The notes below the pieces were generated by a model that saw only the letters and a program-made list of their open reading frames with translations, did no database searches and had not been told where the DNA came from. A stretch of 64,000 nt of DNA from Pseudomonas nunensis (GTDB lineage: Bacteria; Pseudomonadota; Gammaproteobacteria; Pseudomonadales; Pseudomonadaceae). Positions 1 to 64,000 of this stretch are shown here, piece after piece. A program made the translations under genes and the position numbers. Numbering within the stretch: the stretch's first letter is position 1; each line of letters starts with the position of its first letter. Location of the stretch: NCBI RefSeq assembly GCF_024296925.1, contig NZ_CP101125.1, positions 312,501 through 376,500 of the forward strand, written 5' to 3'.

Positions 1-444
1 CTCGAAGCCTACGACCGGCATCCGCAAGCCTTCACCTCCAGCGTGCGCGAACGTGCCGCGATGCCGCTGGGCTGGTGGGAATCACGATTGACCAGCAAGC
101 TCGATGTAGTGTTCGGCGGATTCGTGGAGGGCAAGTTGTCGGGCATCGTCGGCCTGGCCTTCGAACCCCGGGAAAAGGCTCGGCATAAGGCGACGCTGTT
201 TGGCATGTACGTGTCTGGTCAGGTTCGTCAGTGCGGACTCGGTTTTGAATTGGTCCAGGCAGCGCTGACGGAAGCGCAAAACCATCCGGGGCTGAAACTG
301 ATTCAGCTGACAGTTACGGCTGGCAATGACGCAGCGTTCAAGCTGTATCAGCGCTGCGGTTTCATCCAGTTCGGCCTGGAGCCTTTGGCCGTGCGGGTCG
401 GCGAAGACTACTTCGACAAAATCCACATGTGGCGCGAGATCTAA
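1..444 (+). CDS. GNAT family N-acetyltransferase (5' end cut by window)
   Basis: The frame is open from base 1 and ends at 444, so the start lies outside the window; 147 residues are visible. The stretch around residues 68-90 (LFGMYVSG then VRQCGLGFELV) matches the GNAT beta4 strand and the acetyl-CoA pyrophosphate loop (R/Q-x-x-G-x-G/A). The tail LIQLTVTAGNDAAFKLYQRCGF is the usual GNAT motif B (N-x-x-A-x-x-L-Y-x-x-x-G-F). It should move an acetyl group from acetyl-CoA to an amine or amino acid; the substrate cannot be read from the sequence. A REP-type repeat follows 16 bases after the stop. Confidence 0.85.
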   Translation, partial: LEAYDRHPQAFTSSVRERAAMPLGWWESRLTSKLDVVFGGFVEGKLSGIVGLAFEPREKARHKATLFGMYVSGQVRQCGLGFELVQAALTEAQNHPGLKLIQLTVTAGNDAAFKLYQRCGFIQFGLEPLAVRVGEDYFDKIHMWREI

Positions 445-460
445 GGGGCGCTGAGATCCC

Positions 461-551
461 CTGTGGGAGCGGGCTTGCTCGCGAAGGCGGTGTGTCAGCT
501 ACACAAATGTCGACTGACACTCCCTCTTCGCGAGCAAGCCCGCTCCCACAG
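461..551. repeat. REP-type inverted repeat, family A (GTGGGAGCGGGC)
   Basis: The arms CTGTGGGAGCGGGCTTGCTC and its complement face each other across a short variable centre. The same element recurs at 8023, 8897, 17282, 24700 and 54690. It resembles the paired REP units (REPINs) spread by RAYT transposases in Pseudomonas. It lies between the convergent acetyltransferase and metR genes. Confidence 0.9.
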
Positions 552-566
552 TTGATTGCATTCCAA

Positions 567-1496
567 TCAACGGACCGCGCTAACCCCGTCTAGGGTGGAG
601 AACGACGTGTCTTTCGCCGTCAGCAAGAAATCGCGCATGTACGGCGCATCCAGCATGTCCGCACGAATCCCCGCATACAACGTCGCAAACAATCCTTTCT
701 CGCCCAGCCGCTTGGCCTTCACATAACCCCGTGAGCTGTATTCATGCAGCGCCCAATGCGGCATGCCGCACACACCGCGTCCGCTGGCCACGAGTTGCAT
801 CATCATCACCGTCAGTTCCGAAGTGCGGACCTGAGCCGGTTCGACGTCGGCGGGTTCCAGAAAACGCGTGAAGATGTCCAGCCGATCACGCTCCACCGGG
901 TAGGTGATCAAGGTTTCCGTGAGCAGATCTTCCGGCACGATGTAGGCCTTGCTTGCCAACCGGTGCTGATTGGCCACCGCGAGCATCGCTTCGTAGGTGA
1001 ACAACGGCACGTAGGTGATCCCGGCCAGTTCCAGCGGATCGGAAGTCACCACCAGATCCAGATCGCCCCGGGCCAGGGCAGGCAGCGGGGCGAACGAGAA
1101 GCCCGAGGCCAGGTCGAGCTCGACTTCCGGCCAGGCATCGCGGAACTGGTCGATGGTCGGCATCAGCCACTGAAAGCAGCTGTGACACTCGATCGCCATG
1201 TGCAAACGCCCGGCAGTGCCGCCGGCCAGCCGCGCGATATCGCGTTCGGCGCCACGCAGCAGCGGCAGGGTGGCGTCGGCCAGTTGCAGCAGACGCAAAC
1301 CGGCACTGGTGAAACGCACCGGTTTGGTCTTGCGCACAAACAACGGCATGCCCATGCGTTCTTCCAGTTCTTTGAACTGGTGGGACAGGGCCGACTGCGT
1401 CAGGTGCAGGCGGTCGGCCGCATCCACCAGGCTATCGGCTTCGCGCAAGGCATGCAGGGTCTTCAGGTGACGGATTTCAAGCACCGGGGGCTCCAT
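567..1496 (-). CDS. metR: MetR, LysR-type activator of methionine synthesis
   Basis: This 309-residue LysR-type regulator has an N-terminal winged helix-turn-helix at residues 5-65 (ending around LTQSALSHQFKELEERMG) and a periplasmic-binding-like effector domain. It is divergent from metE, the classic metR/metE arrangement; in MetR the co-inducer is homocysteine. The ATG at 1496 has no Shine-Dalgarno. A GTG four codons in (1484) sits six bases after GGAG and may be the real start, which would give the MetR-like N terminus (V/M)LEIRHLKTL. A dyad in the 107-base gap could be its binding site. Confidence 0.9.
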   Translation of the reverse strand: MEPPVLEIRHLKTLHALREADSLVDAADRLHLTQSALSHQFKELEERMGMPLFVRKTKPVRFTSAGLRLLQLADATLPLLRGAERDIARLAGGTAGRLHMAIECHSCFQWLMPTIDQFRDAWPEVELDLASGFSFAPLPALARGDLDLVVTSDPLELAGITYVPLFTYEAMLAVANQHRLASKAYIVPEDLLTETLITYPVERDRLDIFTRFLEPADVEPAQVRTSELTVMMMQLVASGRGVCGMPHWALHEYSSRGYVKAKRLGEKGLFATLYAGIRADMLDAPYMRDFLLTAKDTSFSTLDGVSAVR

Positions 1497-1526
1497 GAGG
1501 AAAACTTGTGATCAACACGAAAAGGT

Positions 1527-1539
1527 TGAGTTTGTCTCA
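1527..1539. promoter_or_regulatory. MetR-like operator in metR/metE gap
   Basis: TGAG-TTTGT-CTCA is a perfect 4-5-4 dyad with the T-N-A LysR-box shape. It is close to the enterobacterial MetR consensus TGAA-N5-TTCA. It lies 65 bases before metE and 31 bases from the metR start, so it could serve both genes. Confidence 0.55.
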
Positions 1540-1603
1540 TGTTGGGTTGGCTGTCGACAATAGGCCCACGTTTTTACAACATCTTTAAAGGGAGAAATTC
1601 ACC

Positions 1604-3916
1604 ATGGCTCTGGCCCACACACTTGGTTTCCCGCGCATCGGCGCTGACCGCGAATTGAAAAAAGCCCTCGAATCCTACTGGAAGGGCGATCTCGATCAGG
1701 ACGCTTTGAAAGCCGTTGGCCGCCAGTTGCGCGCCACCCATTGGCAATTGCAGAAAGACGCCGGCATCGATTTGCTGCCGGTGGGCGACTTTGCCTGGTA
1801 CGACCAGGTGCTCAGCCATTCCCTGGCTTTCGGCGTAGTGCCCGAGCGTTTCGACAGCACCCTCGATGCCAGCGGCCAGCCGACCCTCGACACCCTGTTC
1901 GCCATGGCTCGCGGCGCCACTACCGCTTGCTGCGGCGGCGAACACAGCCAGTTGCAATACGCCCAGGAATTGACCAAGTGGTTCGACACCAACTACCACT
2001 ACCTGGTCCCGGAATTCAGCGCTGACCAGCAGTTCAAACTGAGCTGGGAACAGCTGTTCGACGAAGTTGCCGAAGCCAAGGCCCTGGGCCACAACGTCAA
2101 ACCGGTGATCATCGGCCCGTTGACCTATCTGTGGCTGGGCAAAGCCAAAGGCAACGACTTTGACAAACTCGAATTGCTCGAACGCCTGCTGCCGGTCTAC
2201 AACGAAATCCTCGGTCGCCTCGCCGAGCAAGGCGTGGAATGGGTGCAGATCGACGAACCGATCCTGACCCTCGACCTGCCGCAAGCCTGGAAAAGTGCTT
2301 TCGAACGCGCTTACCACATCCTTCAATATTCGCCGCTGAAAAAACTTGTGGCGACCTACTTCAGCGGCCTGGAAGACAACCTCGGCCTGGCCGTCAGCCT
2401 GCCGGTGCAAGGTTTGCACATCGACGCCGTGCGCGCGCCGGATCAACTCGGCCAAGTGCTGGATCGCCTGCCAACCTACAAGATTCTCTCGGTCGGCCTG
2501 GTCAACGGGCGCAACGTCTGGCGCTGCGAACTGGAACAAGTGCTGGCGCAACTGCAACCGGCGCAAGAACGTTTTGGCGACAACCTGTGGGTCAGCAGTT
2601 CCTGCTCGTTGCTGCACAGCCCGGTGGATCTGGAGCGCGAAGACAAGCTCGACCCGGAACTGAAATCCTGGCTGGCGTTCGCCGTGCAGAAGTGCGGTGA
2701 AATCGCCGTGCTGCGTGATGCCCTCAACGACCCGCAAGCGTCCAAGGTGCAGGCCGCACTGGCCGAAAGCCGCGCGATCCAGGCCAGTCGTGCGCAGTCG
2801 CCACGTATCCATAAAGCCGAAGTTCAGGCCCGGATCAACGCTATCGGCGCGAAAGACAGCCAACGTCATTCGCCGTTCGCCAAACGCATCGAACAACAGC
2901 GCGCACGCCTGGAACTGCCGACGTTCCCGACCACCACCATCGGCTCGTTTCCGCAGACCGGCTCGATTCGTCTGGCGCGTCAGGCGTTCAAACAAGGCAA
3001 GCTGTCGGCCAACGATTACACCGACGCCATGCACAGCGAAATCCGCCACGCGGTGCAAGTCCAGGAGCGTTTGGGTCTGGACGTACTGGTGCACGGTGAA
3101 GCCGAGCGCAACGACATGGTCGAGTACTTCGCCGAGCAACTGGACGGCTACCTGTTCACCCGTTTCGGCTGGGTGCAGAGCTACGGTTCGCGCTGCGTGA
3201 AACCGGCGATCATCTACGGCGACCTGAGCCGCCCGAACGCGATGACCGTCGACTGGATCACCTACGCGCAAAGCCTGACCGCCAAGGTCATGAAAGGCAT
3301 GCTCACCGGTCCCGTGACCATGCTGATGTGGTCGTTCCCGCGCGAAGACGTGTCGCGCAAAATCCAGGCGCAGCAATTGGCATTGGCCCTGCGCGACGAA
3401 GTGGTCGACCTGGAAAACGCCGGCATCAAAATCGTGCAGATCGACGAAGCCGCGTTCCGCGAAGGTTTGCCGCTACGCCGCGCGCAATGGCAGGAATACC
3501 TCGACTGGGCGGTGGAAGCCTTCCGTCTCACAGCCTCCGGTGTGCGCGACGAAACCCAGATCCACACCCACATGTGCTACAGCGAATTCAACGACGTGAT
3601 CAAATCCATCGCGGCCATGGACGCAGATGTGATCACCATCGAAACCTCGCGTTCGGACATGGAGTTGCTGGAAGCTTTCGAAGCCTTCGACTACCCGAAC
3701 GACATCGGCCCGGGCGTGTATGACATCCACTCGCCACGGGTGCCGGACACCGCCGAAATGGTCAAGTTGATGAGCAAGGCTGTGAAACGCATTCCGGCTG
3801 AACGCTTGTGGGTCAACCCGGATTGCGGTTTGAAGACCCGCGCCTGGCCGGAAACCGAGGCGGCGCTGGTGAACATGGTGGCGGCGGCGCGGCAGTTGCG
3901 CAGTCAGCTCGCCTAA
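1604..3916 (+). CDS. metE: Cobalamin-independent methionine synthase MetE
   Basis: MetE transfers the methyl group of 5-methyltetrahydropteroyltri-glutamate to homocysteine in the cytoplasm. The 770-residue length is normal for the two-barrel enzyme. The N-terminal half starts [17 protein letters not shown]. The C-terminal half opens with the substrate-loop motif [10 protein letters not shown] near residue 445 and carries the zinc ligands in HTHMCYSEF and [17 protein letters not shown] ribosome site precedes the ATG. It is followed by a strong terminator and is divergent from metR, which probably activates it. Confidence 0.97.
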
Positions 3917-3934
3917 GCACGGATGCGGCAATAA

Positions 3935-3969
3935 AAAGCCCGCTGAACCGGTGACGGTCAGCGGGCTTT
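3935..3969 (+). terminator. metE rho-independent terminator
   Basis: A 12-base stem, AAAGCCCGCTGA with TCAGCGGGCTTT, is followed by TGTTTTG. It starts 18 bases after the metE stop. Confidence 0.9.
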
Positions 3970-4036
3970 GTTTTGGTTGATGGCCTACACAAGCTCCTTA
4001 TGAAACTTTGTCCGGCAGGATTGACGCAGTACCGGG

Positions 4037-6724
4037 TCACCCCCAGATTTGCGCCATATTCGACGCTGATGACATCGGAGCGAGTGGCGCCCGATCCAGC
4101 GTCACCCATGCCATATCAAAAACATTCCCGCGACCACCCTCCATGCCGCTTTCGAGGTACAGCGTGCCCTCGGGTGTGGGTGGTACAAAATGCAGGCTGA
4201 GCACCTCGAGGACCTGATTGTTCAACCGCACAAAGTCCGACGCGGCGCCGGTGCTGGAGCGCAGGCGAAGGGATGGCTGAAGGTTGCCTGTTGCGGACTG
4301 GACCACGGCGACCTGGAGCCGATAGCTGGCGCCGGGTTGGAGGTTATTGAATGATCTGGACAGTATGTCCGCCGGGGCTGCACCGGATACGGTCTCGGTC
4401 TTGAGTACGCAATAGCGTCCGCCCGGCGCCTGGAAAAAGGAGAATACGTTCTTGAAATCCGGATCGTGCGGGACCCAGCCTTGATAGTCCGGGTAATCGA
4501 AAACCACTCGGTCCCCCGACAGACCTGGCTGGACCGTGAACACGTAGGGTGGCGAGTGCTGCGTGCTGTCGATCGACCGCACTGTGATGACATGGCGCGC
4601 CACCGCAAAGGCTCGCGCCGGCACGACCCACTCGCCATTGGCATCGACCGCGAAGCGTCCGAGATTGCGCACCCCTTCATAGACAACCACCGGTCGCCCC
4701 GCAGTCGCCCGGCCGCGAATAACCAGAGAGTTGCGGTAGTAAGTGACGCCAGTGTGGGGGATCACCTGATCCCTGGCGGTGACGGCGCTGATGATCGGTA
4801 TCTGCGACGGTGGATCTTGCGGGTCGAGTACAGCGCCGGGGGCGAGCAGCATGTGTGTGGCTTGACCGATGGCTGCTCTTGATGCCGGCACATGGCGATG
4901 CACTCCGGCGTGATCGGCTTCGAAAACCACGTGCGCCGAATACGGTGCCATCGGGTCCGGGCCGTTTTTGATCTGGTCCTGCACGGTGTAGAAAAGCGTC
5001 AGTCGCGGACCGTTTGCAGCCTGCCTGAACTGTTGTGCCGTCAATGTCCTCACGATGCATTGCGGTTCGTTCGCCACGCATCGTGGAAGCTCATCGGGCG
5101 ACACCGTGAAACGCACGGTCAGGTTGCCCATGGTCAGTTCGATGACGTCGTGAGGCCGACAATAGGGATAGCAAAAGCTCACCTCGACGCCCAGCGCGAC
5201 ACGCTCGGCATCCAGGCCATTATCGATAACGTCCTGTGGCAGTTTCAGTTGCAGTTCCGAGTGCCCGGGATTGCAATCGAGGTCCTTGTTGCCGGGGCGG
5301 ATGGCGTTGTACAAGACCCTCAATGGCGACGAGGAGGTTTCGGTGTCATGGCTGACCCGGCTGATCGTGGCTTGCAGCAGGTTGATCCTGTCGGGCATGA
5401 GCTCAAGCTTGGGAAGCTTCATCTCATGCCGACAATTCACCGTGCCGGACTGGATGATAAGCGTGTCGACGATGCGCCCGTTGAGCAGGAGATCGACCAC
5501 ATCCAAAGCCACGGCCCCTGTCACCGGATTGATAAGGACCCTGGCACCGTTGAGGTCACTGTTATCGTAAATCCGTAGCGAGACACCGCAGTCGGCGCCT
5601 TCCACCGCCTCAGTCGCTCCCAAAATGGTTGGTTGAGCGATCTGCAACACACCGTCTTCGGGAGCGGCTGTTGGCTGATGCGGCGCCTCACTGATCCCGC
5701 GTGTGTGCCCGACAATCAGAATGTCCGTGGCCGGTAATGTCTGCGTAGCGCCATGGACGTCGGTGCGGGTGAAAAACAGCCGGGCGCTGCCACCGGCCAG
5801 TTCCTGCAGGACTGCGTTGGGAATCTTGAAGTCCAGCCTCGATGAGATTTCCAGGGTTTGTTCCAGGGTCAACATCTTCGACTTGCCCGTGCGGTCCAGG
5901 CCTCGCCAGACCAGTTTCAGTGTGTCACCGGGGGCAAAATCCTGAGTGTCGAGGCTGACCTTGGCCGAGCGGCTGCCCAATCGGCTCAAGTACAACGTGT
6001 GCTGCTGATCGGTGCATTCCACGGTGGGAAGTACCGGTTCATTAGTGCCGCGCTGGATCATCAGTACACAGCCCGGTGAGTGATCCCGCGCGCAATTTCT
6101 CAGTTCGTCGCACACCGTGTAATACAGAACGACCGCGCCATCGCCATTGCCAGCGATCTTGTCCCTGGACAGCGTAAACGTCAGTGGCTGTCCGACCTCG
6201 TCGGCCTTTACTGTGTGCAGCAAGGCCCAGTTGCCGAACATCAGCGTGACCTTATCGTTCGGGCACATGCCCTCATAGGCGGGCACGATGACGGTTTCAT
6301 CCTGCTGAGCGTTGAGCGTGGTGGAGCTGATGTATGGCGCAGCCAGCGGTTTATCGATACCGCCGGGCAAACGGGTCTTGACCCGAACTTTCAGCGGGGC
6401 GGATCGCTCAAGGTTCACCCGGTACTTCAGGGTGAAAACCCCTTCCGGGATCAGCGTCGCGGGGATGTACGGGGTGATGGGCTGGCCGGCGTGATCCTTC
6501 TTCACCGGCAGGACCAGCACCAGCCGCGTGTCGAGGTACACCAACACACTGTCGCCGGGTTTGATTCCGTTGGAGTCAATGGCGATTGGCAAGCCTCGCT
6601 CCATGAGCATGACCTGATTGACGCCCATCTCCGCGCTCTCGACGGAGCTCATCGCGCCAGGTATTTCGAGCGCTGGGCGGGTGGCCAGTTCTTTTAGGGC
6701 TTCAGGGCAATTGGCTGTGATCAT
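4037..6724 (-). CDS. Large protein with tandem Ig-like modules, function unknown
   Basis: I do not recognise a named family. The 895-residue product starts [10 protein letters not shown] at 6724, where an AGAGG ribosome site is well placed; the frame extends upstream but without one. At least four copies of a roughly 100-residue beta-rich module are visible, each opening with PGD/PND/PHD plus a strand ([36 protein letters not shown]) and ending near a LFYTV/LYYTV strand. A further Ig-like unit ([18 protein letters not shown], with DANGEWVV) and a C-terminal jelly-roll-like segment follow. No signal peptide, membrane helix or LPxTG is visible. The architecture suggests a binding or adhesive surface protein, but export is unexplained. 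Confidence 0.7.
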
Positions 6725-6973
6725 GAGCGCAACCTCTGAGTGTGCCTGGAGGGCCGAATTGAATACACAACAGGGGAGGCTGCCTACTGTCAGAAATAAC
6801 AGGTTGACTAGATCTTTCGATGAGCGGCTGCAAGGACTTGCCTGGAGGATGCCGCGAGCCCCGACACGACCACTCGGCAATCTTCATCAAACTGTCACGC
6901 AACTGTGGCAGCGCGCTTGAACAAACTTCATCAGACTCGCGCTCTACTGGGGTTCTGCGTTTCGGTGTTTTTC

Positions 6974-8008
6974 ATGTGTGTACGATTTTTTTCAAGGGCG
7001 GTACTGTTGGCTGCGCTTTTATTCAGCCTGCCGTCCCTTGCGGCTTCGCGTTGTGACGTCAATGTCCCGACTGAACATGTCGATCTGGACCAGGTAAGCC
7101 TGGCGTACCAGAGCATTGGTCGTGCGTCCGATCCGGCATTGCTGCTGGTGATGGGCCTGGGCGGGCAACTGATCCACTGGCCGGACGAAGTGGTGGTTGC
7201 CTTGTGTCAGCAGGGCTTTCGGGTGATTCGTTACGACAACCGCGATGTCGGGCTGTCGACCTGGCGCCAGACGCCGGCCAACGCCAACCTGACCTTCGAA
7301 GTGTTGCGCTACAAACTCGGCTTGCCGGTGGCGGCGCCGTACACCTTGACCGATATGTCCGAGGACGCGTTGGGGCTGATGGACGCGTTGCACATCGAGC
7401 AATTCCACGTGCTGGGCGCGAGCATGGGCGGGATGATCGCCCAGCACATGGCAGCGATGGCGCCGCAGCGGATCGAGAGCCTGACGTTGATCATGACCAG
7501 TTCCGGGGCCGAAGGCTTGCCGGCGCCAAGTGCGGCGCTGGTGCAATTGTTATCGCGTCGCGGCGCACCGAATCGCGAAGTGGCGTTGGAGCAACAGGCG
7601 GATTTGCTCGCAGCCCTGAGCAGCCCGAGCGTGAGCGATGACCGGCAAGTGTTGCTGCAACAGGCGGCGGCTTCGTATGACCGGGCGTTCAATCCCGAAG
7701 GCGTGAAGCGCCAGATCATGGCGATCCTCGCGGAGCCGAGCCGGGTAGCGTTGCTCAACCAATTGCGCGTGCCAACGCTGGTGGTGCACGGCACGGCGGA
7801 CCCATTGTTGCCGGTGATGCACGGCGTGCACCTGGCGGCGCACATTCGCGGCAGTCAGTTGAAACTGATCCCGGGCATGGCCCATCGTTTCCAGGAAGCG
7901 TTCAAGGCGCCATTGCTCGCGGCGGTGTTGCCGTACTTGCAGTCCCACCGCGAAGACACCTCGCATTGGGCGCAGATCGAACCGGTGGCAACCCCCAACC
8001 TCCTGTAA
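6974..8008 (+). CDS. Exported alpha/beta hydrolase
   Basis: An N-terminal signal peptide ([19 protein letters not shown]) is followed by an alpha/beta-hydrolase fold. The oxyanion region is [14 protein letters not shown], the nucleophile elbow is GASMG, the acid is in [11 protein letters not shown] and the histidine in GMAHRF. The family includes esterases, lipases and aclacinomycin methylesterase-like enzymes; the substrate is unknown. The start is uncertain. ATG 6974 gives 344 residues and a clean signal peptide, while an in-frame GTG at 6905 would add 23 residues; neither has a good ribosome site. It is divergent from the Ig-like gene, and a REP element follows. Confidence 0.85.
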
Positions 8009-8022
8009 CCCCGCAAATCCAA

Positions 8023-8113
8023 CTGTGGGAGCGGGCTTGCTCGCGAAGGCGGTATGACAGCTACATTGATGTCGACTGGCACGCCGCCTTCGCGAGCAAG
8101 CCCGCTCCCACAG
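8023..8113. repeat. REP-type inverted repeat, family A
   Basis: It has the same arms as the element at 461-551 (CTGTGGGAGCGGGCTTGCTC and its complement). It begins 14 bases after the hydrolase stop and may protect or terminate that transcript. Confidence 0.9.
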
Positions 8114-8209
8114 GGGATTTGCGTTGGACACAGGGATCTGCTGCAACCCCAGCCCCGTCGGGTGTATTGTTCGAGCTTTCCGGCGCGACATTAGCCTGCG
8201 AGGTATGCG

Positions 8210-8875
8210 ATGAGTAACTCCCTGAAAATCGATTTTGTCAGCGACGTGTCCTGCCCCTGGTGCGTCGTTGGCCTGTATGGCCTGACCAAGGCGCTGGATT
8301 TGTTGGGCGACGAGGTCCAGGCGGAGATCCGTTTCCAGCCGTTCGAGCTGAACCCGAACATGGGCCCGGACGGCCAGAACATCACCGAACACATCACTGA
8401 AAAATACGGCTCCACCCCGGAGCAATCGCAGAAAAACCGCGAGATGATCCGCGCCCGTGGGGCCGAGGTCGGGTTTGCGTTTCGCACCGACGGCAGCAGC
8501 CGCATCTACAACACCTTCGACGCCCACCGCTTGCTCTACTGGGCCGGGCTGGAAGGGTTGCAGTTCAACCTGAAAGAAGCGCTGTTCAAGGCGTATTTCA
8601 CTGATGGCGGCAACCCGTCCGATCCTCAGCAACTGGCACAGATTGCCGAAAGTGTTGGACTGGATCGGCAGCGGGCCGAGGCGATTCTGGCGTCGGATGA
8701 ATACGCCAAAGAAGTTCATGAAGAAGAACAGTTGTGGCTGTCGCGGGGAGTGAGTTCGGTGCCGACGGTGGTGTTCAACGGGCAGTACGCCGTGACGGGC
8801 GGGCAGCCGGTGGAAACCTTTGTCGGGGCGATCCGGCAGATCATGAGCGAGGCGAAGGGTGGGACCGTCAGCTGA
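8210..8875 (+). CDS. DsbA-family thiol oxidoreductase (FrnE-like)
   Basis: The 221-residue protein has a thioredoxin fold with an inserted helical domain. The active-site motif is CPWC at residues 15-18 and the cis-proline loop is [10 protein letters not shown]. There is no signal peptide, which fits the cytoplasmic FrnE/2-hydroxychromene-2-carboxylate isomerase branch rather than periplasmic DsbA. FrnE proteins act as disulfide isomerases in oxidative stress, but the physiological partner here is unknown. It stands alone between two REP elements. Confidence 0.88.
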
Positions 8876-8896
8876 TCCTTCGGCGAACACCGTTAA

Positions 8897-8986
8897 TGTG
8901 GGAGCGGGCTTGCTCGCGAAGGCGGAGTGTCAGTCACACATCAATGTAGCTGACACACCGCTTTCGCGAGCAAGCCCGCTCCCACA
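8897..8986. repeat. REP-type inverted repeat, family A
   Basis: TGTGGGAGCGGGCTTGCTC arms face each other. It lies between the convergent FrnE-like gene and the sigma-54 activator gene and ends 11 bases from the latter's stop. Confidence 0.9.
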
Positions 8987-8997
8987 AGGTTTTGTGG

Positions 8998-10386
8998 TCA
9001 GCGGACGATCTTGTCCACATGAATCCCCAATTTCTTCAGCCGATACCAGAAGCTGCGCTCGGATATCCCGATCAACTGCGCCGCCGCTGCCTGCACGCCA
9101 TTGCTCTGTTGCAGCGCTGCAAGAATGTAGGCCTTTTCAACTTCAGCCAGCGCCGCTTCCAGGTCCGCCGGCACGCCGTTGTTTTCAATCAGCACGCCAC
9201 CGTCGGCAGGCCGCGAGGCGAACAGATACGCCGGCAAGTCATCCTCTTCAATTACCGACCCACTGGCCACAATCGTCGCGCGTTCCACGCAGTTCTGCAG
9301 TTCGCGAATATTCCCCGGCCACGAATAATTCGCCATCGCCTGCAACGCCTCCGCGCTAAAACCGCTGAACCGTTTACCGGCCGCAGCACCCAGCGTATTG
9401 GCGAAATGCCGGGCCAACGGCGTGATGTCTTCGACCCGTTCGCGCAGGGCCGGTAGCGGGATCGGGAACACGTTGAGGCGGTAATACAAATCTTCGCGAA
9501 ACTCTTTTTTGGCCACCGCATCCAGCAAATTTTTGTTGGTGGCCGCGATCACCCGCACATCGACCTTGCGCTCACGCGGATCACCCACCGGCTCGATCAC
9601 CCGCTCCTGCAACGCGCGCAAGATTTTCGCCTGCAAGGCCAAGGGCATTTCACCGATCTCATCGAGAAACAGCGTGCCCTTGTCAGCCTGCTGAAAGCGC
9701 CCAATCCGATCCGCTACCGCGCCGGTAAACGCGCCTTTGCGATGGCCGAACATTTCGCTTTCCAGCAAGCCTTCGGGGATCGCCGCGCAGTTGACCGCCA
9801 CGAACGGCTTGTCGGCGCGGTTGCCGTGTTTGTGGATGGCGCGGGCGACCATTTCCTTGCCGGTGCCGCTTTCGCCGGTCAGCAGGATCGTCGCGTTACT
9901 TTCGCGCACCGAATCGATCGCTTGCAGCACCCGGCGGAAACTCGGGCTATCGCCCACCAAGCTATCGATCTGCTGGTGTTCGTCGAGTTCGGCGCGCATG
10001 CGCTGGTTGTCTTTGAGGATGTCGCGAAATTGCAGGGCCTTGCTGACGGTGATGTCCAGTTCGTCGATGTCGAACGGCTTGGCAATGTAGTCGAACGCGC
10101 CGTTGCGCATCGATTGCACGGCGTTTTTCACCGTGCTGTAGGCGGTCATGACGATCACCGGCAACTGCGGAAAACGGCTTTTGATTTCCGCCAGTAACTG
10201 CGGGCCGTCCATGCCGGGCATGCGCCAGTCGCTGATCACCAGGTCGATGTCCTCGCACTCCAGCACCTTGAGCGCGTGCAGGCCGTTGCCGGCGGTGAAC
10301 ACGGTGATGCCGTTCTGACTCAGGGCCGATGCCAGCAGGTCGCAGAGCTTGGGCTCGTCGTCGACCACCAGTACGTTATGTGTCAT
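8998..10386 (-). CDS. NtrC-type sigma-54 response regulator
   Basis: The 462-residue protein has the full NtrC layout: a receiver domain (phospho-site D53, K103), an AAA+ domain with Walker A GESGTGKE at 171-178 and an intact GAFTGA loop at 218-223, and a Fis-type helix-turn-helix at the C terminus (AAQLIGISERSFWYRLKKLG). ATG 10386 is chosen because it begins the receiver domain and overlaps the kinase stop by 11 bases, so translation is probably coupled. It is the last gene of the block starting at 15228 and is the obvious activator for the sigma-54 promoter at 15276-15290. Confidence 0.92.
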   Translation of the reverse strand: MTHNVLVVDDEPKLCDLLASALSQNGITVFTAGNGLHALKVLECEDIDLVISDWRMPGMDGPQLLAEIKSRFPQLPVIVMTAYSTVKNAVQSMRNGAFDYIAKPFDIDELDITVSKALQFRDILKDNQRMRAELDEHQQIDSLVGDSPSFRRVLQAIDSVRESNATILLTGESGTGKEMVARAIHKHGNRADKPFVAVNCAAIPEGLLESEMFGHRKGAFTGAVADRIGRFQQADKGTLFLDEIGEMPLALQAKILRALQERVIEPVGDPRERKVDVRVIAATNKNLLDAVAKKEFREDLYYRLNVFPIPLPALRERVEDITPLARHFANTLGAAAGKRFSGFSAEALQAMANYSWPGNIRELQNCVERATIVASGSVIEEDDLPAYLFASRPADGGVLIENNGVPADLEAALAEVEKAYILAALQQSNGVQAAAAQLIGISERSFWYRLKKLGIHVDKIVR

Positions 10387-12172
10387 CGCTCGCCTCGTCG
10401 AAGTCGTCGCCATGGGTCGGAATGTACAGGCTGAACGTCGCACCGGCATCTTTTTCGCTGGTGCATTCGATGTGCCCGTCATGGTTTTCCATGATCGAAA
10501 ACACCTTGGCCAAACCGAGGCCGGTGCCCGACGCCTTGGTGGTCACGAACGGGGTAAAGATCCGCTCCAGCATGTCGGGCTCGATGCCCTGGCCGGTGTC
10601 CGCGACGCTGATGATGGTGTGGGCGGCGTCGCGGTGGATGCCGAGTGTCAGGTGGCCGCCGTCGGGCATGGCGTCGATGGCGTTGACGATCAGGTTCAGC
10701 CCGGCCTGCTTGAGCTGGCGCGCGTCGGCGTACAGGGTCGCGCCCGGCGCCTGATCGTCGATGTGCACCTCGATGTTGTGGCTGGCCAGTTCCGGGGCGC
10801 AAAACCCGACCAGTTCATCCACCAGCGGCCGCGCCGGTTGGGTCGAGCGCAGCGGCGCGCTGGGTTTGGCGAAGTCGAGAAAATCGGTGATCAGGTCATT
10901 GATCCGGCTGACTTCGCTGACCACGTATTCCAGATGCCGCTTATCGGTCTCGGGCAGATCCGCGCGGCGGTGCAGCAGTTGGGTGGCGGTCTTGATGATG
11001 CCCAGCGGGTTGCGGATTTCATGCGCCAGGCCCATCGCAACTTCGCCCAGCGCATGCAAACGGTCGCGGCGGCGCAGTTGAGATTCCAGGTGTTGCAACT
11101 CGCCCAGGCGTTCGCTCATGTGGTTGAAGGTGCTGCTCAGTTCCGCCAGTTCGTCGCCGCCGGTGACGGCCAAGCGCTGGCGATAGTCCCCGGCGATCAC
11201 CGCTTGCACGCCGTTGGACAAACCGCGCAACGGTTGGGTCAGGCGTTGCGAAACCAACCAGCCGACCCCGAGGGATGCTGCCGAACTGAGCAGGAAAATC
11301 AGGATGAACAGGTTGCTCTGGTTCACCAGCCCCACCAGGCTGGTATGGCGCAGCAAGCCGCTGAAAATCACGCCTTGCAACTCGCCGTTTTCATTGAGGA
11401 TCGGCCGATAGATGCCGCTGTAGCGACTGGTGAATTGTTCGGTCGGCTGTTTGGTGGTGCGCAGGATCTGTTCGATTTTTTCCGGCACCGCCGCCGGGTG
11501 ATCTTCGAAGCGCTGGCTGGAGAAAATCTCGGAAAAGTCATTGCCCTTGGCCAGGTACAACCGCAGGTCCAGCGAGTGCACATCGGAGACGCTGGTCAGG
11601 AAGCTGTTGTCGAGGTAGGTGGCGATCACCAGTTTGTAATCGACGCCATCCTGTTCAGTTTCAAACGTCGACACCACCGTGCCGGTCGGTACACCGCCGA
11701 TCTGCAAGGTCTGCATCACCGCTTTGGGCGCGGTGCTGATCTGCCGCACGATGTCATCGGCGGCGGTGCTGAACACCACTTTGTGATCGCTGTTGCGCAC
11801 CAGCGCGACAACATCGATGCCCATCGAATCGGCGATGTCAGTGGTCAATCGGTCGTGGCGCAGCGACAACTTATCCACCGGCGGGCGGACGTAGCGCAAG
11901 AACAACTGCGCGGCCCGGGCGTTGTCACGGAGGATTTCGCTGATCTCGTCCTCGACGATCTTGGTCGATTCCTGCAGCCAGATGCGCACGTTGCTGTCGA
12001 AAATCTGCGACAGGGTGGTGGCCGCCAGTTCTGCAGCGATCATGGTCGGGATCACGCTGACCAGCCAGAAGGCCAGGACCAGTTTGCGTTGCAGGCTCCA
12101 GCCGGAAAGGGCGAAGGGTCGGGCGTTGGCAGGTCGGTGTTTGGTCATCGGGTTTCGCTTGTCGAAAGCCAT
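10376..12172 (-). CDS. NtrB-type sensor histidine kinase with periplasmic Cache-like domain
   Basis: The 598-residue inner-membrane kinase has transmembrane helices at about 31-53 and 286-306 that bracket a roughly 230-residue periplasmic sensor resembling a double-Cache domain. A HAMP segment (SQRLTQPLRGL) follows. The dimerisation helix carries phospho-acceptor H384 (AHEIRNPLG), and the ATPase has N box NLIVNAID, G1 DTGQGI and G2 GTGLGL. Starts at 12172 or 12148 are both possible, with weak ribosome sites. It partners the overlapping sigma-54 regulator. Its ligand is probably a small metabolite linked to the upstream enzymes; this is inferred from context only. Confidence 0.9.
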   Translation of the reverse strand: MAFDKRNPMTKHRPANARPFALSGWSLQRKLVLAFWLVSVIPTMIAAELAATTLSQIFDSNVRIWLQESTKIVEDEISEILRDNARAAQLFLRYVRPPVDKLSLRHDRLTTDIADSMGIDVVALVRNSDHKVVFSTAADDIVRQISTAPKAVMQTLQIGGVPTGTVVSTFETEQDGVDYKLVIATYLDNSFLTSVSDVHSLDLRLYLAKGNDFSEIFSSQRFEDHPAAVPEKIEQILRTTKQPTEQFTSRYSGIYRPILNENGELQGVIFSGLLRHTSLVGLVNQSNLFILIFLLSSAASLGVGWLVSQRLTQPLRGLSNGVQAVIAGDYRQRLAVTGGDELAELSSTFNHMSERLGELQHLESQLRRRDRLHALGEVAMGLAHEIRNPLGIIKTATQLLHRRADLPETDKRHLEYVVSEVSRINDLITDFLDFAKPSAPLRSTQPARPLVDELVGFCAPELASHNIEVHIDDQAPGATLYADARQLKQAGLNLIVNAIDAMPDGGHLTLGIHRDAAHTIISVADTGQGIEPDMLERIFTPFVTTKASGTGLGLAKVFSIMENHDGHIECTSEKDAGATFSLYIPTHGDDFDEASDDT

Positions 12173-12261
12173 GGCGGGAGAAATCGTGAGGCCTGGTTCA
12201 ATACATTAGCCGACATTGCCCCGCCGGTGGCGACCCGTCTGCAACCGGGTTCGCCATGGGC

Positions 12262-13140
12262 TCAGGCCAGTTGCCGATATTCCTGGCGCAGAGGTCGCGG
12301 GATGGATCGCTGTTGAATGAAACGCTGTTGGATAAAGTCCACGCTCAGCTCAATCACCCGGCGGTATTGCAGGTCGACGGTGATCATGTGATAGCAGTCG
12401 TCCAGCAGCACCTTGACCACCGGCCCGCCGAGTTTGCGTTCGACGTAATCGGCGTTCCAGCGGCTGGTGATGTCGTCTTCGATGGAGTGCAGCACCAGTG
12501 CCTGGGTGGTGATCGATGGCATGCACTTTTTCACCACGGCATTGAGTCGGTGCAACTCGCGCACGGTGACGCCTTCCATGGTCAGCAAACCCGCTGCGCT
12601 GCTTTCGCCTTCCTTCATCTGGCGTTCGACGATGGCGCGCAGGCGTTCGTTCTTGATGCCGTAGGGCGGTTTTTCTTCGAAGCTGCAAAGGTGCACGCCG
12701 AACGGGATGCGCATCAGCAACGGCGTGAGGAACGCCAGTTTGTTGATGCTCCAGCCGTCGTAGCGCAGGGTCGTGGAATACAACAGCAAGCCTTCGATTT
12801 GCCCCGGGTGCTCGGCCGCCAGGTACATCGACAACACCGCGCCCATGGACAAGCCGCCGACGAACACATGCTCGTGTTTGCGCCGCACACCGACGAAGGT
12901 GTTGCGCGCGCTTTCGTACCAGTCGCGCCAGCCAGTGGCTTGCAGGTCGGCGTTGCCGCCGCAGTGCCCGGCGAGGGTCGGCACGTAGACCGTGTGCCCG
13001 GCTTTCGCCAGGCCCATGGCCACCCGACGGAGTTCCGTCGGGGTGCCGGTGAGGCCGTGGATCAACAGCACCGCGACCTCGCCCGAGCCGAGAACGAAAC
13101 CGGCGCTGCCTTCGCCCATATCGATCTCGTCATGCATCAT
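12262..13140 (-). CDS. Esterase-like alpha/beta hydrolase
   Basis: The 292-residue cytoplasmic hydrolase has an oxyanion motif LIHGLTGTP, a nucleophile elbow GLSMG, an acid in HSIEDDITS and a histidine in DCYHMITVD. The HGLTGTP start and overall order resemble Est30/monoacylglycerol-lipase-type carboxylesterases. Its start codon overlaps the aminotransferase stop in an ATGA junction, so the two are translated together. The substrate is unknown. The operon suggests it hydrolyses an ester or thioester intermediate handled by the aminotransferase and phosphatase. Confidence 0.85.
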   Translation of the reverse strand: MMHDEIDMGEGSAGFVLGSGEVAVLLIHGLTGTPTELRRVAMGLAKAGHTVYVPTLAGHCGGNADLQATGWRDWYESARNTFVGVRRKHEHVFVGGLSMGAVLSMYLAAEHPGQIEGLLLYSTTLRYDGWSINKLAFLTPLLMRIPFGVHLCSFEEKPPYGIKNERLRAIVERQMKEGESSAAGLLTMEGVTVRELHRLNAVVKKCMPSITTQALVLHSIEDDITSRWNADYVERKLGGPVVKVLLDDCYHMITVDLQYRRVIELSVDFIQQRFIQQRSIPRPLRQEYRQLA

Positions 13141-14531
13141 CTTTTCATCGCCCGGTGCAAGAGACGGTCGAGGAGGGCGAGACCCAGGTCAATTTCCGGG
13201 TAGCTGATTTCCAGCGACGGGGCCAGGGTGATCACGTTCTTGTAGTAGCCGCCCACGTCGAGGATCAGGCCCAGGCGTTTGCCGTCGATTTCGATGTCGC
13301 CCTTCATGCCTTCGTCGACCATGAAATCCAGGGTCGCCTTGTCCGGCGTGAAGCCGTCCGGACCGCAGATTTCGCAGCGCAGAGCCAGTCCCAGGCCATC
13401 GACGTCGCCGATGATCGGGTAGCGTTTCTGCAGGTCTTTCAGGCCTTCGAGGAAGTATTTGCCCTTGGCCATGACCATCGCGCCGTAATCGACTTCGCTG
13501 GTCATCTTGAACATTTCCAGGCCGACCGCAGTGCCCAGCGGGTTGGACGCGAAGGTCGAGTGAGTCGAACCCGGCGGGAAGATTTTCGGGTTGATCAGTT
13601 CTTCCTTGGCCCAGATGCCACCCAGCGGGTTGAGGCCATTAGTCAGCGCTTTGCCGAAGACGATCACGTCCGGTTTGACGTCGAAGTGCTCGATTGACCA
13701 CAGCTTGCCGGTGCGCCAGAAACCCATCTGGATTTCATCGACCACCATCAAGATTCCGTGCTGATCCAGCACGTGCTTGAGTTCGCTGTAGAAGTTCATC
13801 GGCGGGATCACGTAGCCGCCGGTGCCCTGGATCGGCTCGACGTAGAAGGCTGCGTATTCACTCTGGCCGACTTTCGGGTCCCAGACGCCGTTGTATTCAG
13901 TCTCGAACAAACGGGCGAATTGCTGCACGCAATGGCTGCCGTATTCTTCCTTGGTCATGCCTTTCGGGCCACGGAAGTGGTACGGGAACGGGATGAAGTT
14001 GGCGCGCTCGCCGAAGTGGCCGTAGCGACGGCGATAGCGGTAGCTGGAGGTGATCGACGACGCGCCGAGGGTGCGACCGTGGTAACCGCCTTCGAAGGCG
14101 AACATCAAGCTCTTGCCGTTGGTGGCGTTACGCACGACTTTCAGCGAGTCCTCGATGGACTGCGAACCGCCGACGTTGAAATGGACGCGACCGTCGAGGC
14201 CGAATTTTTTCTTGGCATCGACCGCGATCATTTCCGAGAGCTCGATCTTGCCTTTGTGCAGGTACTGGCTGGCGATCTGCGGCAGGGTGTCGATCTGCTG
14301 TTTCAGCGCGTTGTTCAGGCGCGGGTTGGCGTAACCGAAGTTGACCGCCGAGTACCACATTTGCAGGTCGAGATAGGCCTGGTCTTCGGTGTCCCACACG
14401 TACGAGCCTTCGCAGCGGCTGAAAATGCGCGGCGGGTCAATGTAGTGGACGGTGTCGCCGTAGGAGCAATATTTGGCTTCTTTATCCAGAAGGATCTGGT
14501 CTTCGGCGGTAGCGATTCGAATATCAGACAT
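13137..14531 (-). CDS. Class III PLP-dependent aminotransferase
   Basis: The 464-residue fold-type I enzyme belongs to the aspartate aminotransferase family as annotated in databases, and to subgroup III by motif. VVDEIQMGFWRTG contains Asp265, which binds the pyridine nitrogen; VFGKALTNG contains Lys294, the likely Schiff-base lysine; STHSTFASNPLGTA follows. ATG 14531 is chosen because AGGAA precedes it and it overlaps the phosphatase stop by eight bases. Members of this family act on omega-amino acids, amines or phospho-amines, and some are phospho-lyases. The adjacent phosphatase makes a phosphorylated or amino-alcohol substrate plausible, but nothing in the sequence fixes it. Confidence 0.88.
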   Translation of the reverse strand: MSDIRIATAEDQILLDKEAKYCSYGDTVHYIDPPRIFSRCEGSYVWDTEDQAYLDLQMWYSAVNFGYANPRLNNALKQQIDTLPQIASQYLHKGKIELSEMIAVDAKKKFGLDGRVHFNVGGSQSIEDSLKVVRNATNGKSLMFAFEGGYHGRTLGASSITSSYRYRRRYGHFGERANFIPFPYHFRGPKGMTKEEYGSHCVQQFARLFETEYNGVWDPKVGQSEYAAFYVEPIQGTGGYVIPPMNFYSELKHVLDQHGILMVVDEIQMGFWRTGKLWSIEHFDVKPDVIVFGKALTNGLNPLGGIWAKEELINPKIFPPGSTHSTFASNPLGTAVGLEMFKMTSEVDYGAMVMAKGKYFLEGLKDLQKRYPIIGDVDGLGLALRCEICGPDGFTPDKATLDFMVDEGMKGDIEIDGKRLGLILDVGGYYKNVITLAPSLEISYPEIDLGLALLDRLLHRAMKR

Positions 14532-15228
14532 GATGGAAGAGTTCCTGTGTTTCGACGTTGAAAGAGGTGGCGTTGGCGCTGCTGGCAACAGGCAGCTGAG
14601 CCAGCAGGGCTGGAAGTTCGGCGAAGCTGTCGAAGCGTGCGTAGGCGATGCCGTTGCGCTCGCAGTGCTCGGCCAGGCGATCCTTGGCGAACACGAAATC
14701 GGCGGTGGACGCCACGCACATGTCCGACTGACCGTCACCGATCACCAGCACCCGTTTGCTCTTGGGCGTGGACTTGCATTTGCAGTTGCCGGACGCGGCG
14801 CGGCAGGCGTCGCTGGAGTACGGGAAGTCGATGCGCCAGCTCTCGTGGCCGAGTTGGCGCAAGCGGTTGGCGAGAATCGGCAGCAGGGTCACGTAGTTGC
14901 GCGCAAGAATTCGCGCGATGCCTTGCTCGATGCCGTCGCTGACCACTTCGAGGGTGGCGCCGAGGCCGATCACGTGGTCGACGAAGTCGGGGAAGTCCGG
15001 GTCGATTTCGATCGTGTCGAAAAACGCGAGCAGTTCGTTCGGCGTGGCCTTGACCAGCGAGAGCTGGCGGCTGAGGCATTCACGGGAACCGATGTCGCCT
15101 TGCAGCCACTCGTTTTCGATCGCTTCCCAGCTCGGGTCGGCGAAGCGCTGGAGGATGCTGTCGATCACGTCGGTGCGGGTGATGGTCCCGTCGAAATCAC
15201 ACACGATATGCCAATCATTCATCTGCAT
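14524..15228 (-). CDS. HAD-IB phosphatase, MtnX-like
   Basis: The 234-residue HAD hydrolase has nucleophile motif DFDGTIT (first Asp near residue 11), motif II VVSDG and motif IV VIGDGQSDMCVA. A cysteine-rich insert (C-x6-C-x-C) before motif IV recalls the metal-binding insert of MtnX-type phosphatases. It should dephosphorylate a small metabolite. AGG lies eight bases before the second ATG (15222), which may be the real start. It is the first gene of the block, 35-40 bases from the predicted transcription start of the sigma-54 promoter. Confidence 0.87.
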   Translation of the reverse strand: MQMNDWHIVCDFDGTITRTDVIDSILQRFADPSWEAIENEWLQGDIGSRECLSRQLSLVKATPNELLAFFDTIEIDPDFPDFVDHVIGLGATLEVVSDGIEQGIARILARNYVTLLPILANRLRQLGHESWRIDFPYSSDACRAASGNCKCKSTPKSKRVLVIGDGQSDMCVASTADFVFAKDRLAEHCERNGIAYARFDSFAELPALLAQLPVASSANATSFNVETQELFHHV

Positions 15229-15275
15229 TACCTATTGGGGCAGGGCGCGCTGTTTGCGCTTGCAGAAGGGGTAGA

Positions 15276-15290
15276 GCAGGGACTGTGCCA
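15276..15290 (-). promoter_or_regulatory. Predicted sigma-54 promoter of the phosphatase/aminotransferase operon
   Basis: On the minus strand the sequence reads TGGCAC-AGTCC-CTGC. It has the invariant GG and GC separated by exactly ten bases and one mismatch to TGGCAC-N5-TTGC. Transcription would begin near 15264, just before the phosphatase gene. The operon itself encodes an NtrC-type activator. Confidence 0.65.
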
Positions 15291-15344
15291 ATCGGCTTGG
15301 GCCCCGTATTTACTGGGTTTCAGCAGGTGTGTGCGTCAGCGAAG

Positions 15345-15370
15345 CTACAATTTTTGTAGGTTGCTACAAA
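15345..15370. promoter_or_regulatory. Palindromic activator-site cluster (CTACAA/TTGTAG)
   Basis: Three alternating half-sites make two overlapping perfect dyads: CTACAA-TTT-TTGTAG (15345-15359) and TTTGTAG-GTTG-CTACAAA (15353-15370). They sit about 80-105 bases upstream of the predicted sigma-54 start, the usual place for an enhancer-binding-protein site, and about 72 bases before the divergent mipA-like start. Confidence 0.6.
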
Positions 15371-15441
15371 CAACATGAGTGCTTGCGCAGGCAGGGCGAA
15401 AAGAGGATTGATGCGCGCATATCTTGTTAAGGAAGGGCCTC

Positions 15442-16194
15442 ATGTCGAGGATTACTGTTGCTCTGTTTGCGGCGCTGACGTGCTTGTCAGCCAACGTTCT
15501 GGCCGATGGCATTACCGGTGAGGCCGGTGCGGGGCTGAGTTATCAGCCTCATGACCCGACCGGCAGTCGCCATGAAGTCCGGCCGGTGCCGTATGTCGAT
15601 CTGGACTGGGGCGATGTCAGCCTCAGCACCGACGATGGGCTGACCTGGAGCGCGTTGAAAACCAACGGTTTCAGCGCCGGGCCGTTCCTCAATTACCTCC
15701 CGGGGCGCACCGCCAACGGCAGTTTGCAGGGCCTGCACGATGTGCCGGACATGGGCGTGGTCGGTGGGTTCGTGCAATACGCGCCGGCTGATTTCTGGCG
15801 GGTGTTTGCGACCGTGGGCGAGGCCGTCGGCGGGCAGCAAGGCGTGGTCGGCAGGGTCGGTGGCGAGATCGGTTATCCATTGGGTGGCGGGGTGATTGGC
15901 AGCAGCAACCTGACGGCACACTTTGCCGATGCGCAGCAGAATCAGGCGTTTTATGGGGTGAGTGGTTCAGAGTCGCAGGCTTCGGGCATTGCCCGCTACA
16001 ACGCTGGTGGCGGTTTGCAGAATGTGGCGTTGACCCAGAGCTTTGAGTTTCCGCTGGCAACCCATTGGTCGCTGTTGACCAGTGCGAGCTGGATTCACCT
16101 GACGGGCTCGGCGGCGGACAGCAGCATCGTCAAACAGGTCGGGCAACAGGATCAGGGGGAAGTGCAGGCGGCGGTGGCTTATAAGTTTGATTGA
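15442..16194 (+). CDS. MipA/OmpV family outer-membrane protein
   Basis: The 250-residue protein has a signal peptide (ITVALFAALTCLSANVLA) followed by alternating beta-strands and a C-terminal aromatic/hydrophobic strand VAAVAYKFD, as in outer-membrane barrels. The family is MipA/OmpV, with members linked to MltA scaffolding or small-molecule passage. ATG 15442 has a clear AAGGAAG ribosome site. It is divergent from the phosphatase operon and shares the palindrome cluster, so it might import or export that operon's substrate (inference). Confidence 0.82.
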   Translation: MSRITVALFAALTCLSANVLADGITGEAGAGLSYQPHDPTGSRHEVRPVPYVDLDWGDVSLSTDDGLTWSALKTNGFSAGPFLNYLPGRTANGSLQGLHDVPDMGVVGGFVQYAPADFWRVFATVGEAVGGQQGVVGRVGGEIGYPLGGGVIGSSNLTAHFADAQQNQAFYGVSGSESQASGIARYNAGGGLQNVALTQSFEFPLATHWSLLTSASWIHLTGSAADSSIVKQVGQQDQGEVQAAVAYKFD

Positions 16195-16230
16195 CTCTGA
16201 CACCCTGAAATTTTGTGGCTCCCGAAATAC

Positions 16231-16347
16231 ATTGTGGCGAGGGAGCTTGCTCCCGCTTGAGTGCGCAGCACTCACAAAATTAGTGCTCGTTGCCGGAATC
16301 TTGGGGCCGCTTCGCAGCCCAGCGGGAGCAAGCTCCCTCGCCACAAT
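16231..16347. repeat. REP-type inverted repeat, family C (TTGTGGCGAGGGAGC)
   Basis: ATTGTGGCGAGGGAGCTTGC and its complement flank a longer, imperfect centre. The same family occurs at 21017 and 26580. It lies between the convergent mipA-like gene and the small transporter genes. Confidence 0.88.
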
Positions 16348-16361
16348 TGATCGCGGTGTTA

Positions 16362-16763
16362 TCAGGCTTGTTCGCCTTCAGCCAACAACGCAATCCCCGC
16401 AATAATCACCGCCACGCCCACCCAGTGCAGCAAGCTGATCTGCTCGCCCAGCCCCAACCACGACCCCAGCAATACCCCGACAAACACCAGCGAACTCAGG
16501 GGAAACGCCAGGGACAAACTGCTGCGGCGCAAGATCAGCATCCAGACAAAGAACGCGCCGATGCCGCAGCCCACCGCAAACAAAACCCCGGGGTCGACGA
16601 TCACTGCTTGCAGCCAGTGCAGGGTAAAAGTCATCTGGCCCAACTGATCGCCACCGACCTTGGTCGCAATCTGCCCGGCACTTTCCAGCGTAATCAACAG
16701 CGCCCAGAGCACCACCGTGCCGAGTCGCCCGTGCAGCCAACCCATCGATTCGGCATTACGCAT
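16362..16763 (-). CDS. Small DMT/EamA-type membrane transporter, second of a pair
   Basis: The product is about 133 residues with four predicted helices (LGTVVLWALLITLE, AVIVDPGVLFAVGCGIGAFFVW, SLSLAFPLSSLVFVGVLLG, LLHWVGVAVIIAGIALLA), the size and shape of an SMR/EmrE-like half transporter. ATG 16763 overlaps the upstream gene's stop by eight bases; a GTG at 16772 is an alternative. With the overlapping partner it probably forms a heterodimeric small-molecule or lipid-sugar transporter. The substrate is unknown. Confidence 0.78.
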   Translation of the reverse strand: MRNAESMGWLHGRLGTVVLWALLITLESAGQIATKVGGDQLGQMTFTLHWLQAVIVDPGVLFAVGCGIGAFFVWMLILRRSSLSLAFPLSSLVFVGVLLGSWLGLGEQISLLHWVGVAVIIAGIALLAEGEQA

Positions 16764-17130
16764 GGCCAGCACACGCGAGCATCACGCCCACCGTAATCAC
16801 CAGCGTTGCGAGCCAGCGCCGGCGGCTGACTGTTTCGCCGAGCACCACTTTGCCCGCCAGCACCACGCCGCAATAGGCCAGGGCCCCGGCCGGAAACAAC
16901 AGGCTCAACGGTGCCCGGGACAAGGCTTCGAGCCAGACGAAAAACTCCAGGGCATAGGCGCTGATCCCGCACCACAACAGCGGCGCATTGAACACCTGGC
17001 CCCAGAACGCGTTCAGCCGAAAACCGCCTTCGAGTTCCGGCAAACGGTCCAGGCCGAGTTTGAAACAGAGCTGGCCGATCACATCCAGCACGATGGAAAA
17101 CGCCACCAGCACAATGACGGTGAAGGTCAT
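16756..17130 (-). CDS. Small DMT/EamA-type membrane transporter, first of a pair
   Basis: The 124-residue protein has four hydrophobic segments: MTFTVIVLVAFSIVLDVIGQ, APLLWCGISAYALEFFVW, ALSRAPLSLLFPAGALAYCGV and WLATLVITVGVMLACAG. ATG 17130 starts the first helix; the longer frame upstream runs through a REP element and is not coding. It overlaps the next transporter gene, and paired small subunits of unequal sequence are typical of two-gene SMR systems. Confidence 0.78.
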   Translation of the reverse strand: MTFTVIVLVAFSIVLDVIGQLCFKLGLDRLPELEGGFRLNAFWGQVFNAPLLWCGISAYALEFFVWLEALSRAPLSLLFPAGALAYCGVVLAGKVVLGETVSRRRWLATLVITVGVMLACAGHA

Positions 17131-17281
17131 GGGCGTGGTGCCTTTTTGAGAATATTCACGGTCAGGATCTACCCCTGGGTGGGCGCTTTCAGACACCGGG
17201 CTCATCAGGTATGAGCACCGGCCGAGAGGGCTTTGGGGGTAAATGCAAGGGGCGGGCCAGCCGCTGGCGACGCAGTTCCCT

Positions 17282-17371
17282 TGTGGGAGCGGGCTTGCTC
17301 GCGAAAGCGGTGTGTCAGCCAACATGGATGTTAAATGTGCTGGCCTCTTCGCGAGCAAGCCCGCTCCCACA
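17282..17371. repeat. REP-type inverted repeat, family A
   Basis: TGTGGGAGCGGGCTTGCTC arms are seen again. The element lies between glpM and the small transporter pair. Confidence 0.9.
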
Positions 17372-17387
17372 GGGGATGGTGGGGTGA

Positions 17388-17726
17388 TCAGGCGTGGACG
17401 CGTACCCAGACGCTGACGAGCACGGTCGCGGCCATCAACCAGGCCACCGCCGCCACGGCCAGCGAAGCTTCCAGGCGCATGCGATCCACCATCACGTACA
17501 ACGTGGCCAGGTACACGAAGTAGGGAATGATCGACCACATGCCAAACACGATGGTGGTCTTCAAATCGTCGAGTGAGCGGCCCTTCCCGACGATGTAGTG
17601 CGCGATCAGCGCGAAGGTTGGGAACAGCGGCACCAGCCCGGCGATGTAATAGTTTTTGGTCTTGGCCAGCGCGGCAAGGATCAGTACCACCGCCGCGCCC
17701 AGGAGCGCTTTGATCATCAGGTCCAT
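17388..17726 (-). CDS. glpM: GlpM family membrane protein
   Basis: The 112-residue protein has four hydrophobic helices (ALLGAAVVLILAALA, AGLVPLFPTFALIAHYIV, TTIVFGMWSIIPYFVYLATLYVM, AVAAVAWLMAATVLVSVW) and matches the small GlpM membrane family, known in P. aeruginosa for an effect on alginate production. Its start overlaps the aauR stop by one base, so it is co-transcribed with aauSR here rather than lying beside glpD. Confidence 0.82.
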   Translation of the reverse strand: MDLMIKALLGAAVVLILAALAKTKNYYIAGLVPLFPTFALIAHYIVGKGRSLDDLKTTIVFGMWSIIPYFVYLATLYVMVDRMRLEASLAVAAVAWLMAATVLVSVWVRVHA

Positions 17727-19054
17727 CAGTGGCTCAGTCCGTACTTTTTGACTTTGTCGAACAGCGTGGTCTTGGCCATTCCCAGTTCCAGGCTGGCCTG
17801 GGTCAGGTTGCCGCCGCTGCGCTGCAAGGCGTCGTTGAGCAGGTTGCGTTCGAACGCTTCCACCGCTTCGGCGAACGCCAAGCCTTGATTGCTGCCACTG
17901 GCGCCGGACTTTTTAAAGGCTGGCAAACCGAGGGCGAAACGTTCGGCGACGTTGCGCAGTTCCCGCACGTTGCCCGGCCAGTCGTGGCTCATCAGGTTGG
18001 ACAGGGTCTGGTTATCCAGCTCCGGCACCGCGCGGTCAAAGCGCAGGGACGACTGCTGCAGGAAGTATTCGAACAGTTGCAGGATGTCTTCGCGACGTTC
18101 GCGCAGCGGCGGCAGTTCCAGGGTCACCACGTTAAGGCGGTAATACAGGTCGCTGCGGAACTCGCCCTTTTTGCTCGACTCGTCCAGGTCGGACTTGGTC
18201 GCCGCAATCACCCGGCAATCCACCGCCACGCTCTGGTTCGAGCCGAGGCGTTCGAGGGTGCGTTCCTGCAACACCCGCAGCAGTTTTATCTGCAACGGCA
18301 GCGGCATGCTTTCCACTTCATCGAGGAACAGCGTGCCGCCGTCGGCGTGTTCGATCTTGCCAATCCGCCGCTTGCCGGCGCCGGTAAAGGCGTTTGCTTC
18401 GTGACCGAAGATTTCGCTTTCGAACAGGTTTTCCGGGAGGCCGCCGCAGTTCAGCGCGACGAACTGTTTGGTGTGGCGGCGACTGAAGTCATGCAGGCAA
18501 CGGGCGACCAGTTCCTTGCCGGTGCCGGTCTCGCCTTCGATCAACGCGTTGGCCGAGGTATCGGCGACGTTGGCGATCAATTCGCGCAGGTTCTGCATCG
18601 CTGGCGAGCGGCCGATGATCCGGCCTTCCAGGGAGTCCCGTTCCGCCAGTTGTCGACGCAGCGACGAGACTTCGCGAGCCAGGCTGCGTTGCTCCAGAGC
18701 GCGGCGTGCCACGTCCACCAGACGTTCCGGGGAGAAGGGTTTCTCCATGAAATCGTAGGCGCCTTTCTGCATCGCGCCGACCGCCATGGAAATGTCGCCA
18801 TGACCGGTGATCAGCACCACCGGCAGGCTGCGGTCGCGGGCCTTGAGGCGGGTCAGCAGTTCGAGGCCATCGATGCCCGGCAGGCGGATGTCGCTGATGA
18901 CGATCCCGGCAAAGTTGTCGCCGACCCGCTCTAGGGCTTCTTCGGCGCTGCCGACGCCGACACAGGGAATGTCTTCCAGGGTCAGCGCCTGTTGGCAGCC
19001 GAGCAGCACATGGGGGTCGTCTTCGACGATCAGCACACTAAGGTCGTTGTTCAT
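17726..19054 (-). CDS. aauR: AauR, sigma-54 response regulator for acidic amino acid use
   Basis: The 442-residue NtrC/DctD-like activator has a receiver with D55 and K105, an AAA+ domain with Walker A GETGTGKE (174-181) and a Fis helix-turn-helix. The sigma-54-contact loop reads NAFTGA (221-226) instead of GAFTGA. It is named AauR rather than DctD because aauSR lies directly downstream of aatJQMP, as in P. putida, and two matches to the published AauR site TTCGG-N4-CCGAA lie before aatJ. It overlaps aauS by four bases. Confidence 0.88.
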   Translation of the reverse strand: MNNDLSVLIVEDDPHVLLGCQQALTLEDIPCVGVGSAEEALERVGDNFAGIVISDIRLPGIDGLELLTRLKARDRSLPVVLITGHGDISMAVGAMQKGAYDFMEKPFSPERLVDVARRALEQRSLAREVSSLRRQLAERDSLEGRIIGRSPAMQNLRELIANVADTSANALIEGETGTGKELVARCLHDFSRRHTKQFVALNCGGLPENLFESEIFGHEANAFTGAGKRRIGKIEHADGGTLFLDEVESMPLPLQIKLLRVLQERTLERLGSNQSVAVDCRVIAATKSDLDESSKKGEFRSDLYYRLNVVTLELPPLRERREDILQLFEYFLQQSSLRFDRAVPELDNQTLSNLMSHDWPGNVRELRNVAERFALGLPAFKKSGASGSNQGLAFAEAVEAFERNLLNDALQRSGGNLTQASLELGMAKTTLFDKVKKYGLSH

Positions 19055-20952
19055 ATTGGCTCGGCGGGAGTGGGGCTTACCAACGGTAAACTGAGGACGA
19101 AGGTGGTACCACCGCTGGCCGGGTGTTCGACACCCAAGTGACCGCCGGTGGCCGCGGCCAGGCTGGCGGAGAGGGTCAGGCCGAGGCCCAGGCCCTGTTC
19201 GCCGGGTTTGGTGGTGAAGAACGGTTCGAACAGATGCTTGCGCGCTTCGGCGTCGATACCGTGGCCGTTGTCGCGTACCCGCAGGCGATATTTACCGTCA
19301 AACTCTTCGCCTTCCAGCCACAGCTCGGGTAGCGGTTGCGACTGCATGGCGTCGAGGGCGTTGCCGATCAGGTTGACCAGGATCTGCTCCAGCCGCGTCT
19401 GGTCGATCTGCACTTGCACGTCTTTCAAGTCGCGGTGCAGGTCCAGATGTACGCTTTCCATTCGACTACCGAGCAGTTGCAACGCAGCGTCCACGGCTTT
19501 GCCGAGACTGGCCTGGCCCTTGTCGTCGCCGCGCCGGGCGAAGGAGCGCAGGCTGGCGGTGATGCGGCCCATGCGGTCGATCAGTTCGTTGATGGTTTTC
19601 AGATTGGTGCTGGCGACGTCCAGTTGACCGCGCTCCAGGAAGCGCACGGTGTTGCCGGACAAGGTCCGCAGTGCGGCCAGTGGCTGGTTCAATTCATGCG
19701 CGATGCTGGTCGACATCTGGCCGATGGCCGCCAGTTTGCCAGCCTGGACCAATTCATCCTGAGCCCGGCGCAACGTCTCTTCGGCCTGGCGCCGTTCGCG
19801 GATCTGACCCTTGAGCCGCTCGTTGCTGGCGCGCAGGTCGGTGGTGCGTTCGGTAATCCGACGCTCCAGTTGATTGTTGGCTTCCTGCAAGGCTTCCCGA
19901 GCCGCGAGACGGGTGGCGATGACCTTGCGCCGCTCGTTCCAGGCGATCAGCAGGAACGCCACGAGGGCAAACGCCACCGCTACCAGAATCCCCTGATTGA
20001 TCGCTTCCCGGCGCAAATCCGCGAGGGGCGTCAGCAGGGTGAAATTCCACGGGGTGTCGCTCAAGGGGCGGGTTTGTGCCAGATAGGTGATGTCTCGCTC
20101 GTCGGACGCCAGCTCGCTGTTGGCGGGGAAGGTCAGTTTCTCCACGCCTTCGGCCAGGGTTTCCCGGGCCAGCGGTTGCAATTCGTTCAGCGGAAACCAG
20201 TAGTACTGCAGACTGCGGGCGAGTTTTTCCTTGGTTTCGTCGCTCAGCGGCACCACGGATTTGAGCCGGCGCGCGGGATCGCTGGAGAGAATGATGATGC
20301 CGTTCTCATCGCTGACGAAAGCTTCGAGGCGCGCACGCTGCCAGCGTTCTTCCATGGCTTCGAGGCGTACCTTGACCACCGCGACGCCGATGATCTTGCC
20401 GTGTTCTTCCAGGCCGTGGGCCAGGTAATAGCCGGGTTCGCCGTTGGTGCTGCCGATGCCATAGAAGCGGCCCGGCTGACCGCGCACGGCGTTCTGGAAA
20501 TAGGCGCGAAAGGACAGGTCTTCACCGAGGTAACTGTCGACATCGCGCCAGTTGCTGGTGGCCAGCACGCGCCCGGTGGTGTCCATGACGTAGATGGCCC
20601 GACTGCGGCTGCGCCGGTTCAGGCCTTCAAGGTAATCGTTGACCGTTTGCCGGGTTTCCGGGGTCGGGTCGTCCAGCAGTTTTGAAACACTGGATTCGAG
20701 TTCCAGCAGGCTGGGCAGGTAGGTGTACTTGCTGATCTCGCTCTCGACGGCGCGGGCGTGCAGTTCCAGCTGGCGCTGGCCGTTCTCGCTGAGGCTGCGG
20801 ATCCCGTAGTGTTCACTGACCCAGAAGCCGATGTAACCCAACCCGATCATCAGGGCGATGACCAGCGGCGGCAGGAACAGATGGCGAATCAGACGGGGTT
20901 TCACGGCGAGTGATGGCGGCGCTGCGCGATAGAGAGTGGGGTCGCATTTCAT
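19051..20952 (-). CDS. aauS: AauS, sensor kinase for acidic amino acids
   Basis: The 633-634 residue DctB-like kinase has transmembrane helices at about 27-47 and 321-339 around a tandem-PAS/Cache periplasmic domain, a cytoplasmic coiled coil at about 350-400, the phospho-acceptor His near 420 in SIAHELNQPLAALR, and ATPase boxes NLIGNALDAM, DNGHGI and GLGLGL. ATG 20952 is preferred over the GTG just before it because AAGG is eight bases upstream. Context suggests it senses glutamate or aspartate for the adjacent transporter. Confidence 0.88.
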   Translation of the reverse strand: MKCDPTLYRAAPPSLAVKPRLIRHLFLPPLVIALMIGLGYIGFWVSEHYGIRSLSENGQRQLELHARAVESEISKYTYLPSLLELESSVSKLLDDPTPETRQTVNDYLEGLNRRSRSRAIYVMDTTGRVLATSNWRDVDSYLGEDLSFRAYFQNAVRGQPGRFYGIGSTNGEPGYYLAHGLEEHGKIIGVAVVKVRLEAMEERWQRARLEAFVSDENGIIILSSDPARRLKSVVPLSDETKEKLARSLQYYWFPLNELQPLARETLAEGVEKLTFPANSELASDERDITYLAQTRPLSDTPWNFTLLTPLADLRREAINQGILVAVAFALVAFLLIAWNERRKVIATRLAAREALQEANNQLERRITERTTDLRASNERLKGQIRERRQAEETLRRAQDELVQAGKLAAIGQMSTSIAHELNQPLAALRTLSGNTVRFLERGQLDVASTNLKTINELIDRMGRITASLRSFARRGDDKGQASLGKAVDAALQLLGSRMESVHLDLHRDLKDVQVQIDQTRLEQILVNLIGNALDAMQSQPLPELWLEGEEFDGKYRLRVRDNGHGIDAEARKHLFEPFFTTKPGEQGLGLGLTLSASLAAATGGHLGVEHPASGGTTFVLSLPLVSPTPAEPI

Positions 20953-21016
20953 CACAGATGCCTTGGGTCAACCAGCGTGGCAACAGGCTTGCTCTGGTTT
21001 CCAGTCGAACGCGGAC

Positions 21017-21151
21017 CTGTGGCGAGGGAGCTTGCTCCCGCTCGGCTGCGAAGCAGTCGTAAAACCGGCCAATGCGGTGTGTCAGACAGCAGGCGTTTGC
21101 CGGTTTTGGGGCCGCTACGCGACCCAGCGGGAGCAAGCTCCCTCGCCACAG
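21017..21151. repeat. REP-type inverted repeat, family C
   Basis: CTGTGGCGAGGGAGCTTGCT arms enclose inner arms including CCGGC/GCCGG. It separates aatP from aauS, so the regulator genes may be only partly transcribed with the transporter. Confidence 0.88.
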
Positions 21152-21168
21152 AGTTCGGTGTATTGCTT

Positions 21169-21903
21169 TTAGTGCTGCAAAATCTTGTTAAGGAAATGCT
21201 GCGTACGCTCGGCGCGGTGGCTGATGTCGCCGAAGAACTCCTCTTTCTTGCAGTCTTCGATGATCTTGCCCTGGTCCATGAAGATCACGCGGTCGGCCAC
21301 TTTGCGGGCGAAGCCCATTTCGTGGGTCACGCACATCATGGTCATGCCTTCGTGGGCCAGTTGCACCATCACGTCGAGCACTTCGTTGACCATTTCCGGA
21401 TCGAGCGCCGAGGTCGGTTCGTCGAACAGCATGACGATCGGGTCCATCGCCAACGCACGGGCAATCGCCACACGCTGTTGCTGGCCACCGGAGAGTTGAC
21501 CCGGATGCTTGTGGGCATGGGCCGACAAGCCGACGCGCTCCAGCAGTTGCAGGCCTTTCTTGGTGGCTTCTTCCTTGCTGCGGCCCAACACCTTGATCTG
21601 CGCGATGGTCAGGTTTTCGGTGATGGACAGGTGCGGGAACAGCTCGAAATGCTGGAACACCATGCCGACGCGCGAACGCAGTTTCGGCAGGTCGGTCTTC
21701 GGGTCGGCGATGGACGTGCCATCGACGACCACGTCGCCTTTCTGGAACGGTTCCAGCGCGTTGACGCATTTGATCAGGGTCGATTTGCCCGAGCCGGACG
21801 GCCCGCAGACCACGATCACTTCGCCTTTTTTGACCTCGGTGCTGCAATCAGTCAGCACCTGGAAGTCGCCATACCACTTGTTGATGTTCTTGATAGAGAT
21901 CAT
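21169..21903 (-). CDS. aatP: Glutamate/aspartate ABC transporter ATPase AatP
   Basis: The 244-residue ATPase has Walker [11 protein letters not shown]-loop [10 protein letters not shown], signature LSGGQQQR, Walker [15 protein letters not shown] and H-loop CVTHEMGFA, the polar amino acid (GltL/GlnQ) subfamily. ATG 21903 overlaps the aatM stop by four bases. It powers uptake of acidic amino acids through AatQ and AatM. Confidence 0.94.
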
Positions 21904-22574
21904 ACGGCAAACCTTTTTTGCAGACGCTTGACCAGCAGCGAGGCGGCAAAGCTGATTGTGAAGTACGTAAGCCCTGCGAAGATCAGGAACTCGTTGGAGC
22001 GACCGATGATGTCGCCACTGGCGCGCGAAGCATTGAGGAAGTCCACCAGGCCGACCGCGTACACCAGCGAGGTGTCCTGGAACAGGATGATGCTCTGTTG
22101 CAGCAGCAGCGGGGTCATCTTGCGAAACGCTTGTGGCAGGATGATCAAACGCATCATCTGGCCGTACGTCATGCCCAAGGCCTGGGCAGCGCCCATCTGG
22201 CCCTTGGAGATCGACTGCACGCCAGCCCGGACGATTTCGCAGAAGTACGCCGCTTCGAACATCATGAACGCCACGATGCACGAGGCGAACGCGCCGATCG
22301 GCGTGTCTTCGCCAGTGATCCAGCGCAGTACGAACGGCACCGCCAGGTAGAACCAGGTGATCACCAACAGCAACGGGATCGAGCGGAAATAGTTGACGTA
22401 GGCGCCGGCAAGGTTCGACAGCAGTTTGTTGTGGGACAGACGCATCAGCGCCAGGATCGTGCCGAGGATGATCCCGCCGACCACGCCCAGTGCCATCAGT
22501 TGCAGGGTCATGATCATGCCGTTCCACAGGCCCGGCAGGGACGGAACGATGCCCGAGAAGTCGAATTCCATCAT
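21900..22574 (-). CDS. aatM: Glutamate/aspartate ABC transporter permease AatM
   Basis: The 224-residue inner-membrane permease has the HisM/GltK layout, with the coupling-helix motif [22 protein letters not shown] (the EAA loop) and several hydrophobic helices. It overlaps both neighbours by four bases and forms the channel with AatQ. Confidence 0.93.
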
Positions 22575-23317
22575 TTACCCCCTAGGGAGATCAGGCCCGG
22601 TACGGCGACTTTCTTCTCGACCAGGCGCATCAGCAACATCAGGCTCATGTTCAGGGTGAAGTAGATCAGCGTGGCCAGGGTGAAGGCTTCGAACAGGTTG
22701 GCGGAGAACTCGGCGGTCTGCTTGGTCTGCGCGAGCAGTTCCATCAGGCCGATCAGCGAAGCCACGGACGAGTTCTTGAACACGTTCAAAAATTCCGAGG
22801 TAAGCGGCGGAATAATGATGCGGTAGGCCTGGGGCAGCAGCACGTTCCAGTAGATCTGCGGCAGCTTGAAGCCCATGGCGCGAGCCGCGGATTCCTGGCC
22901 GCGTGGCAACGCCTGGATGCCGGTGCGCACCTGTTCGCAAACACGAGCCGCGGTAAACAGGCCCAGGCACACGACGACGCTGAGGTAGGCCGAGGTGGTC
23001 GGGTTCAGGTCCTGCTTGTACCAGTCTTGCAGGTTCTGTGGCAGCAGGTCGGGCACCAGGAAGTACCAGATGAACAGCTGAACCAGCAGCGGCACGTTAC
23101 GGAAGAGTTCGACGTAGCAGGTCGCGATGCCCGATACGACGCGGTTCGGCACGGTACGCATGACACCCAGGATCGAGCCCAGCGACAGCGCGATAATCCA
23201 GGCCACGACGGCGATGGCGATGGTCCAGCCCAAACCGGAGATGAACCAGTCGAGATAAGTCTCGCTGCCCACGCCGGTGGACTTGAAGAACACGCCCCAG
23301 TCCCAGTTGTAATTCAT
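22571..23317 (-). CDS. aatQ: Glutamate/aspartate ABC transporter permease AatQ
   Basis: The 248-residue permease is of the GltJ type. The EAA loop is [22 protein letters not shown], with [13 protein letters not shown] before it. A strong AGGGGAG ribosome site precedes ATG 23317. A 193-base gap with a hairpin separates it from aatJ, which probably lets the binding protein be made in excess. Confidence 0.93.
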
Positions 23318-23465
23318 TAGGGTCTCCCCTCGGATCGATCAATGTACAAGTGCCCGCCTGGGGAAGCTCCGTTCCCGCCCGAACTTGAAGTTCAGGCACA
23401 CACGATCGGCTCGACAGCCACCGGTTCGAGTGTTTCCAAAAAATGCCAGCAGGGAGTGACAAACC

Positions 23466-23491
23466 CCTGAAAGGGCAGTGGCCCTCTCAGG
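23466..23491 (-). terminator. Intercistronic hairpin between aatJ and aatQ
   Basis: CCTGA-AAGGGC and GCCCTC-TCAGG pair around AGTG, with one mismatch. No real U-run follows, so it is more likely an mRNA-stabilising or attenuating stem-loop than a full terminator. It lies 20 bases after the aatJ stop. Confidence 0.6.
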
Positions 23492-23510
23492 AGATAAGGT
23501 TAGTCAGGAA

Positions 23511-24425
23511 TCAGGACTTCTTGTCGTCAGCCGCTTTATCGGTCGGATTGGCGATCAGGGCCTTGAGCTCGTCGCTCATCGGGAAGTTCAGGTTCAGGCC
23601 TTTAGGCGGGATTGGCGCCATGAACCATTTTTCGTAGATCTTGTTGATCTCGCCCGACTTGTAGGTGGCCACGATGGCGTCGTCTACAGCCTTCTTGAAC
23701 GGCTCGTCGCCCTTACGGACCATGCAACCGTAGATTTCGTAGGACTGTGGAGTGCCGGTAACGGCCCAGTCATCAGCTTTCTTGGCTTTGGCTGCTTCGC
23801 CGGCCAGCAAGGCGTCGTCCATCATGAACGCAACAGCGCGGCCCGATTCCAGCATCTGGAAGGACTCGCCGTGGTCTTTGGCGGAGATGACGTTCATGCC
23901 CATCTGCTTGTCGGCGTTCATCGACTTGAGGATGCGCTCGGACGTGGTGCCCGCGGTGGTCACGACGTTCTTGCCTTTCAGGTCGTCGAAATCTTTGTAC
24001 GCGGAGCCTTTCTTGGACAGCAGGCGCGTACCGATTTCGAAGATGCCGACGGAGAAGTCAACTTGCTGCTGACGTTCTACGTTGTTGGTGGTGGAGCCGC
24101 ACTCGACGTCCACGGTGCCGTTCTGCACCAGCGGGATACGGGTTTGCGAGGTGACCAGGTTGTATTTGACCTGCAGGTTAGGCAAGTCGAGGTCTTTCTT
24201 GATGGCTTCGACGATTTTCAGCTGGATATCGTGGGAGTAGCCCATCGGCTTGCCGGAAGCGTCCGCGATATAGGAAAACGGAATGGAAGCGTCACGATGC
24301 CCGAGGGTGATCACACCGGACTCTTTGATCTTCTTCAGTGTGCCGGTGAGTTCGGCAGCGAAAACTGGAGTGCTAATCAGAGCGGCAGCAATGGCTGCGC
24401 CCAGGATATGGGGAACGATGCGCAT
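23511..24425 (-). CDS. aatJ: Glutamate/aspartate-binding protein AatJ
   Basis: The 304-residue periplasmic protein has signal peptide HILGAAIAAALISTPVFA and the solute-binding family 3 fold (GVITLGHRDASIPFSY near residue 40; VECGSTTNNVERQQQVDFS, typical of GltI). An AGGAAA ribosome site precedes ATG 24425; the longer frame is not needed. It delivers glutamate and aspartate to AatQMP. Expression is predicted from a sigma-54 promoter with AauR sites. Confidence 0.95.
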   Translation of the reverse strand: MRIVPHILGAAIAAALISTPVFAAELTGTLKKIKESGVITLGHRDASIPFSYIADASGKPMGYSHDIQLKIVEAIKKDLDLPNLQVKYNLVTSQTRIPLVQNGTVDVECGSTTNNVERQQQVDFSVGIFEIGTRLLSKKGSAYKDFDDLKGKNVVTTAGTTSERILKSMNADKQMGMNVISAKDHGESFQMLESGRAVAFMMDDALLAGEAAKAKKADDWAVTGTPQSYEIYGCMVRKGDEPFKKAVDDAIVATYKSGEINKIYEKWFMAPIPPKGLNLNFPMSDELKALIANPTDKAADDKKS

Positions 24426-24542
24426 CAAATTTTCCTCGACATTGTTTTTTTTATGGAGCCAGTTTGTCGGCCCTTTTGTGCTTCGAATGCGTGGCGGCAC
24501 CTGAAGGGTGGGCTCGACAATACATTCGTCCAAGAGTGTAGA

Positions 24543-24557
24543 GCATGACTCGTGCCA
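24543..24557 (-). promoter_or_regulatory. Predicted sigma-54 promoter of aatJ
   Basis: The minus strand reads TGGCAC-GAGTC-ATGC: correct GG/GC spacing and one mismatch to the consensus. The start of transcription would be near 24531, about 105 bases before aatJ. Confidence 0.7.
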
Positions 24558-24633
24558 GGCCAGGCGCTAAGGATCAAAGTGTTGATTTATAAAGGGATTA
24601 AATATTTATGGCGGGATTTTTAGCGAGGAAGAA

Positions 24634-24647
24634 TCCGGTTAACCGAA
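24634..24647. promoter_or_regulatory. AauR-like site, proximal
   Basis: TCCGG-TTAA-CCGAA has one mismatch to the AauR inverted repeat TTCGG-N4-CCGAA reported for P. putida. It lies about 105-115 bases upstream of the predicted start. Confidence 0.65.
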
Positions 24648-24664
24648 TTGACCGACAGGTCGCG

Positions 24665-24678
24665 TTCGGAAAACCGAA
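24665..24678. promoter_or_regulatory. AauR-like site, distal
   Basis: TTCGG-AAAA-CCGAA is an exact match to TTCGG-N4-CCGAA. Its centre is 31 bases (about three helical turns) from the proximal site, so both dimers could bind one DNA face. Confidence 0.75.
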
Positions 24679-24699
24679 TGCCATGCCTTGCACATAAAC

Positions 24700-24790
24700 C
24701 TGTGGGAGCGGGCTTGCTCGCGAATGCGGTGCATCAGTCGACATTGATTTAGCTGACACACCGCATTCGCGAGCAAGCCCGCTCCCACAG
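24700..24790. repeat. REP-type inverted repeat, family A
   Basis: CTGTGGGAGCGGGCTTGCTC arms. It lies between the aatJ control region and the glpD terminator. Confidence 0.9.
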
Positions 24791-24819
24791 GGGTAGGTGG
24801 TGTTTGGCAGAATACAAAA

Positions 24820-24847
24820 AGCCCCTGAATCTCTCGATTCAGGGGCT
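24820..24847 (-). terminator. glpD rho-independent terminator
   Basis: A perfect 12-base stem, AGCCCCTGAATC, with a four-base loop. On the minus strand it is followed by TTTTG. It lies 21 bases after the glpD stop. Confidence 0.92.
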
Positions 24848-24868
24848 TGTGTCTAATCGGTTTCCCTA

Positions 24869-26407
24869 TCAGGCCGCTTCGATCTTGCTGCGGTTCTGCT
24901 CGACCTTGCTCAGGTAATCCGCCAGTTTCTGCTGCTCGTCCGGGGTGGTGAACAACCCGAGCTTGCTGCGGCGCCACAGAATGTCGTGGGCGGTGGTGGC
25001 CCATTCTTCGCTGCACAGGTAATCGACTTCGCGGGTGTAGAGACCACCGCCGATGTGTTCGCCCAGGTCATTGAGGTTCTGCACGCCTTCGAGCATGCGC
25101 CAGGTGCGGCTGCCGTAGGTGGTGGCCCAGCGGCGCGCGATCTCGGTCGGCACCCAATCGAAGGTGTCGCGGATCTTCGCGCACAAGGCTTGCGGCGTGG
25201 TCATGTCTTCGCCGCCGGGCAGGGTGGCCGTCGCGGTCCAGCTTGGCTTGATCTGGGTGAAGTACGGTGCCAGTTGCGCCAGCGCCGATTCGGCCAGTTT
25301 GCGGTAGGTGGTCAGCTTGCCGCCGAACACCGACAGCAAAGGCGCTTCTTCACCGCTGCCAGACAATGCCAGGGTGTAGTCGCGGGTCACGGCCGAAGGG
25401 TTATCGGATTCGTCATTGCACAGCGGGCGCACGCCGGAATAGCTGTGCAGGATGTCGTCGCGGCTGACTTGCTTCTTGAAGTGAGCGTTGACCACTTTAA
25501 GCAGGTAATCGGTTTCGCCTTCGGTGATCGCGACTTTCGCCGGATCGCCAGTGTATTCGCGATCCGTGGTGCCGATCAGGGTGAAGTGGTTCAGGTACGG
25601 AATGGTGAAAACGATGCGCTGATCTTCGTTTTGCAGAATGTGCGCGTGTTCGCCTTCGTACAGTTTCGGCACGATCAGGTGGCTGCCCTGGATCAGGCGG
25701 ATGCCGTACGGCGAATCCATCTTCAGGTCGTCACGGATGAACTTGGCGACCCACGGGCCGGCGGCGTTTACCAGTGCCTTGGCGCGGATCGAAAACAGGC
25801 TGCCGTCGGCACGTTCCAGGTTCAGGTGCCACAGGCCTTTGGCGCGACGGGCGCTGATGCAACGAGTCTGGGTGTGAACGTGGGCGCCTTTCTCGCGAGC
25901 GGCCATGGCGTTCAGGACCACGAGGCGGGCATCGTCGACCCAGCAATCGGAGTATTCGAAGCCTTTGGTAATTTCGCTTTTCAGCGGGCTGTTCGGGCCG
26001 AACTTCAGGCTTTTCGAACCTTCCAGTTTTTCCCGTTTGCCCAGGTGGTCATAAAGGAACAGACCGGCGCGGATCATCCACGCTGGACGCAGGTGCGGGC
26101 GATGCGGCAACACGAAGCGCATCTGTTTGACGATGTGCGGGGCCTTGGCCAGCAGCACTTCGCGTTCGGCCAGTGCTTCGCGCACCAGGCGGAATTCATA
26201 ATGTTCGAGGTAGCGCAGGCCGCCGTGGATCAGCTTGCTGCTGGCCGACGAGGTGTGGCTGGCCAGATCGTCTTTTTCACAAAGGAACACCGAAAGACCG
26301 CGACCGGCGGCATCCGCTGCAATCCCCACACCATTGATCCCACCACCGATGACGGCGATATCGTAGACCTCGGCGAGAGGGGGCGTAGGCAAGGTAGAAG
26401 TGGGCAT
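24869..26407 (-). CDS. glpD: Aerobic glycerol-3-phosphate dehydrogenase GlpD
   Basis: The 512-residue FAD enzyme oxidises sn-glycerol-3-phosphate to dihydroxyacetone phosphate and passes electrons to ubiquinone at the inner membrane. The dinucleotide fold VIGGGINGVGIAADAAGRG is near residue 19, followed by SSASSKLIHGGLRYLE, the glycerol-phosphate signature. ATG 26407 gives the usual length, with GAGG upstream; the extra upstream codons are dropped. Operator-like palindromes for GlpR lie 25-65 bases before the start. Confidence 0.96.
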   Translation of the reverse strand: MPTSTLPTPPLAEVYDIAVIGGGINGVGIAADAAGRGLSVFLCEKDDLASHTSSASSKLIHGGLRYLEHYEFRLVREALAEREVLLAKAPHIVKQMRFVLPHRPHLRPAWMIRAGLFLYDHLGKREKLEGSKSLKFGPNSPLKSEITKGFEYSDCWVDDARLVVLNAMAAREKGAHVHTQTRCISARRAKGLWHLNLERADGSLFSIRAKALVNAAGPWVAKFIRDDLKMDSPYGIRLIQGSHLIVPKLYEGEHAHILQNEDQRIVFTIPYLNHFTLIGTTDREYTGDPAKVAITEGETDYLLKVVNAHFKKQVSRDDILHSYSGVRPLCNDESDNPSAVTRDYTLALSGSGEEAPLLSVFGGKLTTYRKLAESALAQLAPYFTQIKPSWTATATLPGGEDMTTPQALCAKIRDTFDWVPTEIARRWATTYGSRTWRMLEGVQNLNDLGEHIGGGLYTREVDYLCSEEWATTAHDILWRRSKLGLFTTPDEQQKLADYLSKVEQNRSKIEAA

Positions 26408-26430
26408 CGGCTGGCCTCGGGCTTTTATGA

Positions 26431-26474
26431 TTTTCGATATTGGAATTCGAACATTAATGTTCATTTGCGAAAAT
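26431..26474. promoter_or_regulatory. GlpR-like operators before glpD
   Basis: A perfect dyad GAACATTAATGTTC (26449-26462) overlaps a second imperfect site ATGTTC-ATTTG-CGAAAAT (26457-26474), and TTTTCGATAT lies before both. They resemble the enterobacterial GlpR operator (ATGTTCG-N4-CGAACAT). GlpR is encoded next door. Confidence 0.6.
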
Positions 26475-26739
26475 GGTAGCCCATAAAGCCGCGCACAGCC
26501 AGTCAACTTCGATTGAAAATACTGATCGAAGGGCGGTTAAAGGAAAATTTACGAACATTTATTGATGGTGAGGTTGGCTCTTGTGGCGAGGGAGCTTGCT
26601 CCCGCTGGGCTGCGAAGCAGTCCTGAAACCGGTCATCGCGATTTTTCAGAAAGAGCATGTCGTCTGATTTGCGTCTGCTGCGCAGCCGAACGGGAGCAAG
26701 CTCCCTCGCCACAAGGGAGCGCGCTGTGTTCGAAAGGGG
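26475..26739. other. glpR-glpD gap
   Basis: No gene is seen. The gap contains another GlpR-like half-site (ACGAACATTTAT near 26550) and a family C REP element. Confidence 0.7.
26580..26715. repeat. REP-type inverted repeat, family C
   Basis: CTTGTGGCGAGGGAGCTTGC arms enclose a variable centre that includes GCTGCGAAGCAG-like sequence. It lies just after glpR and before glpD. Confidence 0.88.
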
Positions 26740-27495
26740 TTAAACCACCTCGAGCCGAATCTTGTGCTGACTCAATAACTGCGCCAACGCCGGAACCGGC
26801 TGCTGATCGGTCACCAGGCAATCAATCAGGCTGATCGGCCCCAGGCGAATCATGGCGTTGCGCCCGAATTTGCTGGAGTCCGCCGCCAATATCACCTGCC
26901 GGGCGTTAGCGATAATCGCCTGGGACACCCGCACTTCCTGATAATCGAAGTCGAGCAGGCTGCCGTCTTCATCGATACCGCTGATGCCAACCAAGGCGAA
27001 ATCCACCTTGAACTGGTTGATGAAGTCGACACTCGCCTGACCGACCACACCGCCGTCACGCCGTACGTTGCCGCCCGTCAGCAGGACATCGAAATCGTCC
27101 TTGGCGCTGAGCATCGAGGCTACGTGCAGGTTGTTGGTGATGATTTTCAGGTGATTGTGGTTGAGCAGTGCCCGGGCAATCGATTCGGTGGTGGTGCCGA
27201 TATTTATGAACAGCGAGGCGTGATCGGGAATCTGCGCCGCAATGGCTTCGCCGATACGCTGTTTTTCATCGCGCATCTGGTCGGCACGCATGGCGTAGGC
27301 GGTGTTCTCGACACTGGAATCGTAGGCTGCGCCGCCGTGATAGCGACGCAACAAATTGGCTTCCGCGAGCTGATTGATATCGCGGCGGATGGTTTGCGGT
27401 GTAACGACGAACAGCGTAGCCATTTCCTCGATGCTGACATAGCCGCGTTCGCGGACCAGTTCGAGGATTTGCTGCTGACGGGGAGGCAGATTCAT
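26740..27495 (-). CDS. glpR: GlpR, DeoR-family repressor of glycerol metabolism
   Basis: The 251-residue protein has an N-terminal DeoR helix-turn-helix ([23 protein letters not shown], residues 23-45) and a C-terminal sugar-phosphate sensor domain with NIGTTTES and ITNNLHVA. Glycerol-3-phosphate is the usual inducer. AAGGAAG precedes the ATG. It lies between glpK and glpD, the usual Pseudomonas order. Confidence 0.94.
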
Positions 27496-27590
27496 GGGGC
27501 TTCCTTTGGGCTGCCGTGCAAAATTTGCCCATGATGCCGCAGGAATCTGCTCCCGACCAGTTACAACCGGATACGAGTCCGGTCCTTGGC

Positions 27591-29153
<1,563 letters not shown>

Positions 29154-29169
29154 TCACGCGCCAACGGTA

Positions 29170-30021
29170 TCAAGAAGTTCTTGGTTTGCCGTCAATGGCC
29201 GGTGTTGCGTCCTTTGTAGCAGGTTCGGTGCCAGGCAGATGACGGGCAATCAGCCCGCGATATGCAGCAGCGCCGAGGCAGGCACCGACAATCGGTGCAA
29301 AAATCGGAATCAGGAAGTACGGGATATCGCGCCCGCCGGTGAAGGAAATTTCACCCCAGCCAGTAAAGAAAGTCATCAGCTTAGGACCGAAATCACGCGC
29401 CGGGTTCATCGCGAAACCGGTCAGCGGACCCATCGAGCTGCCAATCACTGCAATCAGCAGGCCGATCAGCAGTGGCGCCAACGGACCCTTTGGCAGGCCG
29501 TTGTTGTCGTCGGTCAGGGACATGATCACGCCCATCAGGATGGCGGTGATGATCACTTCAACCAGGAACGCCTGGGCCGTGGACAGGGCCGGGTGCGGGA
29601 AGGTGGAGAACACCGACGCCAGCTCAAGGCTTGCCTGAGTGCCACGAACCATATGGTGAGTTTGTTCGTAATCGAAGAATAAATTGCTGTAGAGCGTGTA
29701 AACCAACAACGCTCCACAGAACGCGCCAGCGACCTGCGCGAGGATGTAGAAGGGCAGTTTGCGTTTTTCGAAATCGGCGAAAATGCTTAAGGCGATACTG
29801 ACGGCAGGATTGAGGTGAGCCCCGGAAACACCGGCGGTCAGGTAGATCGCCATGCTCACGCCAACACCCCAGATGATACTGATTTCCCAAAGCCCGAAGC
29901 TGGCACCCGCGACCTTGAGCGCGGCAACACACCCCGTCCCGAAAAAGATCAACAGCGCAGTGCCCAGGAATTCGGCCATGCATTGGCTCGAGAGTGGCGG
30001 TTGTTTCAAAGCAGTTGTCAT
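29170..30021 (-). CDS. glpF: Glycerol facilitator GlpF (aquaglyceroporin)
   Basis: The 283-residue MIP-family channel has both NPA boxes: SGAHLNPAVS near residue 65 and GFAMNPARDFGP near 200. The Asp after Arg in the second box is typical of glycerol-conducting members. ATG 30021 has AGAGG upstream. It is the first gene of glpFK(R); a GlpR-like operator lies about 130 bases before it. Confidence 0.95.
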   Translation of the reverse strand: MTTALKQPPLSSQCMAEFLGTALLIFFGTGCVAALKVAGASFGLWEISIIWGVGVSMAIYLTAGVSGAHLNPAVSIALSIFADFEKRKLPFYILAQVAGAFCGALLVYTLYSNLFFDYEQTHHMVRGTQASLELASVFSTFPHPALSTAQAFLVEVIITAILMGVIMSLTDDNNGLPKGPLAPLLIGLLIAVIGSSMGPLTGFAMNPARDFGPKLMTFFTGWGEISFTGGRDIPYFLIPIFAPIVGACLGAAAYRGLIARHLPGTEPATKDATPAIDGKPRTS

Positions 30022-30392
30022 CGAAAACCTCTTTTTTGTTGTTGTCTGGCGCCTTGTCATCTTGGCCAAGGCGCGATTTTCACCGAGTCAGGATCCCCAT
30101 CCTGATTTTGGTTTACTGCCGAGTACTTACTTCGGGATCATTCCTACAGTATTCGCAAACGAAAAAATATAGACAAGAAACGCCGCTGTCAAAGGTCGAA
30201 AGTGAACCATCAGTCATATTTAAACTATTCGTCTCGTGAATGATCGTGTTGATGGCGTTTTGAGTTGCGTCAAAACCCATGCAGCCGGGCCTCGCCAAGC
30301 CGTTGAAATAGCTCCGCAATAGAGCCTTTTGTTGATCAATGGCCTAGAATCCGAGGCAGTATTTTTCTGCTGCCGCCAAGCCTGGAGCTGCC
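30022..30392. other. Divergent glpF/ybaK intergenic region
   Basis: These 371 bases hold no supported gene. One GlpR-like operator is seen at 30149-30168, so the glpF promoter and a long leader are probably here. Confidence 0.65.
30149..30168. promoter_or_regulatory. GlpR-like operator before glpF
   Basis: AGTATTCG-CAAA-CGAAAAAA contains the dyad TTCG-N4-CGAA, the core of GlpR operators. It resembles the site before glpD. Confidence 0.55.
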
Positions 30393-30863
30393 ATGACCCC
30401 CGCATTGGATTTGTTGAAAAAAGTTCGCGCCGAACATCGTGTGCACAGTTACGAACATGATCCGAAGGCGGCGTCCTATGGTCTGGAGGCAGCGGAAAAA
30501 CTGGGCTTGGACCCGGCGCAGGTGTTCAAGACATTGCTGGCGGCCAGTGAGAAAGGTGAATTGCTGGTGGCGGTGGTGCCGGTCGTCGGAAGTCTCGACT
30601 TAAAGCACCTGGCCCATGCGGCCGGCGTCAAAAAAGTCGAAATGGCTGACCCGGCGGCGGCGCAGCGAGCGACGGGTTATTTGCTGGGAGGCATCAGCCC
30701 GTTGGGGCAGAAGAAACGTCTGCGTACGTTTATCGATAGCTCGGCACAGCCCTTCGCCAGCATTTTTGTCAGTGCGGGACGGCGTGGTCTGGAGGTGGAA
30801 TTGGCGCCTGCGGTATTGGCCGAGCACACCCAAGCGACGTTCGCTGATATCGGTCGTGTCTGA
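30393..30863 (+). CDS. ybaK: Cys-tRNA(Pro)/Cys-tRNA(Cys) deacylase YbaK
   Basis: The 156-residue protein matches the YbaK/EbsC editing family, which removes cysteine mischarged on tRNA(Pro) in trans. It shows [21 protein letters not shown], the conserved Lys near residue 45, and [25 protein letters not shown] lies five bases before the ATG. The gene is monocistronic or shares a message with the PhzF-like gene 105 bases downstream. Confidence 0.92.
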
Positions 30864-30968
30864 CGAGCAATGTCGATTGGGGGTGTATGGTGAAAATCGG
30901 ACTTCACTGTCACTGGCGCCGGAAAAGTCGTGGCTTCATGCTCGGCGGCCGGACTTAGGGAGAAGGTT

Positions 30969-31751
30969 ATGCAGCTTGAATTTCATCAGGTCGATGCGTT
31001 CAGTGATCGACCGTTCAGTGGCAATCCGGCGATGGTGTATCGGCTTGATGCCTGGCTCGCCGATGATTTGATGCAAAAGATCGCCGCCGAGCACAACCTC
31101 GCCGAAACCGCTTTCGTGGTGCGCGAAGGCCAGGCCTGGCATATCCGCTGGTTTACCCCGACGACCGAAGTGCCGCTGTGCGGGCATGCGACCTTGGCCA
31201 GCGCGTTCGTGCTGTTCGAAATGTATAAGGAGCCGGCCGAGCGCCTGGATTTCATCTGCAAATCCGGCCCGTTGAGCGTCAGTCGTGAAGGTGGGCGGTT
31301 GTGGTTGGACTTTCCGGCGATCGTGCCATCGGAGGTCGGCGTGACCCTGGATGTCGAGCGTGCGCTGGGTGTGGAAGCAGTCGATGTGTTGGGTTCGAAT
31401 GAGCTGCTGGTGGTGCTGGAATCCGAACAGGCGGTGCTTGATTGCAAACCTGATATGGCAGCATTGGCGAAACTGCCGTGGCCGGGCGCCATCGTCACGG
31501 CCAAGGGTGGCAAGCATGATTTTGTATCCCGGTACTTCGCGCCGGCGATTGGCATCAATGAAGATCCGGTAACCGGGTCGACCCATTGCAGCTTGATTCC
31601 GTACTGGTCGAAACGGTTGGGCAAAACGATGCTGACGGCCTATCAGTGCTCGGCCCGAGGCGGGGAGCTGTTCTGTCGGCTGGAAGGGGAGCGGGTGAAG
31701 ATTGGCGGGAATGCGACGCTGGTGGCGAGTGGCAGGTTATTGCTCGGATGA
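30969..31751 (+). CDS. PhzF-family isomerase-like protein
   Basis: The 260-residue protein has the PhzF/DAP-epimerase double fold. The N terminus LEFHQVDAFSDRPFSGNPA is diagnostic, and the catalytic glutamate lies in AEHNLAETAF (about residue 45). GHATLASAFVLF and EDPVTGSTHCSLIPYW also match. There are no other phenazine genes nearby, so phenazine synthesis is not implied. ATG 30969 has AGAAGG just upstream. Confidence 0.9.
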   Translation: MQLEFHQVDAFSDRPFSGNPAMVYRLDAWLADDLMQKIAAEHNLAETAFVVREGQAWHIRWFTPTTEVPLCGHATLASAFVLFEMYKEPAERLDFICKSGPLSVSREGGRLWLDFPAIVPSEVGVTLDVERALGVEAVDVLGSNELLVVLESEQAVLDCKPDMAALAKLPWPGAIVTAKGGKHDFVSRYFAPAIGINEDPVTGSTHCSLIPYWSKRLGKTMLTAYQCSARGGELFCRLEGERVKIGGNATLVASGRLLLG

Positions 31752-31757
31752 TGTCTT

Positions 31758-31849
31758 TGTAGGAGCGAGGCTTGCCCGCGAAGGCGTCTGACCAGCCGAT
31801 AACGATGTCGACTGACACGGCGCCTTCGCGGGCAAGCCTCGCTCCTACA
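31758..31849. repeat. REP-type inverted repeat, family B (TGTAGGAGCGAGGC)
   Basis: TGTAGGAGCGAGGCTTGCCC and its complement. A second copy is at 37909. It lies between the convergent phzF-like and ABC ATPase genes. Confidence 0.9.
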
Positions 31850-31859
31850 GGTTTTGGTG

Positions 31860-32969
31860 TCAGCTGGCCGTACTGTAGCGGCGGACGCCGGTTTCGACCG
31901 TTGGAATCTGCGCGGCCGTACTGCCGGAGGCCTGGAACAACACCAGATGCTCCGCTGCCACCCGAATCCCCACCTGCGCACCGACCTGATGGTCTGCATG
32001 GCTCGGGAAGATCGATTCCAGCTGCGCACCCGTTGGCATCTGCAAGCGATACAGCGTCGAGGCGCCCAGGAACGTCTTGCCGACGATCCGGGCCTTCAAA
32101 GTACTGTCCGGCGCGTAAACGATGTCATCCGGGCGCAGCAACACATCCACCGCGCCGCCAATCGGCCACGTATAGGCACGATTGCCACGCAGTTCACCCA
32201 ACTCGGTCTGCACCGATTCCGGCGTGTTCAATTGGCCGCGAATGAAATAGCCCTGGCCAATGAAACTGGCCACAAACGGTGTCAGCGGTTCGTGATACAG
32301 GTTGTAGGGCGTGTCCCACTGTTCCAGGCGACCTTCCTTGAAAACCCCTACGTGATCGCTGACGGCGAAGGCTTCTTCCTGATCGTGGGTCACCAGAATC
32401 GCACTGGTGCCACGGGCCTTGAGAATGTCGCGCACTTCATGGCTGAGCTTGCGTCGCAGCTCGCCATCGAGGTTGGAGAACGGTTCGTCGAGCAGCAGCA
32501 GTTGCGGTTCCGGCGCCAGGGCGCGGGCCAGGGCGACACGTTGTTGCTGACCGCCGGACAACTCGTGCGGGAAGCGCTTGCCGAGGTTCTTCAGGTTGAC
32601 CAGTTCCAACAGCTCCTCGGTGACGCGCTCCTTTTGTGGATGCTTGCGAATCCCGAAAGCGATGTTCTCGGCCACGCTCAGGTGCGGAAACAATGCGTAG
32701 TCCTGAAAGACCATGCCGATCCGGCGTTTCTCTGGCGCGAGGGTGAAGCCGGCGCTGGAAATGGTCTCGCCGGCCAACTGGATTTCACCTTCGTGCACCG
32801 GTTCGAAACCGGCAATAGCACGCAAGGTGGTGGTCTTGCCGCAGCCCGAAGAGCCCAGCAGGCAGCCGATGTCGCCGGCATTCAAATGCAGGTTGAGGTT
32901 CTGCACGACTCGCTGGTCCTGATAGCCGCAGGCAAGGTTGCGCAGGTTGAGCAGTAATGGCTGGCTCAT
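31860..32969 (-). CDS. ABC transporter ATPase, FbpC/PotA type, without partner genes
   Basis: The 369-residue ATPase has Walker [11 protein letters not shown]-loop [10 protein letters not shown], signature LSGGQQQR, Walker [14 protein letters not shown]-loop VTHDQEE and a C-terminal TOBE-like domain. The family energises import of ferric iron, polyamines or similar solutes. Its start overlaps the argF stop by four bases, so it is translationally coupled to argF. No permease or binding protein gene is adjacent, and its substrate is unknown; the argF link could be only positional. Confidence 0.9.
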
Positions 32970-33886
32970 GCGTGGTGGTACGCCGGCATGACGAGAAACT
33001 CGAGCAGGGCCTTTTGCGCATGCAGACGGTTTTCCGCTTGATCCCAGGCCACGGAGCGCGGGTCGTCCAGCAGGTCGAGGCTGATTTCTTCGCCACGGTG
33101 GGCCGGCAGGCAATGCATGAACAGCACGTCCGGCGCCGCTTGGTCGAGCAGGGCGCGATTGACCTGGAACGGCGCGAACAACTTCAGGCGCTTGGCGGTT
33201 TCTTCTTCCTGGCCCATGGAGGTCCAGACGTCGGTGCTGACCAGATGGGCGCCGCGGACGGCATCCTGAGGATCGCGGACGATGGTCACACGATCGCCGG
33301 CCTTGGCCAGGAATTCAGGGTTTGGCTCGTAGCCTTCCGGGCACGCGATGCGCAATTGGAAGTCGAACTGGATCGCCGCTTCTATATAGCTGTTGCACAT
33401 GTTGTTGCCGTCGCCGATCCAGGCCACAGTCTTGCCCTGGATCGAGCCGCGGTGTTCGAGGAAGGTTTGCATGTCGGCCAGCAACTGGCACGGGTGCAGG
33501 TCATCGGACAGGCCGTTGATCAGCGGGACGCGTGAGTTTGCGGCGAATTCGGTCAGCGTGCTGTGGGAAAACGTACGGATCATCACTGCATCGAGCATGC
33601 TCGACATGACAATGGCGGCGTCACCGATCGGCTCGCCACGACCCAGTTGGGTGTCGCGCGGCGACAGGAAGATCGCCTGGCCGCCGAGCTGGATCATGCC
33701 GGCTTCGAACGAGATGCGGGTGCGGGTCGAGGACTTCTCGAAAATCATCCCAAGGACGCGGTTTTTCAAAGGCTCGAACAGTACGCCGCGGTTACGCAGG
33801 TCCTTGAGCTCAACGCCTCGACGGATCACGCTGACCAGCTCTTCGGGCGTGCAATCCATCAGGGAGAGAAAGTGCCTTGCGCTCAT
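32966..33886 (-). CDS. argF: Ornithine carbamoyltransferase ArgF (anabolic)
   Basis: The 306-residue enzyme joins carbamoyl phosphate to ornithine to make citrulline in arginine synthesis. The carbamoyl-phosphate loop STRTR is at residues 53-57; HPCQ and [10 protein letters not shown] are intact. The second of two adjacent ATGs gives the usual [10 protein letters not shown] terminus. A well-formed ArgR operator overlaps the likely promoter. Confidence 0.96.
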
Positions 33887-34276
33887 CATTGACTACCTTT
33901 TTGCAACAGACCGCAGATACTCAAAGCCTTGTTTAACTGAAAAACGGGCGAGACCTGCGGCGTAAGCCGCACGGGGCGACGAAATAGGGGAAGGCGCGAT
34001 CTTATAATTAAATGTCGCGTCTTACCAATAGGGGGCTTATTTTTCCGGCTGTTGACATGTTTCGAAATTCACAAGCGAGCCGCATTTGTACACGGTGGCG
34101 AAGCGGATTTGCAAATCAGGCGCAACGCGGAGCCCCGGTAACTGCATGGTTTCAAAGGGGCGCGTTGCTTGCTGTTACGGTTTTACCTGCCGGTAGTGAG
34201 ACCGGTGTCCCGTATCATCCGCCCATTGCGGATTTTCGAATGAATCAAGTCAACAACCAAGGAGGGCGTGCCCCAG
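33887..34276. other. argF upstream region
   Basis: No gene is supported in these 390 bases. They contain the argF promoter area (minus-strand TTGGTA and TATAAG, 16 bases apart) with the ArgR operator across it, and the leader of the small membrane-protein genes with an AAGGAGGG ribosome site. Confidence 0.6.
33992..34028. promoter_or_regulatory. ArgR operator at argF
   Basis: Two direct half-sites are spaced as in the Pseudomonas ArgR rule TGTCGC-N8-AA-N5: a degenerate AGGCGC-N8-AA (33992-34007), then N5, then an exact TGTCGC-N8-AA (34013-34028). It overlaps the presumed argF -10/-35, which fits repression by arginine-bound ArgR. Confidence 0.75.
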
Positions 34277-34483
34277 ATGCCGATCAACAAAACTGGAAAC
34301 ATTGGTCTGACACGCCTGCGTCGCGTGTCTCCGGCGTTTGACATGGCCGTGCTGTCTACCGTCATGGGCTTCGCGATTATCGCGAATACGATCTACCCCG
34401 GCGTTCCGAGCGCAGTGGTGGGGGCCATTGTTGGCGCATTTATCGGTGTGAAGAATTTCAAGGATGATGCGATTGCAGATTGA
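34277..34483 (+). CDS. Small two-helix membrane protein, unknown
   Basis: The 68-residue protein has two hydrophobic stretches (MAVLSTVMGFAIIANTIY, AVVGAIVGAFIGVKNF) with glycine-rich faces. ATG 34277 follows AAGGAGGG by 11 bases; a GTG at 34268 is too close to it. The next gene starts inside this one (20-base overlap), so the two small membrane proteins are probably made together. I recognise no family. Confidence 0.7.
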   Translation: MPINKTGNIGLTRLRRVSPAFDMAVLSTVMGFAIIANTIYPGVPSAVVGAIVGAFIGVKNFKDDAIAD

Positions 34484-34796
34484 TTCGACCCAATTTTTGG
34501 TAATTGGCGGATTGATCGCTATTGGAATCTACCTGAGTGTTTCACTACTGGCCCGATCCACGCCTGACCTCAAACATGGAGCTGCATTGGTGGTCGCGTG
34601 GTTTACCGTAGTGAGCGTTATTGATATCGCGCTGCAGGTCTACCAAGCCGAACCTCATCAATTGGGAATCCTGGCAAACCAGAAAGCGATCATTCTGATC
34701 GGGTCCGGCGTCATGCTTTGGCTGGCCATCGGCGGTATATGGACGGCGCTTACCTCGCCGTTCAAAAAGAAAGCGTTGAAGGTTTCTCAAGCTTAG
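34464..34796 (+). CDS. Small three-helix membrane protein, unknown
   Basis: The 110-residue product has hydrophobic segments FLVIGGLIAIGIYLSVSLLA, GAALVVAWFTVVSVIDIALQ and AIILIGSGVMLWLAIGGIW and a basic tail (SPFKKKALK). Two ATGs (34464, 34467) are possible. It overlaps the preceding small membrane gene, which suggests a two-component membrane complex. No function can be assigned. Confidence 0.7.
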   Translation: MMRLQIDSTQFLVIGGLIAIGIYLSVSLLARSTPDLKHGAALVVAWFTVVSVIDIALQVYQAEPHQLGILANQKAIILIGSGVMLWLAIGGIWTALTSPFKKKALKVSQA

Positions 34797-34901
34797 TGAG
34801 GTTTTCTTCGATCTTTCTGAATAGTGTGTCTGGTCTGAAACATTTGCTAATGCAAAGTGCTGGGTTATAACTACTTCACGACGATGCAGGAAGCCTCCGG
34901 A

Positions 34902-35192
34902 ATGGAATCGAAAGAACAGCAGTTAATGGAATTACTCGGCCTCACGGCCCGCTCCCTGACCCATCTCACCGCATCCATGACCTCGATGTCCTTCGAGTTG
35001 ATGCGCAGCGACGACGAAGTGACCAAAGCTGCCGGCCGACGCATGATCGACCGCATGGCCACTATCAGTGCAGGGCTTGATGAGCACTGGCGACTGATCG
35101 GCGAGCTCACTGGCGTGCATGTCGCCCACGAGCAGATCGAAACCATTCAGGAGATCCAGCTGCAGGCGCCGCCCCGGTTGCCGCCGAACTGA
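34902..35192 (+). CDS. Small helical protein, unknown
   Basis: The 96-residue soluble, mostly helical protein begins MESKEQQLMELLGL and ends in a proline-rich tail. ATG 34902 has AGGAAG upstream; in-frame starts at 34857 and 34884 lack a site. It lies 105 bases after the small membrane pair. No family recognised. Confidence 0.6.
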   Translation: MESKEQQLMELLGLTARSLTHLTASMTSMSFELMRSDDEVTKAAGRRMIDRMATISAGLDEHWRLIGELTGVHVAHEQIETIQEIQLQAPPRLPPN

Positions 35193-35326
35193 ATCCGCAC
35201 AGCCATCGGCTGGCCTGATGGTCGCCGATTCACAAGACGAACGTCGCTGGCGCAGCGACGGTTCGCGCGCCATAGTTTTGTTCCCGTGGCAGACATTGCC
35301 CGCCCAGAACAAGACAGAGACTGGCC

Positions 35327-37432
35327 ATGACCAAGACTCTCCATCACCGTGCCTGCCACCTGTGCGAGGCCATTTGCGGCCTGACCATCGAAACCACCGA
35401 GGCCGAAGGTCGGGTGCAGATCACGTCGATCAAAGGTGATCCGCAGGATACGTTCAGTCGCGGGCATATCTGTCCCAAGGCTGTGGCCCTGCAAGACATT
35501 CAGAACGATCCGGATCGTCTGCATCAGCCGATGCAGCGTGTGGGCAGCGAATGGCAACCAATCGCGTGGGAAGACGCCTTTAATCTCGTAGCCGAACGCC
35601 TGGCGGGGATTCAGGAGCGTCACGGGCAGAATGCGGTGGCGGTCTATCAAGGCAATCCCAGCGTGCACAATTATGGGTTGATGACCCACAGCAATTACTT
35701 TCTCGGGCTGCTGAAAACCCGCAACCGGTTTTCCGCGACCTCGGTCGATCAGTTGCCCCATCACCTGACCAGCCATTTGATGTACGGCCACGGCTTGCTG
35801 TTGCCGATCCCGGACATCGATCACACCGATTTCATGCTGATCCTCGGCGGTAATCCGCTGGCGTCCAACGGCAGCATCATGACCGTGCCGGATGTCGAGA
35901 AACGCCTGAAAGCGATTCAGGCCCGTGGCGGCAAAGTGGTGGTTGTCGATCCGCGCCGCAGCGAAACGGCAGCGATTGCCGATCAACATTTGTTCGTGCG
36001 TCCCGGCGGCGATGCAGCGCTGTTGTTCGGGCTGCTCAATACCTTGTTCGCTGAAGGTCTGACTCGCGACAGTCATCTGCCGGTGGACGGTCTGGATGAG
36101 GTGCGTGAGGCGGTCGCGAACTTCACTGCTGAGGTGATGAGCCCGTTGTGTGCGGTGCCCGCCGAACAGATCCGGCAACTGGCCCGGGACTTTGCGGCGG
36201 CGCCGACAGCGGTGTGCTACGGGCGCATGGGCGTTTCGACCCAGGCCTTCGGCACGTTGTGTCATTGGGTCGTGCAGTTGATCAACCTGGTCACCGGCAA
36301 CCTCGACCGCGTTGGCGGAGCGCTGTGCACGGAGCCGGCGGTGGATCTGGTGGCGTCCACCTCGGGCGGGCATTTCAATCGGTGGCAGAGCCGGGTGTCC
36401 GGGCGGCCGGAGTACAGCGGCGAACTACCGGTGTCGGCGCTGGCCGAAGAAATGCTCACCGGCGGGGAAGGGCAGGTGCGGGCGCTGATCACTGTGGCGG
36501 GCAATCCGGTGCTGTCCACACCCAATGGCCGGCAACTCGAGCAAGCGCTGGACGGGCTGGAGTTTATGGTTAGTATCGATTTGTACATTAATGAAACCAC
36601 CCGATACGCCGACCTGATCCTGCCATCTACTTCTGCTCTGGAAAACGATCACTACGACACCACGTTCAACATGTTTGCAGTGCGCAACGTCTCGCGCTTC
36701 AACCGGGCGATCCTGGCCAAGCCGGAAGGCGCGTTGCACGACTGGGAAATCTTCGTCGGTTTGGCTCAAGCGTTTGCGGCGAAGACCGGCAAGGAACTCA
36801 AACCGACCATCGCTCCGGCGCAGATGATCGACCGTGGCTTGCGCATGGGGCTGTATGGCGATGCTTCCGAGCACAAATTGTCGCTGGCGACCCTGTTCGA
36901 TCATCCCCACGGTGTTGATCTGGGCGCACTCAAATCCAACCTGGCGCCACGGCTCAAGACGCCGAATCAGCGTGTCCAGGCTGCGCCGTCGGAGATCCTC
37001 GCTGACCTGGCGCGTTTTGCCGCATTGCAGGCTCCGGCCGCCGATGAGTTGTTGATGATTGGCCGCCGGCATGTGCGCAGTAACAACTCGTGGATGCACA
37101 ACTATCACCGTCTGGTGAAGGGCAAGCCACGGCATCAGTTGTTGATGCATCCGGACGATCTGGCCAGCCGTGGGCTCAACGACGGGCAGCGGGTGCGGGT
37201 CAGTTCCCGGGTCGGCGTGATCGAAGTTGAAGTGCTTGGCAGCCTGGATATGATGAAAGGCGTGGTCAGTCTTCCGCACGGTTGGGGGCATTCGCGACCG
37301 GGTGTGCAGATGACGATCGCCAGCAGCCAGCCGGGGTCCAGCGCCAATGACCTGACTGATGAATGTCAGCTCGACGAGTTGTCGGGGAATGCGGCGTTGA
37401 ACGGCGTACCGGTAACTGTGGCGGCGGCTTGA
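35327..37432 (+). CDS. Molybdopterin oxidoreductase, formate dehydrogenase-like
   Basis: The 701-residue protein has an N-terminal [4Fe-4S] site C-x2-C-x3-C (C10, C13, C17) closed by Cys49 in GHICPK. The central Mo-bis-MGD domain has NPLASNGSIMT and VVVVDPRRSETA, and there is a C-terminal MGD-binding beta-barrel (RVRVSSRVGVIEVE). It has no Tat signal, so it is cytoplasmic. No selenocysteine codon is present. No electron-transfer subunit is adjacent, so the physiological acceptor and substrate (formate or other) are open. Confidence 0.9.
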   Translation: MTKTLHHRACHLCEAICGLTIETTEAEGRVQITSIKGDPQDTFSRGHICPKAVALQDIQNDPDRLHQPMQRVGSEWQPIAWEDAFNLVAERLAGIQERHGQNAVAVYQGNPSVHNYGLMTHSNYFLGLLKTRNRFSATSVDQLPHHLTSHLMYGHGLLLPIPDIDHTDFMLILGGNPLASNGSIMTVPDVEKRLKAIQARGGKVVVVDPRRSETAAIADQHLFVRPGGDAALLFGLLNTLFAEGLTRDSHLPVDGLDEVREAVANFTAEVMSPLCAVPAEQIRQLARDFAAAPTAVCYGRMGVSTQAFGTLCHWVVQLINLVTGNLDRVGGALCTEPAVDLVASTSGGHFNRWQSRVSGRPEYSGELPVSALAEEMLTGGEGQVRALITVAGNPVLSTPNGRQLEQALDGLEFMVSIDLYINETTRYADLILPSTSALENDHYDTTFNMFAVRNVSRFNRAILAKPEGALHDWEIFVGLAQAFAAKTGKELKPTIAPAQMIDRGLRMGLYGDASEHKLSLATLFDHPHGVDLGALKSNLAPRLKTPNQRVQAAPSEILADLARFAALQAPAADELLMIGRRHVRSNNSWMHNYHRLVKGKPRHQLLMHPDDLASRGLNDGQRVRVSSRVGVIEVEVLGSLDMMKGVVSLPHGWGHSRPGVQMTIASSQPGSSANDLTDECQLDELSGNAALNGVPVTVAAA

Positions 37433-37529
37433 TCGAGTCTGTCGGGGAGACCGAGCATGGCGCTCGGGTTTCCGTTACAATGCGCCACCGTGCCGACCCT
37501 TGAGTCGGAAAGTTCAGCCGAGGTGCTCC

Positions 37530-37871
37530 ATGGATATCATCGAAACGATTAAAGAGCAGATTGCTAACAACACCATTCTGCTTTACATGAAAGGCTCGCC
37601 GAATGCCCCACAGTGTGGCTTCTCCGCGAAAGCCGCGCAGTCCGTTATGGCGTGTGGCGAGAAGTTCGCGTACGTGGACATCCTGCAGAACCCGGAAATT
37701 CGCGCCAACCTGCCAAAATACGCCAACTGGCCAACCTTCCCGCAGCTGTGGGTTGGTGGTGAGCTGGTCGGCGGTAGCGACATCATGACTGAAATGGCTG
37801 CTGACGGTTCGTTGCAGGCCACGATCAAAGCGGCTGTTGAAAAAGCAGCTGCCGCCAAGACCGAAGCCTGA
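37530..37871 (+). CDS. grxD: Monothiol glutaredoxin GrxD
   Basis: The 113-residue Grx4-type protein has the CGFS active site at residues 29-32 and the glutathione-binding WPTFPQLWV segment. These proteins carry [2Fe-2S] clusters with BolA partners and deliver them in iron regulation. Next to it is the iron-storage pair bfr/bfd, matching the order remembered from P. aeruginosa. Confidence 0.95.
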   Translation: MDIIETIKEQIANNTILLYMKGSPNAPQCGFSAKAAQSVMACGEKFAYVDILQNPEIRANLPKYANWPTFPQLWVGGELVGGSDIMTEMAADGSLQATIKAAVEKAAAAKTEA

Positions 37872-37908
37872 TCCGGCGTTCCCTAAGGGGAGCGACCCGA
37901 TCTGCCTC

Positions 37909-38001
37909 CTGTAGGAGCGAGGCTTGCCCGCGAAGAACGATGACACGGTTTATCAGAAATACCGCGTTATCGTTCTTCGCGAGCAAGCATCGCTCCTACA
38001 G
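37909..38001. repeat. REP-type inverted repeat, family B
   Basis: CTGTAGGAGCGAGGCTTGCC and an imperfect complement (GCAAGCATCGCTCCTACAG). It lies between grxD and its terminator. Confidence 0.88.
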
Positions 38002-38017
38002 ACGCAGTCATAAAAAA

Positions 38018-38044
38018 GCCCCGCACCTCACAAGAGGGCGGGGC
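38018..38044. terminator. Bidirectional terminator between grxD and bfr
   Basis: GCCCCGC and GCGGGGC pair, with AAAAAA on one side and TTTTT on the other. It can end both convergent transcripts. Confidence 0.88.
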
Positions 38045-38076
38045 TTTTTAGTGGCTCGAGTTTAGCGAACGCTACT

Positions 38077-38550
38077 TTACTCTTCGCCCATCTGCGATTG
38101 CAGGTAGTTCTCAAGACCGACTTTATCGATCAGGCCCAGTTGGGTTTCCAACCAGTCGATATGTTCTTCTTCGGATTCAAGGATATCTTCAAGCAGTTCA
38201 CGGCTGCCGAAGTCGCCGACGGTTTCGCAATGCGCGATCGCGACCTTGAGGTCAGCGTGGCCGGTGCGTTCGATACGCAGGTCGCACTCAAGCATTTCCT
38301 GGGTGTGTTCGCCGATCTGCAGCTTGCCCAAGTCCTGGACGTTCGGCAGGCCTTCAAGGAACAGGATGCGCTTGATCAGCTTGTCCGCGTGTTTCATCTC
38401 GTCGATGGATTCGTGGTATTCGTGCTTGCCGAGCTTGTTCAGACCCCAATCTTCGTACATGCGTGCATGCAGAAAGTATTGATTGATCGCGACCAGCTCA
38501 TTGGCAAGGATCTTGTTGAGATGCTGGATGACTGTAATGTCGCCTTTCAT
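38077..38550 (-). CDS. bfr: Bacterioferritin (heme-binding, BfrB type)
   Basis: The 157-residue subunit forms a 24-mer iron store. The ferroxidase residues include E18 and E51/H54, and the heme ligand Met52 lies in SIDEMKHAD. The length and the neighbouring bfd match P. aeruginosa BfrB. Stored iron would be released by the Bfd-ferredoxin reductase route. Confidence 0.96.
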
Positions 38551-38713
38551 GATGGGGTCCTGCCCTGTATTAACTGACTATAAGGCAGAGTTTGAGCCGC
38601 GTAATTAAGAGTGTCAAACCTAAGTTATTGAAAGTTATATGAAAATTAATCGGAATAAGAATGTTTGTGTTCCGCGTCTAGCGCCTAAGCGGTTGATTTT
38701 CGGGCATAAAAAA

Positions 38714-38731
38714 ACCGGACATTAGTCCGGT
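38714..38731 (-). terminator. bfd terminator
   Basis: ACCGGAC-ATTA-GTCCGGT, followed on the minus strand by TTTTTTTATG. It lies 18 bases after the bfd stop. Confidence 0.88.
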
Positions 38732-38748
38732 TCTTTGAAATACGGTAA

Positions 38749-38967
38749 TTATGCGGCAGTAAATTCAACAGGAAATGGAATCGCGGCCTGGGCGGTTTGC
38801 AGCTTGGTCAGGGTTTCGCGCACCACTTCCTTGGCAAGGCAGGCGCATTTACCGCATTGGCTAGCTACGCCGGTGGCCTGACGGACTTCTTTATAGCTGC
38901 AGCAACCTTCATAGATTGCATCGCGGATTTGACCGTCGGTGACGCCAGTGCAGAGGCAGACATACAT
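38749..38967 (-). CDS. bfd: Bacterioferritin-associated ferredoxin Bfd
   Basis: The 72-residue [2Fe-2S] protein has ligands C4-x-C6 and C38-x2-C41. Bfd docks on bacterioferritin and reduces the stored ferric iron for release. ATG 38967 (MYVCLC) is the family N terminus. A Fur-like box lies about 53 bases upstream, so it should be induced when iron is low. Confidence 0.95.
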   Translation of the reverse strand: MYVCLCTGVTDGQIRDAIYEGCCSYKEVRQATGVASQCGKCACLAKEVVRETLTKLQTAQAAIPFPVEFTAA

Positions 38968-39280
38968 AAGTGAGAACCGTCGCTGGTTGTGACTCAATTG
39001 CGATGGATCTTAATGTTAACGAGAATGATTGTCAAAGTGCTTTCTGAAAGCTTCGCGTTATAAGCGCCTATGGCTGACGAACGGTTTTCGACATGGCATT
39101 ACGACAGTAACCGTAACAGTCCGAATTTAGCGCGCTGCTGAAAATCCGTTAAGGACAGCTCAAAAACGCCGTGTATGATGGTCGGTCCTTGCGAAGGGGA
39201 TCGTGTCACAGGGCTGTCGCCTGAGGGTGGCAGGCTGATGCGAATCCAGTTCTTCACGTTAATAGACCAGGAGATATTCA
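38968..39280. other. bfd/peroxiredoxin divergent region
   Basis: No gene is supported. It holds the Fur box for bfd and, near 39174, TATGAT, a possible -10 for the peroxiredoxin gene whose -35 is weak. Confidence 0.5.
39020..39034. promoter_or_regulatory. Fur box before bfd
   Basis: CGAGAATGATTGTCA matches the 7-1-7 Fur consensus TGATAAT-N-ATTATCA at 11 of 14 fixed positions. Confidence 0.7.
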
Positions 39281-39883
39281 ATGAGCGTACTCGTAGGCAA
39301 ACAAGCTCCAGACTTCACCGTACCGGCCGTACTCGGCAACGGCGAGATCGTAGACAGCTTCACCCTGTCGTCGGCTATCAAAGGCAAATACGGCCTGGTG
39401 TTCTTCTACCCACTGGACTTCACCTTCGTTTGCCCGTCCGAGCTGATCGCTCTGGACAACCGCATGGCTGACTTCAAGGCGCGCAACGTTGAAGTGGTTG
39501 CTGTGTCGATCGACTCGCATTTCACCCACAACGCATGGCGCAACACCCCGGTGAACAATGGCGGTATTGGCCAGGTTCGCTACACCATGGCTGCTGACAT
39601 CAAGCAGGAAATCATGAAAGCCTACGACGTTCAGTCCGCTGACGGCGTTGCTTTCCGTGGCGCATTCCTGATCGACGACAAAGGCGTTGTCCGTTCGCAG
39701 ATCATCAACGACCTGCCACTGGGCCGTAACATGGAAGAGCTGATCCGTCTGGTCGACGCACTGCAATTCCACGAAGAGCACGGCGAAGTTTGCCCTGCCA
39801 ACTGGAAAAAAGGCGACAAAGGCATGACCGCTTCCACCGAAGGTGTTGCGGCTTACCTGACCGAGCACGCTGCGGCGCTGTAA
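39281..39883 (+). CDS. 2-Cys peroxiredoxin (AhpC/Prx1 family)
   Basis: The 200-residue thiol peroxidase reduces hydrogen peroxide and organic peroxides. The peroxidatic Cys51 lies in DFTFVCPSE and the resolving Cys171 in GEVCPANW. An AGGAG site precedes the ATG. It belongs to the typical 2-Cys class and is the PA3529-like gene that usually sits next to bfd and rnt; no ahpF is adjacent, so the reductant may be thioredoxin. Confidence 0.94.
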   Translation: MSVLVGKQAPDFTVPAVLGNGEIVDSFTLSSAIKGKYGLVFFYPLDFTFVCPSELIALDNRMADFKARNVEVVAVSIDSHFTHNAWRNTPVNNGGIGQVRYTMAADIKQEIMKAYDVQSADGVAFRGAFLIDDKGVVRSQIINDLPLGRNMEELIRLVDALQFHEEHGEVCPANWKKGDKGMTASTEGVAAYLTEHAAAL

Positions 39884-39906
39884 GCCCAAGCGTCAGGCAT
39901 AAAAAA

Positions 39907-39924
39907 ACCGGCCGCGAGGCCGGT
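39907..39924. terminator. Bidirectional terminator between prx and rnt
   Basis: ACCGGCC-GCGA-GGCCGGT with A7 before and T7 after. Confidence 0.93.
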
Positions 39925-39958
39925 TTTTTTGTGGGCGGGATAAAACCCTTCGACCGGA

Positions 39959-40636
39959 TCAGTCGTTGAAGTCTTCCCAGCCGCCCATTTGCTTCCAGCG
40001 ATTGACGATGCCGCAGAACAGCTCGGCCGTCTTCTCGGTGTCGTAGCGAGCCGAGTGAGCCTCGCGACCGTCAAAGTCGATATCGGCTGCCTGGCAGGCC
40101 TTGGCCAGCACGGTTTGACCGTAAGCCAGGCCAGCGAGGGTTGCAGTGTCGAAGCTGGAGAACGGATGAAACGGGTTGCGTTTCATGTCCAGGCGCGCGA
40201 CAGCGGCGTTGAGGAAGCCCAGGTCGAAGCTGCTGTTGTGCCCGACCAGGATCGCCCGCTTGCAACCGTTGGCTTTCAGGGCCTTGCGGATGCCGCGGAA
40301 GATATCGGTCAGGGCGGTTTCTTCACTCACGGCCATGCGCAGCGGGTGATCGAGCTTGATCCCGGTGAATTCCAGGGCGGCCGCTTCGATGTTCGCGCCT
40401 TCAAACGGTTCTACGCGAAAGAAGTAGGTGTGATCGGGGTAAACAAACCCTTTTTCATCCATGGCGATGGTGGTCGCGGCAATTTCCAGCAGGGCGTCGG
40501 TGGCCGAGTTGAAACCACCGGTTTCTACGTCGACGACAACCGGCAGGTAGCCACGGAATCTGGCAGCCATTGGATGACGAGGACCGCCTCCACCGCCTTG
40601 ACCGTCCTGTTCGTCGTCGAAATGGTCTTCACTCAC
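39959..40636 (-). CDS. rnt: Ribonuclease T
   Basis: The 225-residue 3'-5' exoribonuclease matures tRNA and 5S rRNA 3' ends. The DEDD motifs are [20 protein letters not shown] and [13 protein letters not shown]. It overlaps pyrC by four bases, the remembered Pseudomonas order. Confidence 0.95.
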
Positions 40637-41679
40637 GCGTGTTCCTCCAGCAGGCGCCAGCGCAGTTTTTCACCGGCGCGCAGCGGGATTACGGTCAGCT
40701 CGCCAAATGGCAGGCTGGTTGGGGCGGTCCACTCTTCGCGGACCAGGGTAATGCGATCGGTGTTCACCGGCAGGCCATAGAAGCGCGGGCCATTGAGACT
40801 GGCGAAGGCTTCGAGCTTGTCCAGCGCATTGCGCTGTTCGAAGGCCTCGGCGTACATCTCGATCGCAGCATAAGCGGTGTAGCAACCGGCACAGCCGCAA
40901 GCGGCTTCTTTGGCATGCTGGGCATGCGGCGCCGAGTCGGTGCCGAGGAAGAACTTCTCGCTGCCGCTGGTGGCGGCGTCGAGCAGGGCTTCCTGGTGCG
41001 TGTTGCGCTTGAGAATCGGCAGGCAGTAGAAGTGCGGCCGAATCCCGCCAACCAGCATGTGGTTGCGGTTGTACAACAGGTGATGAGCAGTGATGGTTGC
41101 GCCGACGTTGGCCGGAGCCGCGTTGACGAACTGAACGGCATCGGCGGTGGTGATGTGTTCGAACACCACTTTGAGCGTCGGGAAACGCTCGACCACACGG
41201 CGCATGTGCTCATCGATGAAGATTTTTTCGCGATCGAACACGTCGACATCGCCACGGGTGACTTCACCGTGGATCAACAACGGCATCCCGACTTCGGCCA
41301 TGGCCTCGATCGCCGGGAAAATCTTGTCGATGCTGGTGACGCCAGAATCCGAGTTGGTGGTGGCGCCGGCCGGGTACAGCTTGGCGGCGTGAACGAAACC
41401 GCTGGCCTTGGCTTCACGAATTTCTTCGGGCTGGGTGCGGTCGGTCAGGTACAGCACCATCAGCGGTTCGAAACGACTGCCGGCCGGGCGTGCAGCGAGA
41501 ATCCGCTGGCGATAGCCGTCGGCTTCAGCGGCGTTGCGCACCGGAGGTACCAGGTTGGGCATGATGATGGCGCGACCAAAGGTGCGCGCGACATCCGCAA
41601 CGGTATTGGACAAAACAGCACCATCGCGAAGATGAATATGCCAGTCGTCGGGACGCAGCAGGGTCAGGCGGTCGGACAT
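40633..41679 (-). CDS. pyrC: Dihydroorotase PyrC
   Basis: The 348-residue zinc enzyme cyclises carbamoyl aspartate to dihydroorotate in pyrimidine synthesis. It has the metal motif DWHIHLRDG (H14, H16), the likely carboxylated lysine in HAAKLYPAG, and HGEVT with later His ligands. The length fits the short class II enzyme. Confidence 0.95.
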
Positions 41680-41746
41680 GAGGGGATTCCAGGCGGGTCA
41701 AACTGAGGGGAATGCTACCGGAAAAGACTCTCTCAGGCACTCGCTA

Positions 41747-41772
41747 TCAAGTTTTGCAGCAAGCTTCCGATA
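41747..41772 (+). promoter_or_regulatory. FliA (sigma-28) promoter before motY
   Basis: TCAAGTTT and TCCGATA are 11 bases apart, close to the Pseudomonas FliA consensus TCAAGTTT-N11/12-GCCGATA. It is 65 bases upstream of the GTG start and supports a flagellar role for the gene. Confidence 0.7.
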
Positions 41773-41836
41773 TCCAATAGGTATGCCGTAAACGTATGTG
41801 TCGGTCTTTTTGTTGTAGAAGCCAGTGGAGCCTCCC

Positions 41837-42745
41837 GTGCGCCAGCGTTATTTAGCCTTGCTCAGTGTGTTTGCCAGCCTTCCCGCGATGGCGCTCACTT
41901 TCCAGACCCGTCTGGAGAGCATTGAGTGGACGGTCGAAGGGGATAAGTTCGAATGCCGACTGGCCCAGCCGATTACCGATTTCGGTTCCGGCGAGTTCGT
42001 GCGTCGTGCGGGTGAGCAGGCGATTTTTCGTCTCAAAGCCTACAACTCGGTGATTGGCGGTGGCTCCGCGACCTTGCTGGCGGCCGCTGCGCCATGGCAA
42101 CCGGGACGTGGCGACATCAACCTGGGGTCGGTGAACATCGGCAGCGGCAACGTGCTGTTCAACAGTTCGCAAGTGCAGGCCGGGCGCCTGATCAGTGGCT
42201 TGATGGACGGTCGCAGCCCGGTGATCCGGCGCGCGTCCGGCGATGGCCGGGTGTCTGAAGTTCGCCTGCTGCCGGTCAAGTTCAGCAAGGCTTTCAATGA
42301 TTATCAGGGTTGTGTGGCCAAGCTGTTGCCGCAGAATTTCGAGCAGGTGAAGCAATCCGAAGTCGGTTTCCCCGGCGAAGGTGTCGATCTGGATCCGCAG
42401 GCCAAGGCCAAGCTGCAGGTCATGCTGGAGTTCATGAAGGCCGATCCGACGGTTAATCACATCGAACTCGACGGTCACTCCGACAACAGCGGCAATCGCC
42501 TGACCAACCGCGAATTGTCACGCCGCCGCGCATTGGCGGTGATGGATTTCTTCAAGGCCAATGGCATCCAGGAATCGCAGATCACCATGCGTTTCCACGG
42601 CGAACGCTACCCGCTGGCGCCGAACACCAATGCGACCAACCGGGCCAAGAATCGCCGGGTCGCGGTGCGTCTTGAGCGGGTTGCTCCGACCGAGAAACCG
42701 ACGGCGCCGGCCACTGCTTCGGCAGGCGCGGCGGCTACATCCTGA
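41837..42745 (+). CDS. motY: MotY-like sodium/proton stator-associated OmpA-domain protein
   Basis: The 302-residue exported protein has a short signal peptide ending ASLPAMA, an N-terminal domain of the MotY type and a C-terminal OmpA peptidoglycan-binding domain (ELDGHSDNSGN, with RRRALAV and NRRVAVRLERV). GTG 41837 follows GGAG by six bases and is the likely start. MotY forms the T ring that anchors the stator. Its place before argG matches PA3526. Confidence 0.88.
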   Translation: MRQRYLALLSVFASLPAMALTFQTRLESIEWTVEGDKFECRLAQPITDFGSGEFVRRAGEQAIFRLKAYNSVIGGGSATLLAAAAPWQPGRGDINLGSVNIGSGNVLFNSSQVQAGRLISGLMDGRSPVIRRASGDGRVSEVRLLPVKFSKAFNDYQGCVAKLLPQNFEQVKQSEVGFPGEGVDLDPQAKAKLQVMLEFMKADPTVNHIELDGHSDNSGNRLTNRELSRRRALAVMDFFKANGIQESQITMRFHGERYPLAPNTNATNRAKNRRVAVRLERVAPTEKPTAPATASAGAAATS

Positions 42746-42778
42746 CTCGGCGGTCATCGTCGCGCTCTCGTAAGAATC

Positions 42779-42815
42779 TGTCGCTTCGTCGTCATAAGCT
42801 GTCGCGGTACTGTAA
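42779..42815. promoter_or_regulatory. ArgR operator at argG
   Basis: Two direct half-sites with the exact ArgR spacing: TGTCGC-N8-CA (42779-42794), N5, TGTCGC-N8-AA (42800-42815). It ends 58 bases before the argG start. Confidence 0.8.
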
Positions 42816-42873
42816 ATTATTCCGTATGAGCGGTAGACTTCACGGCTTTCCGTAAACCCCGTGGAGTGATGGC

Positions 42874-44091
42874 ATGGCGGACGTAAACAAGGTCGTTCTG
42901 GCGTATTCCGGCGGCCTGGACACTTCGGTGATCCTCAAGTGGCTGCAGGATACTTATAACTGTGAAGTAGTGACCTTCACCGCTGACCTGGGTCAGGGCG
43001 AAGAGGTCGAACCGGCCCGCGCCAAGGCTCAGGCCATGGGCGTAAAAGAAATCTACATCGACGATCTGCGCGAAGAATTCGTGCGTGATTTCGTGTTCCC
43101 GATGTTCCGTGCCAACACCGTTTACGAAGGCGAGTACCTGCTGGGTACTTCCATCGCTCGTCCGTTGATTGCCAAACGCCTGATCGAAATCGCGAACGAA
43201 ACCGGCGCTGACGCCATTTCCCACGGCGCGACCGGCAAGGGCAACGACCAGGTGCGTTTCGAACTGGGTGCCTACGCACTCAAGCCAGGCGTGAAAGTGA
43301 TCGCCCCTTGGCGCGAGTGGGACCTGCTCTCCCGTGAAAAGCTGATGGATTACGCTGAAAAGCACAACATCCCGATCGAGCGCCACGGCAAGAAAAAATC
43401 CCCGTACTCGATGGATGCCAACCTGCTGCACATCTCCTATGAAGGCGGCGTGCTGGAAGACACCTGGACCGAGCACGAAGAAGACATGTGGAAATGGACC
43501 GTCTCCCCGGAGAAGGCTCCAGACAAGGCTCAGTACCTCGAACTGACCTACCGCAACGGCGACATCGTCGCGCTGGACGGCGTCGAAATGACTCCGGCCA
43601 CCGTGCTGGCGACCCTGAACCGTATCGGTGGCGAACACGGCATCGGCCGTCTCGACATCGTCGAGAACCGTTACGTGGGCATGAAGTCCCGTGGCTGCTA
43701 CGAAACCCCTGGCGGCACCATCATGCTGCGCGCTCACCGTGCGATCGAATCGATCACCCTGGACCGCGAAGTGGCTCACCTCAAAGACGAGCTGATGCCG
43801 AAATACGCCAGCCTGATCTACACCGGTTACTGGTGGAGCCCTGAGCGTCTGATGCTGCAACAGATGATCGACGCTTCCCAGGCTCACGTGAACGGTGTGG
43901 TTCGCCTGAAGCTGTACAAAGGCAACGTGATCGTCACCGGCCGCAAGTCCGACGAATCGTTGTTCGACGCCAACATCGCTACCTTCGAAGAAGACGGCGG
44001 CGCCTACAACCAGGCCGATGCGGCGGGCTTCATCAAGCTCAACGCCTTGCGCATGCGTATTGCTGCCAACAAAGGCCGCAAGCTGTTCTGA
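42874..44091 (+). CDS. argG: Argininosuccinate synthase ArgG
   Basis: The 405-residue enzyme condenses citrulline and aspartate with ATP to argininosuccinate. The N-terminal ATP pyrophosphatase motif AYSGGLDTS is at residues 10-18, with [14 protein letters not shown] downstream. The operator upstream points to ArgR control, shared with argF. Confidence 0.97.
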
Positions 44092-44115
44092 GACCTTTGC
44101 CGTAGTAAATGAAGC

Positions 44116-44142
44116 TGTGGCCCTGTCATTGACAGGGCCACA
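44116..44142 (+). terminator. argG terminator
   Basis: TGTGGCCCTGTCA and TGACAGGGCCACA pair around one base, followed by ACTCTTT. It lies 25 bases after the argG stop. Confidence 0.85.
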
Positions 44143-44176
44143 ACTCTTTGCGATCTATTCAGCAATACTCTCCTGA

Positions 44177-44836
44177 TCACTCATCAAGCATCTGATCCAG
44201 CACCGTCACGCCCTGTGAGCTCAAGTTGTAAACAATGCAGAAGGGTTCGCGTGTGCCTGTTCTTTTCAGCTTTGAACGCTTGAGTGCGCCTTCCTTCAGT
44301 AACTTCTCAGACTCGCTGCAAGCAAGAAACACGATCACCTTTATGGGGTGACTGTGTGGTTTGCGGATTTTCTGCATCAAGGTGGTGTAGCCCGCCTGAG
44401 TATCCATCCCGCGAGTATCGACGATGCTCAATCCTTTCAATCGCCCTGGCAGATAGACGCTGTGCTGCTCCCGGATGCCTGTGTGCAGATGGATCGGGGT
44501 CGGTGGGTCCTGGGCACTCCAGAACCAGTGACGAAACCTCTTTGCCCTGGTTGAAAAGCCGGGAGTGGCCGGGCGCCCGGCGTTATCACTGGCTTTTATA
44601 AAGGACTTGTCTTTATCAAAGTCAGAGGGGGCGTAAAGCGATCGATAGTTGAAGTTGAGCGTGAGGAAAAAAAGAAAGAGTAAGTAAAATGGAAAGCTGA
44701 TTAAAAACCAGACATAGATTTCCCGTTCGTCGTTATCGAGAAACGGCAGGGAGACAGCGGCGGAGGTTTCAGAAATTGCTGCAAATATCGCAATAATGGT
44801 CATCGGATTCGAGATCCTTCTTTTGAGTCTTTTCAT
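44177..44836 (-). CDS. Membrane-anchored protein of unknown function
   Basis: I do not recognise it. The 219-residue product has two N-terminal helices (MTIIAIFAAISETSAAVSLP and WFLISFPFYLLFLFFLTLNF), forming a hairpin with both ends in the cytoplasm, and a soluble C-terminal domain with IVDTRGMDTQAGYTTLMQKI, KVIVFLACSES and FCIVYNLSSQG strands. The DNA is clearly more AT-rich than its neighbours. There is no operon partner. The ATG at 44836 lacks a strong ribosome site. Confidence 0.7.
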   Translation of the reverse strand: MKRLKRRISNPMTIIAIFAAISETSAAVSLPFLDNDEREIYVWFLISFPFYLLFLFFLTLNFNYRSLYAPSDFDKDKSFIKASDNAGRPATPGFSTRAKRFRHWFWSAQDPPTPIHLHTGIREQHSVYLPGRLKGLSIVDTRGMDTQAGYTTLMQKIRKPHSHPIKVIVFLACSESEKLLKEGALKRSKLKRTGTREPFCIVYNLSSQGVTVLDQMLDE

Positions 44837-45391
44837 GTTTTACACTCGTGGAATAATGGCTTTTTCTCGTATGGATAAAGTAACTGGTAGTCGTCGGTTT
44901 CAGAGGGCTGGTTGTTGTAGGAGATTCGTCCAGCCTGATAAGAATGACTATATAGAGTAAATGTGGTTCTCATTGTTGTTATATGTTGGGTGTTCTTGTT
45001 TCAAAAGTTTATGTCATGAATTACACAAGGTCTTCTGCTGATAAGTCGGTATTTAACAGCTTGTGTTATGTGGCGGATTTTGAAGGTGACAATATCCGTT
45101 GCCTTTCAGCATTGGCCTGTAGGCAAAGAACGCTGGAGGTGTTACGGGGTTGTCGGTTCTGTACGGTGTGGTTGTAAGCCGATACAAAAAAATGAACCTG
45201 ATGTCAGGGATTCTTAAGAGTTCACAGTTTCGGCCTCAATACATTCAAGGTTTTTTTGTAGGAATCATCCTTGTTGCTTGTAGGGAATGTCTCTCGGTGT
45301 GGATGCTCGGGGGGTACGCCATGCCACGGGTGAAACGACTAGGCTATTGTGCGGGCTCTAAAAATTCGAACAGCGAAAATTGGACTTGCCC
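44837..45391. other. AT-rich gap without a supported gene
   Basis: These 555 bases are AT-rich for this genome. Two short open frames (44983-45177, 45150-45395) lack ribosome sites and protein-like composition. The stretch may hold a long leader for the response regulator gene or a small RNA; nothing specific is identified. Confidence 0.5.
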
Positions 45392-46018
45392 ATGAATAAA
45401 GTGCTGATCGTGGATGATCACCCTGTCATTCGTCTTGCGGTGCGTTTGCTAATGGAACGTCATGGCTACGAAGTCATCGCAGAAACAGACAATGGTGTGG
45501 ATGCATTACAACTAGCCCGCGAACATATGCCGGATATTGTCATTCTGGATATTGGTATACCGAAACTGGACGGGCTGGAAGTCATCGCGCGTCTGACATC
45601 GGTGGCGCTGCCGTTGAAAGTGCTAGTGCTGACTTCCCAGGCGCCGGGACACTTTTCAATGCGTTGTATGCAATCGGGGGCCGCCGGTTATGTTTGCAAA
45701 CAACAGGACCTGACTGAATTGCTGAGCGCTATCAAGGCGGTATTGTCGGGCTACAGTTACTTTCCCAATCAAGCCTTGCATACCGTTCGCTCCAGTCTTG
45801 GCAACGCCAGTGAAGCCGATATGGTGGATCGTTTGTCGGGGCGGGAAATGATGGTGTTGCAACAACTGGCCCGTGGAAAGACAAACAAGGAAATTGCCGA
45901 TGGAATGTTCCTCAGCAACAAGACGGTCAGTACCTACAAGACTCGTTTGTTGTTGAAGCTCAATGCTCGCTCGCTGGTGGACTTGATCGAACTGGCCCAG
46001 CGCAATGGCCTGGTATGA
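45392..46018 (+). CDS. Orphan LuxR-type response regulator (NarL family)
   Basis: The 208-residue protein has a receiver domain (D8-D9, phospho-site D53, LTSQ, K104 region) and a C-terminal LuxR helix-turn-helix (LSGREMMVLQQLARGKTNKEIADGMFLSNKTVSTYKTRL). The receiver resembles the BvgA/EvgA/RocA group. No kinase is nearby, so its partner is elsewhere. ATG 45392 begins the receiver; its ribosome site is weak. Confidence 0.9.
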   Translation: MNKVLIVDDHPVIRLAVRLLMERHGYEVIAETDNGVDALQLAREHMPDIVILDIGIPKLDGLEVIARLTSVALPLKVLVLTSQAPGHFSMRCMQSGAAGYVCKQQDLTELLSAIKAVLSGYSYFPNQALHTVRSSLGNASEADMVDRLSGREMMVLQQLARGKTNKEIADGMFLSNKTVSTYKTRLLLKLNARSLVDLIELAQRNGLV

Positions 46019-46031
46019 CGGCACACAGTAA

Positions 46032-46055
46032 AAAGCCTCCGTTTCGGGAGGCTTT
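46032..46055. terminator. Terminator after the response regulator
   Basis: AAAGCCTCC and GGAGGCTTT pair around a short loop. It lies between the convergent response regulator and PA3496-like genes. Confidence 0.82.
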
Positions 46056-46061
46056 CAGGTG

Positions 46062-46241
46062 TCATAGATCAAAATCGTAATCGGCCAATTGCTTCTGCAG
46101 TCGGCGCTCCTCCAGCAGATTGTCGATGGTGCGGCGCTTGCTCAGGTTGGTTTTTGCCACTTCAACCACCGGTTCAGCGTCATCGGCTTCAACGGGGGTG
46201 AAGTCGTCTTCTACGTCCAATTGCTCTTTGCCAGTGCTCAT
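46062..46241 (-). CDS. PA3496-family small acidic protein
   Basis: The 59-residue frame reads MSTGKEQLDVEDDF at the start and ends LEERRLQKQLADYDFDL. It has an acidic N-terminal half and a basic helical C-terminal half with NLSKRRTIDNLL. It matches the small protein remembered next to nth in P. aeruginosa (PA3496), which databases label a putative envelope-integrity protein. The role is not established. Confidence 0.82.
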   Translation of the reverse strand: MSTGKEQLDVEDDFTPVEADDAEPVVEVAKTNLSKRRTIDNLLEERRLQKQLADYDFDL

Positions 46242-46347
46242 TTTGTTACTCCAGGCTAAGACTGCCTTTGGCGCTCCTTATATCGACATTCTCCCGGCGG
46301 GTAAAAAAGATTTTTTCAATCGGTGAATCAATAATTTTAATAGCGCC

Positions 46348-46986
46348 TCAATCGTCGGAGGTCTTTTGCTTGTATTCGCACAAGTCCTCGATTCGGCAAC
46401 TGCCGCAGCGGGGCTTGCGGGCCAGGCAAACGTAGCGCCCGTGGAGGATCAGCCAGTGATGTGAATCGAGCAGAAACTCCTTGGGCACGAATTTCATCAG
46501 CTTGTTTTCCACCTCGACCACATTCTTGCCGGGAGCAATCCCGGTACGGTTGCTGACCCGGAAGATATGGGTGTCCACGGCCATGGTCAGTTGACGGAAT
46601 GCCGTATTGAGCACCACGTTGGCGGTCTTGCGGCCGACGCCGGGCAAGGCCTCCAGCTCCTCACGGGTCTGAGGCACTTCGCCGCCGTGTTTTTCCACCA
46701 GCAGGCGACAGGTCTCGATCACGTTCTTGGCCTTGCTGTTGAACAGGCCAATAGTCTTGATGTACTCCGTCAGCCCTTCGACCCCCAAGGCATAAATCGC
46801 GGCGGGGGTGTTGGCCACCGGATACAGCTTCGCCGTGGCCTTGTTGACGCCGACATCGGTGGACTGCGCTGAAAGAATCACCGCGATCAGCAATTCAAAC
46901 GCAGAGGAGTAGGCCAGTTCGGTCTTCGGTTCCGGGTTGTCTTCGTGCAGCCGGCGGAAGATTTCGTAACGTTTTGCGGCATTCAT
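46348..46986 (-). CDS. nth: Endonuclease III Nth
   Basis: The 212-residue base-excision enzyme removes oxidised pyrimidines and nicks abasic sites. The helix-hairpin-helix LPGVGRKTANVVL carries the catalytic lysine, followed by VDTHIFRV with the catalytic Asp. The C-terminal [4Fe-4S] loop is C-x6-C-x2-C-x5-C. It follows rnfE by 25 bases, the same order as rsx-nth in E. coli. Confidence 0.96.
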   Translation of the reverse strand: MNAAKRYEIFRRLHEDNPEPKTELAYSSAFELLIAVILSAQSTDVGVNKATAKLYPVANTPAAIYALGVEGLTEYIKTIGLFNSKAKNVIETCRLLVEKHGGEVPQTREELEALPGVGRKTANVVLNTAFRQLTMAVDTHIFRVSNRTGIAPGKNVVEVENKLMKFVPKEFLLDSHHWLILHGRYVCLARKPRCGSCRIEDLCEYKQKTSDD

Positions 46987-47011
46987 GGGTGATGCGTTTC
47001 CTCGAAAGCGG

Positions 47012-47584
47012 TCAATTTGAGAGGCGAAGCCAAGCCTGTTTCGCAGCGATCAGCAGCCCCAGCAGAATAAATCCGCCGGGGACCAGTGTGGCCAGGCGCA
47101 AGCCACCGTCAGCGGTCAGTATCCAGCCGGGCCAATCCAGCCCGCCGACCAGCCAGGACAGATGCGCGCCCACAGTGCCGTTGCCGACGAGTTCGCGCAG
47201 CAACCCCATGCTCATCATCAGCGCCCCGAACAGGCCACACAGGCGCAAGCGATCGCGCCAGGGGCTCTGGAAAAATTCATTGCTGTCCAACACGACGCAT
47301 TGCAAGGCAATCAGTCCGGCATACAACCCCAGATGTTGCTGCCATTGCAGCGACCAGGCTTGCCCGACGAGTTCAGCGCAACTGGTCAGCGCGGCTGCCA
47401 GCAGAACGCCGGCCGGCACGCGTGTCCACGGGACAAGTCGGACGCGTAAGGGGGCCATTCCTGTGCCGTACGCAGCAATCACCACCACGAACATCAACCA
47501 CACGCCCAGGGCGGTCATCAGGGAATTAGTGGCGCCGATCAGTGGCGCCAGCATCAACGAGTTCTGCACAGAGGCTTTATTCAT
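47012..47584 (-). CDS. rnfE: RnfE-like membrane subunit (divergent)
   Basis: The 190-residue multi-helix protein lies in the RnfE position. SLMLAPLIGATNSL corresponds to the canonical LCPLLAVTNS, so the first cluster cysteine is alanine here. LIALQCVVLDSNEFF keeps a cysteine at the TNC position. ATG 47584 overlaps the rnfG stop by eight bases. It is shorter than usual RnfE (about 210-230 residues). Confidence 0.82.
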   Translation of the reverse strand: MNKASVQNSLMLAPLIGATNSLMTALGVWLMFVVVIAAYGTGMAPLRVRLVPWTRVPAGVLLAAALTSCAELVGQAWSLQWQQHLGLYAGLIALQCVVLDSNEFFQSPWRDRLRLCGLFGALMMSMGLLRELVGNGTVGAHLSWLVGGLDWPGWILTADGGLRLATLVPGGFILLGLLIAAKQAWLRLSN

Positions 47585-48188
47585 GGACGACGCTCCCGAC
47601 CAGCTGTTGCCGATGCTCATCAAAGTAGCGCAACGCATCATGAATAGCGTTGATCACCGCTCGCGAGGTGGTGGTCGCTCCGGCCATTTGATCGAATTGT
47701 CCCTGATCCTTTTTCAGCGCCCAGCCGTTGTCAGCGGGATCTGTGCGCGACTTGCCGGTGAAGAGGTGCAGCCAGGCGTTCGGCCAATCGGCGAGACGTC
47801 CGCCCAGGCCCGGGGTTTCCGCCTGCTTGAGGGTTTTGACGCCGAGCAGTTTGCCGTTGGCGTCGATGACAATCAGCAACTCGATGGTGCTGGTGTAGCC
47901 CACAGTCTGGCTACGCAACAATACGGCACTGGGTTGGCTAGCCTTGGTTGCCAAGTAACCCGTCAGCAATGTGCTGTTGCTCAGCGAGGTATTGTCGAGG
48001 ACCAGTGGCTTTTCCAGCGGCTGATTGTCGTAACTCTCAGGCGGCAACATATCCAGCAGCGTGCGACTGTCGATCAGCCGTTGTTCGGTGGCAATGCGCT
48101 CGGCACTGGTGTGTTGCACAAGGTAGGTCGCGCCAATTCCCAGGCCGGCCAACAACACCAATGTCACAACGCTGGTCGCCCGGCTCAT
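47577..48188 (-). CDS. rnfG: RnfG-like subunit with covalent FMN site
   Basis: The 203-residue protein has one N-terminal membrane helix (VVTLVLLAGLGIGATYLV) and a periplasmic FMN-binding domain. The flavinylation motif reads DQMAGATTTSRAV, with the acceptor threonine in GAT kept. It overlaps rnfD by four bases. Confidence 0.88.
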   Translation of the reverse strand: MSRATSVVTLVLLAGLGIGATYLVQHTSAERIATEQRLIDSRTLLDMLPPESYDNQPLEKPLVLDNTSLSNSTLLTGYLATKASQPSAVLLRSQTVGYTSTIELLIVIDANGKLLGVKTLKQAETPGLGGRLADWPNAWLHLFTGKSRTDPADNGWALKKDQGQFDQMAGATTTSRAVINAIHDALRYFDEHRQQLVGSVVHE

Positions 48189-49177
48189 GGTGCGCCTCGC
48201 TCCTGGCGGCCGGCGACAAACCGCTCCAGCGCCGGTACACAGAGGTTCATCAGCAACACGGCAAAGGCCACGCCGTCCGGGTAACCGCCCCAGGTGCGAA
48301 TCAGGTAAGTCAACAGTCCCACACCCGCGCCGAACATCATCCGGGCGCCAGGGCTTTTGGCGCCAGACACCGGCTCCGTGACGATAAAGAAAGCACCGAG
48401 CATGCTCGCGCCAGTCAGCAGGTGAAACAGCGGCGAACCGTGTGAGTCCGAGCCCGAGCCGTTCCAGCACAGCAGGCTGATGACGAACAGACTGGCGAGC
48501 ATGCCCACCGGTGCATGCCAACTGAACACCCGCTGTTGCAGCAGGAAGGCACCGCCTGCCAGAAACGCCAGGTTGACCCATTCCACGCCGCGCCCGCCAA
48601 AGTGGCCGAACGCCGAATTGCCGGCGAACAGCTCATCCATGGTGAGGCTTTTGTTGATGCGCAGGCTGTCCAGTGCCGTGGCCTGGACCCAGGCATCCGG
48701 CGTCTGGCTGAAACTGAAGCCGAAGATCTGTTGCAGACCACCGAGCAGGTCCATGGCATGGGATGTCGGCCAATGGGTCATCGGCTGCGGAAAACTCACC
48801 AGCACCAGGGCGAAACCGAGCATGGCCGGGTTGAACGGGTTCTTGCCGACGCCGCCATACAGATGTTTCCCGAACAGCATCGCGGCGGCCGCCGCACTGA
48901 CCGTCAGCCACCACGGGCAATAGGGCGGCAACGCCAACGCCAGCAACGTCGCGGTGACCAAGGCACTGCCGTCGCTCAAGGTCGGCTGGATGGCACGTTG
49001 GCGTAGCTTCAGCACGGCGGCTTCCACCGCCAGCGCCGGTATCGCGGTCAGAATCAGGTTGATCAATACGCCCCAGCCGTACAGCCAAAACAACGCCAGC
49101 GTCCCCGGCACGGTGGCCAGCAATACCAGCTTCATGGCCTGCTGAAGGCGTTCGTCTACCGACTCAAGGGGCGACAT
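48185..49177 (-). CDS. rnfD: RnfD-like membrane subunit
   Basis: The 330-residue NqrB/RnfD-type protein has many helices. [18 protein letters not shown] and the C-terminal [17 protein letters not shown] are family hallmarks. The FMN-attachment region reads [12 protein letters not shown], with Ser where Thr is usual. Its start overlaps the rnfB stop by 14 bases, so no rnfC lies between. Confidence 0.88.
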
Positions 49178-50375
49178 AAGCCTCCACTAGACGTTCGGCT
49201 TCCAGCAGTCGGGCGCGGGCCTTGTCCATCAACTCGGCAGGCGTATCAGGTTGTCGCTCCAGTTTGCTGACGTCGGCGCGGGCGTAGGCCAATTCGGTTT
49301 TGAGCTGTCGGAGCTGCTTGTCGATAGGACGTTTTTCGACACGCTGCAAATCAGGTAACGGTTGATCGCTGACGGCTTCCGCATCGTGCAAGGCCTGTTC
49401 GGCGTCTTTCAACGCTTGCTCCAATGCCTCGATCTGCTGCGCCGGAGCTTCGTTGGTTTGCGCTTTTTTCAATTCGGCGCGGCGCATGGCCAACTGGATT
49501 TTTGCGCGTTTCAGCTCTGCATCTTTTGCCGGGGCAACCGGTGCCGGAGCTGGCGGTGCGCTGCTTTCCAATTGCGCCAGTGCTCGTTCGGCCGCTTCGA
49601 ATTGCTGTTGCAGCACGATCAATTGCGACTGCTGCTCGAAGGTCGGCGGATGCCCGAACGCCTTCAGTGATTTGTTCAATTGTGCGCGACTCATCGCCAC
49701 GTCGATCTTGGCTTTTTTCAGCGCTGCATCAGCGGTCGCGGCTTTCTGCGCACGGACTCGATCAAGGGCGGCCTGCACCGGATTGAGCGTCACTTCGCTG
49801 GGTTGCGCTGCACGTTGGGCGCGGGCTTCGCGCTCGGCGACTTTCTGTTGTTCTTCACGTTGCAGTCGGGCGTTTCGTTGTTCGAACCGACGCCGTGCAC
49901 GGTTGCGCTTGGTGGCCCGGGCTCGTTGTTCTTCAAGGCTGAACGCCAGGCCGCCGACAATCGGCAGCACCGTGGCCAGCGGCAACGGGTGCATTTCGAT
50001 GCAGTCCACCGGGCACGGCGCCACGCACAGGTCGCAACCGGTGCATTCATCGACGATCACGGTGTGCATCAGTTTCGCCGCGCCAACGATGGCGTCCACC
50101 GGGCAAGCCTGGATGCACTTGGTGCAGCCAATGCATTCAGCTTCGCGAATATAGGCAATCTGCGCCGGTGCCGAACCGCGACTGATGTCCAGTTCCAGCA
50201 CCGGCACTTTCAACAGTTCAGCGAGGGCGGCGATGGTTTCGCTACCGCCCGGCGGGCACTTGTTGATCGACTCGCCGCTGGCAATGCCTTCGGCGTAGGG
50301 CTTGCATCCGGGATGGCCGCACTTGCCGCATTGGGTCTGGGGCAGGAGGGCGTCGATGCGTTGAGTCAGACTCAT
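49164..50375 (-). CDS. rnfB: RnfB-like iron-sulfur protein with long coiled-coil tail
   Basis: The 403-residue protein starts directly with the 4Fe-4S domain (C16-x2-C19-x4-C24, C40) and lacks the N-terminal membrane helix of canonical RnfB. Two ferredoxin clusters follow ([26 protein letters not shown]). The remaining 260 residues are charged coiled coil with at least two RnfC-like repeats ([32 protein letters not shown]). The start overlaps rnfA by four bases, which fixes it. Confidence 0.88.
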
Positions 50376-50941
50376 GTTTTGATCAGTCCACTGAATCCGA
50401 GAAAGGCCACTGCGATCAGTCCGGCGCCGATCAATTGGATCGGCAAGCCACGAAAGGGCAGGGGAACATCGTTGTCACGTGTGCGCTGGTGCAGGTCATT
50501 AAACAGGCTCAATACCAGCCAGAAACCCAACCCCGCGCCAAGGCTCAAGGCCGTGGCGTGGAAAAATCCCTGGTCGTCCCCGGCGTTGAGCAAGGTCAGC
50601 CCGAGCACACCGGCGTTACCCAGCAGCAACGGCCAGAGGCCTTCGAACGGAAGTTTTGGCAGTAATCGCGACAGCAGCTGCAGCAGCGGGGCGATCAGCA
50701 AAACGCTCAATGGCAGGAACACGAACAGGCGCAGGCTCGTCAGCTCCAGTGGCACCAGTAACCAATGGTAGAGCGCGTAACCGAGCATACCGACGATCAG
50801 CATCAGGCTCGCCGTGGCAATGCCCAGTGCGTGGACCTGCCTTTGCTCCGAACCCAACAACGGATCGACGCCCAGCGGCCACTGCAACACGAGGTTGTTG
50901 ATCAGGGCGGCGCTGATAAGCGTAAGGAGCAGTTCGGTCAT
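50372..50941 (-). CDS. rnfA: RnfA-like membrane subunit lacking cluster cysteines
   Basis: The 189-residue, six-helix protein is in the RnfA position, with the family start [18 protein letters not shown]. The segments that normally carry the [2Fe-2S] cysteines read [10 protein letters not shown] (instead of LGLCPFMG) and [14 protein letters not shown] (instead of TNCAVLG), so both cysteines are absent. ATG 50941 has AGGTAGA upstream. Confidence 0.84.
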
Positions 50942-50993
50942 GATCTGTCTACCTGAGCGTCCGTATCCACAAATCGTTGGGCTGATGTTGAAC

Positions 50994-51096
50994 CTGTAGG
51001 AGCTGTCGAGTGAAACGAGGCTGCGATCTTTTGATCTTGATCTTTTTAAAAGCAAGATCAAAAGATCGCAGCCTCGTTTCACTCGACAGCTCCTGC
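50994..51096. repeat. Long near-perfect inverted repeat (family D)
   Basis: Arms of about 45 bases (beginning CTGTAGGAGCTGTCGAGTGA and ending in GATCTTTTGATCTTG) pair almost perfectly. It lies between metG and rnfA. The arm core GGAGCTG...GCTGCGATCTTTTGATC is shared with 59313-59394. Confidence 0.9.
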
Positions 51097-51138
51097 AGGG
51101 AGGAGCCCAAGCTCAGAGATAGTATGGGCCAGACATGA

Positions 51139-51175
51139 AAATCCCACAGTCACGCCAGGCACGACTGTGGGATTT
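51139..51175 (-). terminator. metG terminator
   Basis: AAATCCCACAGTC and GACTGTGGGATTT pair around 11 bases; on the minus strand TTTTC follows. It is 15 bases after the metG stop. Confidence 0.85.
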
Positions 51176-51189
51176 GTTCAGCAAAGTAC

Positions 51190-53241
51190 TTACTTGATGC
51201 GCTGACCCGGCTTGGCGCCGCTGTCGGGGCTCAGCAGGTAGATTTCTTCACCGCCAGGACCGGCCGCCATCACCATGCCTTCGGAAATCCCGAACTTCAT
51301 TTTGCGCGGCTTGAGGTTGGCGATCATCATCGTCAGGCGACCTTCGAGCTTGGACGGATCCGGGTAAGCGCTCTTGATCCCGGAAAGCACGTTGCGTTGC
51401 TCGTCACCGATGTCCAGGGTCAGGCGCAGCAGTTTATCCGCACCTTCCACGGCTTCGGCCTTGAGGATCAGCGCAACCCGCAGGTCAACAGCGGCAAACG
51501 CATCGAACTCGATTTCCGGCGACAGCGGTTCCTTGATTAGTTCACCGTTGCCGGCCGGTGCAGTTTCACCGGTGTCGGTAGCGCTGGCGGTCAGGTCTTC
51601 TTTCGAGGCGTCGGTCATGGCTTGGACTTTTACCGGGTCGATGCGGGTCATCAACGGTTTGAACTCGTTCAACTGATGATTGCTCAGCAGCGTGGCGTGG
51701 TCGTTCCAGGTCAGCGGCGCGACATTCAGGAATGCCTCGGCGTCGGCGGCCAGCAGCGGCAGTACCGGCTTGAGGAAGATCACCAGTTGGCGGAACAGGT
51801 TGATGCCCAGGGCGCAGATGGCCTGGACTTCGTCGTGCTTGCCTTCCTGTTTGTTCAGCGACCACGGCGCCTTGTCGGCGATCCAGGCGTTGGCGCGGTC
51901 GGCCAGGCCCATGATTTCGCGCATGGCGCGAGCGAAGTCGCGAGCCTCGTAGGCGTCGGCGATGCTTGGCGCAGCCGCGAGGAACGCGTCGGTCAGTTCC
52001 GGCGCGGCATTACCTGCCACCAGCACACCGGCGTTGCCTTTCTGGATGAAACCGGCGCAACGGCTGGCGATGTTGACGACTTTGCCCACCAGGTCGGAGT
52101 TGACCTTCTGCACGAAGTCTTCGAGGTTCAAGTCGAGGTCGTCGACACCACGGCCCAGCTTGGCCGCGTAGTAGTAACGCAGGTATTCCGGCGACAGATG
52201 ATCAAGGTAAGTCCGCGCCTTGACGAAGGTGCCGCGGGACTTGGACATTTTCTGACCGTTGACGGTCAGGTAGCCGTGCACGTTGATGCCGGTCGGCTTG
52301 CGCAAACCCGCGCCTTCAAGCATTGCCGGCCAGAACAGCGCGTGGAAGTTGACGATGTCCTTGCCGATGAAGTGGTACAGCTCGGCGGTCGAATCCTTGG
52401 CCCAGAACGCGTCGAAATCCAGGTCCGGACGACGGGCGCAGAGGTTCTTGAAACTGGCCATGTAGCCAATCGGCGCGTCCAGCCACACGTAGAAATACTT
52501 GCCTGGCTCGCCTGGGATCTCGAAACCGAAGTACGGCGCATCGCGGGAGATGTCCCACTGTTGCAGGCCGGCGTCCAGCCACTCGGCGATCTTGTTCGCC
52601 ACGGCGTCTTGCAGGGTGCCGCTGCGGGTCCAGGCCTGGAGCATTTCCTGGAAGTCCGGCAGTTTGAAGAAGAAGTGCTGGGAATCCTTGAGCACCGGGG
52701 TGGCGCCAGAGATTGCCGACTTCGGATCCTTCAGGTCGGTTGGGGCGTAGGTCGCACCGCATTTTTCGCAGTTGTCGCCGTACTGGTCTTCCGTGCCGCA
52801 TTTCGGGCAGGTGCCCTTGATGAAGCGGTCGGCCAGGAACATTTTCTTTTCCGGGTCGAAGTACTGCGTGATCGAGCGCTGGGCAATGTGCCCGGCGTCG
52901 CGCAGCTTCAGGTAGATCTGGCTCGACAGCTCACGGTTTTCTTCGGCGTGAGTGGAGTGGAAATTGTCGAAGTCCACCAAGAAGTCGGCAAAGTCGGCGC
53001 TGTGTTCAGCCTGGACGTTGGCGATCAGTTGTTCCGGGGTGATGCCTTCCTTTTCCGCGCGCAGCATGATGGCCGAGCCGTGAGCGTCGTCGGCGCAGAC
53101 ATAAATGCATTGATTGCCGCGGTGCTTCTGGAAGCGCACCCACATGTCGGTCTGGATGTATTCCAGCATGTGGCCAAGATGGATCGAACCATTGGCATAG
53201 GGCAGGGCGCTGGTGACGAGGATCTTGCGTGGCTCGGACAT
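51190..53241 (-). CDS. metG: Methionyl-tRNA synthetase MetG
   Basis: The 683-residue class I synthetase charges tRNA(Met). The HIGH-type motif is HLGH near residue 21, the zinc knuckle is CPKC with CEKCGA, and the second signature is KMSKSRGT. The C terminus carries an EMAPII-type tRNA-binding domain ([19 protein letters not shown]). The length is typical of the long bacterial form. Confidence 0.97.
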
Positions 53242-53572
53242 GGGGCTCGGCTACTTGATGAAACGGAGGTCGGCCACTATAAAGCGCTGGCGCATATTTT
53301 TCACCCCCGGCACAGGCCATCACGGTCCCTTGTAGCAGCTGGCGAAGCCTGCGTTCGGCTGCGCAGCAGTCGTAAAATCGGACACGGAGGTGTTTCAGGC
53401 AGTGCGCGGTGTCCGGTTTGGCGACTGCTGCGCAGCCGAACGCAGGCTTCGCCAGCTGCTACAGAATGCGTGTGGTCACCGGATAATTGTCACATCCTGA
53501 AAGCATGCCGTCCGGCCTGTAGAACAGGTACGATACCCGCCTGATTTTCCAGTCTTGTTATCGGAGTTGCCC
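53242..53572. other. Divergent metG/apbC gap
   Basis: No gene is supported. Most of it is the long inverted repeat at 53331-53464, and the remainder carries the two promoters. Confidence 0.7.
53331..53464. repeat. Long inverted repeat (family E, TGTAGCAGCTGGCGAAG)
   Basis: Outer arms TGTAGCAGCTGGCGAAGCCT and its complement are followed by inner arms around GCGTTCGGCTGCGCAGCAGTCG. The centre (CGGACAC...GTGTCCG) pairs too, so almost the whole 134 bases could fold. Confidence 0.9.
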
Positions 53573-54667
53573 ATGAGCGCCGTCAATCGCGCAGCGGTGG
53601 AAGCCGTCCTTCGCCAATACACCGACCCTTACCTGAACCAGGACCCGGTCAGCGCCGGGTGCGTGCGCAATATCGACATCCAGGGTGATCGCGTCAGCGT
53701 CCAGCTGGAACTCGGTTACGCCGCCGGCCTGTTCAAAAGTGGCTGGGCTCAGATGTTGGAAATGGCCATCCAGAACCTCGACGGCGTGAGCAGTGCTCGT
53801 GTCGACATCACCAGCGTCATCGCCGCGCACAAGGCCCAGGCACAGATTCCGGGCCTGGCCAACGTCAAGAACGTTGTCGCCGTGGCGTCCGGCAAGGGCG
53901 GCGTAGGCAAGTCCACCACCGCCGCCAACCTGGCGCTGGCGCTGGCCCGTGAAGGCGCCAAGGTCGGGATTCTCGACGCCGACATCTACGGTCCGAGCCA
54001 GGGCATCATGTTTGGCATTCCCGAAGGCACCCGACCGAAGGTCAAGGATCAGAAGTGGTTCGTGCCGATTGAGTCCCATGGCGTTGAAGTGATGTCCATG
54101 GCGTTCCTGACCGACGACAACACGCCGATGGTCTGGCGCGGCCCGATGGTCTCCGGTGCGCTGTTGCAACTGGTGACACAAACCGCGTGGGGCGATCTCG
54201 ATTACCTGGTCATCGACATGCCGCCAGGCACCGGCGACATCCAGCTGACCCTGGCCCAGAAAGTCCCGGTGGCGGGTGCAGTGATCGTCACCACGCCGCA
54301 GGACCTGGCCCTGCTCGACGCACGCAAAGGCGTCGAAATGTTCCGTAAGGTCAACATTCCGGTGCTGGGCGTGGTGGAAAACATGGCCGTGCACATCTGC
54401 TCCAACTGCGGGCATGCCGAGCATCTGTTCGGTGAGGGCGGCGGCGTGAAACTGGCCACTCAATATGGCGTTGAATTGCTGGCGTCGCTGCCGCTGGCGA
54501 TGGCCATTCGCGAACAGGCTGATGGCGGCAAGCCAACCGTGATCGCCGAACCGGACAGCCCGATTGCGCTGGTTTACCAGGAACTGGCCCGCCATGTCGG
54601 CGCGCGGATTGTGTTGCAAGAAGCGGCAACCCCGGCGATGCCGAATATCACCATTAGCGACGATTAA
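53573..54667 (+). CDS. apbC: Iron-sulfur cluster carrier ATPase ApbC/Mrp
   Basis: The 364-residue protein has an N-terminal MIP18/DUF59 domain (about residues 1-85), the deviant Walker A SGKGGVGKSTT near residue 109 and a C-terminal CSNCGH, the bridging CxxC of Mrp/Nbp35 carriers. It moves Fe-S clusters to apo-enzymes. It is divergent from metG, as remembered for Pseudomonas. Confidence 0.95.
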   Translation: MSAVNRAAVEAVLRQYTDPYLNQDPVSAGCVRNIDIQGDRVSVQLELGYAAGLFKSGWAQMLEMAIQNLDGVSSARVDITSVIAAHKAQAQIPGLANVKNVVAVASGKGGVGKSTTAANLALALAREGAKVGILDADIYGPSQGIMFGIPEGTRPKVKDQKWFVPIESHGVEVMSMAFLTDDNTPMVWRGPMVSGALLQLVTQTAWGDLDYLVIDMPPGTGDIQLTLAQKVPVAGAVIVTTPQDLALLDARKGVEMFRKVNIPVLGVVENMAVHICSNCGHAEHLFGEGGGVKLATQYGVELLASLPLAMAIREQADGGKPTVIAEPDSPIALVYQELARHVGARIVLQEAATPAMPNITISDD

Positions 54668-54688
54668 TCACAGAAGAAACACAATCCC

Positions 54689-54779
54689 CTGTGGGAGCGG
54701 GCTTGCTCGCGAATGCGGTAGATCAGTCAACTTATCTGTTGAATGACACGCCGCATTCGCGAGCAAGCCCGCTCTCACA
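54689..54779. repeat. REP-type inverted repeat, family A (one arm mutated)
   Basis: The left arm CTGTGGGAGCGGGC faces a right arm GCCCGCTCTCACA with one change. It lies between the convergent apbC and SDR genes. Confidence 0.87.
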
Positions 54780-54796
54780 TTGGTTATGCGGTGGAC

Positions 54797-55555
54797 TTAA
54801 ATCCGCAACCCGCCATCCATCTCCAGAATCCGGCCGGTGTAGTAGTCGTTCTCGAAAATGTAGGCTGCCGAATGGGCGATCTCATCCGGTTTGCCCATGC
54901 GCTTGAGCGGAATCCCGGCGGTCATTTTCTCCAGCGCTTCCGGCTTCATGCCCAGCGTCATCTCGGTTTCGATAAAGCCCGGCGCAATCCCCGCCACGCG
55001 AATACCGTAGCGCGCCAGTTCCTTGGCCCAGGTCACGGTGGCTGCTGCCACGCCGGCCTTGGCGGCGGAGTAGTTAGTCTGGCCGACGTTGCCAGCGCGC
55101 GAGATCGACGAGATATTGATGATCGCGCCGCTGTTTTTCAGCTCGACCATTTTCGCCGCGACTTCACGGGTGCACAGGAATACGCCGGTCAGGTTGACGT
55201 CGATCACCGCCTGCCACTGGGCCAGGCTCATCTTGGTCATTTCGCCGTCCTTGACCTTCAGCAACAGCCCGTCGCGCAAGATCCCGGCATTGTTAATCAA
55301 GCCATGGATCGCGCCGAAATCTTCGGCGACCTGGGCAACCATGTGCGTCACTTGCTCTTCATTGGCGACGTTGCACAGGTAGGCGCGGGCTTCGACGCCC
55401 TTGGCCTTGCACGCGGCGACGGTGTCATCGAGCTTTTCCTGGTTCAGATCGACCAGCGCCAGTTTCGCGCCCTTGCCGGCGAAATACTCGGCCATCGAAC
55501 GGCCTAAACCCTGGCAACCGCCAGTGATAATGATTACTTTGTCAGTGAGTTGCAT
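54797..55555 (-). CDS. Short-chain dehydrogenase, FabG-like
   Basis: The 252-residue SDR has the cofactor motif [16 protein letters not shown], catalytic Ser in [10 protein letters not shown] and YSAAKAG (Tyr/Lys). The Asp after the second strand (VDLN) suggests NAD(H) rather than NADP(H). It resembles 3-oxoacyl-ACP reductases but no fatty-acid genes are near; it corresponds by position to PA4389. ATG 55555 (MQLTDKV) is chosen over 20 upstream codons. Confidence 0.9.
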
Positions 55556-55721
55556 TCGCATGCCCCAATAGCAGGTCGCAGTGGTGATCCTTGTAGAGAG
55601 CCTCTCGATCTGCACCTGATGTGGCCTGGTTGCACATGAGAACTGCCCCGATGGCGTGCTGGATACTTATCTCCAGGCGCCTGTCCGTTTTTTCGACGGA
55701 TTCTATATAAGGAGTCATAAA

Positions 55722-56453
55722 TTGAGCGTTGAAGCGGCCAAGAATGCCCGAGAATTGCTTCTCAAGGAATACCGCGGAGTGCTTTCGACGCACTCCAAGG
55801 CGATGCCCGGTTTCCCTTTCGGTTCGGTGGTTCCGTATTGCCTGGACGAGCAGGGCCGGCCGCTGATCCTGATCAGCCGCATCGCCCAGCACACCCACAA
55901 TCTGCAAAAAGATCCTAAGTGCTCACTGTTCGTGGGCGAGCGCGGTGCCGAAGACGTGCAAGCCGTCGGTCGCCTGACCTACCTGGCCGAAGCTGAAAAG
56001 ATTGAAGACGCCGCCGCTGTCGATGCGGCCGCCGAGCGTTACTACCGCTACTTCCCGGATTCGCAGAACTACCACAAGGCGCATGATTTCGATTTCTGGG
56101 TGCTCAAGCCCGTGCGTCACCGCTACATCGGCGGTTTCGGTGCGATTCACTGGGTCGATCAACTGACCCTCGCCAACCCGTTTGCCGGCAAGGCCGAAGT
56201 GAGCATGGTTGAGCACATGAATGCCGACCACACCAAAGCCATCGCCCACTACGTCGAACTGGCCGGTCTGCCGAAAACCGAACCGGCGCAACTGGCCGGC
56301 ATCGACACCGAAGGCATGCACCTGCGCATTGGCCAGACGCTGTACTGGCTGCCGTTTCAAGCCCCATGTAATACGCCGACACAAGTGCGCGAAGCCTTGG
56401 TTTTCCTGGCTCACGCCGAGCATTGGCCAAAAAATGAAGTGGCCGACGCTTGA
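55722..56453 (+). CDS. hugZ: HugZ-family heme utilisation protein
   Basis: The 243-residue protein has an N-terminal split-barrel FMN-binding-like domain (STHSKAMPGFPFGSVVPY) and a C-terminal DUF2470-type segment with VEHMNADHTKAIAHY, typical of HugZ/HutZ heme oxygenases. The likely start is TTG 55722, ten bases after AAGGAG; an ATG at 55656 lacks a site. It should degrade heme in the cytoplasm to release iron. Confidence 0.85.
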   Translation: MSVEAAKNARELLLKEYRGVLSTHSKAMPGFPFGSVVPYCLDEQGRPLILISRIAQHTHNLQKDPKCSLFVGERGAEDVQAVGRLTYLAEAEKIEDAAAVDAAAERYYRYFPDSQNYHKAHDFDFWVLKPVRHRYIGGFGAIHWVDQLTLANPFAGKAEVSMVEHMNADHTKAIAHYVELAGLPKTEPAQLAGIDTEGMHLRIGQTLYWLPFQAPCNTPTQVREALVFLAHAEHWPKNEVADA

Positions 56454-56519
56454 ATTCACGATATGGCGACGTCATCTAAAGAACACTGGCAAGGCATTCT
56501 TGCGTTGAGGAACCATTTG

Positions 56520-56999
56520 ATGCGCCCTTTTTTATTGCTCTTTGTACTGTTTCCGGTGTTGGAGCTGTTCGTATTCGTCAAGGTCAGCGGGGCCATCGGG
56601 TTTTTCCCGGCCCTGCTGCTGATCATTCTCGGCTCGATGCTCGGCGTGTTCGTGCTGCGCATCGCCGGTCTGGCTACTGCACTGCGGGCCCGTGAAAGCC
56701 TGAACCGCGGCGAGCTGCCGGCCCAGACCATGCTCGAAGGCTTGATGCTGGCATTGGCGGGCGGTCTGTTGATTCTGCCGGGCTTCGTCACTGACGTGCT
56801 GGGCCTGATCATGCTGATGCCGATCTCTCGCCGTCTGCTGGCGAACAAAATGCGCCAGCGCGCCGAAGAACAGGCGATTCGTCAGCGTGCATTCGCCGAC
56901 GACCTGCAATCGCGCGGCGGTCCTGCCCCACGCCAACAACCGTTGGGCCGCGAGCCCAACGTGATCGAAGGCGAGTTTGAACACCACGATCCCAAGTAA
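56520..56999 (+). CDS. fxsA: FxsA family membrane protein
   Basis: The 159-residue protein has three to four helices (FLLLFVLFPVLELFVFVKV, FFPALLLIILGSMLGVFVLR, LALAGGLLILPGFVTDVLGLIMLMP) and the FxsA signature LPGFVTD. FxsA in E. coli suppresses F-exclusion of phage T7. ATG 56520 follows GAGGAA. It precedes groESL, the usual order. Confidence 0.94.
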   Translation: MRPFLLLFVLFPVLELFVFVKVSGAIGFFPALLLIILGSMLGVFVLRIAGLATALRARESLNRGELPAQTMLEGLMLALAGGLLILPGFVTDVLGLIMLMPISRRLLANKMRQRAEEQAIRQRAFADDLQSRGGPAPRQQPLGREPNVIEGEFEHHDPK

Positions 57000-57012
57000 A
57001 GCGTTTCAGCTG

Positions 57013-57034
57013 CACGGCACCTTCGGGTGCCGTG
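57013..57034 (+). terminator. fxsA terminator
   Basis: CACGGCACC-TTCG-GGTGCCGTG: a nine-base stem with a stable UUCG tetraloop just after fxsA. The trailing U-run is poor. Confidence 0.75.
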
Positions 57035-57070
57035 TTCGTTTGCGGGCAGCAACATGAAAAAATTTGCTTG

Positions 57071-57104
57071 CTCGCCCTTGTAATAAGCTTATGCGCCCTT
57101 ATGT
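57071..57104 (+). promoter_or_regulatory. RpoH (sigma-32) promoter before groES
   Basis: CTCGCCCTTGTAA (heat-shock -35 like CCCTTGAA) is followed 13 bases later by CCCTTATGT (like CCCCATnT). It lies about 145 bases before groES. Confidence 0.6.
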
Positions 57105-57246
57105 AACGGTCACCGCAAGGTTTCTGGCGATCATGCCAGACAGACTTCCGCGGTTCGCTTGACGAACCGCACCCGGCACCGCCGGATTTGTTAAACCCGC
57201 CGGGAATACACCGGCCGATGAAAACCACAATTAGGAGAGATCGACA

Positions 57247-57540
57247 ATGAAGCTTCGTCCTCTGCATGACCGCGTCGTCATCCGTCGCAGCGAAGAAGAA
57301 AAGAAAACCGCTGGCGGTATCGTCCTGCCAGGTTCGGCTGCTGAAAAAGCCAACAGCGGCGAGATCCTCGCTGTCGGTACCGGCCGTGTGCTGGAAAACG
57401 GTGAAGTGCGTGCACTGGCCGTAAAAGTGGGTGACAAGGTTGTGTTCGGCCCGTACTCCGGCAGCAACACTGTGAAAGTTGACGGCGAAGACCTGCTGGT
57501 AATGGCTGAGAACGAGATTCTCGCTGTTATCGAAGGCTGA
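57247..57540 (+). CDS. groS: Co-chaperonin GroES
   Basis: The 97-residue subunit of the heptameric lid has the mobile loop [16 protein letters not shown] at residues 17-32. An AGGAGA site precedes the ATG. It is followed by groEL after 49 bases in the same operon. Confidence 0.98.
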
Positions 57541-57577
57541 TTCCCCGCTCATTTTCCCGCTACTACAAAGTATTTAA

Positions 57578-59233
<1,656 letters not shown>

Positions 59234-59257
59234 GCCAGCCTTACCCCTGTATTAAAA

Positions 59258-59285
59258 AACCCCGCCTGCGAAAGCAGGCGGGGTT
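59258..59285 (+). terminator. groEL terminator
   Basis: AACCCCGCCTGC-GAAA-GCAGGCGGGGTT then TTTT; a very stable stem with a GAAA loop. It lies 24 bases after the stop. Confidence 0.95.
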
Positions 59286-59312
59286 TTTTATTGCCTTCTA
59301 TAAAGGGCAAAG

Positions 59313-59394
59313 TCAAAAGATCGCAGCCTTCGGCAGCTCCTACATAAGGGCGGCGTACACCCTGTAGGAGCTGCCGAAGGCTGCGATCTTTTGA
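59313..59394. repeat. Perfect inverted repeat, 31-base arms (family D)
   Basis: TCAAAAGATCGCAGCCTTCG through CTCCTAC pairs perfectly with its complement. The core is shared with 50994-51096. It lies between the convergent groEL and PAP2 genes. Confidence 0.92.
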
Positions 59395-59397
59395 TCT

Positions 59398-60141
59398 TCA
59401 GGCGTTGACCGGTTCTGCCTTGCCAACCCGCTCAGCCTTGGAAGCCGGTCGATACAGGATGTAGTAATACGACCCCAGGCAAATCAGCCAGCAGAAAATC
59501 GCCGTCCACACGTTGTGCGAGAAGAAGTGCGCGCCCTGCATCATCCGGCTGATCGAAAACACCGTGCCGAGCGCCGCCGCGAAGATAAACGCCTTGCGCG
59601 CCAGCCGAGGGCGACGATCACGCAGCACGAAGAACAGCGCAAACAACGTGAAACCCGTCGCCGCATGCCCACCCGGCCAGCAACGACCAGGTTTGTCGGT
59701 GTGCGGACGTGGGCTCAGCAGTTCGCTGTAGGTTTCGTGGCCGCCGAACTGTTCCAGGCTCCACGGGCATTGCACCGCCGTCACCACTTTCACCGGGGTA
59801 ACAAAAGAAGTCGCCAGGCCGAGTGACAGCACCAGGCAACCCAGCTCCCGTTTGAACGGCTTGAGTTTCTCGACGAAAAACGAACAGATAAAACCGATCA
59901 CCGCAAACACCGAGAACGCAATGACCACTTGCTTGGCCTTGTCGTGCAGGATGTTTTCCAGGAAGTAACTGTGCCGGCCGATGAAGTCACCGGCCGCCGG
60001 GTCATAAAAATGCCTGGCCAGGTCCATGTCCAGGTCGGTCAGTTCGAGCAGCACCAGAACGATCGCCGCAATGGCGGGAACCCCGAGGCACACCCAGAAA
60101 TTGAGTGGCCGGGAAACGGGGCGAACAGCGGTTGATGACAT
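59398..60141 (-). CDS. PAP2-family membrane phosphatase
   Basis: The 247-residue protein has about six helices. The PAP2 motif 2 reads WPGGHAATG (usual PSGH) and motif 3 SRMMQGAHFFSH (SR-x5-H-x3-H, where Asp is common). The substrate is likely a lipid phosphate such as undecaprenyl pyrophosphate or a lipid A phosphate. ATG 60141 has AGGATCC upstream. It sits 54 bases after the LTA-synthase-like gene with a terminator between, so it probably has attenuated or separate expression. Envelope context next to colRS supports a lipid-modifying role (inference). Confidence 0.85.
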   Translation of the reverse strand: MSSTAVRPVSRPLNFWVCLGVPAIAAIVLVLLELTDLDMDLARHFYDPAAGDFIGRHSYFLENILHDKAKQVVIAFSVFAVIGFICSFFVEKLKPFKRELGCLVLSLGLATSFVTPVKVVTAVQCPWSLEQFGGHETYSELLSPRPHTDKPGRCWPGGHAATGFTLFALFFVLRDRRPRLARKAFIFAAALGTVFSISRMMQGAHFFSHNVWTAIFCWLICLGSYYYILYRPASKAERVGKAEPVNA

Positions 60142-60166
60142 GGTGGATCCTGAGCATGGGAAAAAG

Positions 60167-60187
60167 CCCCGGGGCATCAGCCCGGGG
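60167..60187 (-). terminator. Terminator or attenuator after the LTA-synthase-like gene
   Basis: CCCCGGG and CCCGGGG pair around seven bases; on the minus strand TTTTT follows. It would reduce read-through into the PAP2 gene. Confidence 0.85.
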
Positions 60188-60195
60188 TCATTCGG

Positions 60196-62145
60196 TTAAC
60201 GTTCGCTGACCTGGGGTGTGCCCTCCTTGGGCGCTTTCCAGCCAAGCAGCTGTTGCTTGAAGCCATAACTGGCGGTTTGGTAATAAGTGATGGCGCGGGT
60301 GATCAACGGATCGTTGGCCTGGGCCTTCGATTCGCGGCTCTCGGTCAACGCGTCGTCATGCCTGCGCAGACCTTGGCGCGGACTCAGGATTGCCAGGTCC
60401 TTGCCGTCGAACAGCCCCAAATGCTGGTAGTTGCCAACCACGACTCGCGGTGGCAATGGATTGTCCTGCAAAAGATTGCGGCCAAAGAATGTCGATTGAT
60501 AGTCCATGTTCAGCAAACCCAGCAGGGTCGGCGCCAGATCAATCTGGCTGGCCAGTTGCGCGGTTTCCCGGGCCTCGATCAGCTTCGGTGCATAGATGAA
60601 CAACGGAATCTGATAGTTGCTGATCGGCAAGTCTTCCTTGCCGGCGCTGCCTGCGGTGTGGTCGGCGACGAACACGAAAATCGTATTGTCGAACCAGGGT
60701 TTCTGGCGCGCCTGCTCAAGGAACTGGCCAATCGCATAGTCGGTGTACTTCACCGCACCGTCGCGACCGTTGCCGGACTTGATGTCGATCCGGTTGTCCG
60801 GGTAGGTATAAGGGCGATGGTTGGACGTGGTCATCAGTTGCAGCAAGAAGGGTTGCTGCTTGGCGTAGTCGGCGTCGGCCAGTTTCAGGGTCTGGTTATA
60901 AAGGTCTTCATCCGCCATGCCCCAGGCGTTCTTGAAGTGAATCTCCGATTCGTCGACGCTGCTCTGATCGACCACGCGATAACCGTTGCCACTGAAGAAC
61001 GCGTTCATGTTGTCGAAGTAACCGCGCCCGCCATACACGAACACACTGTCGTAACCCACGGCGCCGAGCTGCTGGCCGAGGCTGGCGAAACCGCTTTCAC
61101 GGCCCACGCGCTTGACGATCGAACGGCCCGGCGTCGGTGGAATGGCCAGGGTGATGGCTTCCAGACCACGATCGGTGCGGGTGCCGGTGGCGTAGAAGTT
61201 ATTGAAATACAGGCTCTGTTTGCGCAGGGCATCGAGGTTTGGCGTCAGTTTGCGCTCGTCGCCGTTGCTGCCCATGTACTTGGCGCTGAAACTTTCGATG
61301 GTCACCAGCACAATGTTCGGTGTGCGCGGGGTGCCGGGATTATCGATCATGCGGCGTATGTCTTGCGGGTCTTCGCCGATGAAACGCGCGTTGGGCTCGC
61401 TGAGTTCGGCGCGGATCTGCCCCGCAACGGTGGCCGGCGGCAGGCTTTTATAGAACTGCGGGTAATCCAGTTCGTTATTACGGAACGCCGCGAAGAATTG
61501 ATACGGGCCATTGCTCGCCAGTTCGTTCTGGTAGGCATTGCCGCCCTGAGCACGCGGGGCGTCCTGGCTGAGCAGTTGCAGGCTCAGGCCCGCCACGATC
61601 AACAGGCCCATGGCGTTGAGCAAACGTCGGCGCAGCGGTGGCAGCGGGGCGTCCAGCGCCGCATTCAACGACTTGCGCAGCACCAGGCTCAGAAGTACCG
61701 CCAGCACGGCGAGCACGCTGAGCAACGTGCCGATCGGGTACGACTCCAGCAGGTTGTTCAAGACTTCGTCGGAGTACACCAGGTAATCAACGGCGATGAA
61801 GTTGAAGCGCACACCGAACTCGTCCCAGAACAACCATTCGGCGACGGACGTGAACAGCATGGCAAAAAGACTGACGGTCAGCAGCCCCTGAAGAAACCAG
61901 CGATGGCCCCGACGACGCCACAAGCCGGGTGGGCAGAGCAGCAAGTAGAGGCCCATCGGCAGCGCCGCATAGGCAATGAAACCCAGGTCGTAAAGAAAAC
62001 CGATGGCAAAAACCGACACAAAACCGCTACCGGCCTCATCCAGGTGAGTGAGCAGCAAAACTGTCCGGGTCAGAAAGAAAATCACCAGCCAGACGCTGGT
62101 GACAAGCAGCAGAAAGCGCATAGGCGCAGTCTTGAAGAAGTCCAT
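60196..62145 (-). CDS. LTA-synthase-family membrane phosphotransferase
   Basis: The 649-residue protein has five N-terminal helices (residues about 10-190) and a periplasmic alkaline-phosphatase/sulfatase-type domain. Its motifs are NIVLVTIESFSAKYMG, the nucleophile-type Thr in YATGTRTDRGLEA, and VFVADHTAGS. In Gram-negatives this family adds phosphoglycerol or phosphoethanolamine to glycans or lipids. AAGGAA precedes the ATG. A ColR-type box 70 bases upstream suggests control by the divergent colRS genes. Confidence 0.87.
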   Translation of the reverse strand: MDFFKTAPMRFLLLVTSVWLVIFFLTRTVLLLTHLDEAGSGFVSVFAIGFLYDLGFIAYAALPMGLYLLLCPPGLWRRRGHRWFLQGLLTVSLFAMLFTSVAEWLFWDEFGVRFNFIAVDYLVYSDEVLNNLLESYPIGTLLSVLAVLAVLLSLVLRKSLNAALDAPLPPLRRRLLNAMGLLIVAGLSLQLLSQDAPRAQGGNAYQNELASNGPYQFFAAFRNNELDYPQFYKSLPPATVAGQIRAELSEPNARFIGEDPQDIRRMIDNPGTPRTPNIVLVTIESFSAKYMGSNGDERKLTPNLDALRKQSLYFNNFYATGTRTDRGLEAITLAIPPTPGRSIVKRVGRESGFASLGQQLGAVGYDSVFVYGGRGYFDNMNAFFSGNGYRVVDQSSVDESEIHFKNAWGMADEDLYNQTLKLADADYAKQQPFLLQLMTTSNHRPYTYPDNRIDIKSGNGRDGAVKYTDYAIGQFLEQARQKPWFDNTIFVFVADHTAGSAGKEDLPISNYQIPLFIYAPKLIEARETAQLASQIDLAPTLLGLLNMDYQSTFFGRNLLQDNPLPPRVVVGNYQHLGLFDGKDLAILSPRQGLRRHDDALTESRESKAQANDPLITRAITYYQTASYGFKQQLLGWKAPKEGTPQVSER

Positions 62146-62214
62146 TGGCTACATTCCTTATATCAATGGCGCGGGATTTTGAGCCGACCACTGTAGTCAG
62201 GTTGTGAACCGATA

Positions 62215-62230
62215 GTGAAAAACTTGTTAA
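62215..62230 (-). promoter_or_regulatory. ColR-like binding box
   Basis: On the minus strand TTAACAAGTTTTTCAC matches the ColR consensus recalled from P. putida, (T/C)(T/C)NA(C/G)NN(T/C)TTTTT(C/G)AC, with one mismatch. It points toward the LTA-synthase-like gene. Confidence 0.6.
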
Positions 62231-62347
62231 CTCGGTCAATTGGTTGAACGAATGGATGGATGCGCTCTTCAGGCCTAGCCGTGCGCTCAGCTTGGCCGTA
62301 AGCTGCGCGAGCCGAAGATGGCCGTTACTGTGTACGGAGGAGTGCCC

Positions 62348-63031
62348 ATGCGAATTTTATTGGTTGAAGACAACCGCGATATCCTCGCCAATCTGGCGGA
62401 TTACCTGGGGCTTAAGGGTTACACCGTGGATTGCGCGCAGGACGGCTTGTCGGGATTGCACCTGGCGGCCACCGAGCATTACGACCTGATTGTGCTCGAC
62501 ATCATGCTGCCCGGCATCGACGGCTACACCCTGTGCAAACGCCTGCGTGAAGACGCCCGCCGTGATACGCCGGTGATCATGCTGACGGCCCGGGATCAAC
62601 TGGATGACCGGCTTCAGGGCTTCAAGTCCGGCGCCGATGATTACCTGATCAAGCCGTTTGCGTTGTCCGAACTGGCCGCGCGTATCGAAGCGGTGATGCG
62701 TCGTGCCCAGGGCGGCGGTCGGCGTGCGCTGCAGGTCGGCGACTTGAGTTACGACCTCGATACCCTGGAAGTGACTCGCGAAGGCCGTTTGCTCAAGCTC
62801 AACCCGGTCGGCCTGAAATTGCTGGCGGTGCTGATGCAGAAAAGCCCCCACGTGCTGCGCCGCGAGATCCTCGAAGAAGCCTTGTGGGGCGATGATTGCC
62901 CGGACAGCGACAGCCTGCGCAGCCACGTTCACCAACTGCGCCAGGTGATCGACAAGCCTTTCGCCAAGCCTTTGCTGCAAACCGTGCACGGTGTGGGTTA
63001 TCGCTTGGCCGAGGGCCGAGATGGAGTTTAA
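62348..63031 (+). CDS. colR: ColR response regulator (OmpR family)
   Basis: The 227-residue protein has a receiver (D51 phospho-site, KPFALSEL) and an OmpR-type winged helix ending TVHGVGYRLAEGRDGV. Sequence and the groEL-colRS order match ColR, which keeps the outer membrane intact under zinc, iron and other stress and was found through root colonisation defects. GGAGGAG precedes ATG 62348. It overlaps colS by 11 bases. Confidence 0.92.
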   Translation: MRILLVEDNRDILANLADYLGLKGYTVDCAQDGLSGLHLAATEHYDLIVLDIMLPGIDGYTLCKRLREDARRDTPVIMLTARDQLDDRLQGFKSGADDYLIKPFALSELAARIEAVMRRAQGGGRRALQVGDLSYDLDTLEVTREGRLLKLNPVGLKLLAVLMQKSPHVLRREILEEALWGDDCPDSDSLRSHVHQLRQVIDKPFAKPLLQTVHGVGYRLAEGRDGV

Positions 63032-64000
63032 GCAGAGCCTCGCTCAACGGATCATCATCGCCTTTGCGCTGATGAGCGCACTGGTGGCAGGGGCCTTCGC
63101 CATGGGTATCGTGGCGACCGTGCACCTGGTGGAAGAGAAGCTGATTTCGGCAGGCCTGGGCGGTGACTTGCAACGCCTGCTGCTGATGGACAGCGTCACG
63201 GACTGGAGCCATCGCCCGGAACCGGATCAGCTGTTTTATTTCAGCGGCGGGCCCGGGGACTTCGAGTTGCCCAAGGATCTGCGTCATCTGGATTCCGGTT
63301 TCCACGAAGTGTTTCGCGAAAATCTGTCCTACCACGCGATGGTCGAAATCGTCGATGGTCGGCGCTACGTGCTGTTGCAGGATCAGAGCGATTTCGAAGA
63401 GCGTGAGCGCGTGCTGTTTGCCGTGGTGCTGGTGGGCTTCGTGCTGAGCCTGGCATTGGCAGTATTTCTCGGCTGGATCCTGGCGCGCAAAGTCATGGCG
63501 CCTGTGGTGCGACTGGCCCGTCAGGTGCGGCATCGCGATCAGTTATTGGGTTTGGCGCCGCCACTGGCGCCGGATTATGCGGCTGACGAAGTGGGCGAAC
63601 TGGCGGTGGCCTTCGACGCCACCCTTGGCCGTTTGCGCCAGGCGTTGACCCGTGAACGTCTGTTCACCAGTGACGTCAGCCATGAATTGCGCACGCCGCT
63701 GATGGTGCTGGCCAGCTCCTGCGAGTTGCTGCTGGAAAACCCTGGCATCGACCAGCGCGGTCGGGCCCAGGTCGAGCGTATCGCCCGGGCCTGTGAGGAA
63801 ATGCGCGAACTGGTACAGACCTTCCTGATGCTCGCCCGCGCCCAGCGTGAAGACGCCAGCATGTCGCCACAGCAGACCATCAGCCAAGTCGCCGACGGGC
63901 TGCTCAGTCTTTGGCGCGAGCCGATCGAGTACAAGGGCCTGGCGCTGAATTTCGAGCCGGGCATTCCATCGAACAACCGCTACAACGCAACCCTGCTGCA
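63021..64000 (+). CDS. colS: ColS sensor kinase (3' end cut by window)
   Basis: 326 residues are visible; the ATPase domain lies beyond the window. Helix 1 is at about 10-32 and helix 2 near 132-155 (VLFAVVLVGFVLSLALAVFLG). The short periplasmic loop keeps H35, E38, H95, E96, H105 and the ExxE motif E126-E129, residues tied to Zn/Fe(III) sensing in ColS. A HAMP domain follows, then the phospho-acceptor His in SDVSHELRTPLM. Confidence 0.92.
   Translation, partial: MEFKQSLAQRIIIAFALMSALVAGAFAMGIVATVHLVEEKLISAGLGGDLQRLLLMDSVTDWSHRPEPDQLFYFSGGPGDFELPKDLRHLDSGFHEVFRENLSYHAMVEIVDGRRYVLLQDQSDFEERERVLFAVVLVGFVLSLALAVFLGWILARKVMAPVVRLARQVRHRDQLLGLAPPLAPDYAADEVGELAVAFDATLGRLRQALTRERLFTSDVSHELRTPLMVLASSCELLLENPGIDQRGRAQVERIARACEEMRELVQTFLMLARAQREDASMSPQQTISQVADGLLSLWREPIEYKGLALNFEPGIPSNNRYNATLL

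Follow-up and report, generated by a model that had tools for sequence, protein, structure and literature searches.

Comparison with related loci indicates that a five-gene, sigma-54-type cassette of Pseudomonas nunensis is a reduced, shortened copy of a larger gene cluster that is widespread, co-inherited and mobile, and that the lineage carrying it has deleted two partner genes of this cluster, gnat and argL. The larger cluster is apparently undescribed: we found no description of it in the open-licence literature searched, and one may exist elsewhere. We put at about even the chance that what the strain keeps is a cut-down but still selected version of a conserved, mobile biosynthetic system making an amine-bearing acyl product of the envelope, such as an aminolipid or lipid-linked amine. 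The sequence itself shows that the operon encodes an NtrBC-type pair, that a putative activator site and two sigma-54-type promoters are conserved, that the genes are inherited together, and that gnat and argL have been lost. A widespread, tightly co-inherited gene set whose product we have not found described is a testable gap in envelope or secondary metabolism.

Within the window, the 64,000-nucleotide stretch of DNA analyzed, the cassette comprises five intact minus-strand ORFs. These encode an MtnX-like HAD-IB phosphatase (pho, 14524..15228, the operon's first gene), a PLP-dependent class III aminotransferase of 464 aa (amt, 13137..14531), an alpha/beta hydrolase (hyd, 12262..13140), a sensor kinase with HAMP, HisKA and HATPase domains (ntrB, 10376..12172) and a sigma-54 activator with receiver, AAA+ and Fis-type HTH domains (ntrC, 8998..10386). 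Neighbors overlap by 8, 4 and 11 bp, and the sole gap is 89 bp (12173-12261). ORF calls and domain searches agree with the gene order and overlaps given in a preliminary description of this DNA; the gap noted there is a deletion scar.

In profile searches, pho matches PF12710 (E 3.5e-7) and, with a score below the cutoff of the second model, PF06888 (E 3.2e-4), whose HAD-IB phosphatases include the PHOSPHO1 group. Its D-F-D-G-T motif and C-K-C triplet are identical in 90/90 ORFs. The earlier label 'MtnX-like' holds at the level of the subfamily, where pho scores 81.8 bits against the TIGR01489 cutoff of 81.55, and fails for true MtnX of methionine salvage, which we rejected because pho falls far short of both equivalog cutoffs (98.9 vs 303.2 and 114.4 vs 292 bits). 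Pho shares the fold and motifs of MtnX and related HAD-IB phosphatases, but its operon holds no other methionine-salvage gene. Amt (PF00202, E 5e-72) shares 73-78% identity with its counterparts in 11 relatives selected from other genera, and its PLP lysine, Lys294, is invariant across 96/96 ORFs, as are Thr435 and Thr237. In class III enzymes of the glutamate/2-oxoglutarate (GABA-AT/OAT) type, a C-terminal Arg binds the alpha-carboxylate and a Glu acts as the gate; in the alignment, amt has neither, and Thr435 and Thr237 occupy those places. Another class III enzyme, 6io1, likewise lacks the Arg and Glu in the alignment, so this loss is not unique to amt. The AlphaFold model of amt is poor (pLDDT 64) and was left aside. 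Hyd matches PF12146 (E 6e-16), its closest solved structures are monoacylglycerol lipases (4ke9, E 4e-27), and its presumed Ser, Asp and His triad is kept in 88-89 of 89. A domain search at E 0.001 found no acyltransferase domain in any of the five proteins of the cassette. Pho, amt and hyd all belong to broad families in which a common fold shows no function, a point against the functional reading that we favor.

The preliminary description had proposed sigma-54 control by the operon's own NtrBC-type pair, and the sequence supports this. NtrC matches PF00158 (E 3e-73) and PF00072 (E 2e-31), with the GAFTGA and Walker motifs readable in translation as reported earlier, and ntrB orthologues adjoin the core in Pseudomonas, in Nevskia (L080/L081) and in Bosea (L085/L089). 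A predicted sigma-54 promoter, TGGCAC-N5-CTGC, lies upstream of pho on the minus strand (TGGCACAGTCCCTGC, 15276-15290). By itself this pattern is weak, since it matches twice in the window, where 0.64 would be expected, and 11/100 shuffles reach 2; the call is supported by its conservation across relatives, not by the match count. TGGCAC is invariant in 16 aligned sequences (the window plus 15 chosen loci). The strict pattern, with C/TTGC at -12, lies upstream of pho in 54/76 loci (50/68 Pseudomonas-type and 4/8 others) and is missing in 22/76; the aligned loci that do not match (L022, L031, L042, L048 and L073) keep TGGCAC and differ at -12. Farther upstream is the presumed activator site (15345..15370, minus strand), which combines a perfect TTGTAG-N4-CTACAA dyad (15354-15369; the expectation for the window is 0.00) with a third TTGTAG after it. 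The dyad is found in 64/68 Pseudomonas-type loci, and its exact form is present as a single copy in the whole 7.33-Mb genome. Tolerating one mismatch adds one more genomic place, compared with six per strand for a reversed control, and the genome-wide dyad search identified no regulon outside the cassette locus. Because the exact dyad occurs once in this genome, the activator looks dedicated to this locus.

Where the preliminary description saw a closed unit, the system runs on upstream. Divergent from pho is mipA (15424..16194, plus strand), encoding a MipA/OmpV outer-membrane protein (PF06629, E 5e-35); it adjoins pho in 67/68 Pseudomonas-type loci and lies downstream of ntrC in Bosea. Beyond it are two minus-strand genes for small EamA-type membrane proteins, dmt1 (16362..16772) and dmt2 (16756..17139), which score 27.3 and 22.7 bits against the PF00892 cutoff of 28.2. 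Relatives of dmt2 (40-41% identity) lie inside the Bosea operon, and Agrobacterium has EamA genes at the equivalent place. The dmt pair has a conserved sigma-54-type promoter of its own, TGGCCC-N5-TTGC (17245..17259, minus strand), which precedes argL-dmt2-dmt1 in relatives and dmt2-dmt1 here. This pattern, chosen after the motif was seen, is present in 37/38 argL-bearing Pseudomonas loci and in 0.2% of base shuffles. A second sigma-54 activator/kinase pair adjoins (17726-20955). The mipA and dmt genes, like the desaturase found in one relative described below, could in part be local context.

The unit is also open in a second sense, as two partner genes common to most Pseudomonas relatives have been deleted here. 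The larger cluster of relatives adds argL, gnat and two small EamA transporters, together with MipA in Pseudomonas and Bosea. ArgL is an arginase-fold metalloenzyme whose ligands (H, D-x-H-x-D and D-x-D) are invariant in 58/58 relatives. Gnat is a FemX/MprF-fold transferase; the representative from locus L018 shows a tandem-GNAT FemX/MprF fold, and its sole Pfam matches are PF04339 and PF13480, with none in NCBIfam at E 0.01. Its search for sequence relatives in the PDB returned none that was convincing (best E 0.08). A gnat fragment persists on the minus strand within the 89-bp gap, where 43 nt (12225-12183) match the interior of gnat in L023 (81%) and L026 (79%), with a 28-nt match in L016 and L027, and where the alignment picks up again near the gnat end and ntrB start. 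Comparison with L018 revealed no gnat remnant in the gap. For argL, the deletion can be placed at 17134..17189 (minus strand), where both flanks align to the argL-bearing L016 and L023 and argL itself is missing; its sigma-54 promoter is still present. Neither gene has moved elsewhere in the genome: a search of the complete sequence at E 0.01 found no gnat, and argL was not found anywhere in it.

The two genes are tightly tied to the core. Across 398 Pseudomonas genomes, the gnat query matches 98 at E 1e-20; gnat orthologues are accompanied by amt in 93/94 genomes, and argL orthologues by gnat in 74/74. In a single genome, G256, both gnat and argL are found with amt unmatched at the limit used. 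Among 113 amt-positive genomes, 20 have neither a gnat nor an argL orthologue, 2 of them with a gnat2-argL2 pair, and another 20 have gnat without an argL orthologue, 14 with this second pair and 6 without it. Loci truncated by contig ends were counted apart, and gnat was called at a limit of 45% identity, at which loci of other genera (L082 and L085-L092) score negative yet hold relatives of 27-35%. The strict coupling of argL to gnat and the strains that have lost them naturally provide ready controls for a product search by lipid or metabolite profiles.

Loss of two genes, one with a scar, might be taken as a sign that the cassette is decaying and no longer functions in this strain. This is highly improbable: none of the five genes is disrupted, the two promoters and the dyad are likewise intact, and dN/dS is low for seven genes within the strain's clade; judged by these ratios, the retained genes are under purifying selection. 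Only pho-amt-hyd-ntrBC is found in the stretches read from Nevskia L080/L081 and L160, and only pho-amt-hyd in that from Nevskia L084, so the core has a use without the putative tailoring genes, which counts against the envelope-lipid reading.

Outside Pseudomonas, the cluster is plasmid-borne in Rhizobium, Agrobacterium, Bartonella and Xanthomonas, and amt is ~75% identical between Bartonella and Pseudomonas; gene content on plasmids was taken from the annotation of 5/34 plasmid records. Some clusters also hold an acyl carrier protein (ACP) and a FabF-type ketosynthase (7/31 loci compared), and one Rhizobium plasmid operon further includes genes for a desaturase and a cyclopropane synthase. 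Neither the 68 Pseudomonas-type loci nor the window contain an ACP or ketosynthase of the cluster type, and the acyl link is therefore borrowed from other taxa. In the envelope product that we propose, amt would aminate a carbonyl compound and pho would strip the phosphate to leave an amino alcohol or similar, the acyl part might come from the ACP and ketosynthase in some taxa, and hyd could cleave or transfer an ester or thioester. In full clusters, another group may be attached or trimmed by argL and gnat, and the small EamA pair would carry the product over the membrane; synthesis in the strain studied here would stop at the simpler core product. We tentatively extend this, at odds clearly below even, to a new class of envelope aminolipid in alpha-, beta- and gammaproteobacteria, in which amt and pho form the amino alcohol from a phosphorylated carbonyl, the ACP and ketosynthase supply the chain, gnat and argL adjust the charge, the EamA pair exports the product, and some pseudomonads, this strain among them, have gone over to a short-headgroup form.

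Sigma-54/NtrBC pairs often govern catabolism, and the cassette could instead be a catabolic one, in which NtrBC responds to a phospho-amine, an amino alcohol or an ester that hyd, pho and amt degrade for nitrogen or carbon. In general form this is the view of the preliminary description, which suggested a pathway that its substrate switches on. The best-scoring models for NtrC are AtoC and NtrC, both under their cutoffs, and this agrees with such a role, as do the minimal Nevskia and L160 sets and the second activator/kinase pair next door. We nonetheless regard catabolism as rather unlikely: a recurring dehydrogenase, binding protein or uptake system was not seen in the loci compared, and the recurring or inserted partners are a ketosynthase, an ACP, a FemX/MprF-fold transferase and small exporter-like proteins, with a desaturase and cyclopropane synthase once.

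The same genes might also make a small molecule for secretion, a non-protein amino acid or an amine that serves as an antibiotic or signal and is not a membrane lipid. Sba18 and Sbb17, close structural matches of gnat, are by their entry titles peptide synthases with structures determined with streptothrisamine; models for the cispentacin ACP and ketosynthase are among the below-cutoff matches of the clusters' ACP and ketosynthase; and ABC/TolC-type exporter genes lie near the cluster on Agrobacterium and Xanthomonas plasmids. Against this, the desaturase and cyclopropane synthase of the Rhizobium operon suggest long acyl chains, and we think a secreted product unlikely. The preliminary description had drawn a link to the furanomycin and oxyvinylglycine (FVG, gvg) pathways, also from fluorescent pseudomonads. 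The accessible text of the furanomycin paper contains neither 'aminotransferase' nor 'phosphatase', and the same holds for that of the gvg paper; as far as these texts go, the kinship is unsupported and we set it aside. The gvg genes named there are a formyltransferase (gvgI), a carbamoyltransferase, an amidinotransferase and LysE transporters, and profile searches found none of them among the five cassette proteins. Serinol, made via the rhizobitoxine route, was also considered as a candidate; a literature search on it turned up nothing relevant.

Several other known systems come close. MprF/FemX proteins are aminoacyl-tRNA-dependent transferases, whereas gnat, which the window has lost, stands as a protein of its own and is linked to amt, pho, hyd and argL. 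The flippase of lipid-linked aminoarabinose, ArnE/ArnF, is likewise a pair of small EamA proteins, but the similarity of the cluster pair to it is weak: dmt1 matches the ArnE model at E 1.2e-9 and scores 38 and 35 bits against Arn cutoffs of 92 and 99, and aminoarabinose synthesis genes were not seen in the cluster. The accessible text of an aminolipid review names neither an aminotransferase nor a phosphatase (PMC11631085). In contrast to OlsB-type pathways, the cluster's transferase belongs to PF04339/PF13480, with no OlsB-type N-acyltransferase found in the cassette or in L018 gnat. Ornithine and related aminolipids (OlsB/OlsA, GlsB, SalA) are nevertheless amine-bearing acyl lipids, the kind of product proposed here.

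The five minus-strand genes of the preliminary description are present as it had them: pho (HAD phosphatase, 14524-15228), amt (class III aminotransferase, 13137-14531), hyd (alpha/beta-hydrolase, 12262-13140), ntrB (kinase, 10376-12172) and ntrC (sigma-54 activator, 8998-10386). They lie in a Pseudomonas genome of one 7.33-Mb contig, and the loci nearest to them are those of P. frederiksbergensis, P. arsenicoxydans and their relatives. The suggestion that these genes form a closed unit does not hold across the 80 loci whose gene order we compared. In most Pseudomonas loci, hyd and ntrB are separated by an additional gene roughly 1.1 kb long, and more partners lie upstream. The full Pseudomonas system consists of pho, amt, hyd, gnat (a FemX/MprF-fold transferase; PF04339, FemAB_like), argL (an arginase-fold metalloenzyme; PF00491, arginase family), dmt1 and dmt2 (two small EamA proteins), mipA (a MipA/OmpV outer-membrane protein) and ntrBC. 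Bosea carries a single colinear run, pho-amt-argL-dmt-hyd-gnat-dmt-ntrB-ntrC, followed by mipA, and two Agrobacterium plasmids keep this order but lack ntrBC.

amt, gnat and argL belong together and are co-inherited. Among 398 Pseudomonas genomes, 113 encode amt (E up to 1e-150). A gnat orthologue (E below 1e-150) was identified in 94 of the 398, and all but one of the 94 also have amt (93/94). The 74 genomes with an argL orthologue (E below 1e-160) all carry gnat (74/74), and nearly all carry amt (73/74). A second, distant pair, gnat2-argL2, is present in 16 amt-positive genomes, none of which has an argL orthologue (0/16), and within the 398 it is confined to such genomes. EamA genes adjoin this pair in all three loci read (L165, L166, L167) and DegT in two (L165, L167). 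An acylase of the penicillin amidase family also adjoins it in these three loci, with genes nearby that by eye resemble polyamine-type ABC transporters. A phylum-wide draw yielded amt in 25 of 398 genomes (E up to 1e-140), and 34 plasmid records contain it, five of which were read for gene context.

The window cassette is secondarily reduced. Neither gnat nor argL is found anywhere in the window genome; searched against the 398 Pseudomonas genomes, these queries gave matches in 98 and 90, respectively, at E 1e-20, the distant pair included. Within the 89-bp gap between hyd and ntrB, 43 nt match the gnat interior of the relatives' loci L023 and L026, and 28 nt that of L016 and L027 (L018 gave no match); beyond this match, alignment picks up again at the gnat end and ntrB start. 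The window sequence upstream of dmt2 follows L016 and L023, which carry argL, up to some 30 bp short of that gene's start and picks up again at its end, argL itself being missing. A FastTree tree of pho, amt and hyd places loci lacking gnat and argL in several positions among carriers, with 11 state changes for three states. Some of these absences may be ancestral, because outgroup and basal loci also lack both genes. The reduced cassette of the window is still in use, to judge from low dN/dS in its seven kept genes against three relatives also without gnat and argL (0.004-0.063 for amt; 0.016-0.17 for pho, hyd, ntrB, ntrC, dmt1 and dmt2). REP-like repeated palindromes (e.g. GTGGGAGCGGGCTTGCTCGCGAA) occur at 8893-8990, 16230-16350 and 17280-17380, on both sides of the cassette and near the argL deletion site.

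A sigma-54 promoter, TGGCAC-N5-CTGC (15276-15290, minus strand), is conserved upstream of pho. Taken alone, the match is weak evidence for a promoter (two matches in the window versus 0.64 expected; the other is at 29219-29233, minus strand). The call is supported because of its conservation among relatives: TGGCAC is invariant in an alignment of the window with 15 chosen loci, and 54 of 76 loci, those of Nevskia (L080, L081) and Bosea (L085, L089) among them, have the strict pattern ahead of pho. About 80 bp farther upstream lies a dyad, TTGTAG-N4-CTACAA, the presumed activator site, usually with a third TTGTAG after it. Of 68 Pseudomonas-type loci, 64 contain the dyad, and the window has it once (0.00 expected). 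Its exact form is a single copy in the whole 7.33-Mb genome, and allowing one mismatch adds one place (reversed control, six per strand). With only one exact dyad in the genome, the NtrC-type activator looks dedicated to the cassette locus. The preliminary interpretation is partly supported: its dedicated sigma-54 regulation stands, and the closed unit and a link to furanomycin are not supported. Pseudomonas libanensis DSM 17149 has the core twice (L060, L063), the L060 copy being without adjoining mipA, ntrB, ntrC or dyad.

A second sigma-54-type promoter, TGGCCC-N5-TTGC (17245-17259, minus strand), stands before dmt2 and is conserved before argL in relatives. Of 38 loci, 37 show CTGGCCC-N5-TTGCA ahead of argL, against 0.2% in shuffles; this pattern was fixed after the motif had been seen. 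There is no TTGTAG dyad near this promoter. At 17726-20955 (minus strand) lie a further sigma-54 activator and, behind it, a sensor kinase, with glpM adjoining; we take the two to be possibly AauR/AauS-like. This activator falls inside the flanks of most Pseudomonas loci, in either orientation.

Second-type gnat and argL accompany amt in 13 of 31 loci read, including those of Bartonella, Wohlfahrtiimonas, Rhodanobacter, Oleiagrimonas and Pigmentiphaga. DegT and EamA genes are nearby in nine of the 13, and likewise in Xanthomonas sacchari. In 7/31 loci, and also in X. sacchari, the core is adjoined by genes for an acyl carrier protein and a FabF-type ketosynthase; the 68 Pseudomonas-type loci yielded neither. 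A Rhizobium plasmid operon (L173, 14676-19241) contains a fatty acid desaturase and a cyclopropane fatty acid (CFA) synthase, and a single ORF in L161 (7864-9465, minus strand) fuses hyd with an N-terminal portion of gnat.

By analogy, the cluster may work in a way resembling MprF combined with a flippase, or OlsB-type aminolipid synthesis, but the tests made place the window cassette in neither group. The gvg cluster, as far as its description was available, was rejected for the cassette by gene content. The proposed furanomycin likeness finds no echo in the searched text of the furanomycin paper, which mentions neither an aminotransferase nor a phosphatase. No description of the cluster or its proteins was found in searches of open-licence literature. 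The interest of the locus is that of a co-inherited, apparently undescribed cluster, of which the window cassette is a trimmed form.

A conserved 245-aa protein follows hyd in two acyl carrier protein-ketosynthase versions (L163, 7328-8065; L162, 7420-8157), and the L163 copy has no Pfam match. In one genome of the same phylum, a sulfotransferase (L164, 10788-11732) directly follows a divergent (55%) amt.
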